Part shown: positions 1 through 64,000 of the stretch, in pieces
Position numbering within the stretch: position 1 is the first letter of the stretch
Layout: each line of letters opens with the position of its first letter
Source: Malus domestica
Lineage: Eukaryota > Streptophyta > Magnoliopsida > Rosales > Rosaceae
DNA: 64,000 nt
Direction: 5' to 3'
Assembly: GCF_042453785.1 (NCBI RefSeq)
Contig: NC_091661.1
Location: 26,589,501 to 26,653,500 of the forward strand
Made by a program: the position numbers and the translations under genes
The notes under the pieces: generated by a model
What the model was told of the DNA's origin: nothing
What the model saw: only the letters and a program-made list of their open reading frames with translations
Database searches by the model: none

Positions 1-300
1 TGGCGGCGAGTCCAGCGATGGCACCGGCACCGGCGGTTTCGCACTGCCACTACGATGCCGACGAAATTTGTATTTCACGACAGATCTAGAAGATTTCAGT
101 GAGATTGGTGTTTGAAAATTCCAGAGAGATTTGTCCCAAACCTCTCGACTCTTCGACCAATATGATTAAAAAAACTATGTGAATCTTAAGCCAAGTGAGA
201 GAGGGGTTTTGGCTGTGGGTTAGCGTAAGGGAGGGGGAGGGGTGGGTGTGGGTGTGGTGGGCAAGGACTGGAAACTGGGGAGTTGCTTCTGCTAATATTT
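1..300 (-). other. Possible 5' leader of a gene running off the left edge
   Basis: On the minus strand this stretch is pyrimidine-rich (runs of C and T between about 200 and 300) and then becomes GC-rich towards position 1, as plant 5' leaders often do. The minus-strand frame is open from about 165 to 1 but has no ATG, so any start codon lies outside the window. The plus strand also has a short open frame from the left edge to a TGA near 117, so strand assignment is uncertain. No product can be named. Confidence 0.3.
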
Positions 301-1645
301 TTTTTTTTACTTAAATTTTTTTTTTTAATTCAGTAAAAGTTAACAGAGTTAGTGGTAGTACACGTGTCAAACAAATAAAGAATGAGACATGAAGGAGACA
401 TCACTTTCGAGACAACAAATCTGGAGCCTTATTTTACTAGCAAGCTATGCTGCCATTTCTGCCATTCCTCTGTGGGATTCACTCTCAACAATTCTTAAAA
501 TCTTACTCAGCAAATAGAAGCCATCCAGAATTGTCTGATGAAATATTTATGATCTGCTTCCCAATTGCTCTGCAAACTCTATTACGTTGTAACAAATTTG
601 TGATCAAGTAGAATGGTACACAAGTTATCCAACAATAATGAAGAACAGTGAAGCTTACCGTTTCCAGTATTCCAGTACCCATTACAATATAAGGATAGTA
701 AATATTAAATAACGGCAAATATTGGTAGAAACTACGTACGTATGTATACTAAGTTGCGCAGAAGTTTATAATTTACCCCTAAAATGCTAAGGATCTCAAT
801 TCACAAGCCTTTGATTGTCTCCTCCCCCCTCTTCAATATTAATTTCTTCAAATCAACAATAATTCAGGATCCTTGATTGGCATGGATTAACATGTGCAAG
901 TGTCTGTATAGTCCATAGACATGTACTAGATCCCGCACGCGAAATAACACCATGATTAAACCCAAATCCCAACCAAACCTAACGTCAGAGAACCTTCAGC
1001 CTCAAGTTTGTCTCAGTTCAATTCGTTTTGTTGGGTTTTCTGACATTGCTTCCGTGCATTTAGAGGAGAGATTCGTAGCTATCCACAGTGTATATGCTTA
1101 TTACTAATTATACGATTATAGAGATAGACAGAATGAGATATACAACATGTTATCAAGCATATTCTACATATCTTATAGTAGGGTTTCATTAAAATCTTGA
1201 TCTTACTCAATTTGTAAATAACATATATAAGGATCAAATAATTCAAAAACATGTTACATGGCAGAGAGGTAATACTGCATGTTCAACATATAATATCATG
1301 AATAATGTGCGACAATTGAACAAATTAACAGGTTTGGTTTTGGTGGCTAGAGCACGAGTTTTAATTTGGACATGCCTTAGTTTCGTTGAATAACTAGGAA
1401 GAAGAACAAGTGGTGGAAATTAAATTTAGCATGAGGAAAGGAACACAACAACCAACAATATCTGGCGACAAAATAAGGACCTAAAATGGATTAAGACGGT
1501 ACCTAAGAAACTAAAAACCTCCCAAGAAACCGTATATCAATTATAAAACATCTCTCTGTATCATCATTTTATTCCACTTGAAGAATCATCATAATAAGAA
1601 AATTAAATGGGATCGACATCTTAATTTCAGTCTAAAAATTAAAAT
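301..1645. other. AT-rich intergenic DNA, including the 3' flank of the LBD15 gene
   Basis: No open frame with recognisable protein character and no clear repeat was seen. The part next to 1645 should hold the 3' UTR of the minus-strand LBD15 gene. The open frame at 503-718 has no coding character. Confidence 0.5.
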
Positions 1646-2857
1646 TTAACCAAAGAAGGAAACATTTTCACTTGAAAGGGAGGTATAGTCCACGGCACTG
1701 GTTTGTTGATTCGTGTACATAGAAGAAGAGGAAGAAGTAGGAGGTAGAGGAGGTGGCGGTGATGGTGGCGGCGGTGGTTGTGGGGTCTGCGGCAAGGAAG
1801 CAACGGAAACAGCCCCGGAAGTAGAGAACAAAGCCATATGATGATGAGAATTAGAAGGAAGGAGATTTGCTTCCCTATATTTGTATTTAAGTATCTCGCC
1901 CCTTACTGCGTTCAGCTCAGCTTGTAAAGATTGAACTTGTTGTTGCAAAGCTGAAATTACACCCATGCATCCATACACCGGATCTCTTAGCCTCACATTT
2001 GCTTCATAAACAAGACTATTTGCTGCATCTGCTCTTTGAGTCTCCGGCACCTCCTGATTAAATGTTTAATTGCACCACACACATGAAAAAATAAATCACT
2101 AATTATCAATGTAATTAAAAAACAAGATAATAAAATCCCAGTGGCTGCTACCGGGTAGAAATTAATCTACAGTGAGGGTAATGAAAGGATTAGGCTATCC
2201 CTTATCCCTCCAAACACCAACACCGGTCAATATTTATTATATAAAACCAAATGTTAACAAAATATGGACAAGATGCAGATTGATACCGGTATCAAACGCT
2301 TTCTCCGAAATTGAATGTACATAATCAATGCATAATGATGACATAAAGAATTAGGGTTTATAGTTTAATTACCATGAGCATCTTCGAGACGTTGCTGGCA
2401 CCAAAGACCTTATGGACCGAGGCAAACTTCTGGGGTTCGTGGGGAGAGAAGTAAGGAGAGAAGGGGCATTCCTGTGAACACCTTCGTCTGAGGAGTTTAC
2501 AGGCAGCACAAGGAGTGATGGTGTTTAGGGTTCCAGGAGGGCCCAACATGTGTCTTCTTCCCATTTGATAATGGGAAGCATCAGTTTCTCTTGTAAACTT
2601 CTTGCCTACCTCATCAAATCTCTCCCTAGAAGCAGAAATGCATAAACAAAATTGTGATGACACATATAATACAACTATAGATAGGAAGGTGATTTCCGCA
2701 CAGCACTCCTTTTTATTTCCGTTCCTCGGTTCTCTTTTAATTCTTTTCATTTCAGAAGTCAGAAACAAATAGGGGATAAAAATGTGCGTGAAAATCAGTT
2801 TCGATATAGAAAACGTTGCAATTACATGAAAATTAATTATTACCTTTCTCTGGACAT
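1646..2857 (-). CDS. LBD15: LOB-domain transcription factor, LBD15-like
   Basis: Plant-specific nuclear DNA-binding factor of the LATERAL ORGAN BOUNDARIES family, class I. Three coding exons on the minus strand are supported by GT/AG sites: 2857-2844 (only 14 nt, encoding MSRE plus part of an Arg codon), 2625-2373 and 2053-1646. They join in frame to a 224-residue protein, which as I recall is also the length of Arabidopsis LBD15. The LOB domain starts with CAACKLLRRRC, the CX2CX6CX3C zinc-like motif (its last Cys is in SQECPF). It continues with FSPHEPQKFASVHKVFGASN (the GAS block) and ends in the leucine-zipper-like stretch VYGCMGVISALQQQVQSLQ. The tail is Pro- and Ser-rich (QPPPPPSPPPP), typical of a variable activation region. 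LBD15 relatives act in meristem and vascular development. The first ATG, in exon 1, was chosen because it restores the family N-terminus MSRERERF. Confidence 0.93.
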
Positions 2858-3300
2858 CCAGGCATGCTCTCCCAGGGTAAGGATGGGGAGGTGGAGTTGC
2901 TAAAGGAGAAAGACAAGGATTGAAGGAAAGAAGGAAGTATAAAATAGGGGGCTACAAATTAATAATGAGTGAACTTCAAATTCAAGGTACACTATAAAAA
3001 AAAAAGTGGTCCACTGTTAATATAGTTTTATAAAACAAATTAGGAGACAAAAGGGGTTGGAGTGTTAGATTACAAACTATTGACTGAAATTATAAGAGAA
3101 GCAGAAAGCTAATAACTTTTGTTTGTTGGTGATGATAAAGATTTCTTTGATTGATGTACGAGGATTTTGAAAATTATAGTTCTCCAGAAATCAACAGAGC
3201 ACTCTGAGATAAAAGCACCAATGGAGAGAGACGAGAGAGAGACAGGGGGAAGAGAAGCATAAATGCCAACTCTCTCTCTCTCTCTCTCTCTCTCACGTGT
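2858..3300 (-). promoter_or_regulatory. LBD15 5' leader and promoter with CT run and G-box
   Basis: Upstream of the LBD15 start, plus-strand positions 3271-3294 are a pure TC dinucleotide run, read as GA on the gene strand. It overlaps a palindromic CACGTG G-box at 3294-3299. GA repeats and G-boxes are common in plant promoters and 5' leaders. No transcription start can be fixed from sequence alone. Confidence 0.45.
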
Positions 3301-5385
3301 GGTTCCTTAATATGTTTTGACTTTTTTATCAACCATTTGATTTCATGCCTGCATGCGGTTCTTTCTTCATTCTCAGGAAAGACCTAACTTATTTTGACCA
3401 AAAAAAAAAAAAGGTAAGACCTAACTAGTTTTATTCTTTGTTTTTTCTTTGAAAGTTGAACACGAATTATCTTATAATACACATGTTTTTTAATTAATAA
3501 AACTAAACAAACTAGTAATTAAAATGCAAAAATAGCTCAGTGTTTAGAATTAGAGAATACATCTGCTAATTGTTGATAATGAATGCGAATCTATGGTATA
3601 TATGGTACATTGTATAGTTGAACACAATCACATAATTTGTTGTTCTTCTCCGCAAAGAATTTATAAGATGCAAAGCTAATTCAAACAATAAATAAATCAA
3701 TTCTACTTGAACAAGCAACCCTAATTAAATAGATGTTATAAGCACAAGCAAGGTTTCTTCTTTCTATTTGTAATCTCACCAAAGGATAAGAAAACTTAAT
3801 TTCCTCCTAAAGGCTATTTTTAGAAATAAATTAGAGATCTCTCACTTCTCTTTTTCATTATTTTCCAATATGGATAACAACAATGTTAATGTATCAGAAA
3901 CTATAGATTAGCATGTTCGGTACCAAAATATTTTTCTCTTTCACATCATAAACTTGACAAAATAAAATATAACTTATATCAAGTGGTATTATTTCGATTG
4001 CATCAAAGTCTTTTGTAATAAAATCTCACTTGAGTTGAGTAATTTTGAGTAAAATATAATCTCTCACCTGTCTATTTCATCAATTTCTAAATATGTATAA
4101 TGATCTGGAACTATAGATTAGTATGCTTGGTACCAAACATTTTCTTCTCTTTCACATTTTATAACCGAGGAGATATATCTCCTTATTAAGTTGTAATAGG
4201 CATGTTAGTTCCTTGTCAAAATCAAGAACCCACCTGTGATGAAAAAGCCTGTATCTGTATCTTGCTCCGAAAAGGAAATTTTATATCGGTCACCGTATGA
4301 AAACCACAATTTGTACTTGAAGATGGCTAATACCAATAAACCCATATGATTTAGTCAGAACTTGAATCTGTCAAACATTGATTGTCCCTTTCTTTACAAC
4401 TAGCCATACGTATGGATCATCAGCAAATTAATTCAAACACTCCCTTGTTTCCCCTTCTGGTATAGCCAGCAACTACATGTAGGTTAATTAAAGTCAATTA
4501 TACATATATTTGTCTAATTTAGTAAGTCATATTTACAAGCAAAAGAAGCACACACACAACATTAAATTTTGGGATAAATCAAAAGAATAGACATTAGAAG
4601 TCATATGCAAAGTAAAATGGGACAAATGAGGTTGATTGATGGGACGAAGAACTAATTCTCGAAAGTTACTTGTACAGATTTTTTCCTTCCCCTTTTCAGT
4701 CATCTCTTAAACTTCTACTTCAAGGAATTCACTACTCTTCTATAAACTTACTCAACACATCAGTGATGTTTACAGAAAAAGACTAGGCACCCTTCAAGAT
4801 AGGTTATATATAACGACAGATATATGGATAATGGATCTATATGTGCTAATTTTCTGGACAGCTTACCTACATTTTCATACAAGGAAAGCATTGTGATTAA
4901 TCTATCATGGCTGTCTATTTGAACTATCCAAATGCTGCGTTGTCCATATTTTAACTAGTGCTGTCAACAGCTTCAATGATTGTATGCGTTGTTCAATGAC
5001 TCATCTGGCTAGCCGCCGGCCATCAGATTTTCTTTCTTTCTTTCATTTGATTAATAATTAGCTTACGAAGAAACCCAATGGCTTAATTTCGAGTTGTGTG
5101 CCATTATAACATGGCACACTCATGCTTGACTAGAAAAATTGTGTTGAAGAACGTGAAAAAAAATCTTACATCAAAAACTTGACAAAATAAAAATATAACT
5201 TGTATCAAGTACAATACTATTTCAAATTGCATCGAAGTCTTTGTGATACAATCTAACATCAATTGGGTTGGTATATGGTTAAGTTGAAAACAATATCGGT
5301 ATATAATCCATTAGTAGTGGACCATTAAATTCCCTCTGTGAAATCTTGCAAAAAAATTCAAATAGTTTCTCGATTGACTCATTCT

Positions 5386-5386
<1 letters not shown>
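3301..5386. other. AT-rich intergenic DNA
   Basis: No gene, RNA gene or complete transposon recognised. Two similar stretches (about 3950-4030 and 5165-5240: tail of ACTTGACAAAATAAAA, 'tatcaagt', 'tgcatc.aagtctt') look like diverged copies of a dispersed repeat. Confidence 0.4.

Positions 5387-5390
<4 letters not shown>

Positions 5391-5432
<42 letters not shown>
5391..5432. repeat. (TA)n microsatellite
   Basis: Uninterrupted TA dinucleotides for about 42 bp, likely length-polymorphic. Confidence 0.95.
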
Positions 5433-5435
<3 letters not shown>

Positions 5436-5959
5436 ACTACAGCAGTAGTGCAATCTAATTAATTAAAATCATTGAATTAAATAATAAATGATAAGATTAG
5501 ACGCATACTTAAGCCAAGTCTCCAATGACCTAATTACTAAGACCAGGGGAATGAGGAATACTATTAATAAATATTTGGTCAGTAGTAGATGGGCCAAATT
5601 CTTAGTTGTGAATTTGAGGAGTGTTATGTCAAAGGTTTTGAGGAGTGTTCTGTCAAAGGTGGGTGGTGAAAGGGAGTGAAAGGGAGGGAAAGGAAGAGAA
5701 ATAATAGATTTTGAAGAGAAAGGAATTAGTAAGGAATTGGAGGGGATTAATATTTTAATTTATTATGATTTGTGAAATTCATATATGTGCATTGCTTAGA
5801 TTGTAAGAAAATGGCACCATCTTACAATCTTGTTTGACCCGTATTTTAAGGCTCGCAAGTCGCCCCGATGTTCTCTCATCCCCAACCTACTCTCTCACAC
5901 TTTCATTCTCTAAACACCAAAACCCAAAACTTAATTATCCGTCATTTTACAAGTGGTCT

Positions 5960-6081
5960 TTTATCACAGTGCTGAAAATGAGTTGTGCCCTTATATTTCG
6001 GCATGGGTTTGAATCTCGTCGGCTCTCTAATCTAACATTTAACCACTAATGCTATTGTCTTATCAAAAAAAAAAAAAAAAA
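5960..6081 (+). mobile_element. tRNA-derived SINE fragment with poly-A tail
   Basis: Contains a Pol III box-B-like motif GGTTTGAATCTC (6006-6017), then the 'cgtcggctctctaatct' type body seen in dispersed plant SINEs, ending in a 17-nt A run (6065-6081). Box A and the 5' end are not clear, so the copy may be truncated. No target-site duplication was established. Confidence 0.5.
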
Positions 6082-6833
6082 TTATCTGCCATTTTTCTTA
6101 TGCCAATAGGTTTGAAGGTCCTCCAAATAAAGAGTAACTCTAGTTTTTTTTTTTTTTTTTTGCCTTCGTTGTCATACATGTGAGTAAATTGTATTTTACT
6201 TGGAACAACTTCTCACGTGATATTACTATTTTACTTAATGAAATATCACATGTGTCGTCCAACCATATCATAACATGTATAGTGATAACACCACATAACG
6301 GTGTTCTGAGTCCACACAAAAAATTCCTCTATATGCAGTGCTATTTGATTTGATATGAAGCCTGGCTAAGCTACCACACATTTTCGTTTTTGTTTTCAAC
6401 TCTTTATACCGAACAAACATTCGTTTCAAATTTTTAAATAATTAAGTCAACATATGTATATGGTAGCCAACTAACCATATCAAGAAATCTGTAAGTAAGC
6501 TGTGTGCATGAACTTTGGTCGTAAAACGTTGCCATCTAGTTAAATTGTCAATCTAAGATAGCATGAGATCTCTTCCACTACTCACTAATAAAAAACCTGA
6601 GACTTCTCCATCCAGGTCCTCTGCATCCTTAATATATTTCTCTTTTTATTATTCTAAAAAGAAGAAATTAGATATAAGTCTAATTAATGCCCCCTTATTA
6701 GGTAGTAGTATTATTATTAATTAAAAAATATATATTCGGTGGATGGCTGGACTGTTAATGGGTAGACTTTGCCCTACTCTTGGCAAATTTAAAGGAATTA
6801 TTATCTTAGCCCAACCTAAACTTAGAAGGCCCA

Positions 6834-7262
6834 AATCGGGCGGACCTTGCCCTCAGACGATATGAATAATGAGCCGTTGAGCAATTGTATTGACTTGGCG
6901 TTGCACATGTCAAGGATAGACTCCAGTGCTCGCAACCATCATTGATTTGGCATCCTCCACGATAGGACCAAAGTCGGACAAGTTGATGGAGGCCTCCTTC
7001 AAAGCATAAATAATCTGGAGCGAGTTACTCTCAACAATCATGTAAACCCCTTTCCGCCGCCAAAACTAAACCTTCTCTTGCCGCAATAGCCTCCACGAAC
7101 AAAGGAGAAAAAACATTTGCCACAGAAGCAGCAGCAGCAGCCACAAACTCTCCGTTCCCATCTCTAATAATAGCTCTGATACCTCCAACCTCGTTTATCT
7201 TAAGTCTTCCGCGCGGAGGTTTGACCCATTTGACAATGAAAAGGCGGTGTTAACGGGGATAC
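6834..7262 (-). pseudogene. Relic of an RNase H-like (RVT_3) domain from a non-LTR retroelement
   Basis: Reading the minus strand from about 7240, conceptual translation gives VKWVKPPRGRLKIN, then GIRAIIRDGNGEFVAAAA and EAIAAREGLVLAAERGL. After a frameshift it continues ESNSLQIIYALKEAS and IVEDAKSMM. This order matches the RNase H-like domain common in plant LINE-derived proteins: KxNxDGA..GAVIRD..G.....E..A...GL....G......E.DS. It is dead. The segment after KIN is shortened and lacks the first catalytic Asp, the ES-D-S site reads ESNS, and there is a frameshift near 7040 and internal stops. No function is expected. Confidence 0.75.
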
Positions 7263-8600
7263 ACGTCTTCCCTTTCCATAATTGGTTGTTTCTCGAATTC
7301 ACACTGCCCATCAGATCATCAAGCAAATGTCAAAATTGGAGCTACTTAGGTTGTTGGCGAGGAACGAGCCCCGTTCATTGAGACACATTTGCTGATTTCC
7401 TTTAGGAGGGTGACCAAGTGGAGAAGCCATCCAAACACAAGAAGTAGGCAATCTCTCATCAAGTGAACGGCAGATTCCAAGTGGTGTTTAGTTTAGCATG
7501 AGTAGTGTTTCTAACTTCTTGAGATATTGGTTGAAATGACGAAAATACAATTTCAATTGCTAAGATGATAAATTTTTCATAATTTTGTCCATGTGTCGTC
7601 AATATGTGATTGATAATGTCATAAATACATATCCATGATTTGATTTTGATCATTTTAGCTATTGAGATACTTATTTCAACCAATTTCCCGACTTTTTACA
7701 ACCATGCCTATATATCCAATAATCATAATTTTCTTTGCGAAAACAAAATTGTATCACTCTCAATTAGACGTGGTAACATGTTTTTTTTCGTGTGTCGTGT
7801 TAACCACAAATCACATTTTAACAAGTCATCCGAACTCAAACTCTTAAGCTTACTGACAACAATTGTTTAACTCGATTAAAATTATTTATTTAATGATTCA
7901 TTTAACGGGTGACCCGTTAATGGAAAAACTTTATTTGAGATACATTTTAAAGTCAATGATTTTGATTTATACTCTTGAGAAGAAAATAAGTGGTTACCAA
8001 AATAATAAGATATATACCACACATGTTATAATACTTAAAGTCACGCATAATATGCTCCATTAAAAAGGTCAGGTAACAACACAAATCTTGAAGAAGGAAA
8101 AAAAAGATTCAAATTCAAATAAATGGTCTAATGAGCAATAAATCTTAAAATTTTGCATCCCGTCATATGTGGCGAATTTTCAAGCCTAACATGCAAACAA
8201 CACAAATCGGGTGACGTAGAGCACGTGTAGCCGTTGAACTTCATACGAGGGACAACCTGTTTTGATACCATGAAGAAAGTTGAGGTTCCACCATAAAATC
8301 AATTGGTAATATGGAGAGTAGCCCAACCTCTTATTAGCATATGTAAAATCCCTCTTCTCATCAATGTATGATTCATTCTCAATAAGAACCAGCAATTGTA
8401 TCTACTCTAAAATAAGAGAAGGGCGCTGACAAAAGTGAAAGTAGGTGAAGAGTTCTTTAAGCCCTAATAATATTACTTAGTTGTATTCACTTTTATGAAC
8501 ATGTACAGAAGCCTATTAGATAGGAGATTGAAACAACTTACTAAAATAGAGATGATTTACAAGATAAATAATTATTCATCTTCTGTCATTAGATTATCTC
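7263..8600. other. AT-rich intergenic DNA
   Basis: Several short overlapping open frames occur between 7459 and 8395, but none has recognisable domains. I see nothing further to support a gene. Confidence 0.4.
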
Positions 8601-8604
8601 ATGT

Positions 8605-9343
8605 TGTTACATCCCACATCGTTCAAGGGAGTGAATCCTCTAAGCCTTATATGTATATTCTCATCTCTACCTAGCACAAGGCCTTTTGGAAGCTCACTGG
8701 CTTCGGGTTCCATTGGAACTCTGAAGTTAAATGAGTTCGCGTGAGAGCAATCCCATGATGGGTGATCCACTGGGAATTTTGCGTGTGAGTTCCCAGAAAC
8801 AAAACCGTGAGGGTGTGGTCGGGACCCAAAGCGAACAATATCATGCTACAACAGAGTCGAGCCCAGGATGTGGTGGGGGCTCGTGCCTGGATGTGATAAT
8901 TTGGTATCATAGCCAATCTCTGGCCGGATGTGTGCCAACGAAGACGTCGGGCCCTTAAGGGGGGTGGATTGTTACATCTCACATCGCCCTGGGGAGTGGA
9001 TCCTCTAAGCCTTATATGTATATTCTCATCTCTATCTAGCACGAGGTATTTTGGGAGTTCACTGGCTTCGGGTTCTATCGGAACTTCGAAGTTAAGTGAG
9101 TTCGCGCGAGAGCAATCCCATGATGGGTGACCCACTGGGAAGTTCTCGTTTGAGTTCCCAGAAACAAAACCGTAAGGGCGTGGTAGGGGGCCCAAAGTGG
9201 ACAATATCATGCTACAATGGAGTCGAGCCCGAGAAGTGGTGGGGGCTCGGGTTGGAATGTGACAATTTGGTATCAAAGCCAATCCTAGTCGGATATGTGC
9301 CAACGAGGACGTTGGGCCCTTAAGGGAGGTGGATTGTTATATC
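8605..9343 (+). mobile_element. Tandem Cassandra TRIM: LTR-internal-LTR-internal-LTR start
   Basis: Non-autonomous, non-coding Cassandra retrotransposon. LTR1 is 8605-8898, internal region 8899-8969, LTR2 8970-9264, second internal 9265-9334. A third LTR starts at 9335 and stops after about 9 bases, where NLR sequence begins. LTRs start TGTTACATC and end TGTGACA/TGTGATA. Each contains a 5S-rRNA-like module, including GAAGTTAAGTGAG (A-box region) and ATGGGTGACCCACTGGGAAG (C-box region). After each LTR is a primer-binding site (TTTGGTATCAAAGCC type), and before the next LTR a polypurine tract (AAGGGGGGTGGAT). The LTR-int-LTR-int-LTR order shows a tandem derivative, probably made by unequal recombination. 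No coding capacity is expected. Confidence 0.92.
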
Positions 9344-10453
9344 CTTTCAGAATTTTGGGAGCAGATGAAGAATGTGTCCTGGATTTCCTTAAGTGGGACT
9401 GCGATCGAGAAAATACCTTCATCAATTGGACATCTGGTTGGCCTCAGGGAATTGCTTGTAAGGAATTGCAAAAATCTCTTGAACCTTCCAAGGGCGATTT
9501 GTAATTTGAAGTCTCTTGAAGGGCTCTATGTGAGTCAATGTTCAAAGATTGACAAACTCACTAGAGACATGGATCGCTTAGAGGCGCTTCGCTGGGGACC
9601 CATTACACAGCCGCTTGTGAGTATGACAAATCTCAAAAGTCTAGTATTTAATACAAATTTTGACATAGCCGCTTGTGGATCGGATGGTAAAGCAAAGGAT
9701 AGGTGGGGCCTTCGCCGCTTATTTGGACTTGAAAAGAGTCGCCCTGATCCTCCTCCTTGTTGGGGTTTGGTGTTGTCTTCTCTAAATCGTTTATGCTCTT
9801 TGACATGGTTAGAGCTAGACAATTGTAATCTCCAGGAGGGGGATATCCCTGATGATATTGGTTGCTTGTCCTTATTGACAATATTGTGTCTCAGCAGAAA
9901 TAATTTCGTCAGTCTACCTGAAAGCATTAGACACCTTTCTAAGCTAGAGGTTCTTGAACTGGAGGGGTGTAAAAGCCTTCAAAAATTGCCACCTCTTCCA
10001 TCAAACAGAGGATTAATAGTAGAGTTGGACAATTGCACTTCCATACGAAGGTTTTCAGGTGCATTCAATTTGTATAATGCTCGTGTCACTTGCCTGAATT
10101 ACATTGCATTGGTTCCAGATGAAGACTTGATTAATAGGATTCTAAAATCTGTCATTCAGGTACTCTCCCTCCCTCCCTCCCTCCCTCCCTCTAAATAATT
10201 GATCTTTCTTCTGCTACAGGGATCGGATATTGTAATCCCTGGAAGTGAAATTCCAAAGTGGTTCAATAATCAAAGTGTGCGACATTCAATAAATGTGGAG
10301 CTTCCTCCACCATCATGTTCCAACTGGCTTGGGATTGCCTTCTGTGCTGTTTTTCTAGACCCAGACCCTATACAAAATGTGGAGCTTCCTTATTGCTATA
10401 GTTTCAGAATTCACCGTTCAGGGAAACTTGTTAGCCCTGATATACTTGGCCCA
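9344..10453 (+). pseudogene. Truncated TIR-NBS-LRR (TNL) resistance gene: LRR and C-terminal domain only
   Basis: Two exons with a clean phase-0 intron: exon up to 10159 (CAG|GTACTC) and exon from 10220 (GCTACAG|GGATCG). The first encodes leucine-rich repeats such as ISLSGTAIEKIPSSIGHLVG, CKNLLNLPRAICNLKSLEGL and LTILCLSRNNFVSLPESIRH, ending in the SLQKLPPLPSN segment typical of plant TNLs. The second encodes the start of the post-LRR (C-JID/PL) domain, SDIVIPGSEIPKWFNNQSV. The TIR, NB-ARC and first LRRs are missing. The 5' end is cut by a Cassandra LTR, and the 3' stop codon lies in a Cassandra-derived fragment. The intron has a (CCCT)n run near 10166-10192. Relatives sense pathogen effectors, but this copy is very unlikely to work. 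Confidence 0.9.
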
Positions 10454-10490
10454 GAGAGAGCAATCCCATGATGAGTGATCCACTAGAGAA
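10454..10490 (+). repeat. Cassandra LTR fragment (5S-like core)
   Basis: A 37-bp piece, including GAGAGCAATCCCATGATGAG, matches the C-box part of the Cassandra 5S-like module with a few mismatches. It abuts the 3' end of the NLR fragment and supplies its in-frame stop (ATCCCATGA). No other LTR sequence follows. Confidence 0.8.
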
Positions 10491-11009
10491 CAGTAGGTTC
10501 TTGTCAATAATGTGATATCTGATATCTTTAATCTTTTTTGTTTACAGTATTAATTGCAGTCAATTAATTTAAGCACCCAAAATAAACATTCCTGCAAAGC
10601 TACGTTGTGTAATATTTCTTTATAAATTATCACATAAAATAATGGGATTTATAACTCCAGCATGCAATGTTGCATCCTCATCTCACATCCACAATGAAAA
10701 GAGTTTAACTTTACAAGAAAAGGAAATCGCAGTAAAAAGTAAATATTCAATAAAATAGAAAACTGAAATTCAAATGCATTATGTTGGAATATTGATCATG
10801 AGATATGACATCAAATATGGAACCCTCCACATGATCTTGTCATTTTTTTTGGTCAACACATGTTCTTGCCATTGGTAGTCCACACACTGCATGCCCACTT
10901 ACACTTCTGGAATTGATTAAAATTCTAATGCAAAACCCAAAAATAAAAAAAAGATTTAATTAACACGACCACAGAAAATTCTATTTAAACAGCAGCACCT
11001 TGGCCAGAT
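10491..11009. other. Intergenic DNA, 3' flank of the DUF688-like gene
   Basis: AT-rich, no ORF of interest. The end near 11009 should contain the 3' UTR of the minus-strand gene. Confidence 0.4.
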
Positions 11010-11651
11010 TCATGGTTTTACAATGGACAGACACGCAATTTTTATTTTCCTCACTGAATAGCAGCCTCGGATCCCATGAAAATTAGTAGAAATCGTACCT
11101 TTGCGTTTACCACCAGAGCATAAAGCTGAAGTAGGTGATCCAGAATTTCGATGATGATTATCATAATAATAATCTTCCTCATAATTATTCTCTAATGGCA
11201 TCCTCGAAACCGAAAAACATCGATTTTTTCTACCCTTTTTGGTTCTCAAACCTGATGAAGAATTCGATGATGATGATGATAATGAATATGAGTATGATGC
11301 CGACGACGACGATGATGCCGATGACAACGATGGATACGGTGATGGTGATAACATGTTATGTGCCTTGACCATTTTCATAAGCCTTGGGAAAATGGTGCCT
11401 AAAAACTTTGCTTTGGAGCTAGGGTTTTGCTGGATATGTTTTTTGCTGGGTAAGGTAGTGGAATAGGAAGGTGGGGGTGTGAGAGGAGGAAGAGACGACT
11501 CCGAAAACTTGTGCTTCGGTGTACCCGGCTGTGACTCCCACATGAATGGGATAGCACCAGCTTCTCCGTAGTAAACCCTGCAAGAAGTGTTGGCCACGGA
11601 TGATTCCTTGGTGACAGTCTTGGAGGAAAAGTGCTTGTTTTCAGTCACCAT
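11010..11651 (-). CDS. DUF688-like plant protein of unknown function
   Basis: A single open frame of 213 codons starts at 11651. The hallmark is GAIPFMWESQPGTPKHKF near residues 32-49, the motif that defines plant DUF688-type proteins. It is followed by a Pro-rich stretch (LPPLTPPPSYS), a basic segment and a long Ser-rich run (residues about 105-135). The end is basic and hydrophobic (CYSVRKIKIACLSIV), resembling the short C-terminal helix of related proteins. No signal peptide or membrane span. Biochemical function is unknown. A possible splice donor (AAAG|GTACGA, near 11101) inside the C-terminus means the annotated end could be an unspliced read-through, so the last 30 residues are less certain. 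Confidence 0.7.
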   Translation of the reverse strand: MVTENKHFSSKTVTKESSVANTSCRVYYGEAGAIPFMWESQPGTPKHKFSESSLPPLTPPPSYSTTLPSKKHIQQNPSSKAKFLGTIFPRLMKMVKAHNMLSPSPYPSLSSASSSSSASYSYSLSSSSSNSSSGLRTKKGRKNRCFSVSRMPLENNYEEDYYYDNHHRNSGSPTSALCSGGKRKGTISTNFHGIRGCYSVRKIKIACLSIVKP

Positions 11652-13938
11652 ATTGAATCTGGTTTTGGGTTCTGACGGTCTCTGGCTTAGCTACTTGGCT
11701 AGCGATAGAGCAGATCTGAATTTCAAGATCCGAAGAAGAAGCAGCGAGGTAGCTGATGATATTGAATTGAATAGAATATCTTGTAGAGTACTGGTTGCAG
11801 TTGAATGTGGGTCGTCTAGTATTAATTTAAGGTTCCACACATTGTAGGGCTTATAAAATGTTAATATATACATAAAACCATACCCCACATTTGATACTGA
11901 TTTGCGGAATTTGTCTCTTATATAGGACATAAATCTCATGAGCTTAAAATTAGGGAGATTATATCTCTCAAAAGAATTTGTGAGATTATAGATATTTTTC
12001 TATTTTCTAAAACTATTTTAAAAAGAGTAGGCTATTCGCACTCCAATAAAGTTATATATACTTATAAATAAAATTTTGATACTTAAGCTTTTCAAGTTTC
12101 ATTTGATCAAAGTGTATTTGTATTCAAAACTTATGTTCATAAACGCTTAACTCAAAAATAAAAAACGTATTAAAAGCCTAAATACTTCTTGGATATGTTT
12201 ATTAAAGACGCATCGCTAAAAGTGTTTCTATGATCTAAAAATGCAACAAGCCTTTTCAAAAACAGTCACAAGCAAACCATTAGAATGGAGAGGTGATATT
12301 ACGTTCATAATTAGCAGAAGGAGTTGAGTCATTTATTTATACGTGGCATTTTTTTATATAAATGATATGTACACTAATGTGATGGAGGAATAAATTATTA
12401 GTTGCGAACTCATCATTTACGAAATTTAAACATAAAACCGTCCACAAAAAAAAATATCACCAAATTATAGTATTAAGTCAATATTTACGTGGCATCTTCA
12501 ATTAAATAAATTGAAAAAAAAATATATTATTGACGCATTGCAACTACCACAATCATAAATACTTTTTGGCAAGAATAATATTTGATGTGATGACTGAGAT
12601 TTAGGAGGACCATAAATAATAGCCATAAGAAAAACAGTTGAGAAAGTGTGGGATCTGGTAGCGATGAGCACTGTATCATAAATGAGAGTTTGTCGCATAT
12701 CATTTACGACTCGGCCTGAGTGGTTCTTCTTTTGATGGTAGCTACAACTCTGAGGAAGCCTGATTGTGTTGGTTCAAAAACATGTTTATCGTTACAATTT
12801 TTAGGGTTTATCTTTCTTTGGGACCACTTGCCTTATGCACAATTTGATCAATTTCTCTTTGGGATGTCACACAGATAATGTGATTTATAATGATGCTAAT
12901 AATTCAGGTCAGTAGACATTCTAATCCATATCAAACTACATTTGCTGGCTCTTGATGAGAAATACGTGCATGAAATGAGTTTATGTGATTTCTTTTTCAT
13001 CTTGTGATTGGAGAAATAGAAATAGAATTTCATGAGCTTGTATTATTTAAACTATCCTAATAGCATGTTTACTTACTGAGAATAAGAATTGAAATTATTT
13101 TTTCTGTTGTTACTAAAATATTGGTATGAGACTTGTTTCACTTGTTAATTTTCTCATGTGTTTACTATACTAACATATATAAAATCAGAAACATATGAGT
13201 TTTTTTTTTATTGAAATTTGTAATCAAATTAATACCCTAAAATATCAGGAATCATATCAACTAATTGATCTGATCATTCTGGTTCTTTACTTCACCTAAT
13301 TCTAAATTCTCTGTTTAATTCCTTCTTCCGTTTCTGTTAACTAAACGTGCACTCTCTTTATATTCTTTGTGCATGTTTTGATCCTTACTCTTTACGTTAA
13401 CAAGTATTTCCTTTCTTGGGAACAACATTCATCAAATTTGTACAGTCAAATTGTACATGAAATGAACTTAGCTAGCAGACCTCCTAATGCGTGTAGTTAC
13501 TGCTGATGTGCCCTAATTAAAATGTTCAACAACCCTACCAGATTTTGTGCCCAAAAATTATGAGTTCATGACCCACGGCTTTAAAACCAGTCTGAAGACT
13601 CTGAACCCTTTTGCCACAAAAAAAAACAAGGGAATAAGATGCTTTGGTTTCTCTTAATTCTTTCCTGCTGACCTGGTCACTACATGCATGATGAAATCAT
13701 TGGCAGTTTAGTTATTATACGTTCGTGGGGCAGTTACAAAGTTATTAATTTTCTCTACGTTTAGGTACGTAATAGAATTGACGTTTGCTTGTGGTCAGGT
13801 GTGAACTCACTCATGTCGATCGACCAAGAATATATATATATATATTCAAGCAAGAAAGCAACCATGCATGTTGCAATGCGGAACCAACGGGACTTATATC
13901 ATGAATCACATGTTATTTTTTTATTTTACTATTTTTGG
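11652..13938. other. AT-rich intergenic DNA, promoter of the DUF688-like gene
   Basis: The first few hundred bases should hold the 5' leader and promoter of the minus-strand DUF688-like gene. Further right there is no recognisable gene or complete transposon, only AT-rich sequence with short tracts such as (TA)n at about 13831-13845. Confidence 0.4.
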
Positions 13939-13941
13939 AAA

Positions 13942-16900
13942 CACTACAACAAAAATGGCCTTTGGGCATAAAATTATGGACACCATTGAGGGATTTGTGT
14001 GTCTTTCAACACAAAAAGATTAAAACAGTGCCAATTCAATAAAGGACACTACATATTGTGCCCAATATAAAAAAAAAATGAACATAAACACATTTTCTGA
14101 CAACTTTGTTTAAAAAAATGAACTCAAATATATTATTGTGCCTATATTTTACATCTAAGGGCACGGTTATTTGTTTTTTATTATTTGTCATAAACTTATG
14201 GCCCACACCCCATTTTCCCTCTCTCCCTTTAACCCACCCACACCGCACCCCTCCTTCCCGTTCTCTCATCTCTCTCTGCCTCCTTTAGACTCTCTCTCCA
14301 ACCCCCTTTCTCTCACTACCTTCCCCAGATCAAATCATGGAGGCTCTTGAGTTCCATTGTCGCCAGAAAACCTTGGTAGGAACCCTCCGCACACGATCTC
14401 CACAAGAAAGGATCTCGGAGCGGCGGGGAGTTGGCATCGGCGGAAAGTTCAGAATCAGAATCGGAGGAGGTAATCGCAGTTTTGGTAACTGAAGGGTCAT
14501 CGAAGGGCAGTTTCTAGGGTTGGAGTGGGAGGCATTCAAACTCATCTTCATCCCAATACACAAAGCTGGTGAAGGAAGGTTTGGGAAGATGGATGCATGG
14601 TGAGTCCGAATCAGGAATCGGGTTGGGAATCGGGTCTGGTAGGGAGAGATCAGAAGGTGAGTCGGGTTAGGAGGCGGTGGTGAGGAAAAGGCGGGTGCGA
14701 GTCAAAAGAGGGAGTGAGGAGTAGTCGTCGTTGTCCTCATTTATTTCGTCACCGTAGCGTTTGAATTGGGAGTTGGCGACTTGGAGGGAGGAGGGAGAGA
14801 AGAGAAAGAGGATGATTAGTGTTTTCATCTTTATCTCCTTTCATTTTTAAAGTACGATTGTATACTTGTAAACGTGTGTTGGTTGTTCAGGTGCCATGGA
14901 TATACAATATTATTTCTTTTCGTAATCGCGTGTTTTTAAGAGAAGCTGTTTTCTCTTACGATTTGATGTTATTTTGAATTGTTTTGATTAGTTCTGAAAG
15001 CTTTTAAATATCTGTGGAGTTGTAGATCAGATGTCCATTCATTGTGGAGTTCTGCGATCAAGGTCCTTCATGGTGTATACAACTAGACAATCTGTAATCA
15101 AGTTTAATTTTCCATGGGTGCAAAATTTCTTTGTAAAAGCAAACTTTAGTGTAATTTAATTGGCCAATTTAATCTCTCTTTCTATTCTTTTTCAGCTTCG
15201 AAAAGTAAATGATGAACAGAAGACTGGAATTCGGAAAACTGAACATGATCTTCAAGTTGCAAAGGTTTGTTGTCCGTTTATTTGCTACCTGAAACTATCA
15301 ATTGCTATATGGTATTAATTTTTTTGATATCTCAGGAAGAAATGGTGAAGGAGAAGTTTGGGATTTCTTCGATATTTGAAGATTTGACTGAGGTAAGGAA
15401 ATGGTAATGCTATAATTTTCTAATGCCTGCTGTTGTTGGCAACGTTGTTGTTATCACTTTAGGTTTAATTCTTGTGTCTTTGCCTCTTTTAGTGAGACTA
15501 GTCAATTAGTAAATTTATCAATTGCCTAAAGGTGGACTCTGTTATGGCCCCGTCTCTTATTAATCATATGCAAACTTTTAAGCTTGAATAACAGTGAAGC
15601 GTATCATGTTCTTGTTACCATTTACAAGTACTTTAAAATTAAGTTCACCATACTGTCAATAGTTAAATCCTGATATGACCCATGATCAGGTCCATGGAGG
15701 ATGGCTTCCACATACATTTGGAGTTCATGTAGACTATTTTCAGGTAAATCCACGCAGATTAGTTGGATAACAATGTCAGTCTAATTTCATGACAAAGTAT
15801 TTATGTGCAGACGTACATTGTGACTTACTGGAATGAGCTTGGAAGACCAGCCTTCAATCTGGGAATTGAAAAGGTGTGTATGTGATATTCCAAACTTTAT
15901 TCGTTAAACTTCTCCAATAAAGATGTTCACTTGCCAGGTGAATAAACTGGAATAGCCAAGTATTCATTTATTTGTTTGTCCTCAGGCCTTAAAAATGAAA
16001 GCTCATGGTGAGGATTGGGCTGGGATCATCGTTGAAAGAATCAGAACTGTATGTTATCCCAAACTCTTCTTCATATAATACAAAATACAAAGTGAGACAC
16101 GAGTTGTGTTTTATGGGATTAGGTGGCAAAATTTAAGTTTCAAAACTCGAGTTCTGAAGATGAGCATAAAGCAGCAAGAGCCTATCTTACTAATAAATTC
16201 TGAAGTCATTAGACTCAGCTTTGGTGTTTAACATCTTCCTTTTTCTGAACAATTAGTGTACAGTCAACTTTTCCATTTGAGATATTGAACCAAGTTGGCA
16301 ACCTTTCTAATTCTTCCTCTTTTAATTTGAAGAACTGGATCCTAAGGTTGAAGAAACAGTATTTGGAATTTAAAGCCTATCTTGAACCAAACATTTGATT
16401 AGTCACTACAAAAACTACTGATGTATATCGTTCATCAAAGAGTTCTATATGACCACTTGTTTTCAAGGCACAAAATATGGTAGATCCTTACATTCAGGTG
16501 AGCCCCTCAAGAGAAATTTTTTAAATATATGGATTTGGTGGATGGAATTCTTTCTTATGGCATTTCTGTGTTATGGCAGGAAGCTAAGAAATATACCGAG
16601 CCATACATTGATCGGGTTGCAATGGTGACAAAAACACATTTAGATAAATTACAAGAAAGAAAATGCCAATGCAGTTCTCCTTGTTGCAAGCCAGGTGAGA
16701 CATATGTACATCTATCCTCTCAAAACCTTGCACATTTCTTTTTCTTTCTGAAGTTTACTCTCTCTGACCACTATGAAATTTGTTTGCCCTCCAACTCATG
16801 AACTTCCCATCCTTGGTGAAAATGTGACTTGGTCTGCGATCTCTTGTAAGCCAAAATGACATTATTTAGGATAATTATCAACTTTTATTGTTGTAAGTAT

Positions 16901-17675
16901 CAACTTTTGTCTTGCTTATCCACTTACTTATGTCCATAATTTCAAGGTACGGTGATGTTCTTATAGTGGAAAAACTTATATTTCAATTGCATATTGTTGG
17001 AGGCTCTATTCTTATGTATTAAAATTATGTTGTTTTACATTACTATAATCATTCAATAATTGAGTTTACTAATGTTGTTGTGTAGGAGGATAGGGAAAAA
17101 CTATTTGAAGGAATACTTAAACAGAAATGGAAGATCTTCTCTTGATGATCATCTTCATTAATTCGTTTATGGAGCAGCATAGATTCGATGAGGTGCAAGA
17201 CTTGCTGGGGAAGATGCATCTGTCCAAAAATGTCTGCTTTCAAGTTCTTTTTGCATTAGAGATTAAATATGTAACATTACAATATATGTTTGTGAGATTG
17301 AGAATGTATTGTAGGCTTTTTACATTTTATGACAAAAAAAAACCTCAATTTCAGTTTCATTTTTTCAAGTTATGATTTTTTTTTAATATTTAATTCATGC
17401 AGGCACAATTACATTTTAAGTGCCAACATGGCTGGAAATGGTAGTCTGACAACTTTGTCAGAATGTAGGCACAAAACACCCTTTATTTATGCTAACATCA
17501 TGAGCATAGAACTCAATATTGTGCCCTCTGAGCAATGGTGACGCCCATAGAGGGCACAGACACAAAGATAGTAGCTGCACTGTTGCTATTGGTCTATGAG
17601 CACAATTGTTGGTGCTTTTTGGCCTCAAAGGGCACAAATAATTTATTGTGTGCAGTGCTCATTTTTGTTGTAGTG
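13942..17675. mobile_element. Non-autonomous CACTA (En/Spm) transposon carrying host gene sequence
   Basis: The left end is CACTACAACAAAAATGGCC (13942 on) and the right end is its inverted copy, CATTTTTGTTGTAGTG-like, ending at 17675. The flanking triplets are AAA on both sides, matching the 3-bp target duplication of CACTA elements. Subterminal regions contain many copies of a short motif (GTGCCC/GGGCAC: near 14060, 14140, 14160, 17467, 17520, 17556, 17630), as expected for transposase-binding repeats. No transposase-like reading frame is seen in the 3.7 kb. Instead an intron-containing piece of a host gene occupies 15196-16694. This is therefore a Pack-CACTA-like element. Confidence 0.9.
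15196..16694 (+). pseudogene. Captured fragment of a plant coiled-coil (myosin-heavy-chain-like) gene
   Basis: A chain of short blocks with good GT/AG borders: 15196-15264 (LRKVNDEQKTGIRKTEHDLQ), 15336-15392 (EEMVKEKFGISSIFEDLTE), 15690-15743 (VHGGWLPHTFGVHVDYFQ), 15811-15873 (TYIVTYWNELGRPAFNLGIE), 15986-16048 (ALKMKAHGEDWAGIIVERIR), from 16123 (VAKFKFQNSSSEDEH, then a stop), and about 16581-16694 (EAKKYTEPYIDRVAMVTKTH). The first five are multiples of three in length and stay in phase. The W..H....Q....WNE.G+PA pattern with EPY/HVDxV repeats recalls Arabidopsis At2g24420/At4g31340, from memory. Retained introns show capture at DNA level. A stop and missing exons make a functional protein unlikely. 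Confidence 0.7.
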
Positions 17676-17764
17676 AAAGTTGTACAAAACTTTCGCTGTA
17701 TTTTATTATTAGGATTTTTCAGTATATTTTGGAGTATCTTGTACTTTCATATTTTGATTGTTAG

Positions 17765-17948
17765 TGTAAAACGTGAGTCAATGTTTAGAAAGGAAAAAAA
17801 GGAATGTAAATAGGGTAAATACTAGAAATCCTTTGTTAAGTAGGATATTGTTTATACCCTTTATTATTTGTTTCCTTATAGAACAAGGATTGTGTATGTA
17901 TATATTTCAAAAGAAGTAATACAAGTAATTATCCCGTAAAATTCTATT
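17765..17948 (+). repeat. 5' LTR of the Copia element
   Basis: Begins TGTAAAACGTGAGTC, contains a TATATATT-type motif and ends TAAAATTCTATT, immediately followed by the TGG of the primer-binding site. Confidence 0.93.
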
Positions 17949-18303
17949 TGGCACCAAAGCCTAGTTGCCGTAACCCTAGAAACTGTAAACCATATTTGTT
18001 CTTCCACTGTTGTGCTTGTCTGACGTGGTCGTCGGGCTGTGACTGGTGCACGTATTGCAACATCTTTTTTGCTGCCGTGTTTTTTTGAAACTGTTGGAAG
18101 TATTGCAGCATCTTTTGCTGCCGTGCCTTTTGTTTTGAAATTGCGGCAACATTCTGTCTTGTTGCAGTTGCCGTGCCTTTTGTTTTGAAATTACAGCAAC
18201 ATTCTGTCTTGTTGCAGTTGCCGTAAGTTGGGTTTATCAAAATTGTAAGTTTCTTTACTGTTTATAAGTTGAGATGGCGAATTAAGGAGACGACTTTACT
18301 TTA

Positions 18304-19190
18304 ATGTTGGAAGGTGGTTCTCGCAAACCAACCAACAATACGGTATTGAGTCCTGTAGTAATTCAGAACGATGCATTTGCTGTACCAAATACTATGAAGT
18401 TGAATGGATCAAATTACCCTCTTTGGTCCAAGGTATTGGAGATGCATATTGTTGGACGTGGTAGAAAAGGCTTCGTGACAGGGAGTATTAAGGAACCTGC
18501 TGAGGATAGTGCTGAGTATGAGACGTGGGAGATAGGGAATGCAATAATAAAAGGGTGGTTGATCAATTCCATGGAACCGGCTATCAAGGGATTTTTATTC
18601 ACCCGCGTACTGCTAAAGAAGTTTGGGAGGAGGTGGCTCGGACCTATTATGATGGTTCGGATATCTCTCAAATTTATGAATTAAAGGTTAAGTCGTTCAG
18701 GCTTCGTCAAGAGGGCCGCCCGGTTGGTGTGTATTACGCTGACCTTAAGTCCGTCTGGCAGGAGCTAGATCAACGGAGACCAATTAAGATGGAATGTGTT
18801 GCCGATCTCAAGACACTTCGAGAAGAAATTCAAATTGATCGTGTGTATGCCTTATTGGCGGGTTTGGATGACATCTTTGATAAAGTACGTAGTGATATTC
18901 TACGTACTCAACCGTTACCATCTGTTGAGGAAGTGTTTTCTGTTGTTAGGCATGAAGCACAACGACATGCCACCATGATGGGTGGAAGTAACAACTAAGG
19001 GGGGCTGCCGTCCATGGCCATGGTCTCTCGGCCACCTACAACTTCCCGTCCTAACAATTCTTCTAATCAATCTTTCAATTCTCGTCCCTTTACCCGAGAA
19101 AACAAAGATGATTTGAAGTGTACTTTATGTGGTCAAACTCGCCATACTGAAGATACATGTTTCACCAAGCATGGTGTACCTGATTAGTTT
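18304..19190 (+). pseudogene. Copia gag (broken)
   Basis: Starts MLEGGSRK, followed by the Copia gag signature LNGSNYPLWSKVLEMHI. A frameshift in the T-rich stretch near 18590 moves the frame to AKEVWEEVARTYYDGSD and LLAGLDDIFDKVRSDIL. A CCHC zinc knuckle, CTLCGQTRHTEDTC, lies at about 19120-19160 in a third segment that ends in a stop near 19185. Gag would form the particle and bind RNA, but this copy cannot be translated intact. Confidence 0.88.
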
Positions 19191-19399
19191 CCAGAATTTA
19201 AGAAAAAACTACATGCCAAGGAACTTGGAGCCGCCGGGTCCAATGGAGGCCTTGCCTCCCTTGCTGCAGTTACACCAACAGCCCAAGAGGCCAGGGATAG
19301 CTCAGGTGATCCTAATCAAATTTTGTTGACTCGTACTACTCTTGGTGATTCGTCCTCCAATACAGGTACTATGGGGCATGTTCTCTTAGCCTCTGAAAG

Positions 19400-22300
19400 T
19401 GAGTAACATACAGGTTGGATTCTTGATTCTGGTGCAACCGATCATATGACATATGATAAAAATATGTTTCAATATATGACAATGTCTCACAGGAAAAGCA
19501 TAGCAACTGCCAATGGGACTCTTGTACCCGTGTGTGGCACGGGCACTGTGCAACTCTCCCCATCTCTCCCGTTACATCGTTGCTTATTTGTTCCGTCTTT
19601 GTCCCATCATTTATTATCAATACCATAAGTTACTGAACAATTGGACTGTGTTGTTCTAATGTATCCGTCCTTTTGTCTACTTCAGGATATTCAGACCAAT
19701 GAGATAATTGGGCGTGACACTAAGAGAGAGGGATTGTACTATGTGGATGACGTCGTTCTTGGCATGGCTAATGCAGTTCGAGTATCACATGATAGTAATT
19801 TGCGAGAAGTATGGCTATTGCATCGTCGGTTAAGGCATGCATCTTTTGGATATTTACGGCATATGTTGCCTAGTCTATTTAGTAGAATAAATTATTCAAA
19901 CTTACATTGTGAAGTATGTATTCTTGCTAAAAGCCATCGTGCTTCGTTTCTTCCTAGTATGAATAAAAGGTCTTTGCCGTTTAAACTTGTGCATTCTGAT
20001 GTTTGGGGGCCTTATCCAGTTGTTGCTTATTCTGGCATTAAATGGTTTGTTACGTTTGTTGATGATTGTACTCGTATGACTTGGCTATATGTTTTGAAAA
20101 ATAAAAGTGATGTTGGTATGGTATTTCGTTCTTTCTCTCAGATGATTCAGACACAGTATTCGTCTGTGATTAAAGTACTTCGTTCGACAATGGTGGTGAG
20201 TACATTAATTTTGAGTTGTCGGAGTTTCTTCATGATCGAGGCATCCTCCATGAAACGACTTGTCCTCATACCCCGCAACAAAATGGGGTTGCTGAACGTA
20301 AAAACCGCCACCTCCTAAAAACAGCTCGTGCTCTTATGATTGGTGCCTCTGTTCCTAAGGTTTTGTGGCCTGAAGCTGTTACTTATGTTGTATATGTGAT
20401 TAACCGTATGCCATCTCGAGTTCTGGAATTTCAAACACCTCTTCAAGTCCTCACTTAACATGCTCTAGTGGTGTCGACTCATACTCTTGCTCCTCGAGTA
20501 TTTGGGTGTATGGCTTATGTGCATATTCAGAAAATTCATCGCACAAAGTTGGATCCGTGTGCCCTCCGGTGTGTGTTTGTGGGTTTCTCACCTCACCAAA
20601 AAGGCTATAAATGTTATCACCCTGAGACTCAACGTATGGATGTGACCTTTTTTGAATTAGAGTTTTTTTATCCTTCCGGGCATTTATCCTCAGATCACCA
20701 GGGGGAGAACGTTCTTGGTGATCTGGAGTGATTGGATCTAGGGGGAGACACCATTTCAAATAACACTAGCACCGAACCTGCTAGTGAATCGGTTTCTGCA
20801 GAAAATGTTGAAGTTCATGCCGAACATCAAGAAGTTCCTGTCGAGGAACCGAATACCCCTGCCGAGGAACCAAATACCCAGGAGACTGCCAAATTGACCT
20901 CTGAGCAGCCAAGACAGTGTTCTGCCGAGCCCAGTACACAGTGGCAACAGTCACATGCCGAGTCTGCTAATGTGCCCTCATCTCTCTCTAGCTCCAAAGT
21001 GTCGCCCAATGCATCTTCTTTGAATATAACCATGGATAATTATGTAATTAATCCAAGTGATAATGTAAATGCATATAGGTTGCCGCAAGACAAAATCGAG
21101 GTGTGCCACCTGATAGGTTTTCTCTTGAAGGGAAGGTGAAGTATCCAATAGCCAACTATGTCTCATGTAGTGTTCTTGCTCCGGAATGCCAAACCTTGGT
21201 GAACAATATGGAGTCTATAAAAATACCAACTCGAGTGGAGGAAGCTCTAAAGGATCCAAAGTGGGCAAAAGCAATGGATGAGGAAATGTTGGCGTTAAAA
21301 AAGAATAATACATGGTAGGTGACGTGTCTACCCAAGGGAAAAATGACAGTTGGATGCCGGTGGGTGTTTACAATTAAATTCAAAGCCGATGGATCGATAG
21401 ACAGGTACAAAGCAAGGTTGGTAGCTAAAGGATACACTCAAACATATGGTGTAGATTACCAAGAAACTTTCTCTCCGGTTGCCAAGATGAATACGAGGTA
21501 CGTGTTCTGATTTCTTCAGCTGCCAATCTAGACTGGCCGTTAAAACAGTTTGATGTGAAAAATGCTTTTCTCCATGGAAATTTGGAGGAAGAAGTATATA
21601 TGGATTTTCCTCCTGGGTATAGTGCTTCTGGGAATACCGGAGTATGTCGGTTGCATAAGTCACTCTATGGACTTAAGCAATCACTTCGTGCGTGGTTTGA
21701 CAGGTTTACCCAAGTTATGAAAAAGAATGGGTACTTCAGAGTTATTCTGATCACACATTGTTTGTTAAACGAAGACAAGATAAAGTGACAGCCCTAATCA
21801 TTTATGTAGATAACATGATTATCACTGGAGATGATCACGATGAGATTTTGAAGTTACAGAATAATCTGGCAGCCGAGTTCGAAATGAAAAACCTAGGAGA
21901 CTTGAAGTATTTCCTTGGAGTTGAAGTTGCTCACTCTTCAAAAGGTATTTTCTTGTCTCAATGTAAGTATGTTTTGGATTTATTAAAGGAATCTGGTATG
22001 CTGGGGTGTAAGCCGGTAGACACTCCTATTGTTGAAAAGCATCATCTGTGTTTGGATCCTAATCAGAAGTCAGTTGATAAAGGGAGATATCAAAGACTTG
22101 TAGGAAGACTAATTTATTTGGCTCATACACGTCCAGATATCGCCTATGCTGTAAGTGTAGTAAGTCAGTTTATGCATTCACCGAGCGTGGATCATATGGC
22201 TGCTGATATGCGTATCCTAGCATATTTGAAATCTGCACAAGGAAAATGAGTTCTGTATGGGAAGCACAGGCATTTGAAGATTGAGGGGTTCACAGATGCT

Positions 22301-22665
22301 GATTGGGCAGGTAATATCAGTGATATAAGATCTACTTCTAGGTATTTTACTTTCGTATGAGGGAATTTGGTTACATGGCGAAGTAAAAAACAGAAGGTGG
22401 TATCACGGTCTTCAGCTGAGGCTGAGTACAGGGGCATGGCCCACGGCATTTGTGAAATTCTTTGGCTTCGAAAACTTCTTTGGAGTCTTGGGTTTAAAAC
22501 AAATGAGACCGTGAAACTATATTGTGATAACAAGTCAGCGAGAGATATAGCTGATAATCCGGTTCAGCATGATAGGACAAAACATGTAAAGGTTGATCGA
22601 CATTTCATTAAAGAGAAACTCGAGAAGAAAATTGTGTCTATACCGTTTGTGAAATCGGATGAGTA
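19400..22665 (+). pseudogene. Copia pol (protease, integrase, RT, RNase H; broken)
   Basis: Segments in order: protease active site LDSGATDHM (about 19420-19450); GAG-pre-integrase LLHRRLRHASFG with the CEVCILAKSHR zinc block; integrase core HSDVWGPYP, FVDDCTRMTWLY and [51 protein letters not shown], and YVDNM where a working enzyme has YVDD (about 21800); RNase H SRSSAEAEYRGMA and KLYCDNKSA. Stops or frameshifts occur near 19407, 19629, 20190, 20458, 21125, 21317 and 22248. The YVDN change would by itself remove a catalytic aspartate. Confidence 0.9.
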
Positions 22666-22766
22666 ACTTGCAGATATTCTTACTCATGCGGTGTGTAGTC
22701 GAAAGTTTGATGACTCACTTATCAAGTTGGGCATGTGTGACATCTATGCACCAACTTGAAGGGGAG

Positions 22767-22950
22767 TGTAAAATGTGAGTCAATGTTTAGAAAGGAAAAA
22801 AAGAAATGTAAATAGGGTAAATACTAGGAATCCTTTATTAGGTAGGATATTGTCTATACCCTTTAATATTTGTTTCCTTATAGAACAAGGATTGTGTATG
22901 TATATATTTCAAAAGAAGTAATACAAGGAATTATCCCGTAAAATTCTATT
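22767..22950 (+). repeat. 3' LTR of the Copia element
   Basis: Same length as the 5' LTR, preceded by GAAGGGGAG and followed by the GTTAG target duplication. It differs from the 5' LTR at about eight positions, five of them transitions. Confidence 0.93.
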
Positions 22951-22955
22951 GTTAG

Positions 22956-24117
22956 ATCTTTGGTCAAAGATACAATGATCAATCTTACTACCAAACATTT
23001 TAATATCTTGAATACTCCATAGCATATACAATTTTTTTTCATTATCTATGCTCCAAGTTGCAAGAAATTATCATTGGGGTATCAACGAAATTATGCTCTA
23101 CTGTTGTTATGCAAGGGCATGCATATTGGTATATGTATCTCGTGTTCAATTGAATGTGAAAGGGAAGTGTTGATGAGAATGAATCTCACTACGTGGATGC
23201 ACTTTGCATGCGTTTATAAGTAAGTTTGGTTACTTTCTATATTATCAATTGGTTTATAGTGGAACCTTAATTTTCTTCATGGTCTCAGAGCAGATTGTTT
23301 TGCATGTTGCGTTGATCATGTGTTAAGCTTAAAAACACATTACATGTGAGGAGGCGTGTCGAGAATGAATTCCACGTTGATAGAAGGAGGGACCTACATG
23401 AGCTTATAAGCAATTGAACTATTCTCTATATTGTCAATTGTTTGTATGGTAAAACCTCAACTTTTTTTAAGTTTACCAAAATTGTGACTCATTGAGAGTA
23501 TTGCTCATTGAGAGTATTGTGGTTAATGGATGTGGTCCATGAATTGATGAACTACACAACATTGGCCCAAAAATGGATTCATGATTAACAGAGTATAATG
23601 CTAGAAGAACTAATAGTGCATTTTTGATGATATTATGTTATGTGGTTGTTGACATGAATTAATATAATGATCCATTCGTATGGTGTAGGGTGTTAGGTTA
23701 TTGCGTTTTTTGATGAAATTAATCATCTGGTTCTTGACGTGCGTGTACTAAATTGTTTATCAATTCTTGTAGACTTCCAACTCATTTGGAGCTAACACTA
23801 GAGAAATTTTTCAATGTAACTATTACACAAGATGGTAGATTACATGTCACTAAACAAATGGTGCGATATGTGTGCTAAAAAGTTAATAACTTAAAAAATA
23901 AAATTTCTCATCATTCTTATTAAAACACGTGATGTACCACTTGTGTTCCCGTCACAACTAAAAATTTCTCACACTGAGCTAAAAGATTGGAAAGCTAGTC
24001 GCTTTTGAAGTTAACTACAGCTTCAACTTCTCTCTTTCAATTAGCTCTAGTCTTTTTATTATGAATTATTTTTACTCCCTAATATGGTTTAGCTTAGATC
24101 ACAAACATACGTAGAGA
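22956..24117. other. Intergenic DNA with two diverged copies of an LTR-like repeat
   Basis: Two stretches, about 23150-23280 and 23340-23465, share the same order of motifs: 'gagaatgaat', 'tataag', 'ctatattatcaattg/ctatattgtcaattg', then 'ggt/aaaacctcaa'. They look like degenerate tandem copies of a Copia-type LTR segment. The rest shows no gene. Confidence 0.45.
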
Positions 24118-24313
24118 CGGGATCCTTATTTTAAAAAAAATTAAAAAAATAGGGACACACTCGTAACCATTAGATTTGACTTTAATGAAATTCAGTAGTT
24201 GAGATTAAATCACGGGTCACAGAATCTCAACCACAGAATTTCATTAAAGCCAAATCTAACGGTCAATAGGGTATCCCCAATTTTTTGAAAAATTGGGATC
24301 CCTTCCCTTAAAG
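24118..24313. repeat. Fold-back (MITE-like) element, copy 1
   Basis: Almost the whole 196 bp forms an imperfect hairpin. The left arm GGGATCC...GACTTTAATGAAATTC...GTTGAGATT pairs with AATCTCAACC...GAATTTCATTAAAGCC...GGGATCCC. The loop is about 15 bp near 24215-24230. No reading frame. Confidence 0.8.
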
Positions 24314-24336
24314 ACTTTATATATATACATACAAGC

Positions 24337-24544
24337 CCTTTAAGGGAAGGGATCCCCATTTATTTTTTCAAAAAATGGGGACACACTCTTGATCCTTAGA
24401 TTTGGCTTTAATGAAATTTTGTGGTTGAGATTAAATCACAGGCCACAAAATCTCAACCACTGAATTTCATTAAAGTCAAATCTAACGGTCAAGAAGATGT
24501 CCCCATTATTAAAAAAAAATGGGAATCCCTCCCCTTAAAGGGTT

Positions 24545-24545
<1 letters not shown>
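24337..24545. repeat. Fold-back (MITE-like) element, copy 2
   Basis: Same family and architecture as the copy that ends 23 bp to the left, with arms containing GGCTTTAATGAAATTTTG and CTGAATTTCATTAAAGTC. Ends are CCCTTTAAGGGAAGGG and its inverted partner CCCTCCCCTTAAAGGG. Confidence 0.8.

Positions 24546-24546
<1 letters not shown>

Positions 24547-24597
<51 letters not shown>
24547..24597. repeat. (TA)n microsatellite
   Basis: About 51 bp of uninterrupted TA right at the border of the second fold-back element, consistent with insertion into, or expansion of, a TA-rich target. Confidence 0.95.
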
Positions 24598-24601
<4 letters not shown>

Positions 24602-25202
24602 GGTCACCATTACTAGCACATCTCCTAACTATAATCTCTCGTTTATATATTAATGACTTTATGCATGCATTGAAATTCGTATTTAAATTTAATTTTCTTT
24701 TAGTTTAGCCAAAAAATAAAAGTCACAAATTTTAGAAAATAAAATTTTATCTTTATAATTTTTCTTAGTAATCTTAAATTTACTCATCTATAATTCTCTT
24801 CCCTCCTGACTAAACTTAGGTAGCCACTATCCACAAAACTATTTTAGATTGATGTAATAGTATTTTGAGACAAATTTTTTTTTTTTCTGTAATTTTTTTA
24901 GATTAAAATAGCTAAACAAAATGACTTAAATAGCTTATTTGGAGATGATCTTAGGCTCTTGAATATGAGAACATCTATGATGCGGCAGTTTCACTACTTG
25001 ACGATGCGATGATACTCACACAGGACCCCCTTGTATTTGAACTCACCCACTATAAGTTAGTTTCACCCTATTAGTTCTAATGGTATATGCGGTTGACATA
25101 GGATCGGTTGGCGGTAAATTTGAAACCCTCTTACTTAAATTTGTGGTAAGTATTTATAGTGAGGGACGTAGAGCTGTCAAGGAATTCTCCCATTCGCACA
25201 AG
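24598..25202. other. AT-rich intergenic DNA
   Basis: No gene or complete repeat recognised. Confidence 0.4.
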
Positions 25203-25347
25203 GTCGTAAGCATGGGTTACGTATGACTCGTATTGGCAGTCTATCAATAACATAATAAAAGTATAATAATATCTATACTATCAATACAAGAGAAATATGT
25301 TGTCGATACATTGTCAACACGAATCATGCGCAACCTATGCTTACGAC
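25203..25347. repeat. Short fold-back element
   Basis: Terminal inverted repeats of about 29 bp with a few mismatches: left GTCGTAAGCATGGGTTACGT, right ending CAACCTATGCTTACGAC. Further pairing continues inward. No clear target duplication was found, so transposon class is unknown. Confidence 0.6.
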
Positions 25348-26461
25348 GGCCGGGTGCATGAGAGAATTGTGATCAAGTGGATCATTGAAGTGAATGAGGT
25401 CTGAAAAGGCCCATTTCATTATGGTTTGGGCACATTGAGTTCTAATCTGACATGGGTTTTCTAAGTTCAAGTCCAAATGACTTGTTTTGAGGATTAACTT
25501 CCATTTCCATATTTAATTAGAATTACTTTTACACCATATGATTGTTAGGATAATCTTGCCATGTGCAGGAACCTTCTTTAAATCTTTTAATAAAAGGAGA
25601 TATTTTTTTCTCACTTTAATCGCTTTTACCTTTACGAGAAAAGCAAATAAAAAATCACTCTCTAATCTAATTTTACAAAGAGAAATGTTAAGGAGATTTT
25701 TTTTAAAAGTTAGAGTTTCTATAAACTTTGTCATTCTATTTTTTACATAATATTTTATAACGTCCGCACAAAAATTAATCTTAAAAGTTTGTAAAAAAAA
25801 ATTCACTTTAAAAATCTCTTTAGTGTTTCCCTTACACAAAGTAAAAAAAATAAAAAATTATCAACCAAAAATAACTTTTCAAGGACTTTAAAAAGTCAAT
25901 CATAACCTCTGCTGGGTAATGACTTTCCCAAAAACCGCAAATCACGCTCATGATCCAAAGCACAAAAACTAGACTAGTCAACAACAACATTCTCTCATCC
26001 TCATTTTACAGCATAAGCGTATGGCTATAGAAGTGTCGTGTGTGAATGATGGAGTTTTCTATAATAGTTTTCAACAAGAATGATACTCTTATCATTTAGT
26101 TGTGCTATCTCTCTAATAGAGATGAGACCCACAACGTTGGAGGATTCTATTTTTATTAAAGAGATATTACAAATGATGGACAACTAGTTGGTAAGTATAG
26201 CATTACTTTCTAATCAAAATGCCAATTTTTATGCGGCATAATATAGATTAACATCAAAGATGGTTCCTTTCAAATTTGACAATTACTTTAAATTTATTTT
26301 AGTGATTAGTAAATGTTTTTCCTCATTTTTATTAATTTTTTGTTTTAAAAAATAATTATTGCAATTATGAAAAGTAAATAACGTAATAAATAATAGTTTA
26401 AAATTAACATATATGGATGGAGAAAAAAAATTAAAAAAAAAAAATCAAAGTGCCACATAAG
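25348..26461. other. Intergenic DNA with a possible MITE at about 25679-25833
   Basis: GAAATGTTAAGGAGATTTTT near 25681 is repeated in inverted form as AAAAATCTCTTTAGTGTTTC near 25808, suggesting a roughly 155-bp MITE. The target duplication is unclear. Otherwise no gene is seen. Confidence 0.4.
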
Positions 26462-26551
26462 TGTAACATCCCACATCGCCCAAAGCGGACAATATCGTGA
26501 TCCGGTGAAATCGAGCCCAGGGTGTGATGGAGGCAAGGCCGGGATGTGACA
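26462..26551 (+). mobile_element. Cassandra solo LTR with the 5S module deleted
   Basis: Begins TGTAACATCCCACATCGCCC and ends GGGATGTGACA like the other Cassandra LTRs here, but is only about 90 bp. The first 20 bases jump directly to the AAAGCGGACAATATCGTG region. The 5S-like core between two CCCA(A) motifs is missing, as expected of a microhomology deletion. ATAAG flanks both sides, sharing one A with the LTR end. Confidence 0.85.
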
Positions 26552-27074
26552 TAAGCCTTCAATTTAATGGATAAAATAAAATATATGTTTTTTTTTTTAC
26601 ATATTTCATTATATTGCTTGGGTCTAAATCAAAAGACCTCTTTAATTAACATTGCCATTACTCTAAAAAAATTAACTTTGTCATAATTTCAATCATTAAT
26701 CTATAAGCACGATTCGTATACTTTATAAATAGCCATTAATTTACGATTAGAAGTGATGAATTTATATTGAATCATGCACATAATCTACTCAATAAATAAT
26801 CATAATAATTTAATATTAAATTTGATACTCATAGAAAGTCAAACTTAAAACTTGTTAGAAACAACATTTGTCCAAAAACAATCACTGATTTTCCCTCCAA
26901 TAATCTCTCGTTCGCCACGCCGTTAATAATCACCCCCATCGCTTAAACCCCACTCACACTGAAAACCAAAAAGAATGTTTTGTTTGTCCATCATGGGCTT
27001 GTCCCAAATCTCCTATTTAAAGCCTTCGTCTTGCTGCGGAGAACTGCGCTTCAACAATTTCGGAGCTTTCTGCA
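26552..27074 (+). other. Upstream region and 5' leader of the WEB gene
   Basis: AT-rich DNA becoming pyrimidine-rich from about 26890. TATTTAAAG at about 27013-27021 could serve as a TATA box about 55 bp before the coding start. No separate gene. Confidence 0.45.
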
Positions 27075-29326
27075 ATGGCTGCCGAAGCGGTTCCGGGTAC
27101 ACCCGGCATAAAAGAAATGAGGTCCGAAGCCGGGACGGAGTTCCGTTTTAGCAATGGTTCGGGTCATGGACATAGAGCTCCCGGGTCCCCCTGTCCGCCG
27201 GGGATAAGGAGGGTGAGTTTAAGAGCGGAGATTGATACGTCCCCGCCTTTCGGGTCGGTCGAGGAGGCTGTTACCCGTTTTGGCGGGAAGGGGTCTTGGT
27301 TACCATTCTACAAGCTCGGAGAAAACTATGTAAGTCTAGCTTCTTATCTTTCTATATTTAAATTTTGATTACATTGGGAATTTTAGCTTGACAAATTTGT
27401 GTAACATATGTTAGAAAAATAAAACAATTTCGAAGATTTTGTGCTATGAGATGTAGAAATTCTCGGTGCAAGACGTTGTTCTTGATAAAGAACATATTTT
27501 GTATTTGATAATTTTGGTATTACACAATGTATGTTGATGCATTTTGTAGTGACATGTAGTTTATCGAAACTGTTGCGATACTATACTAATTGTTCATCAT
27601 TTAATGTTAGTAAAGAATGAACGTTTTTGTCCATACATCATGTCCAGAGAATAACTAATGAGATCTATATACGCATTTCTTCATGTCCTGCTGAATTGTG
27701 GTATTTCCACTTCTAGATCATGCTTGCTTCTTGAATTATTCAGTCGTTCAAAAGTCTTTCGGGTGTTCAGTTTGTTTTGATTCAGATTTGATATAACATT
27801 GTGATAAGCAGAATGGGGTTGAAGGGTTTGACCTAAAGAAAGTGGAGGAGCAGGCAGCAGAGCTGGAGAAGGATTTGATTGTGAAAGAACTGGAGACACT
27901 TGATGTCCTGGAGGAACTGTCAACAACGAAAAGGATCGTGGAAGAGCTAAAGCGCCAGCTGCAGAAAGAGGCGTTGAAATGCTTGACAGTCTTGCCCCCG
28001 GATTTCCATTTTGAAGAACACATTTCATCATCCCCTGCCATCAAAGAAATGGACAAGGAAAGTTATAGGACTCCGGGAAATAACCATGAACACATGATGG
28101 GAAATTCGAGTCCCTACCCGAATTCTCCTGATCTGATCTTGATGGAGTTGAAGCAAGCAAAATTGAACCTTGGTAAAACAATCAGCGATCTTGGGGTGAT
28201 TCAGTCTTCTGTCGAATGTTTAAATAAGAAGATGCGAAGCGAGAAAGTGTTACTTGAAAAGACCCAGGAGAGGCTGACTTTGCAGTTTGCAGGGGTGTCG
28301 TCGCTGGAGGAGGAGATGAAGAACATTGAAGTGAAGGAACAAATAGGTGTTGATGCAGAAACAGATACTAAGAGCGGCTTTGAGAATTCAGCATTTGTTT
28401 CAAGGGAGCATATGCAGTTTAGGAATACACCGGAAACTGTGAACTTTGAAGCATCCGGGGCAATGTCTAGGAATGAGCATGCCACGAACATTATGAAGAC
28501 TGCTGAAATGAGGTGGATTGCAGCTAAAAAGATGGAAGAAGCGGCAAGGGCAGCAGAGGCCGTTGCTCTTGCTGAAATCAAGGCTTTAACAAGTGGTGGG
28601 AGCTCGTCAGGATACGTCCTTCCAGAGCCCGAGAAAATGAGTTTTAGTTCTCAGATGAAATCTCCTCTAAACTCGAAAGCTCAAGAAGCTAAGGGCTTGT
28701 TCAAGAAGAAGCTAGTGGATGCCATGCGCCAAATTGATGAAGCTCATACTTCTAAACTGGCTATATTGAGGAAGCTGAAAGAAGCAACAGAAGAGGTTAA
28801 ACACAGTAAGCAATTCTTGGAGGAGGCTCTGAACAAAGTAGAACTTGCGAATCGAAAGCAACTCGCTGCTGAAGAGGCTCTTCAGAGTTGGGGAACCGAG
28901 CATGATCTGAAGGGACAAGCAGCAGCTTATAACATTCGCAACCTAAACAATTTCCAATCACCAGATTATAGCCTGAACTCTCCGATGAACGGGATGAACA
29001 AGTCAGCCCTACTAAATGATGGTCCGAAGCCAGTTTTAAGGTCAACATGTTCAATGCGAGATGTACTTAGCAGGAAGCAAGTTCTCCCCGAAGATGTTGT
29101 GGCAACAAAGGAAATGGATCGCAGCCAGACTGAAACGCACAGAGGAGCTTTGATTGAAATGCTTCATGCTCTAAGGAAGGATGTAACATTTCCTTCGAAA
29201 GTCGAGAAGGATGGAAATGATCAGAAGCCGGTTTTAGCACATAGGAAGAAATTCGGGTTCATCCAGATTTCCCTTCCCTTGTCGAAGCCGAGTAAGAAAA
29301 AGATGCAAACTTCGAATGCAGTGTGA
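27075..29326 (+). CDS. WEB-family (DUF827) coiled-coil protein
   Basis: Two exons: 27075-27329 (85 codons) and 27812-29326 (504 codons plus stop), joined phase 0 at AACTAT|GTAAGT and AGCAG|AATGGG, giving 589 residues. The N-terminus carries the family block DTSPPFGSVEEAVTRFGG..W.P (about residues 56-80). Most of exon 2 is predicted coiled coil, for example EEQAAELEKDLIVKELETLD and KLAILRKLKEATEEVKHSKQ. It includes the Ala-rich AAKKMEEAARAAEAVALAEI typical of WEB proteins. The tail is basic with Ser and Pro. WEB1 and PMI2 members support the chloroplast photorelocation response, but this subgroup (like At2g40480) has no established role. It lies between LBD15 and UROD, as in Arabidopsis. Confidence 0.92.
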
Positions 29327-29651
29327 CAACATTAGATTGATCAACAGTTTCTGTTCAGTTCTTTTGCTCTTTGAGTTATGGTTTTGCTTATGTCAATGTC
29401 TTGGAGGTGTTGTTTTATTGTTTGGCAGTCTGTATAGGTGATCTACTAATCTGTATTATACAGTGAGGCTGGATATTTGTTTTACTTTGTTTAATGCATT
29501 GGAGTGTAGTTTTTTACTAAAATATTTTGTACGTGTAATTATATAGACATTTCCTCCGACCCTTGTGAAGTGGGAAGCTTTGTTGCCTTGGGGTTGCGCT
29601 TTTAGGTCATACTTAAATTCACATGGACTATTGCTATAAATTCATCAGTAG
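29327..29651 (+). other. 3' flank of the WEB gene
   Basis: Probable 3' UTR: T-rich sequence with AATGCATTGG and TTTTGTACGTGTAATT before the transposon at 29655. No further feature. Confidence 0.4.
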
Positions 29652-29654
29652 TTA

Positions 29655-30690
29655 GAGCAGTTCCACCGGGGAACTGATAGGCCAGCACCCAGCCAAAAAA
29701 ACCAGCCCGACACCTAGGCTATCCACTCCAGCCCAGCATTTTGACTGGCACCCAGCCCAAACTGGTCTTCAGGCTAGCCCAAAATCGACAGAGGTGTGGG
29801 CCGGCCCGTATGACGCCATGCTGACACCAGCATGGCTTCGGAGGCAAGGGTGGAGCCGGAATCGAAGGCATGAGCTGCTAGAATCTCACCTATGGCGTCG
29901 TCGTTGTCGTCATCCCTGTCCTCGATCCTGAACCAGCCGCATTGCGCTCTGCATCTCAAGCTTCAGAGGCCGTGCCGCTTCACTCTGAGGTTCCTCAATT
30001 GGGGATCGGAGAAGTCCAGTTTCCAATGCTACAACCACCGCCAGAAGCTACCACCTCAGCCGTAAATGAGGAGTCTTAGCCGTTGTATCTCCAGAAACTT
30101 CTCGAATTCCAACACCAATACTTCTCTCTCCGAGCAGTCTGGTGGCCCCAGCCTCCGCCACTTCGTCGCTCAAGCTGCTCTTGCCGGTGCTGAAGCCTAG
30201 CCTTAGTGAGTCCACAGTTCACACCCACACACAGTGTCTTTCAATGTTTTTCTTAATTTTTTAGGAATTTATGCAATGATTCGAATTGGGTTGTCTTAGA
30301 GAGGCTTAAAGTAATGATCTTTGATGTACAATCTACGAAAAGGATGGTGGCGGTGATGATGATGAAGGTGGCGATGGTAAGGGAGGAGAAGGGTCATTTC
30401 ATCTCATAGAAAGGAGTGGGGATTGACGGCATGGATGCTCCGGTCTGCTTTATTGGAGGAGCATTTTTTGGGAGTTCAGAAACTGTAAAGTTATAAATTA
30501 AAACTCAAATTATTAATTTTTATTATTTTATAATAAAAATTAATAATATTTTAATAAAATTGACTAGGCTATTTAGTTTTAGGGGTGAAGATGCAGTTGG
30601 TCTATTACTGTTCATTAGGGTCTATCATTGTTCACTGAGTGGATAAATGCGCTGGATGTTGGCGCATTTGTGTTAAGGGTGGAACTGCTC
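29655..30690. mobile_element. Non-autonomous PIF/Harbinger-like DNA transposon
   Basis: A perfect 13-bp terminal inverted repeat GAGCAGTTCCACC (29655-29667, inverted at 30678-30690) is flanked by TTA on both sides (29652-29654 and 30691-30693). A 3-bp TTA duplication points to the Harbinger/Tourist group, though the TIR does not begin with the usual GGC/GGG. No transposase. The interior has a GC-rich stretch (29780-30230) quite unlike the flanks. It includes a 44-codon frame at 30066-30200 starting MRSLSRCISRNFSN, like an N-terminal organelle-targeting region, so it may be captured host sequence. Confidence 0.75.
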
Positions 30691-30693
30691 TTA

Positions 30694-31660
30694 GCTATGC
30701 TTGGATTTATATAGATGGCATGTTTACTTACCAGGATTGAGGAAGTAAATCAGAAAGCTTATGAACAAAGAAAGTAATGTATGCGAATCATATCAACTAG
30801 TCCTCCTAGGTTATTCTGCTTCTCAATTTTTAGTATTTGATTACTAATTTTAAGGTGAGACTCACACGTTGATTTTTTAGGTGCTTAGTAAACGTGACAG
30901 AAGTTAAGAATTTGAATAATCATTTTTCATACTGTAGTAAGGAAAAATGCCAAGAGGTAATTTTTACAAATCGAGTTTCATCCTTATTTTACATGTCATT
31001 AATAATCAAAGACACACATCCACTATATAAGGATAAAATATGATGACACATTCTTCACAAGTTTCTCATTTGTGACCCAACACGAGTGTATAGGGATGCA
31101 AACGTATATCCTCGAAGAGCCAAGCTTTTTGGAATCCACCATAGTTTAGTTTAAATAAAACCCAAAGATTGTTTGATTAATTCCGAATTGATACATTATA
31201 TTGTACCATATTAATATTTTATTGGGAGTCAAATGGCTTAAATAAGCTTAATCACCCTGGGAAAACCATGAAGTCTTAGGGAATTGAAAACGAATCAAAC
31301 GTAAAATGAAAAGTCTGATTTCATTACAAACTTTAAATATTGTTTTGGAAGCTGAAACGACCTCAGATAGCTAAAATTTACCATACATCACAACATAATT
31401 GTGTGTTTGAACGGGGACTACGCGCTCTTTTCGAAAAGGTATCATGGACCATAAACGGAGCTCGAACGCCAAATCTGTAAACTTCCGTTACGTCCTTTTG
31501 TCTTCCTTTAGTCCAATTTGTCTTCAATTCATTCAGCCATTTGTTGTACATCAATTTTGCAAGTGAAAAAACAAGTTGCTATTGTCACTTCGAACATGAT
31601 CCAAGTCCAAAATTTTCAAAACACCAATAACAAATTCATAGAAGTTTCAATTTTTTTAAA
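30694..31660. other. AT-rich intergenic DNA
   Basis: No gene or complete repeat recognised. Confidence 0.4.
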
Positions 31661-32909
31661 GGGTAAATTACACAAAATTACTTCAATTATGGGTCAAACC
31701 ACAATCTCATACCTCATGTTTTAAAAGTTATAATGTCATACCTCATCTTACAAATTAGTTTCAATGTCAGACTTCCGTTAGTTTTTTGTTTACCAACCCA
31801 TCACCCTCACCTATTTTGACGCCGTGAAGGCGTTTGAACATCCATCATCAACCTCCTTCCCCTTTCCGTCCATCCCCCACCCCTTCACCAGAAAGGTGTT
31901 CAAACAAATGTGAAGGTAGAAGAACCTGGAGTTCGAATCAAAAGAGAGGAAATAATTGAGTTTCAATCACCACATCCACATACACTGTCGACCAGAAAAC
32001 CACCATCGCCAGCCGACATGTCACATCCCGGGTCCATCACATCCTGGACTTGCCTCCGCCGTAGCACGATATTGTCCGTCTTGGGCCTCGATCACGCCCT
32101 CACGGTTTTGTTTATGGGAATTCACACAAAAATTTCCCAGTGGATCACCCATCCTGGAATTACTCTCAAGCGATCTCGCTTTACTTCGGAGTTCCTATGG
32201 AACCCGAAGCCAGTGAGTACCCAAAATGCCTCGTGCTATAGGAGATGGACATGAATATATAAGGCATATATGATCCACTCCCTTGAACGATGTGGGATCT
32301 AACACGACCCTACCAGATCTCGAAATCCTTATCTTCGTTGAGTTCTTGATATACTCCGACAACGTCACGAAGAGAAGTAATTTTGAATCTAAGATGAACT
32401 CTAATTTGATTGAGTTGTAAATTTAAATTTATATCCTTTGATTCATTATTTGAAGATTTTCTATATTTTAATGGTTTTCACGTGGTGGGTCAAGTGGAGT
32501 TTGTTGTAAAATGTTAGTTTGCTTTGTTTTTCTGAATTTTTTGGGTGGTGGGTTGGGGAAGATTTTTATTGTTGATCTGCGTTTAAGTTTGCAGGTCACG
32601 TTCATGTTGATTTGGGTGGAGGGAGGGGACGGGAGGAAGGGAAAAGAGGACGTGGGTCCCACACTCTTTTACAAAAATATTTAAATGATTTTGTTTTTAA
32701 ATTTAATTATTTTTTTAATCCAATTGGATTAGGTAGCGATGTTAGCTTCAAACCATCTCAGCATTTAACAGAAAAATTGACATAAAAACTAACGGAAGTT
32801 TGACATTAAAATAAATTTGTAAGATGAGATATAACATTATAACTTTTAAAATATAAGATATAAGATTATAATTCGACTCATAATTAAAGTAGTTTTTGTG
32901 TAAATTACC
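31661..32909. mobile_element. Mutator-like element (MULE) with long inverted repeats
   Basis: The ends are inverted repeats of roughly 130-150 bp: left GGGTAAATTACACAAAATTA, right ending (inverted) GGTAATTTACACAAAAACTA. Both continue through AAAAGTTATAATGT and CTTCCGTTAGTTTTT. Direct repeats TTTTTTTAAA and TTTCTTTAAA flank it (one mismatch over 10 bp), in line with the 8-10 bp duplications of MULEs. The interior encodes no transposase and holds a Cassandra solo LTR inserted later. Other internal sequence of about 500 bp is unidentified. Confidence 0.82.
32019..32304 (-). mobile_element. Cassandra solo LTR nested in the MULE
   Basis: Minus-strand LTR: on the plus strand it begins TGTCACATCCCGGG and ends GTGGGATCTAACA. 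The 5S-like module is present in inverse (TGGATCACCCATCCTGG, CTTTACTTCGGAGTTCC). Flanking pentamers CGACA/CGACC differ by one base. Confidence 0.9.
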
Positions 32910-33015
32910 TTTCTTTAAATTATGAAGGGAATTGCGCTTTAGATTGTCACCTGTCATTAAAAATCATTGTGCGCCATGCTGTCATTTCCACTTTTGCGTG
33001 CATTCTAATGTTACA

Positions 33016-33067
33016 GCGGGAAAAGTGCTTTACCCTTTTAAATTTTACAGCAACCCCGCCCGCCAAA
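33016..33067 (+). promoter_or_regulatory. Paired E2F-like sites upstream of the HMG-box gene
   Basis: GCGGGAAA (33016-33023) and CCCGCCAAA (33059-33067) match the E2F consensus TTTSSCGS in opposite orientations, about 250-300 bp before the start codon. E2F sites typically give S-phase expression, which would suit a chromatin HMG protein. Function inferred from motif only. Confidence 0.55.
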
Positions 33068-33318
33068 AATCCGCGCGCAAGTTAGCAATCCACATAGAAC
33101 CACACTACCGTGCGCCCCAGGGACCAGACTACGTCGGCATAGTGGGGAAAAATTACGTGGATTGGCCCGCAAAATGCATAATCATGTGCGCACTTAACAA
33201 CCGGCGCATCTTAGCTAGTTACACCCGTCCTTTGGTCTTCCACTAATTTACGCGAGTCCTATAAATTAGCTGCAAATTTTACGTTAAAAAAGTTGCAGAG
33301 TTGAAGAGCGGTCCTTCA

Positions 33319-35073
33319 ATGGCGAATCCGAGGACCCGGAAGAGGGTTCGTCCAATCCCTCGAGCTCCCGACGGAAGTGCCTTTCAAAAGTGGTGTGCCA
33401 TAAAATGCAATTTTTTTTTGCGTTTAATTAAATTTTGAAATTTTTTTCATAATTTAATTTGGATAATGTTTTGGGATTTTGATCATTACGTTTGTAGCAA
33501 TTCCTGTGGAGCTTCAGTGCCCATTGCTTTGGCTGGGATGCACGACTGTGAAATCAACGAGAAGGTGAAGAGGTTTAAAGGCGTAAGCGTGGATGTTAAG
33601 AAACAGAGCATTTGGGAGCAGCTCGTAGTCATTGCCCCTTTTCATTTCTTCATGTGAGTTTTTATTTTCATTTTTTTATGAAGTTGTTTAATTTCTTGAT
33701 TCTGTTATTTATTCTGTCTCGGTTGATTTAGGGGTTGTTTGAAAGTGTTTTTAGTATAATTAAAAGTGGGTTTAGACAAATAAAAGTACTTATGGCAATG
33801 CTTTAAAGCAAGGTTAAAGGTATGTGATTGTTTTTGTTTATACTCTTTTGCTAGAAGTAATTTCATGTTGAAATTGGTGTCAAAATATTACGAGTGCTTC
33901 TTGACAAAGCACTTGAGTGTGCTTCGTGCTTTCTGAAAGTTGGATGTTTTTTCAGGAATTGCTTATGGTCTAGTAGCACTTTTAAATTTTCTGCCAAACG
34001 TAGCCATAAGCATTTTTGGTTGTTATATAGGACCTTTAGCACTTGCTGTGAAAAGCGCCTAGCAAGTGCTTTTTTAGGAAGCAATTTCAATTGCTTCTCT
34101 AGACACCACTTGAACTTTTATTGAAATTGTTGATGTACTTCTATTAAATAAGTGCATCTAGTAACAGTGCTTATGGACATAAGTGCTTTCTAAATCCTAA
34201 TTTTATGAGTTTATCAGGAAAGAATTTACCAAGACGAGCAAGGCTGAAAATTGGGTTGCCATTAATAGAGAAGGGTTCGAGGCATGGAAGAACATGTCCG
34301 AGAAGGTAAAGATCGGATCTTTAATCTTTATGAGCCATACCCAGTTGTTATGCTATGAACTTAATGTGTTTTACCATGTACATTCGGAATTTTGTTTTGT
34401 TAGGAGAGGCAACCGTATGTTGCAGAAGCTGAAAAGATTGACAAGGCTTACCAGAAAGCTTTGCTTGAAGAAGAAAATGATAAACTTGGGGTAAATCAAT
34501 GTTAAATACGTATATGCCTGGTTTTTGTGTTTTGAATTCATTGATATGAAGTTTCCAACTGTTTGTGTGGAAATCGAAACCAATGGCAGTGCGTGATTGG
34601 TTCACACAATGCTACGCGAGGAAATGAAACCAATGACAATGCGTGATTGGTTTGAGATATTTCCACAATGACATTCCCGTTTTATGCGTTTGCATATCTA
34701 CCTTCACTGAATGAGTAGTTTCATCTTGCAGGTAGATGATGAGGCAGATTCAGCCGCGGCCACTGGGAACAATGGGAAGGCTGGTGAGGTATGTTTGCTT
34801 CTTCAAGGCTCAGAATAAAATTGTGGTTTACTCGGTACTGGTTGGTTGGGTTAAACTTTAATCACCATCTATCTAGTTCTGATTGTTTATGGATGGGATG
34901 GGACACAGTTTTATGAAGACTACGAGAATTCTGACGGCTCTGATGTATTTTGGGATTACTCTGCTACGACTGGGTCTTGGCACACCTACCATGGGTCTCT
35001 CTCTATGTCCAAAATGTGTGTTTACGTTTGGAATTGGATAATAGTGATTTTCACACTTCGAGTTCTCTTTTGA
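33319..35073 (+). CDS. HMG-box protein with an N-terminal CxxC/HxC motif
   Basis: Six exons with GT/AG borders: 33319-33392, 33498-33653, 34218-34305, 34404-34490, 34732-34788 and 34909-35073, giving 208 residues. The N-terminus MANPRTRKRVRPIPRAPDGS is basic. Next comes KCNSCGASVPIALAGMHDCE (C-x2-C-x11-H-x-C, a possible zinc site). A divergent HMG box follows (about residues 68-130: WEQLVVIAPFHFFMKEFTKT..AENWVAINREGFEAWKNMSE, then RQPYVAEAEKIDKAYQKAL), and then an acidic linker (VDDEADSA, EDYEN). HMG-box proteins bend DNA in chromatin, so the product is probably nuclear. The last exon, with WDYSATTGSW, is less certain at its 3' end. Intron 2 is 564 bp with repeated 'gtgctt' motifs, possibly a decayed MITE. 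Confidence 0.85.
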
Positions 35074-36663
35074 CTTATTCAAACCAAATACTGGAGAAAA
35101 AGAGAATAGTATTGGAGGAGAAATTGAGTGCGAAAATCACTTACCAATTTTATTGTTCTCTTTTCGTATTCTGTATTGCCCTGCTAATTTCCTATCCTTA
35201 TTTGCCTCTTGAAACAGGCCTATGGTGCATGAGTGCACCTCATGAAACAGGAAAATGGTGCATGGTTTTTTAGTCCGCGGGTCTGTGGTCGCCAGTAGAG
35301 GTGGAAAATTAAACCATTGAGTTGTTAATGGGTATTTGTTAAGATTTGTTTAATTTGATAACCCTATAACATAAGGGTGAGACGGATAGTGATGATGATG
35401 GTGTAAAGTGAAAGAAAATTAAATGGGTCTTAATTGGTATCTATTAACAACTTAATAGATTGATTTGACACCTTTAGTCTCGAGGACAACAAACTCTGGG
35501 CCGGTTTTTGAGAACTCCAAAGCTAAGAAATTACGTTTTTTAGCTGATCATTTTTTGGGGTAACATAAGCATCTGGCTATTGTATAGTACCAAAAGGGTA
35601 GTTATTTTCCAATGTAAAGTTGAAAAAGTTTTACTTTATGATGTGAAATACTTGAGACCTCGGCATTTTGGGTTTATATTATGGTTTAAAGAATGTTTAC
35701 ATTATCGTATTTACGCCTTCATTTGCTATATAATTTATGTAATATGTTGTGTTTTCTCTTTTTTTTTTCTTCAACGTCGAGAGAAATAGAGACTGATATG
35801 GTATAGGTAATTTATTTCCCTTGGTGCAAGAAAAATCTTCAATTCAAGGGTTGGATTAGTTTACAATCTTTTTAGATGGAAGGGGGTTAGAAGCATGCTT
35901 TACCAAGATTCAACCTACTTCCATTCCCAACAAGCCTTGTTCTATTCTCCCACGCTATATGGTAAATATTTAACATTTCATTTTAAAATCACGCACGTAA
36001 AATTCCATTTTAATTTAATTTTTTAACTATATTAAACTATTTTAATCTACCAAACGAAGTTTCGTAAGCAGAGGTAGTATAATTTTGATGTACTAAAAAA
36101 TATTGATATACTAAAAAATTGCCTATTGTATGGTTTAGTCAAATTCTATTTCATTTTAGTATAAAAATATTGATGTACTAAAAAAATAAAATTTTGGAAA
36201 AATGAGTATAAAAGAGAAGAAAATAGAAGAAAGAAAAATTAAAATGTAGTTAGAGATATTCTCTTTTGAACAGAGTTTGGTGGTTGAAAAATCAGCAGCA
36301 GCTCCTGCTGCTAATAAATCACAGGTGGACACGTGTCCAAGTAATTGATTTTATAATCACAACTTGAACACGTGACCACTAGTGATTCAGTTGATTTTTT
36401 TTTCAACAGTCAAGCTCCGTTCCTATGGAAAAATCAAGGTTTTTCTGAAATCACGTGATTCCCACGGAAAGAAGCAACTTATGGTCACGTGGACTCCATA
36501 TCAATCTCACACCGACCCTCCCACCCAACAACAAAAATGATTTGTCATAATTATGCCCAAAATACAAGATAATTACATTAAATTAAATTAAAAATACTAA
36601 AATAAACAATAAAAATTGTAAGTACAGCAAAAGCTTGTACAAACGTCTCTGTATTCGTCTCTG
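35074..36663. other. Intergenic DNA between HMG-box and HAD genes
   Basis: AT-rich, holding the HMG-box 3' UTR and the HAD promoter. CACGTGG-type ACGT motifs occur near 36331, 36369, 36453 and 36485. No gene or complete transposon recognised. Confidence 0.4.
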
Positions 36664-39330
36664 ATGGACTATGCCTGCAGCAGTTTCAGAAGCTCGTCTC
36701 TGCTCCTTCCATGGCGATCCCCGTCTCCTCACCTGCACACTTCCTTCGCTTGCAAGCTCAAATTTATGGTAAGCCCTTCTCTTTCTCTCGTAATTTTTTG
36801 CTGTATTTTTTGTTGTTAATTGCTTCAATTTCACAGAAACTGAAGCGTTTGGACATGGCGAAGCATCAAAGAGTGGTCAGGAGTTCTTGTGGGTTCAACG
36901 AACATGGCTCCGTCAACGGGTTTCCGGTCATACCCAACAAGCTTTTCATGCAGGAGGTAATGATTTCTCATGCCCCTTTTCATATTTTCTTTATTTGTTG
37001 GGGTTTTTTGTGTTTTATGTGGGTTATAAAGCTTGAAAATTTTCGGTTTTGAATTGCAGTTTTGCTTGAATTTTCAATTTTTATGTTAATTGGAAACCAG
37101 AGCTTCTGGGTTTTGATTATTTTCCATTTTTAACAAATTTTTGGGTGGTAATTTTGATGAATTTATGTTTTTCCTCTTTTCGGTGTTTTTAGGCGATTGG
37201 AGCTGAATATGGAGAAGGTTTTGAAACTTTTAGACCAGATGGACCTCTTAAGGTTGATGTGGTAAGTAATTTATGGAGCTATATGTAAAGTACTCAAATT
37301 GTTTTTTGTGTTCTGTGAAATTTAATTTACTTGTTATACTTTCTGCTGCTAGACTTACTATTGTTAATTCTTATTCCGAGTAGGATTTTTTGAACGACAG
37401 ACTGCAAGAAGGTTTTCTTAAACGAATACGATATGCCATGAAACCAGATGAAGCTTATGGTCTAATATTCTCTTTTGACAATGTCGTGGTAAGTTTCTAT
37501 AACGCTCATTGGTTATACGTTTCAGGTTCTGATGTCTGGAAATGAAAATGTAATGAAGTGTGGAAAATCATATTTATGACATCTTACGGATCAAGAATAA
37601 ACTTTAAATGTGAAATTATTGAAAAGTGATCTGATTGCGTAAAATATGTGTTTCAGGCTGATACTCGAACTTTGAAATTAAATTCTTGGAAGCAGCTTGC
37701 CTCGGAAGAGGGTACATCTCCATTTCTTCTCTTAAATAGCCCATTGCATGGCTTTCGATTGATTCTCAATATTGGATCATATGTTGAACTGGTAGATGCT
37801 GATTCGTGTGATTCTAAAACCTTTTTTTCGTTCCCTAAAATTTTGACTCTTGGTCAGGAAAGGAAATTCCCGAAGATGCAGCTTTGCAAAGACGGATGCT
37901 TTATGCAGGTGCTGATCATGTGTTGCATAAGGTTTGGGATTAGTGTACATTTCAGGAATTTTTGTTTGATTGTATTTATCTATTTCTACTCTAATAAAAA
38001 TTACGATTATTTCCGATGAAATCTGAACCATCAATTCTTGACACTTATATGAATAACTCACAAGTTTCCAAAAACATTCAGCTTTTACTCTGGGACAAAG
38101 CAGACGGAGAGCTGGATAGGTTGGCTTTAAAGTTTTCACAATTATACTGTGATAATCTTCTCAGGGTGAGTGCTAAGCCACTTGTAACTTATTTGAGGGG
38201 GTTCAGTTTGTCTCATGGATGCAACAATCTTACTCACCTTTTCTTGTTTTTCAGCTTAGTGAACCCGTGGAGGGGCTCAAAGAGTGGTTAGATGCTGTAT
38301 CCACAGCTCGTATCCCTTGTGCTGTAGTTTCAAGTCTTGATAGGAGAAACATGACAGAAGCCCTAGAACGAATGGGTCTCAAGAAGTATTTTCAGGTTGG
38401 TGTGCTTTTGACTTACACTAATGTTTCTTTGAAATTTACCGTTGGGTTGAATGCTTTCATAATCATAGACCATCACACCTTTCATTTGTTGTTTTTCATT
38501 GAGATGTAAATGATAAACTCAGAATCATTCATGTGTTTTTGTTGATTCGACTTTTATCAACGATTTCCTCTTTGTGCGGATACAGGCAATTGTGACAGAG
38601 GAAGATGGAATGGATTCGATAGCTCATAGGTTTCTTTCAGCAGCTGTGAAGGTATTGTATGCAACTTGCTATTATTAATTTACAATTATGGATTGCAAGT
38701 GTCACTCTTGAATTGGAAGGTTGGATCATCACTTAAGGCAAGCTTGCACGTCTGGAGTCGTTCTGTCTGTATTTATATGTTCAAATGTTATCGTGTAGGA
38801 TAAAAAAATTGTGTAATCAATTTATTCTCTGGTTTCATTCTCTGACTCTGACCAAATGCATTCTACTCCTTGCAGCTGGATCGGAAGCCATCCAAGTGCG
38901 TTGTGTTCGAGGATGAACCTAGGGGTATAACCGCTGCTCACAACTGTACAATGATGGCTGTGGCACTGATTGGCGCCCACCCTGCGTATGCATTCTCATC
39001 CTCTTCTCCCTTGATAGCGCTGTTTATCCTTCTGATATAAAAGTTTTATCAAATAACTCGTGCATCTAATGTGCATACATGTTAAGTACACCTTTATCTA
39101 CGTTCAAAGGCATGGCACTGTATACTCTGAGATTGATTGAGATCGACGGTGGCACATGCAGGTATGACCTGGTGCAGGCTGATCTTGCAGTTGCTAGCTT
39201 TAACGAACTTTCCGTGATCAATCTTAGAAGACTATTTGCGAACAAGGGTTCTACATTCATGGACTTGCAGAAGCAGGTTATAGAGAAATCTCCACCGAAG
39301 AGGAAGCTTACTGTAGATACTATTTTCTGA
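36664..39330 (+). CDS. HAD-superfamily protein, probably plastid-targeted (At3g10970-like)
   Basis: Eleven exons, all with GT/AG borders: 36664-36768, 36837-36956, 37193-37261, 37384-37488, 37657-37711, 37858-37931, 38082-38165, 38255-38395, 38586-38651, 38876-38985 and 39162-39330. Total 365 residues. The N-terminus MDYACSSFRSSSLLLPWRSP is Ser/Arg-rich without acidic residues, like a chloroplast transit peptide. The HAD core shows motif I as FDNVVADT (D130), motif II in AVVSSLDRRN, and motifs III/IV in LDRKPSKCVVFEDEPRGI, with a CbbY/beta-PGM-type cap between. Motif I lacks the second Asp of DxD, so classical phosphatase chemistry is doubtful. The family is strongly conserved up to its end (SPPKRKLTVDTIF). 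Substrate unknown. An ATG at 36711 lies out of frame and was rejected. Confidence 0.93.
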
Positions 39331-40259
39331 TTCATTTTTTCCCTTTTGTAATTCATCCTCTCTACCTCTCACCCACTTGTAATCTAGAAGCCGATCATCT
39401 TGTTTTCCTTGGTTTGTAATTGATCTCATAAGTTTGTTTGTGTTCTTGATATACGAACTTCTTACAGTGAAAAATCAAAGAAACTCTGATCAAAGTCCCA
39501 TGGTTCAAGTAGATGTTGGTTGGACGAATTGGCCAAAGCAGTATGCTCGCAGCTTTGTATCCAAGTTTGAATCTTATAGATTAGATAAATCAAATCTCCA
39601 ATAAAAGATGCAATTTCTAGCATAAGAGCAAACTACATGTGGTTCCCATTAAACATTGATTTGTGCCCTTGACTAATTCTATATGTAGGAGATTCCAAGT
39701 TCGATTCTCATTTTTTAATATCGGAAATGGTTTCAAGTTTTATTTGCTTTCTCCTACCTATCAAAAGAAGGAGAAACAATGAAAAAGACTTACATAGAGC
39801 ATGTAAGCGGAACCGAGACATTCCGGTCTAATTATTAATGTTATATGTTAATCTTACTCCATGTTGCATTGTATTATTGGATCGGAATGCTAGTGTGTAG
39901 ATATACTTGGTCTCCGTAAGTTGTTCTAGAAAACAACCGTGTCTGTTGCTTGAGTTAATTGTCAATGGATAAGATTGGGGTCCCAGTCTCCCTTATCCTT
40001 TATCGAGCGTAGACAAACGGCATGTCGCAATACACATACGACAATCGTCGAAGATATTTTAATTTCGTTACCGTTGACCGTTGAAGCACTCACCGCTGTG
40101 AAATTTATTTATTTATTTTTTTTAACCGGTGTGAAATTTCCCCTTATCGTTATTGTCATCCACCTCTGACAGACTTCCTCTCCCTTCTTCTCCGCCTTCG
40201 CTGAGAGAGCTTCGGATTAGAGAGAGACTTCCAATTCAATTCCTCCTTCGCATCCGAAC
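39331..40259 (+). other. Intergenic DNA and UROD promoter/5' leader
   Basis: First part is the 3' flank of the HAD gene, then AT-rich spacer. From about 40165 the sequence is rich in CT (CTTCCTCTCCCTTCTTCTCC), as in a plant 5' leader. No other gene. Confidence 0.4.
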
Positions 40260-43023
40260 ATGGCTTGCATTCACAGCTACGGCTCCATAGCTTCCATCTC
40301 TCTTCCCACCTCCCCTTCCTTCTCGCCAAGATCCAGATGCGCCTACAAGCCTCGCTTTCTCTGCGCCCTCGGAGGTATTTACAAAACGATGTCGTTGCTT
40401 AATTTGGAGCTTTCGACTATTGGATTCTGTGGGAAATGGTCTGATTGGTGTTGGGTGTTTTCTAATTTGGGGTCTTTATGTAATATACGGTGTCGTTTCT
40501 GTGCTTAATATGAACTTTGAAGCTTACCCCAACTGGTTTATGTGGGATATGGTGTAATTGATGTTGGGTTTGCTCCAATTTGGGATCTTTGTTTAATACT
40601 TAATCGTGTACTTAATATGCTTGCTAATCAAGTTTGATAGTGCCCACGTGCTTGTTTTGAAGCTACTCCAGCTGGGTTTTGTGGGATATTGTCAAATTGA
40701 TGTTGAGTGTGTTCAAATTTGCGTTCTTTATTTAGCACAAATTCTGCTTAATTATTTGCTAATAAGTTTGATAATGCCCAATGTCTAATTGTGTGGTTCA
40801 TTTCAGGGAGTGTGGCAGAACCCCAAGTTGCCTCCGTTGCCGAGCCGCTTTTGCTCAATGCAGTTCGCGGGGACGATGTTGAGAGACCCCCAGTTTGGCT
40901 CATGAGGCAAGCAGGGAGGTACATGAAGGCAGGTTTATGCATATATCGATTACCATCTCATTCGCTCTGAATTAGTTCTGGTTTAGTGTAAATTGGCCTA
41001 CTAACTTATTTAAGCATTTTGATATGACAGAGTTACCAAACTCTCTGCGAGAGGTACCCTTCGTTTCGAGAAAGATCCGAAAATGTTGACCTCATTGTCG
41101 AAATTTCGCTACAGCCCTGGAAGGTCTTCAAGCCTGATGGTGTAAGATGTCACTCTGGGATTCAGTGTTGGTGGTTTTCCAGTTTAGCCACTTACCTGTT
41201 ATAATCTTGTTATCCCTTCCGTTGGGTTGCTCGTTTCCTTTTTCTCACAAGTCTCCCCATGTGTTGTGACAGGTCATTTTGTTCTCAGATATTCTAACGC
41301 CTCTTTCCGGGATGAATATACCATTTGACATTGTAAAAGGTAAGGGTCCTGTAATATTCGATCCTCTGTATACTGCTGATGATGTTGATCAAGTAAGAGA
41401 GTTTGTTCCACAAGAATCAGTTCCATATGTTGGGGAAGCGTTGACAATCTTGCGAAAAGAGGTCTAACATTTCTCTACTTATTCTGTTTCAACTTTGAAT
41501 ATCTTTTTCATTTCATCCTAAACTTGGAATAGTTGCATGTATAATTCGCTAAAAGTAGTACCTTGCCGCTATGGTGCCAATAATATTGCTATAAAAGGAA
41601 GCAAAAAGAGGGGAATATATCACATGAAATTTGGAAGCTAAGACCTGAATTACAAAAGTGTCAAGGGATTCATTCGAGTCCTTACGATATTATGTTAGTC
41701 TGCGGGGACCTCAGTAATATGACACTGCATACCATGGTTATGATTCCTAAATGCTATCAGCCACCTTTTGAAGCTTAATAGAGTTTGATATTGGATGTGA
41801 TTTGAGAATGATTTCTCTGCTTGAGCCTGCATCATAACCTTTGGTATCCTCACTGATACGGTGATATCTTTACTTTTCCAGGTAGATAATAAGGCAGCAG
41901 TGCTAGGTTTTGTTGGGGCTCCTTTTACCCTAGCATCGTATGTAGTGGAAGGTGGTTCATCAAAGCATTTCTCAAAGATAAAGAGATTAGCCTTCTCTCA
42001 ACCAAAGGTAACTCTAGTGCTGCCTATATCTGGTGTACGCAACTTTATGGGGTGTTAGTCGTAAATGCAACATTAAAAATGTGTTTAGTGGTCTTTCATA
42101 GTGGTACAACATTGACTGGGGCTTATTGTATTGAGGGTTATCAATGGTTGCAGCATTTTCTGTTTGGGTTGCTTTTTGTTGTGTGACTGGAGGTCTGAAA
42201 TTAGATGCAAGTTGTTCCCACATTTATTTTTCAATCTTGTCTTCTAACTTGTTAATATCATGGTTACATACATTGAGAGTGCCAATAAGTATGGTCCTTT
42301 AGCAATTGGTTGCTAGTTCCTAGGCTATTCCCACCTTCGTTTCAAACCCATTTTGCGACTTATCATTAATATATTTGATGTTTTCTGGGAGTGTTACATT
42401 GTTAACAAAGGTGTGAATATCCTTCTTATCATTCTTGTTTGGTTTTTAACGTGGGACGCTTCCTGCTGGTATATGCCAACTTTGCTGACCTTTGGTTCTT
42501 TCCTCAGGTCCTCCATGCATTACTTCAGAAATTTACAACTTCAATGACAAAGTATATTCGATACCAAGCTGATAATGGAGCTCAAGCCGTTCAGATCTTT
42601 GACTCATGGGCCACAGAACTCAGCCCTGTGGATTTTGAGGAATTCAGTCTGCCATACTTGAAGCAAATCGTGGATGCTGTGAAAGAGACCCATCCAGTTC
42701 TCCCCTTAATCCTTTACGCAAGTGGATCCGGGGGTTTGCTTGAGAGGCTAGCTTTGACCGGTGTTGATGTAGTTAGCTTGGACTGGACAGTTGATATGGC
42801 GGAAGGTAGAAGGCGACTGGGACCAAATATAGCAGTTCAAGGTAATGTGGATCCCGGTGTTCTTTTTGGTTCAAAAGAATTCATCACCAGCAGAATAAAC
42901 GATACGGTGAGGAAAGCCGGTAGAGGAAAACATATTTTGAATCTTGGCCACGGCATTGTAGTAGGTACACCTGAGGAGAATGTTGCCCATTTCTTTGAGG
43001 TTGCTAAAGATATCAGATATTGA
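40260..43023 (+). CDS. HEME2: Uroporphyrinogen III decarboxylase, plastid type
   Basis: EC 4.1.1.37: removes four acetate carboxyls of uroporphyrinogen III to give coproporphyrinogen III, for chlorophyll and haem synthesis in the plastid stroma. Six exons: 40260-40374, 40807-40928, 41031-41141, 41273-41461, 41882-42007 and 42508-43023, together 392 residues. The first ~38 residues are Ser-rich and basic (transit peptide). Conserved blocks are [13 protein letters not shown] (substrate-binding Arg, about 72-75), [16 protein letters not shown] (the active-site Asp region), [69 protein letters not shown] and HILNLGHGI. Intron 2 appears to start with GC (ATGAAG|GCAGGT): only that junction keeps the frame into [10 protein letters not shown]. 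The sequence looks fully functional. Confidence 0.96.
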
Positions 43024-43254
43024 AAATACATTTAGCTTGAATTGATTTCCTCTTTAGTTGAGCTCTTTCCTTTGTAATTTTTGTTCCCATTTTAGTCCTT
43101 GTCAATTATTTGCTTAATTAATACAGGTCTTTGTTTCTTCAAAAAAAAAAAAAATGAAAAGAAAATACTGCTCTTTGTAATTTGTTGAAGACTTGATGGG
43201 CGACCATGGAAAGTCGATTGCGATATTTATCTTTCTGCAACTCCTTGAGCATGT

Positions 43255-43345
43255 TGCTCATTTTTTACCGAAAAGTCACAGGTTCGAGTCGTAAAAACAG
43301 CCTCTTTGCAAAGCAAGAGTAAAGTTGTGTATGATAGACGTTCTC
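43255..43345 (+). mobile_element. tRNA-derived SINE relic
   Basis: Contains a box-B motif GGTTCGAGTCG (43281-43291) followed by 'aaacagcctctttgcaaagcaagagtaa', the body of a widespread plant SINE type ending in the 'tagac' segment. Probably 5'-truncated. It lies about 230 bp after the UROD stop. Confidence 0.55.
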
Positions 43346-45235
43346 TCCACTCACCCCCCACCCACAAAACCCCCCGCCCACTCCCCAACTGACCCTTGCA
43401 AAGCGGAATCCTTGTTGGCTTGGCTCGCCCTTTTTAACTCCTTGAGTAGGGCCCTCAATTAGTATTTGGTCTTAAATTATGGCTTTAATAATTAGTGTAG
43501 GAAAAATCATACATTGCATTTTCAACGCATATAGGCGAGCTCTCATTTTCTGGGATTCTGGATGGAGAAGATATTTTCTTATTTCGTCTGTAAGCATGTG
43601 TTCACCAACCAACCTTGTCCCAGAAAATGATGAATTTGTTCGTACATCTATTGTACAATAAAATTAGAATAATTAGCACCTGCTTAAATTGTTTGGTGTT
43701 TTATTTTCTTGGCGAATAATTTAGTGCAAACATGTTAGGTTAACTACTTAATGCTATGGACCAACCTTTCGCTTTTCCTTTTATCTGATTAATTGGGAGA
43801 GAGATTCAAACATCAGGCATCTTCGATATTGGAAAGAAAATTATCACTGGACTAAAACCTAGTTGGTTTTCGCTTTTCCTTCTTAGGCTCTTGTTTTTCT
43901 TGTTGGTAAGTTGGTGTGTGCTTATTTTTGAAACTATTGGAATAACTAACAAGTCGCTCTTTATACAACGGTAATGAAAAAGGTAAAATCAAACACGGGA
44001 TCTTGAATATAGAGTAATTGTTCTTAATCACTCGCACTACGGTTCCTTATAATAACTAATAAACTACTGAGACTAGCATTGCAAAATTGTCAAAGTTTGA
44101 TACCATGGGGCATGAGCATGCATGATGCATGCCTGTTTCTTGCTAGCTAGGTTGGTCCACGAGAATATCAACAATTAGTCTTAAACCTAATTAAGCATAA
44201 ACCTAGCAACCATCGAATCTTACCGTCACTAGTCACTAGTCACTAATCACTAATCACTGATCACAACCCAACATCTGATCATTCCAATTTATCACCTATG
44301 GCCCACTTCCCATCAATATACGATTCTTCGTAATCTTAACAATTCACAAACAAACTGATATTTGAATAGAAGACTTGTAGATCTCGAACAAAATTTTTAT
44401 AGCTTAAGTATTTAAGAGCGTATATTCATGCACCTAATGTTATATGTATTAAAATCCCATATCTCTCAACTTGCCTTGTATAAAAAGAAATAATAACCCT
44501 TGGGCCTCGACTAAACTGTTACAATTTGGTTGGTGTGTCCAACTAAGGTACAGGGGCATGCTGACAAAGGTCGATTGACCTTCCTTAACAACGACAATTC
44601 GAATTTAGTGGAAAATAATACAAACAGCCGTAACGTACATATATATATACAACTATACACACTGCTTTCTGTATCCCTATTTCTCCTCTTATTTTCTCTC
44701 TTTTCTCCTTCCAACGTTCAGATCTTCTGGACTCTGTGTTCTCCTAAAAAAGGTAATCCCTTTACTTTACTTTTCTTTTTTTCCTTTAATTTTCTTATTT
44801 TTCTCTTTGACTGCTTTAACTTTGTAAAAATTATGTGTGACCATATTCAAATATTGACGTTGTCACATGTTCTTTGAATCAGATAGATAACGGGTTTTTC
44901 TTTTGGAAATTTTTAGCAAGATACAGCAACTGAGGATGCAAAACAGATGTGTTTTTTCTTTCATTATTCAAGCCTCTGAAGTAGAACTCAATCTGGCCTG
45001 CTTCCCTTGTAATTTGTTCTCGATGAGGCTGGATCCTAAACACACTGTGAAGTTGAGATCAGGTTCGTACAAATGCAAATTGAAGCTGCAAAAGGAATTT
45101 CTGTCCCGTTGAAAGCGCCCAAAGGACTCCTGCCCTGTGAGTAAAATTCTCATAGTAGCATAATTTCTAGCAATAAATTTAGCGTTGCTGTTGTTGTTGT
45201 TGATGTGGATTAGGTTTAGGGTTTAAGATTTTAAA
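43346..45235 (+). other. Intergenic DNA and CIPK 5' region
   Basis: Positions 44225-44262 hold a short tandem array of TCACTAGT/TCACTAAT units. From about 44640 the sequence becomes pyrimidine-rich. AAAAAAG|GTAATC at about 44752 is a plausible donor of a 5' UTR intron of the kinase, since the coding start lies 480 bp further on, although the acceptor is not certain. Short frames such as 44903-45112 are probably leader or intron. Confidence 0.45.
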
Positions 45236-46552
45236 ATGGAAAATAAGGGCAAGATTTTGATGCAAAAATATGAGATTGGGAGAATGTTAGGGCAAGGAAA
45301 CTTTGCTAAAGTTTATCATGCAAGAAACCTCCAAACTGGCCATAGCGTGGCGATTAAGGTAATTAACAAAGAAAAGGTTCTGAAAGTTGGACTAATTGAT
45401 CAAACAAAAAGAGAGATTTCTGTTATGAGACTCGTTAAACACCCGAATATAGTGCAACTTTTTGAGGTCATGGCTACGAAAACCAAGATTTATTTTGTTT
45501 TAGAGTATGTCAAAGGCGGCGAGCTTTTCCACAAGGTGTCGAAAGGGAGGCTCAAGGAGGAAATGGCAAGGAAGTACTTTCAGCAGCTGATCAGCGCTGT
45601 GGATTTCTGCCACAGCAGAGGTGTTTACCACCGCGATTTGAAGCCTGAGAACTTGCTGCTGGACGAAAATGGAACGCTGAAGGTGTCGGATTTTGGGTTG
45701 AGTGCGCTTGCGGAATCCAACAGGCAAGATGGTCTTTTGCACACAACTTGTGGAACTCCTGCTTATGTAGCTCCTGAAGTTGTGGGGAGAAAAGCATATG
45801 ATGGGGCAAAAGCTGACATTTGGTCTTGTGGTGTGATTTTGTACGTGCTTTTGGCCGGTTATCTGCCGTTTCATGGAACAAATCTGATACAAATGTATAG
45901 GAAAATTGGAAGAGCAGATTACGAATGCCCTAAGTGGTTTTCGAATGAAGCGCGACGGCTACTCTCTAAAATCCTCAACCCTAACCCTAGTAAAAGGATT
46001 TTCATTTCAAACATAATGCAAAATCCCTGGTTTAGCAAGGGGTTCAACTCCAAACCAATTGCAACTATAACAGAAGTCGGAAGCCAGGGTTTTTCGGACG
46101 TTGATCAGATTACTGAGCTGGCAAAGCAGCAAGAGTTGGCTAGACCTAGACCTACATATTTAAATGCTTTTGATATCATCTCTCTTTCTGGTGGATTTGA
46201 TTTGTCTGGCTTGTTTATGGGACAGGAACAAGATGTGAAAAAAGAAGTGAAGTTCACATCTGTGCAATCTGCCTCATCAATTGTATCCAAGCTGGAGAAC
46301 ATTGCTCATCATTTGAAGTTGAAAGTCAAGAAAGATGGAGGGTTACTGAAATTCGAGAAATCTGATAACGGAAGGAAGGGTGCATTGGCAATAGAGGCTG
46401 AGATTTTTGAGTTCACTTCATCTTTTCATTTAGTTCGTCGTACCCAGTGCACAAGGCTCCCGCTTTACGCAGGGTCTGGGAGAGGTGAATGTCGGCTAGC
46501 CTTACCCCCATTTATGGAGAGGCTGCTCCCAATCATCTTTTCATTTAGTTGA
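45236..46552 (+). CDS. CBL-interacting protein kinase (CIPK), C-terminally disrupted by a SINE
   Basis: Ser/Thr kinase of the SnRK3 group that is activated by calcium-bound CBL sensors, of the intron-poor clade (CIPK5/25-like at a guess). Kinase features are complete: Gly-loop [11 protein letters not shown]41, HRDLKPEN (132-139), DFG (152-154), and an activation loop with [12 protein letters not shown] (APE at 179-181). The CBL-binding motif [19 protein letters not shown] lies at about 309-327. The PPI/regulatory region then starts, but a 97-bp SINE plus an 18-bp duplication interrupt it at 46436. The frame runs into SINE-derived codons and stops at 46550-46552 (438 residues). The displaced remainder ([19 protein letters not shown] ... 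HMHYSS) is intact at 46551-46700. The shortened kinase may still bind CBLs. Splicing of the insert is possible but unproven. Confidence 0.9.
46436..46532 (-). mobile_element. 5'-truncated SINE (Au-like) inserted in the CIPK coding sequence
   Basis: 97 bp flanked by exact 18-bp direct repeats TCATCTTTTCATTTAGTT (46418-46435 and 46533-46550), the mark of LINE-type target-primed insertion. Read on the minus strand it holds GACCCTGCGTAAAGCGGGAG and CCTTGTGCACTGGGTACG, which I recognise as the 3' part of Au-type SINEs. Pol III boxes are missing, so it is 5'-truncated. Confidence 0.85.
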
Positions 46553-46700
46553 GATGAAGAAATCCAAAGGCGACACATTGGAATTTAGGAAGGTGTTGGA
46601 AGATGATATAAGACCAGCTCTCAAGGATGTTGTGTGGACATGGCACGGTGAGCAGAAACAAGAACAAGAACAAAAACAGCATATGCATTATTCTTCCTAA

Positions 46701-47370
46701 GTCTGCACATCTCATACTTGAATGATCTGAAGCTTTTCTAATTTAAACTATTGTTTGATGAATTTATTCTTGTAATTATTATAAAGTTATTGTTATATCA
46801 AGGCTCAATTGGTTTTGTAAGCTTGAAGTTACATGTGATTGCATATTATGAGTGAGGTTTTCCAATCTTTTGTTCCATTTGACCCCCAAGTTTCGTTGGG
46901 CTTAGACTTTTTGGGCTCATACCATAAATTGGACTTATGATGTTCGTTACAATATCCATTTTAGTAAGGGTAGATATTTGAACCAGAAAAAGATGAAACA
47001 GGGTCGAACCAAACCAGAAAAAATCAATGAGTAAACTTAATATAAGTCCAATTTTGTGAATCAGAATTGAGTTCAGTCCACTTTGTTATGGTCCACTCAC
47101 TAATTATCCATATTCAAACCGAATCAAAATCGAACAAAATTAATTATTTTATTCATTTCAATTTTATATCAAGGTGAAGTATACTTAAACTAAACAGACC
47201 ATGCATACCACTACATTCTATGCATTCATCTTCTGTCAATAAAGTGCATGTATTTCATTGAGAAGCCAGTTTTTCACGCAAACCCTAATGGTATGCATTA
47301 GATATATATGCGAGTCGACTGGCCTTCACAGACGCACCAATACAGCCGGTCGGCAAACCACTCACATCTA
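46701..47370. other. CIPK 3' flank and intergenic DNA
   Basis: No gene or transposon recognised before the MITE that begins at 47371. Confidence 0.4.
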
Positions 47371-47573
47371 TGGGCTTGTTTGGATGTGCTTGTAAAATAA
47401 CTAAAATAGCTTTTAGAGAAAATTAAAGTTTTTGGGTTCCAAAAGCACTTAAAGTTCTTGCACTTTTAAGTGTTTTTATAGGGTTTACTTGCACATTTAC
47501 TAAAGATTGGTTTTAAAAACATTTTCACTAAAAGTGCTTCCAGTCATTTTAAAAGCACATCCAAACAAGTTCT
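47371..47573. mobile_element. hAT-like MITE (203 bp)
   Basis: Terminal inverted repeats GGGCTTGTTTGGATGTGCTT and, at the right end, AAAAGCACATCCAAACAAGT. Direct repeats ACATCTA (47364-47370 and 47574-47580) flank it. No coding sequence. The TIR type is common in Rosaceae MITEs, and the class is inferred from the 7-8 bp duplication. Confidence 0.75.
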
Positions 47574-47580
47574 ACATCTA

Positions 47581-48447
47581 ATGTGCATTATTAGGGTCTA
47601 CATAAGAGAATTGTCACTCAAAGGCGTCACTAGTAATAATAAAGGAAGATTAATTTTTTTGTACATTACCTTTATTAATTGACACATATTAAATTTAATT
47701 ATGACAATAAAATTAAAAAAGATTAAATTTATTAACACGTATTAATCAATAATACAGGCCAAATAGAAATCATGCATAAAAAGAATGCATAAAATTAACT
47801 CTAATAAAGGTGCCTAGCTTTTATCATCATCATTTGGAGCAGCTGGCATATGACCCCATGTTAGCATATTCCAATATTGATTGCTGCATGGCACCCAAAT
47901 GGAGCAAGACGCATGGAAAAAGAAATGCACAGATTAATATTGTGTGGAAGCAAATTAATCAAAAAGACTTGTAGATCTCACAACTCAAATTCCGAATCCG
48001 AATCCGAATCGTTTTGTTTAGTATTCAAATTAATCAAAAAGGTTAGGGTTGGTCGGCTCGGGGATTACAGGGGGAAAGATTATCAACAGTTAGCAGTTCT
48101 AGAATTTAAGTTCGAATCACGCTATGTTAAAATAAACTTTATCGTTTCTGAAAAGATGATGCACATTTAACAACATTATTATTATTATTATTATTATGTT
48201 CATGCTCTTAAGGTTTTTCGCTTTAACGAATGTAAGTTAAAGTAGTTGATAGAGCACTGCATTTATTCCCTTGAACTTAAGTTCGAATCATCCTTCATCA
48301 AAATTTAATAAAAAATTTCCCATTACATTAAAGGGACTAATTACAATTAGATTTAAAGGGTAATGTTGAGTGAGCCCACATGATTTCCATCATAAAAAAT
48401 ACCTTACAAAGTCATAGAATAAAAAACAAAAATTGGTTCTTCACTGT
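47581..48447. other. Intergenic DNA with tRNA-derived SINE-like fragments and an (ATT)n run
   Basis: GTTCGAATC box-B-like motifs at about 48111 and 48281 are each preceded by weak box-A-like sequence (for example 'gtagttgatagagcac', 48241-48256), suggesting two decayed SINE fragments. 48175-48197 is an (ATT)n microsatellite. No gene. Confidence 0.45.
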
Positions 48448-48741
48448 TGTCACATCCCGGCCCAGGTTCCCATCACATCCCGGGCTCGACTTCACCATAA
48501 CACGTTATTGTCCGCTTTGGGCTCCGATCACGATCTCACGGTTTTGTTTCTAAGAACTCACACGAGAACTTCTCAGTGGGTTACCCATCATGGGATTGCT
48601 CTCGCGCGAACTAGCTTAACTTCGGAATTCCGATGGAACACGAAGCCAGTGAGCTCCCAAAAGGCCTCATGCTAGGAAGAGATGTGAATATACATATAAG
48701 GCTTACAAGATCCACTCCTTTGGATGATGTGAGATGTTACA
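48448..48741 (-). mobile_element. Cassandra solo LTR
   Basis: Complete 294-bp LTR in minus orientation (plus strand TGTCACATCCCGG ... GAGATGTTACA) with perfect 5-bp target duplications ACTGT (48443-48447 and 48742-48746). The 5S-like module is intact in inverse (GTGGGTTACCCATCATGGG, GCTTAACTTCGGAATTCC). A solo LTR formed by LTR-LTR recombination. Confidence 0.95.
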
Positions 48742-48746
48742 ACTGT

Positions 48747-49447
48747 CCCATTGAAAATGGACAAAGAAGACAGGAGAAAGAGATGGTATAAATATATCAT
48801 AAATCATCCTAAATTGTCTCCAACCCATGCCATGAGGGGGTTCTCCACTTGCTAAAGCTATAGTATCATTCAGTCTCTCTTCTCTTGAGTTCTAATCTTT
48901 TGATATAAATCAACCCACACACCAAATGCATTATGCTCTCCTTTTTTTTCAGTTTTTAATTTGGTCCATAAACATAATTTAATTTAATTTAAAGATAATT
49001 AACATTGATATAGAGGGGAGTGACCCAAAAAAATTATTCAAAGTTCGACACTAGAAATGTATAGAATCAATAGATGCATGAAACTTCACATGCTTGGTGT
49101 GAATGGGGGCTCTACCACTTTTATCTAAAATATTGAAACTTCGAGTAAGTAATTTATCTAAAAGATTGAAACTTTAAGTAATTGATTTTGTAGGGTTAAT
49201 TTCCTTAATTCTCAACTCAAAAATCGATGAGTTCCATCTTATAAACTCTCTTAATTATCATGTCACACATGTAACTGTACTGTCATACTACTATGAGATA
49301 TAACCATTTTAACTGTCATATAACTCATGAAAATCATAAACGTAATTACCATGCAAACGAATGCCGTCATACATTGAAGGAAGAAGTTACACCTCTTCAT
49401 TTGTCTAGTTTCCTTTTAAATACCCAAAACCTAGCTTTAGCAAAAGG
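48747..49447. other. AT-rich intergenic DNA
   Basis: No gene or complete repeat recognised. Confidence 0.4.
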
Positions 49448-49455
49448 ATAACTTA

Positions 49456-49750
49456 AAGCAGGGCGGGCACTAAAAATAAGTTTGTTTGAGTGGATAATAG
49501 TGCTTTATTTCTTCAAAGGTCTCCATTTCGAAACAGGTTGCAATCTTGGACTCGAACCCAGCATCTGGGCGAAGAGACAAAAACCTTCCACCAAACCTTC
49601 CACCGCTAGCGCTGGAAGATTCATTAATACCATCTGGCACATTTAAATATATGTTATGTAGGTGTTTACTTGTAAAGAAAATTTGGGAGCCCTTCCAAAT
49701 CGGGGCCCATGTGCGGTGACACCTTTTGCACACCCTCAGAGCCGGCACTG
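49456..49750. mobile_element. hAT-type non-autonomous element (295 bp)
   Basis: The left end contains CAGGGCGGGCACTA and the right end is the inverse of CAGTGCCGGCTCTGA, both of the hAT CAGxGCCGGC type. Eight-bp direct repeats ATAACTTA lie at 49448-49455 and 49751-49758. Three extra bases (AAG) separate the left repeat from the canonical CAG. No transposase coding. Confidence 0.75.
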
Positions 49751-49758
49751 ATAACTTA

Positions 49759-50085
49759 TATGAGACATCTTACTTAGTTCTAAGCCTCAAGCCCTTACCC
49801 TAGAGTTAACGAGTGGATTAGAAAGAACCGAAAAATGAATTAGGATTATAATAATCAACAATCTGTTTGTTAAATTAACTTTGATAAAATGAAAAATGGT
49901 TTGAAGTATAAATGAATTAGTAGATACGATCCAGTATTGTTTAAAAAGAAAAGTTTAGATCTTTTGGATGGTCATGGTTGGACGCAAATGGGATTTTGAG
50001 ATACAAGATTGTGATATTTGAAGCAACTTGCACTTCAACATCAAATCACCTTTCACTAAACAAAGCAAAGCCGAAAGATCTTTGT
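49759..50085. other. Intergenic spacer
   Basis: Nothing recognisable. Confidence 0.4.
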
Positions 50086-52639
50086 TGACACATCCCGACC
50101 CGAAATGTCCATTAGGACTCCGAATCGAGCTGTGCAGGTCGACACCTGGAAGGTGACGAAACCATAAAGTATAGTGATGTGGAAAATATGAATAAATTTA
50201 AACTTAAGAGTGCCTAAAGAAGAGAGTGCACTATGAGCGGGAATGAACCCATTTCACACGCGACGTCAGAGCATAAGTAAAGTATAGTAGTGTGGGTAAA
50301 GATCATAACCGTAGAGGTAGCCACCTATTCTAAGATTCGTCAAGGATCCTCGTCGATGCGAACTTTCAATAGCTAAAACTTGGAGGGGCGCAAAACAAAA
50401 AACGTGAGTGGGCAAAAACAAAGCTTTTGAAAACACATTTCTTTTTCTAAACATAATAACCCCTCACCGTAAAACCCGTATAATTTCCCAGTAAATCAGA
50501 ATACATACGTAGATAGAAATTATGCTCGAGAGCAATGAAAACCAAGTATATGCCATGTCAAGTATCTCAGTAATATATATGTAAGCTAGGTGAAATGATA
50601 TGTTAGCCGAAGTCACATAACGTGACATGTACAGCTAGATCTATAGCTCATAAACCAATTTCCTGCACACGAGTAGGAACCACCTAATGTGGTCTGTACG
50701 ACAGGGCTAGGTGTATATAAGTACGCTCAAGTGCTACGATCACGTGAAGACTGTGCGAATAATCGCGGGTCACCTACGAGTCGGAACCACCTATTGTGGT
50801 CTGTACGATAGGGATGTGCACCAAACTTGGATCCAAGGTGAGTGTACGGTGCGGGAGGTGAACATCACGTGAATGACTGTGCCCTGACCACGGGCAGGAG
50901 CACTACCACCGGGGTGCAGGATAATGAGCTCTAAATGCATCTACGTATAACCATACACAATGCAACCACCATTATCATAATATACTCACCTGAAACTTAC
51001 TTGGGCCTCTGCAACATCATTCAGTAGTATGCAAAACCATTCTAATGCAAATACTAAAATATAATGCATCCTTGACATGGCATTTAAATCGTAAATTCAT
51101 TTAAAAACAATTTATGGGAATCGTAAAGCATATATACATACATATAGAAAACAAAAGCCCACTCACCTGGATTCTGTGCTACAACTCCCTAGTACACACA
51201 TCGAGGCGTCACGAAGGATTGGCGTCTAGAATAATTATCAAATCATGTCTCATAAATCTTATCGATAGAATACATCATTTGTATAAAACGCATCCCTACG
51301 TAATTCGATCCGAAAAATTCGCATCACGGATTACTAATCCAATACTTCCAAAGTTTCACATTATGCTTCTAGAACAACATCCTAAAGTTTCAAAACGATC
51401 CAACGGTCAAGTCTTCGCCAATTGCCAAAACCAAATGGCGGTCGACGTTTTATTTTATGAACTTACAAATCCAATTTTGGAAGATCCGTACGTCGGATTC
51501 CCAATCTGTAAGTTCCAACATTCTTCAAATATTACATACAATAACGTATTAAAGTTTGGTGACGATCCAACGGCCGGATCGTCGATGCATATATTGACCT
51601 ATTAACCTATCGTAGAGAATTTAGATTCCAATGATCAACCTACTTCATACGATTACCAGAATTGAACTCAAGGCATCTAATTTAGCCTAAGAATAGTATC
51701 GATGGCCCCCTAGCCACGCGCCGCCGTGGGTGGCGGTCAGCCGCCCCGACTCACCGGAAATATCTAACTATTTCCAAAAATTACCAAAATTTACAGGAAT
51801 GAAGATCTCAATGAGTAGAGTAACTTTCATAGATGTGACCAAGGCCAATTAGGCCGGGAAGAGCTCCAATTTTGCTAAAACCCGTCGGAAACCCTACAGA
51901 GGGTGTTTCTTGATTCGACTCCAAACAAGCTCCGACGCTTAAACCATTGCTTGGGCTTTGTTCCTGGGGTTGATGGGAGTCTATTGATGGTGGTAATTAG
52001 AGGAAAATATTTCAGGATTTGAGGAATTTACACTCGAACCCGCCGTACACACCATGCGGGTTTTCACATTTTCAAGACCAAATTCTCTCAAATTTGGGGT
52101 GTAATTGGTAGAGGGGAGGTTATGGAAGAGGTTGCAAGTGATGGATGGGTGTGTTTCATTGGAAAAATGGTGGAAATTTGCTGGAATTACCCCGGCCGAA
52201 CGGGTTAGGCGTGTGCGGGTGCACGGGTCTAGAAAGATGAGGGTTTTAGGTTCCTTCATTTCCCCTCCTTGCTCTCTTTCTGATTGGGTCGTGACCTACC
52301 CCTCCTCTCCTTTCTCTTCTTTGCTTTCCATCTTGGCCACACATGTGGCATCACCACATTTTTGCTCCAAAAATCTGGAGCCTTCCACAAAATAATTAAT
52401 TTACCATTTTGTCTTCGACTTTAAACATTAATAACTTCTTCATTATAGCTCCAAAGTCGATTCTGCTTAAGCTCACGCGTCCGTAGCAACGAGTACTACG
52501 AGTATACACCAAGAAAATAGATTTTACATGTCATGAATAGGTGGTCAACAAAAGTCAACGTATTTGTCTCGAAGGGCATTTTCGTAAATTCACTTATTAA
52601 AATTTTAAAAACTATAATTTTTAGGGATGGGTTGTTACA
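50086..52639 (-). mobile_element. Long Gypsy-type LTR, minus orientation (left arm of inverted pair)
   Basis: On the minus strand it begins TGTAACAACCCATCCCTAAA (at 52639) and ends TTTCGGGTCGGGATGTGTCA (at 50086), about 2.55 kb. Very long LTRs with these ends are typical of Tekay/del-type chromoviral Gypsy elements in plants. No polypurine tract precedes it and no matching target duplication was seen, so it is either a solo LTR or one end of a rearranged element. Short frames such as 51114-51605 are non-coding LTR sequence. Confidence 0.8.
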
Positions 52640-54022
52640 ATGACTCACTTTTCTATCTTCGTTGGTTTCACAAGTGTCTTGTTGTTGAAATTCTCTGCAC
52701 CCTGTGATCTAAAAGCTTTTGTTTGTGATCTAATCAAATGTAGAAATATAAGAAGATTTAAAATTAAGGCTTCACTTGATGTGTTTGAAGAGAATTCTCA
52801 GTCTAGGTGCGCCCCGCTTTAGGTTAGAGTAGAAATGATGATTGAGGAAATAAAGTCCAAACTTCCTGGTCAACCACAGTTTCTTCTCTGTTTGCTTTCA
52901 GATGATGATCATTATGAGAGAGCTGCTTTTAGACTTATGTGCTAGTTCAGGCAAACAGAAACCAGATTAGATTATCATCTGGACGTACTTATATTTCACC
53001 AAGCTACGCATATCACTTCCAAGTCTTTGAAGGTTATGAGTACTAGATTTTGTTTAGTATTACTTTTCCACCCTTAGATTAACTATTAGTCTGAACGAGC
53101 TATTCGGACCTTAGTGGATGTGTTGCATTTTGTTCGTCCCACAAGTAGTATGATTGTAACATACCACTATCTCTATTTTATTGCTTGTAACTACAGCTAC
53201 AATTTTGGTTTAGCTATGGTACCATTGGAACTAACATATAAAGATTTTAAGCCCGGTACGTGATTGGCAGACACTTACTCTTATCAGAATTATATGTAAC
53301 TGTGGTTACATTCCTGGCTATGAGCATGGCATCGTTCGAGATATGGTATAAATATTTATCCATAGAATGTGATTTACAGAAGAGTATTGTGATAAGGTAT
53401 TTGAATAATCGAGATTGTGTCATGGATATTTTATGAATTTGACGATGTTGCCTAAGGAGATAATGTGTGAGCACGATCGTGGCTTTGTTCAGTAGGTGTA
53501 TTTCCCAATGAGGGGTAAGATGGTAATATTGCACCCTCAGGAATTCCTTACTTGATTATTGAGACGGCAGTGAGTTATTGGTATTGTGGGCTATAGACTG
53601 TAATATCAATAACTTATTGTGGGTTCGTTAAGCAAGTGGGCAACTAGGTTTGTTTACGAGAGCATAGATGAAATCTTTCTATGTTTGATTTTTGATTTCA
53701 GTACAATTACTTTAACTTTATGTTATTATTTATTTATACGTAATTTGACATTATGTTTTTTATTTTCATATCTATTTTTGACTGGATGTTTTTGTAAAGG
53801 ATTTTATATTGAAGTATTGTACTGAAGGAGAAGGAAAGTTTGAGCTTGGAGGCATGAAAGGGGAATCAGTGCACTCCGATCGCGACGGAATGACATTCTC
53901 TTTTATGCAGCCGCTCTAACTTGATATCTCCTTTACATATTTATTTTCTACTATCTGTTCACTACTTTTGTCTAGCAAATGGTTTTAAATTTCGGGGAAG
54001 AAATTTTTTAAGGTGGGTAGAT
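52640..54022 (+). mobile_element. Remnant of a Gypsy element's internal 3' region
   Basis: Between the inverted LTRs. The right end reads FRGRNFLRWVDC in the frame of 53921-54166, the usual 3' end of Gypsy polyprotein regions, and contains the polypurine tract TTTAAGGTGGGTAGAT directly before the right LTR. Further left only scrambled short frames remain. No protease, RT or integrase motif survives here. Confidence 0.65.
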
Positions 54023-54321
54023 TGTAACAACCCATCCCTAAAAATTATAGTTTTTAAAATTTTAATAAGTGAATTTACGAAAATGTCCTTTGAGGCAAAT
54101 ACGTTGACTTTTGTTGACCACCTATTCGTGACACGTAAAATCTATTTTCTTGGTGTAAACTCATAGTACTTGTCGCTACGGACGCGTGGGCGTAACCGAT
54201 ATCGAATTTGGAGCTATAACGAAGAAGTTATTAACGTTTAAAGTCGATGACAAAATGGTAAATTAATTATTTTTTGTACTAGGGAGTTGTAGCGCGGAAT
54301 CCAAGTGAGTGGGCTTTTGTT

Positions 54322-54359
<38 letters not shown>

Positions 54360-55394
54360 TTTACGATTCCCATAAAACTGTTTTTAAATGAATTTACGAT
54401 TTAAATGTCATGTCAATGATGCATTATATTTTAGTATTTGCATTAGAATAGTTTTGCATACTACTGAATGATGCTACGGAGGCCCAGGTAAGCTTCAGGT
54501 GAGTATATTATGATAATGGTGGTTGCATTGTGTATGGTTATACGTAGATGTATTTAGAGTTCATTATCCTGCACCCCAGTAGTGCTCCCGTCCATGGCCA
54601 AGGCACAGTCCTTCACGTGATGTTCACCTCCTGCACCACACGCTCACCTTAGATCTAAGTTTGGTGCACAGCCCTGTCGTACAGACCACAATAGGTGGTT
54701 TCAACTCGTAGGTGACCCGCGATTATTCGCACAGTCTTCACGTGATCGTAGCACTTGAGCGTACTTATATACACCCAGCCCTGTCGTACAGACCACATTA
54801 GGTGGTTCCTACTCGTGTGCAGGAAATTGGTTTATGAGCTATAAATTCAGCCGTATAGGTCACGTTAGATGACTCCGGCTAACATATCATTTTACATTGA
54901 GTCATTTCACCTCGCTTGCATATATATTACTGAGATACTCGACATGGCATATACTTGATTTTCACTGCTCTCGAGCATAATTTCTATATACGTACGTATT
55001 GTTATTTTCTGGAAAATTATACAGGTTTTACGGTGAGGGGTTATTATGTTTAGAAAAAGAAATGCGTTTTCAAAAGCTTTGTCTTTGCCCACTCATATTT
55101 TCTGTTTTGCGCCCCTTCAGTTTTAGCTACTGAAAGTTCGTATCGACGAGGATCATTGACGAATCTCAGAATAGGTAGCTACTATACTTTACCTATACTT
55201 TACCTATACTCTGACGTCGCGTGTGAAATGGGTTCATTCCCACTCACAACGCACTCTCGTCTTTAGGCACTCTTAAGTTTAAATTTATTCATATTTTCTA
55301 CATCACTATACTTTATGGCTTCGTCACCTTCGAGGTGTCGACCAACACAACTCAATTCGAAGTCCTAGCAGACATTTCGGGTCGGGGTGTGACA
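54023..55394 (+). mobile_element. Gypsy-type LTR, plus orientation (right arm), internally deleted
   Basis: Begins TGTAACAACCCATCCCTAAA and ends TTTCGGGTCGGGGTGTGACA; 1372 bp. It aligns inverted to the left arm but lacks about 1.2 kb that the left arm carries between roughly 51195 and 52390. An AT run at 54328-54358 replaces a shorter one. It is followed at once by TTTAGTATCAGAACC, a Met-tRNA-type primer-binding site belonging to Cassandra-like internal sequence. Confidence 0.85.
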
Positions 55395-55759
55395 ATTTAG
55401 TATCAGAACCAATCCTTGGCCGGAAGTGTGCCGACGAAAACGTCGGACCCCTAAAGGGGGTGGATTGTTACATCCCACATCGCACATGGAAGTGGATCCT
55501 GTAAGCCTTATATGTATATACCCATCTCTACCTAGCACGAGGTCTTTTGGGAACTCACTGGCTTCGGGTTTCATCGGAACTCCAAAGTTAAGCGAGATTG
55601 CAGCGAGAGCATTCCCAGGATGGGTGACCCACTGGGAAGTTCTCGTGTGAATTCCCAGAAACAAAATCGTGAGGGCATGGTTGCGGTCCAAATTAAACAA
55701 TATCGTGTTACAGTGGAGTCGAGCTCAAGATATGATGGGATCCGGACCGGAATGTGACA
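55395..55759 (+). mobile_element. Cassandra internal region plus 3' LTR, fused to the Gypsy LTR
   Basis: 55395-55465 is the Cassandra internal region (primer-binding site, then GTGTGCCGACGAAAACGTCG and the tract AAAGGGGGTGGAT). 55466-55759 is a complete 294-bp LTR (TGTTACATCCCACATCG ... GGAATGTGACA) with the 5S-like module. The 5' LTR is not Cassandra but the Gypsy-type LTR to its left. Confidence 0.9.
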
Positions 55760-57062
55760 TTTGTCCTGCTGCATGCTTAAATGTGTATATAATAAATAGA
55801 GTGTGGACTGTGGAGTGCCACTGATTTAAAAAAAAAAAAATTCAAAGTCCCACACCATGGATGAATCAGAGAAAAGTGCCACCATGGAAATTGTGGGTCC
55901 AATACTAAGTGTATAGGTGCATTTCTTTTTCTTTTTGTCTAAATTGCTTGGGAATTTCAGTGAAACTCCTATGATTAGGGAATAAGAAATGTTTCTTATA
56001 TTAAGCATATCTCAATTACGAGTACGAATGTACTTTGCTTTGTATAATGCGATAATTGTACATATATAGTATGCAAATGCGCACGTAAATTATTGTCAAT
56101 AGTTGATGTATAAATGTCCAATAATTACACATCAAATAGCAGTCAATGAAAGTGCAACCAACTATTAATTTAAGTTTAACAATTATATAATCAAAATAAA
56201 GCACAAGTGTGCAAGTACAAGATGCCATGATTAGACAAGTGGGTAGAAAACTGGGGTCCAGCAAGCTAATGATAGTGTGAGATGTCATTTTTCTCAAACT
56301 AATTAACTTCATGTATTTCTCAATTGTGTTCCATCAAAGACAATTAGCAGGAAACTTTGTCTTAAATGACACAATGTATCTCGATCACTTCTTATTTGAG
56401 ACTTTGAAACTTTGAAAAGTTCCTTAAATGGTGGGGTGCATGGCGCCCAACCTTTCATGTAAAGCAAGAAATTAATGCTTAATCTAAAATTTAATCCTAT
56501 GTGCTTGTCATAATCATCTAAAGGAAATTTTACATTACTACCATATAATTATAATTAACCCACAGAAAGTAGCAATATAATGCCATCCAGCTTAAGATGC
56601 ATAACTAATCATGCTTTAATTTGCATAAACCATCTTATCATAGTTAATTACCATGGAAACAGGTAAAAATGATTTGCTTGTGGAAAGTCACGGAATAGGT
56701 AGGTCGGTTTGGCACGGCAATTAAAAGGGTTTTTTCAATATCACTAGCTGGCAGCTTCTTATAGGGTTTCTTTAAAACAAGAGAAATTTGTATTCACACT
56801 AGAAATATAAGTCACGTAGTGTATCATTCTACTTATTGATGATAGATGACATGGTTGATACTTCATACTTTTAATATATATTAATGAAAGAACAAGTTCA
56901 TGTGTTACATAAAGTAGTAACGTCAGTGCCAAGGAGTTGGTTTAGTGGAACAAGGAAAGACTTAATTAGAACTCCAAATTCGAGTTCGGACTCTTACAGA
57001 TACATTCTGTATGACCATCGGCTCTTTGTTATGGCATATCGTTTGATTCGGAAGTTAAATGT
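55760..57062. other. AT-rich intergenic DNA
   Basis: No gene or complete repeat recognised. Confidence 0.4.
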
Positions 57063-57690
57063 TGTCACATCCCAGCCTGGGTCCACTACATCCCGAGCCC
57101 GCTCCACCACCGTAGTACAATATTGTTCGCTTTGAGCCCCGACTACGCCCTCACGGTTTTGTTTCTGGGAACTCACACGAGAACTTCCCAGTCAATCACC
57201 CATCATGGGATTGCTCTCGCACGCTACTCGCTTAACTTCAGAGTTCCAATGGAACCCGAAGCCAGTGAGCTCCCAAAAGGCCTCATGCTAGGTAGGGATG
57301 AGAATATACATATAAGGATCACTCCTCTGGGTGATGTGGGATCTTACAATCCAACTCCCTTAGGGGCCCGACGTCCTCGTCGGCACACCACAGCCAGGGT
57401 TAGGTGTCACATCCCGTTCCAGGTCCACCACATCCCGGGCCCGCTCCACCACCGTAGCACTATATTGTCCGCTTTGGGCCTCGATTACGCCCTCACGGTT
57501 TTGTTTCTGGGAACTCAGATGAGAACTTCCCAGTGGGTCACCCATCATGAAATTGCTCTCGCGCGCTACTCGCTTAACTTCGGAGTTGCTATGGAACCCG
57601 AAGCCAGTGAGCTCTTAAAATACCTCGTACTAGGTAGGGATAGAAATATACATATAAATATCACTTCCCTGGACGATGTGAGATCTTACA
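57063..57690 (-). mobile_element. Complete Cassandra TRIM lacking its primer-binding site
   Basis: Two 286-bp LTRs in minus orientation (57405-57690 is 5', 57063-57348 is 3') around a 56-bp internal part. Flanks AATGT and AAAGT (one mismatch) look like target duplications. Both LTRs hold the 5S-like module. In the internal region the 5' LTR is followed directly by CCTAACCCTGGC, where other copies have ATTTGGTATCAGAGCCAAT, so the primer-binding site has been deleted. Confidence 0.92.
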
Positions 57691-58092
57691 AAAGTATTCT
57701 ACCGTCTCATGATATATCGAGACTGCATGAAAGGAAGATTATTCTACCATCAATGCCTTATGACCGTGCTGCGAGACATCGAAAATTTGTTCAGAATACA
57801 CCTAACTCGAACAACTTTATGCCCGATTCATTTACCATACGTGCATGCTTTTTCTGTGCTGCTGGGTAGCTAGGACCAAAAACCATTGAGAGTCTTCTTT
57901 TCTTGCCATATCCTGTCGGATTTTGTATGGAAGTAGATGCAGCATTTAATACTGAAAACCACTGTGCCCTGACCAACAAGGACACTGCTGCTCTCGTGAA
58001 GTTGTCACCCAATAATTGAAGACCTAGCTTATCTTTACACTTGATGACGATGAATATCTGCTTATCTTTACACTTGATGACGATGAATATCT
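57691..58092. other. Unidentified stretch with open frames and a 33-bp tandem duplication
   Basis: Frames are open on both strands (plus to 57869, minus 57791-58012) with unusually little low-complexity sequence, possibly a decayed gene fragment, but no domain was recognised. 58027-58059 is exactly repeated at 58060-58092 (unit starts GCTTATCTTTACACTTGATG). Confidence 0.35.
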
Positions 58093-61000
58093 GTTTTCAC
58101 CAGTTCAAATAATTAGGGTTCTCATGAATCATGATATGTAGTCGTAACTTTGCATGAATACGTACGGGAGATTTCACTCCATTTATGTCCTTTCCATGCA
58201 GCTTTAGAAGAGGGCATGGGTAATGACTTTTAAGCCCTCTAGTTGGAAGAAACAAATTTGGTTGCAAACCAATTAAAATAAACAAGATTATTTGTATACC
58301 GACATATGGCAATTGACTTTGTGTACATAAGCATGTTTAGACATGATATGACACCTTAAAACAATCAGAAACTTTCACCTTATGTATGTACAAGGTTAAC
58401 ACTATTGACAACTCTTGTTTAAATTGTACTACAATAATTGAGCCAAAAAAAAAAAAACAATTAATAATACAATAGTATAATGTGAAGTAACTTTTCCTTA
58501 TTTTTATGACTAATGGTATAATGAGTTTATTTATTTATTATTTATTGTTATTCTTATCCTTATATGTTTGCATGTTGGTCAACTCGCGAGCACAACACAT
58601 ATAAATAAGTAAACTCGAATACAAGTTATTGTCACAAGAAATTCTTTCTTGCAATTAGTGTCACCACGTACCAACTATCTAACGAAATGTAATTCTCTAT
58701 TCAAATATGCAATAATCATTTATTCCATCAGTTGTGCAAATAAAATAATATATTGATTTCAAGAAATATTGCCAACCCTTTCATCATACTACCATGATCA
58801 GTCCGTAGAATGTGTTTTACTGGTGAATTACCTGGAATCCACTACTAGATCCTTGAAAGGTGGAAGTTATTGCACATTGACCCCTAGCTTTCTCCCTTTG
58901 CTTAATTGGACCACCGTATTGTAGATCCAGCTGCGCACTGTTGCTGCGTTTGTAAGATGCATCATTTACTTTAAGGTTTGATTCCGATTGGTAATTAGGT
59001 TTAAATTAATTGCTGGTGTTCATTTTAAAAATAAACAAAATAATGACAATAATCAAGAGTATCAGCTGTGAATAATTGAATATCCCCGCATTCCCAAACC
59101 AGTTTTATTTTATAATGTGAAAAAAAAAAAATATTACTATTAGTGAGAGTGGTATCGAAGTTGAGTATAAAAATCACATAAACAAGAATAAAATTTTTAG
59201 TGTGCCGAAAACATAGCTCGGTACATCAAGTATTTAATATAATTGGTTAAAAAGAATTTCAAGTTTTCAACCAATTGTACTATTACACTTAATATATCAA
59301 ACTGTATTTCAAGGACACTGAAAAATCTCTCACAACTAACAAACATGCATGCCGCAGTTTTCTTGTGGAACAAATACACACGCATATACAGAATATTGAA
59401 AGCAAGGGGGGAAGGTCAACTTCAACCTCAAGGCATTGCTGTGTTGTATTTTTTTTAATTTTTCCCTACTTGCCGTGTTTATTTGTCTCTACCAGCGATT
59501 ACTTTTCAAATTTAGAAACAAAATTCGCAACTGGACAGCAGCAGCCACTTTGCTACATGCTCCCACATTCTATGAACTAAAACTAGTGGTTCCTTTATTG
59601 ATGTTCACAACCAAAAAGTTTGAATCTTACAACTGTATAATTGAGGAGATATTTTTATGAAAATAAGAACACAAGTTATAATAAGATAAAACAACATAGT
59701 ATATAACCAACAAATTCACATATTATATAATTTAAATTAAAAACAACATTATGTTATTGTGTTTAGTACATATATTACTTGTATTCACCGATGGAGCCAG
59801 TTAAAGCCTAGGAGGGCCATATGACCCTTCTCACATATTTGGAAACGTTGTATTTATATGTGGTATATTGATAGCTTGATTTTTATATATTTATAGTTGA
59901 CCTTCCTTGTAAATATAATTTGCTCATATTTGAGGGTCCAACACTTAATTTTATAATTTCATTCTTTGCCTCTTAATCAAATAAAATTTGTTTAATTTAA
60001 TATCCTCGTACTCATATCCAATTATTTTTATTCGAATTTGCACCAAGGTGCATAGGCATGATTGTTTTTCGGAATTGTTGTAAAGTGTCATTTGCTATTA
60101 TGTAATTTGTTAAATCATATCAATATCAAGGTTGGAAATTTAGAATATTTTCTATACTTATGATCATTTTTAAGTAATCTTCACATATAAGCTCAATTTA
60201 TCATAATTTGTAGTCACGTAAAATGAACTCTCTTTAACAAAAATTTTGGCTCCACCACCGCTGGTATATTATAGATCAGGCCGTTGAATATAGACTATAA
60301 TTTATGCTTGAAAATTCAGAAAAATACCTAAAACAAACTAAAAAGTCGCAATATATCTTTATCAATCTGGTTAGGGTGGAATGAAGTCATAGTTTGACTT
60401 TCAACTTTTTACAACCTTTGCTGTTATATACACGAGTAACGATTGGTTATAAGGTTCTTGGTGGGTTTGGTCACAAATTTCATACTAATCGTTTCATAGT
60501 TCGATTGGGAAATAAGTTATGATTTTGTTCCAAATTTTCGAAAGACTGCTACTATTGTTCACACCACTTTCACACTTGTCACCATTCTTCATTATCTGAC
60601 CACATAAAAATGTTGCCGCAAAGGAAAATATTAGGAAAACTAAATTTGTAGCATTTTTTGTAGATCAATATGTTGTGACGGTTGATGGTTGTGCTTCTTT
60701 TTTTAATGATTTAAAAAAAAGTCTAACCATCAATCGTCAAATTATGCGATCTATAAAAAATAGTTTAAAATTTTGATCTTTCTAACATCACCCTGCCACA
60801 AAACGTTCAAAACGTACCCATGTGAGCAAATTATATTTTTCAAATAAGGGAAAATGCAATGCAAGGTTTTATTTCAAATTGCACATGATGATTAGTAAGA
60901 AAAACACAAGATACAACATATTTCTTTTTCCAGTCAGACATGCATACGAATATTCTTTGAAGTTCTTTCCAAAATGATTTTCCTTTAAACCTTAATTTTA

Positions 61001-61786
61001 ATTATTTAAGAAAAACAACAAATGTCAATATAAGAATCCTAACTTATTTGGGAAACTTAGAGGAATTTTGAATTCTAATCCGTTGATTAGTTTGGTATGT
61101 GGGAAACCGTTTCACTTGAATCGATCTAGACGCTTATCGTTTTAGATACACGGTACTGATTTCCACAGTTTTGATTTCTCTTTCAGCATTTTTCTTCTTT
61201 ATTTTCTAATTTATTCGATAAAAAGCTAGAAAAACGAGAAGTACACGAAGAAAATGAGAAGTGAGAAAACCACTATCCTAATATAAAAACACAAGAGAAT
61301 TGCAAAGAAACGGTAGTTAATTCTCACACACGTGGCAATAGCTATTAATCGTTGTTACAAGTAGGTCCCACAACGCAAAAAACTCGTAATAAACCATTTG
61401 CATGCATGATAGACAGTTGCAAGCACAACCATAAACGCAAAATCAACGGTATCCAAATAGAAATACAATTTCAACTCTGAGATACTTTTCAAATTGCATA
61501 AAAGATCCCCTCTCCCTCTCCCTTTCGGAATCTTTCCCTCAAACACGCAAATAATATTGGGATGCGTTATTCACACACTCATTTTTACTTTTCACATATT
61601 ATTTGTTAATTTGTATCATTCGATATTCTTCAATTCATTCGATCCGACAGCCGAAATTTAGAAAAGTGGGAGAAGTGAAAAATGGTGTGTGAATATTATA
61701 CCCCATAATATTTTGTCATTACTAGTCCTCCACTACTCTACCTCTTCTACATATAGATACACACATATACTATATATAAATATATG

Positions 61787-61787
<1 letters not shown>
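58093..61787. other. Long AT-rich intergenic region
   Basis: No gene recognised. 59776-60272 may be a decayed DNA transposon: one end has GATGGAGCCAG and the other the inverse TTTTGGCTCCACCACCGCTG, a common plant repeat terminus, but target duplications are not convincing. The rest is AT-rich with short poly-A/T runs. Confidence 0.4.

Positions 61788-61828
<41 letters not shown>
61788..61828. repeat. (AT)n microsatellite in the AZG1 promoter
   Basis: About 40 bp of AT just upstream of the TATA motif. Confidence 0.93.
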
Positions 61829-61830
<2 letters not shown>

Positions 61831-61843
61831 TTTTGTTTATATT

Positions 61844-61851
61844 TATATAAA
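61844..61851 (+). promoter_or_regulatory. Probable TATA box of AZG1
   Basis: TATATAAA at 61844-61851, about 112 bp before the ATG and followed by a CA-rich leader, fits a plant TATA box. The AT run beside it makes the exact choice uncertain. Confidence 0.55.
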
Positions 61852-61962
61852 ACAACCCCACATCACCATTTCCTTGTATAAGCCAACCTAAACAACACCC
61901 ACAGTAGCAGAGACTTCCAAGATCTCAATCTCTCCAAACACAACAAAACAACACAAAGTTCG

Positions 61963-63693
61963 ATGGACGTGGAGGCTCACGAGCCGCGGCCGCCGCCATC
62001 AGCCCTAACGCGGCTCAACAAGTACGTTGCCAAAACCCGAGTCGGCAAGCACTTCAAACTCGCCGAGCGCAACTCCACTTTCACCACGGAGCTCCGCGCC
62101 GGCACCGCCACGTTTCTCACCATGGCCTACATCCTCGCAGTCAACGCCTCCATTCTTTCCGACTCTGGCGCCACCTGCTCCGTCTCGGACTGCATCCCTC
62201 TCTGCTCAGACTCGACACAGTCTCTCCAAAATTGCACCGGATCGGTCATCCAACCTGACTCGACGTGCAAATTTGACCCGGTCAACCCTGGCTACTCCAC
62301 CTGCATAGAAAAAGTTCGAAAAGATCTCATCGTCGCCACCGTTGCCTCCTCCCTCATCGGCTGCTTAATCATGGGCACCTTCGCGAATCTCCCGCTGGCT
62401 TTAGCTCCGGGTATGGGCACCAACGCCTATTTCGCATACACCGTTGTCGGGTTTCACGGATCGGGTAATGTCTCTTACAAGAGCGCATTGGCCGCTGTGT
62501 TTATCGAAGGCTTGATTTTCCTCTTCATCTCCGCAATCGGGTTGCGCGCCAAGCTCGCAAAATTGATCCCGAAACCGGTTCGGATCAGCTCCTCCGCTGG
62601 TATTGGACTTTTCCTGGCGTTTATCGGGTTGCAGAACAACGAGGGAATCGGGTTAATCGGGTACAGTTCCTCGACGTTGGTGACGATCGGAGCCTGCCCC
62701 GCTTCCTCGCGGGCATCTTTGGCTCCCGTCATAACGGCTGCTAACGGCACCGTTATTTTGATCCAGGGCGCTACCGTTTCGGGGGATATTATGTGCCTGC
62801 GGGACCGAATGGAAAGCGCGACGTTTTGGCTTGGCGTGGTCGGCTTCGTAATTATTGCGTATTGTTTGGTTAAAAATGTGAAGGGGGCGATGATTTACGG
62901 GATTATTTTCGTGACGGCCGTTTCATGGTTCCGTAACACCAAAGTAACTGCGTTTCCCAATACGGATGCGGGAGATTCGGCGTATGAATACTTTAAAAAG
63001 GTGGTTGATATACATACGATCGAGAGTACGGCCGGGGCACTGAGCTTCAAGGATATTGGAAAGGGTTATTTTTGGGAGGCACTAATTACGTTTTTATACG
63101 TAGACATACTCGACACCACCGGTACTTTGTACTCGATGGCCCGATTCGCCGGATTCACCGACGACAACGGCAGTTTCGAGGGCCAATATTTTGCTTTCAT
63201 GTCGGATGCTTCGTCCATTGTGGTGGGTTCCTTGCTGGGCACGTCACCCGTGACGGCATTTATTGAGTCATCTACAGGTATACGGGAGGGCGGACGTACA
63301 GGACTAACGGCGTTGACGGTGGCGGGATATTTCTTTTTGGCGTTTTTCTTCACGCCGTTATTGGCGTCGATACCGGCTTGGGCAGTGGGGCCGCCCCTGA
63401 TTTTGGTTGGGGTGCTGATGATGAAATCAGTGGTGGAGATTGAGTGGGAAGACATGAGGCAGGCGATCCCGGCCTTTGTGACGTTGATTTTGATGCCGTT
63501 GACTTACTCCATAGCGTATGGGCTGATTGGTGGGATTGGAACATTCATAGTGTTGCACGTAGGGGATTGGGGCCTAGAACTTTTGGTCAAATTAGGGATT
63601 GTAAAGGGGGGAGGAGGTGGTGGGGTGATCAATGGGGCACATGATCATCAAACTAGAGAAGAAGATGCAAAAGTGGCTGAAATTGGAGTTTAA
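61963..63693 (+). CDS. AZG1: Adenine/guanine permease of the AZG family (AZG1-like)
   Basis: Intronless, 576 residues, a multi-span transporter of the AzgA/NAT-NCS2-like superfamily. Plant AZG1 takes up adenine and guanine with protons and has been linked to cytokinin movement at the plasma membrane or ER. Signatures: TMAYILAVN (about 53-61), [15 protein letters not shown] (about 145-159), a [13 protein letters not shown] segment at about 381, and [24 protein letters not shown] from 427, the substrate-site region of AzgA proteins. A long extracytosolic Cys-rich loop (about 65-115, six Cys) follows the first span. The end is hydrophilic with a Gly run. The gene is strikingly GC-rich compared with its surroundings. 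Start chosen at the first ATG ([11 protein letters not shown]), after a leader with AACAAAACAACAC. Confidence 0.96.
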
Positions 63694-64000
63694 ACATTTC
63701 AATTTTCACCTATATAGCAAAAATTGGGGTCAATGGGTTCATAGATACATGTACATATTCTACATGTTTCAAAAGTCTTGCTGGACTTTTTAGATCTCTG
63801 TTTTTGTTTTTATTTTTGGAATTGATATTTATTTTGTTTTGTATACAAATGACATTGAGTCGAATGTAAGGTACAATTATTTGAATTGTAAACTTCTTTT
63901 TTAATATTTGTATGAAATACTTATACTCACAAGTGATAAATATCTTTTCTATTATAAATATGTAAATTATATTGTTGACAAACCGAGTGCTTCCTTAAAA
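63694..64000 (+). other. 3' flank of AZG1
   Basis: T-rich 3' UTR-like sequence with TTTGTTTTTATTTTTGG and several AATAAA-like variants. No other feature before the window ends. Confidence 0.45.

Follow-up and report, generated by a model that had tools for sequence, protein, structure and literature searches.

A SINE copy has most probably been inserted recently, by retroposition, into the coding sequence of the apple kinase gene MdCIPK8, where it would be retained in the mRNA and truncate the kinase; we put the probability of this reading at about 0.82. The gene lies in a stretch of 64,000 nucleotides, referred to here as the window, on contig 1 at 26.59-26.65 Mb, and all genome counts given below cover the whole assembly (651 Mb, 19 contigs). 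The features that define the insertion, with the means by which each was located, are as follows.

45236..46552, + strand: present open reading frame, 438 aa (ORF translation, Pfam)
46418..46435, + strand: first copy of the target site duplication (TSD), 18 bp, native coding sequence (direct-repeat search)
46436..46532, - strand: SINE body, 97 bp, antisense to the gene and matching nt 66-162 of L003, a full copy of 162 nt (genome matches, comparison with L003)
46533..46550, + strand: second copy of the TSD, 18 bp, bearing a T-rich, acceptor-like AG end at 46548 (direct-repeat search)
46550..46552, + strand: premature TGA in the shifted frame (translation)
46551..46700, + strand: abandoned native C-terminal coding sequence, 49 codons and the native stop, still open (joined-flank translation, paralogue comparison)

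The 97-bp insert (46436-46532) lies between two copies of TCATCTTTTCATTTAGTT, at 46418-46435 and 46533-46550, which are identical at 18 of 18 positions and form the sole direct-repeat family found in 46300-46800. Since the duplication is perfect and many sister copies are dispersed in the genome, arrival by target-primed retroposition is supported, and the initial annotation, which had described a 97-bp SINE with perfect 18-bp target duplications, was right on this point. Together, the 97 inserted and 18 duplicated bases make 115 extra bases, which shift the frame by one, so that TGA at 46550-46552 stops translation. The open reading frame 45236-46552 (+) is predicted to encode 438 aa, comprising 400 native CIPK residues and 38 that come from the insert and the shifted second TSD. 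In this product both the Pkinase domain PF00069 (residues 12-266, 3.1e-78) and the CBL-binding NAF domain PF03822 (residues 306-366, 1.9e-21) are complete according to Pfam, and a complete C-terminal regulatory domain is missing; the DNA for it, 46551-46697, is kept out of frame. Joining the flanks in silico gave 49 more codons up to the native stop at 46698-46700 and a protein of 449 aa. The frame shift, through which the last part of the CIPK regulatory domain is replaced, and the undamaged state of the coding sequence downstream, had both been claimed before and hold. By descent, judged from sequence, the gene is a CIPK (SnRK3) and its predicted product a truncated CIPK; the gene is otherwise intact and, apart from the question of the insert, intronless.

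When genome matches to the insert were scored, 39 of 40 (the best 40 of 204 candidates, the MdCIPK8 insert included) were 100% identical over 96-97 nt. The 16-mer at the inner end of the insert has 1899 exact occurrences in the genome, as against 0 for its reversed control; the T-tailed end pattern was found at 1816 places and the tail-less one at 130. The dispersed copies are flanked by target duplications, though some have no recognisable one. A full copy, L003 (sense), is 162 nt long, with a tRNA-like fold at its 5' end and the B box GGTTCGAGAC at nt 56-65. The insert starts at nt 66 of L003, directly after this box, and thus lacks the tRNA-like head with the Pol III box B, while its own end, ...GTACGACG, has no T-run. 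From these features the insert is classified as a truncated copy of a tRNA-derived SINE and not a complete member, and it is unlikely to be an active source because the Pol III promoter head is missing. The family is putatively Au. Au SINEs have been described as bearing a short T-tail, (T)2-5 (PMC3747384). No tRNA was called by ARAGORN in any of the nine SINE loci scanned, Rfam (at the gathering threshold) and ARAGORN found nothing over the whole window, and a comparison of the insert with a plasmid collection gave chance matches only (4 records, E about 10).

The gene was placed in the published record through the qPCR primers of MdCIPK8, both of which match exactly and once each in the window, flanking the insert.

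46203..46221, + strand: published MdCIPK8 forward qPCR primer, exact match (primer search)
46645..46663, - strand: published MdCIPK8 reverse qPCR primer, exact match; amplicon of 461 bp with the insert and 346 bp without it (primer search)

These matches, together with the agreement of paralogues in mass and pI with published rows, identify the gene as apple MdCIPK8 (MDP0000165729). The predicted mass and pI of three paralogues, L043, L051 and L052, equal the rows of MdCIPK32, 16 and 12, respectively, within 1 Da and 0.04 pI units, and L050 (440 aa, pI 8.60, 49,555.6 Da) equals that of MdCIPK28 (PMC6073193). In this way 4 of the 11 paralogues were matched to published rows; the other seven match none by mass among the 12 of the table's 34 rows with which they were compared. 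MdCIPK12, published at chr1:26.49 Mb, was considered as the gene of the window and rejected, as its row (447, 8.66, 50,322.2) corresponds to L052 (contig 15, 446 aa, pI 8.66, 50,321.6 Da). The proteins equal to MdCIPK16 (L051) and MdCIPK12 (L052) are encoded on contigs 17 and 15, whereas both genes are assigned to chromosome 1 in PMC6073193; the discrepancy is probably a misplacement in the older assembly or in the table.

According to the same article, qRT-PCR detected expression of each of the 34 MdCIPK genes in root, leaf, flower and fruit, and MdCIPK8 is among those down-regulated under fungal and salt treatment. Its table lists MdCIPK8 with 0 introns, 497 aa, 48,611 Da and pI 9.52 (PMC6073193). 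The end coordinate given there is one digit short and implies a span of 1460-1469 nt; with the insert, the distance from ATG to native stop is 1465 nt and falls within this range, whereas the 1350 nt of an insert-free gene do not. This is a hint, though no proof, that the older apple reference carries the insertion too. The published 497 aa and 48,611 Da conflict with each other, and the mass fits none of the proteins of 438 aa (49,361 Da), 449 aa (50,962 Da) and 450 aa (51,075 Da); it evidently derives from some other gene model. Splice models ending at the native stop were tried as its source and none came within 43 Da; a GC-AG model, 46462-46655, was off by no more than 1.4 Da, but it abandons the native frame and its pI is 9.61 against 9.52. 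The main text of PMC6073193 contains no word with transpos-, truncat-, insertion or splic-, and 'sine' occurs in it only inside a species name.

A search of the assembly with the gene returned one full match and no empty allele. The match with the next-best score covers most of the query at 71% identity, and 74-85% is reached only over parts, so MdCIPK8 has no recent duplicate in the assembly. All 11 paralogues compared, the stronger of the assembly matches, run straight through the insertion site with neither insert nor intron (HLVEVKKSSGDTLE in the nearest). Over the conserved segment that follows the insert, MdCIPK8 agrees with its four nearest paralogues at 22/30, 22/30, 22/29 and 22/29 residues, as compared with 0.73-0.78 in the kinase domain; for the seven more distant paralogues the values are 0.30-0.67 and 0.68-0.76, respectively. 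Since identity to the four nearest paralogues, on which this conclusion rests, is at the level of the kinase domain, no decay of the abandoned segment is seen, and the insertion is judged recent relative to the decay of abandoned sequence. There are zero differences between the two TSD copies and zero between the insert and its sister inserts, which means only that the event is not old and yields no rate-based date. We also considered whether constraint had been relaxed before the insertion. Upstream of the insert (45236-46435), 149 residues do not vary among the 11 paralogues, and MdCIPK8 differs from them at 7. Ten of the paralogues have lower counts of their own, 0-3, but each of the ten has a close partner (90-94% identical) in the comparison set, which depresses its count; L051, which has no such partner, as is also true of MdCIPK8, departs at 14, so the idea was not upheld.

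From these results the following course of events may be proposed: a headless copy of an apple tRNA-type SINE was reverse-transcribed into the intronless MdCIPK8 coding sequence via target-primed retroposition, and the insert is most likely kept in the mRNA. Translation would then read the antisense SINE, add 38 foreign residues and stop at 46550-46552, so that the kinase and NAF/CBL-binding parts stay, whereas the last part of the C-terminal domain, residues 401-449 with a conserved portion at about 401-431, would be missing. This stretch has its homologous counterpart in the C-terminal domain of the solved kinases CIPK23 (4czt) and CIPK24 (2ehb, 4d28): phmmer against the PDB found the abandoned segment similar to CIPK23 with E 5.7e-4, and Pfam recognised no domain in the 49 abandoned residues. 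Because the NAF motif stays, CBL binding and autoinhibition may be partly kept. The most likely effect would be reduced stability or regulation, that is, a probably unstable or poorly regulated kinase and a loss- or reduction-of-function allele. Strong nonsense-mediated decay of the truncated mRNA is not expected, since the gene is intronless and the new stop lies only 148 nt before the native one.

Damage to the regulatory domain beside complete Pkinase and NAF domains might not weaken the kinase but make it hyperactive or redirect it. We consider this improbable, given that the autoinhibitory NAF motif is kept and that, by homology with 2ehb and 4d28, loss of the C-terminal fold would more likely destabilise the protein. 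That the insert is an artefact of assembly or haplotype, either absent from the real plant sequence or carried by one allele beside an intact partner, seems very unlikely: the locus is present as one copy in the assembly, but the TSD structure is that of a textbook insertion, and about 115 extra bases are likewise required to account for the published span of an older apple gene model. A rescue of the reading frame by splicing, for which two hypothetical introns come into question, bears more directly on the truncation.

46437..46548, + strand: hypothetical intron proposed in the initial annotation, 112 nt, with a very poor donor, TTC|GTCGTA (splice-pair scan, donor scoring)
46485..46548, + strand: second hypothetical intron, 64 nt, in frame and adding 17 aa, with donor GAG|GTGAAT (splice-pair scan, donor scoring)

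It had been suggested that removal of 46437-46548 would restore the frame and give a full-length kinase with one extra Leu. The arithmetic is correct (112 nt, 450 aa, HLV-L-EMKK), and the acceptor at 46548, TCTTTTCATTTAG, is T-rich with AG and looks good by eye. The donor TTC|GTCGTA, however, scores below every other of the 73 GTs from the ATG to the native stop and reaches only the 0.1 percentile among all GTs in the window, under a model with approximate weights based on dicot donor frequencies. The segment it would remove is 46% A+T, and dicot introns usually need a higher content. Restoration of the frame is no sign of selection, because 7 of the 17 GT-AG pairs of at least 60 nt inside the insert and its duplications restore the open native frame. 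In a wider search (donors 46350-46559, acceptors before 46700, introns of at least 61 nt), 102 GT/GC-AG pairs restore the native end; frame restoration is thus expected by chance, and we rejected it as a sign of intronisation. Exact excision from TSD to TSD (115 nt, with AG at 46547-46548) was rejected as well, since it needs a GT at 46434, where the sequence reads TT. An intron born with the donor at 46437 is not supported, and we regard it as highly improbable. Where the initial annotation left the choice between a recent insertion and rescue by splicing, the 18/18 TSD and the agreement of the post-insert segment with the four nearest paralogues favour the former, and the rank of its donor as the worst GT speaks against the latter.

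A fair donor (46485) and acceptor (46548) are nevertheless present in frame, which speaks against retention of the insert. GAG|GTGAAT, in the antisense SINE, is at the 98.1 percentile of window GTs and second-best between the ATG and the native stop, and its joining to 46548 would remove 64 nt, add 17 residues and leave the frame open to the native stop, giving a complete native C-terminus after a 17-residue insertion. At 64 nt this intron would be shorter than usual in plants, its A+T content is 53%, and the donor model is approximate; we hold such a partial rescue to be improbable. Taken over both donors, it is improbable that MdCIPK8 transcripts are partly spliced from 46485 (less likely 46437) to 46548 with rescue of the C-terminus, which would amount to a SINE-born intron at its birth. 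Splicing of the insert is therefore judged unlikely, and retention with truncation is the reading that we prefer.

The headless form of the insert is recurrent in the genome (survey loci L001-L040, L054-L143 and L144-L203, all from this genome). Nine of 60 copies on contig 1, chosen by the 16-mer alone, end at the breakpoint base of the insert, and in 5 of the 9 a duplication lies directly there. Among tail-less copies, 28 of 60 (the first 60 of the 130 listed places, with the MdCIPK8 insert among them) end between reference positions 96 and 101, with 20 ending at 97; L115-L117, which belong to the 28, look like one multiplied site. For T-tailed copies the figure is 7 of 40, 4 of them at 97, in a sample of 40 from 1816 (38 on contig 2, the other 2 on contig 1). 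The two samples differ with Fisher p = 0.003, the multiplied site L115-L117 being counted uncorrected. Because the breakpoint immediately follows the B box, where the T-arm ends on its 3' side, the obvious candidates for the recurrent cut would be frequent stalling of reverse transcription at the tRNA-like fold of the head, or else an RNA processed to a headless form. The 97-nt form may reflect a recurrent stop of this kind, or it may be a short subfamily in its own right. At L008 (about 1502-1710; contig 10, ~1.157 Mb) a piece resembling 5S rRNA (Rfam 34.9 bits, E 3.7e-4, under the 38-bit gathering score) is fused to the SINE body at the same breakpoint base, and the locus bears a 14-bp duplication; this is apparently a template switch during retroposition, as expected of a jump at a breakpoint stop.

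One SINE insertion with the same flanks was found three times on contig 1, ~41 kb apart (L038, L039 and L040, at 14.355, 14.396 and 14.438 Mb). The flank identity covers ~125 bases, and the longer loci are not identical without gaps; the arrangement suggests a segmental duplication. Elsewhere in the window, repeats of roughly 290-375 bp, ~76-87% alike, both tandem and single, were seen among the matches listed at 8604-9343, 32019-32304, 48447-48742, 55465-55759 and 57063-57691. An inverted pair of ~1.1 kb, 88% identical (50085-51196 and 54275-55395), possibly represents transposon arms. The coding pieces recognised there by Pfam are, in listed order:

9263-10195: LRR-rich gene
19629-22246: LTR retrotransposon fragments (GAG-pre-integrase, RVT_2)
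27797-29323: WEMBL protein
42406-43020: uroporphyrinogen decarboxylase piece
61882-63690: permease

Both outcomes discussed here have known counterparts, namely SINE insertions that shorten coding sequences (wheat Au, PMC5787218) and introns derived from transposable elements (PMC9860276), and the apple case is an ordinary one unless transcripts show splicing. As reported by Keidar et al. (PMC5787218), wheat Au is likewise a short SINE found in genes, with copies also in mature transcripts, and the transcripts containing it mostly have shorter predicted coding sequences. There, however, the element is 181 bp long and lies in introns in 35 of the 40 genes examined, whereas the apple copy, for which the name Au is putative, is a headless 97-bp piece inside a single coding exon. 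As in introners (Gozashti et al., PMC9860276), the notion is that splice sites are supplied by a mobile element, which is then excised as an intron; in the text of that survey none is reported in land plants, and the apple intron is hypothetical, with a very poor proposed donor. The study of Niu et al. (PMC6073193) concerns the same gene, which it found expressed in four organs by qRT-PCR, and its primers match exactly and flank the insert. In the open-licence literature we found no report of a SINE insertion in MdCIPK8.

The locus would be a clean natural truncation allele of an apple calcium-signalling (stress-signalling) kinase, and earlier measurements of this gene under stress treated it as intact. 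The published primer pair separates the two outcomes by product size. If the insert is retained, the published expression of MdCIPK8 would be that of an mRNA for a truncated kinase; if it is spliced, the locus would be a rare case in which the birth of an intron can be observed in a land plant.
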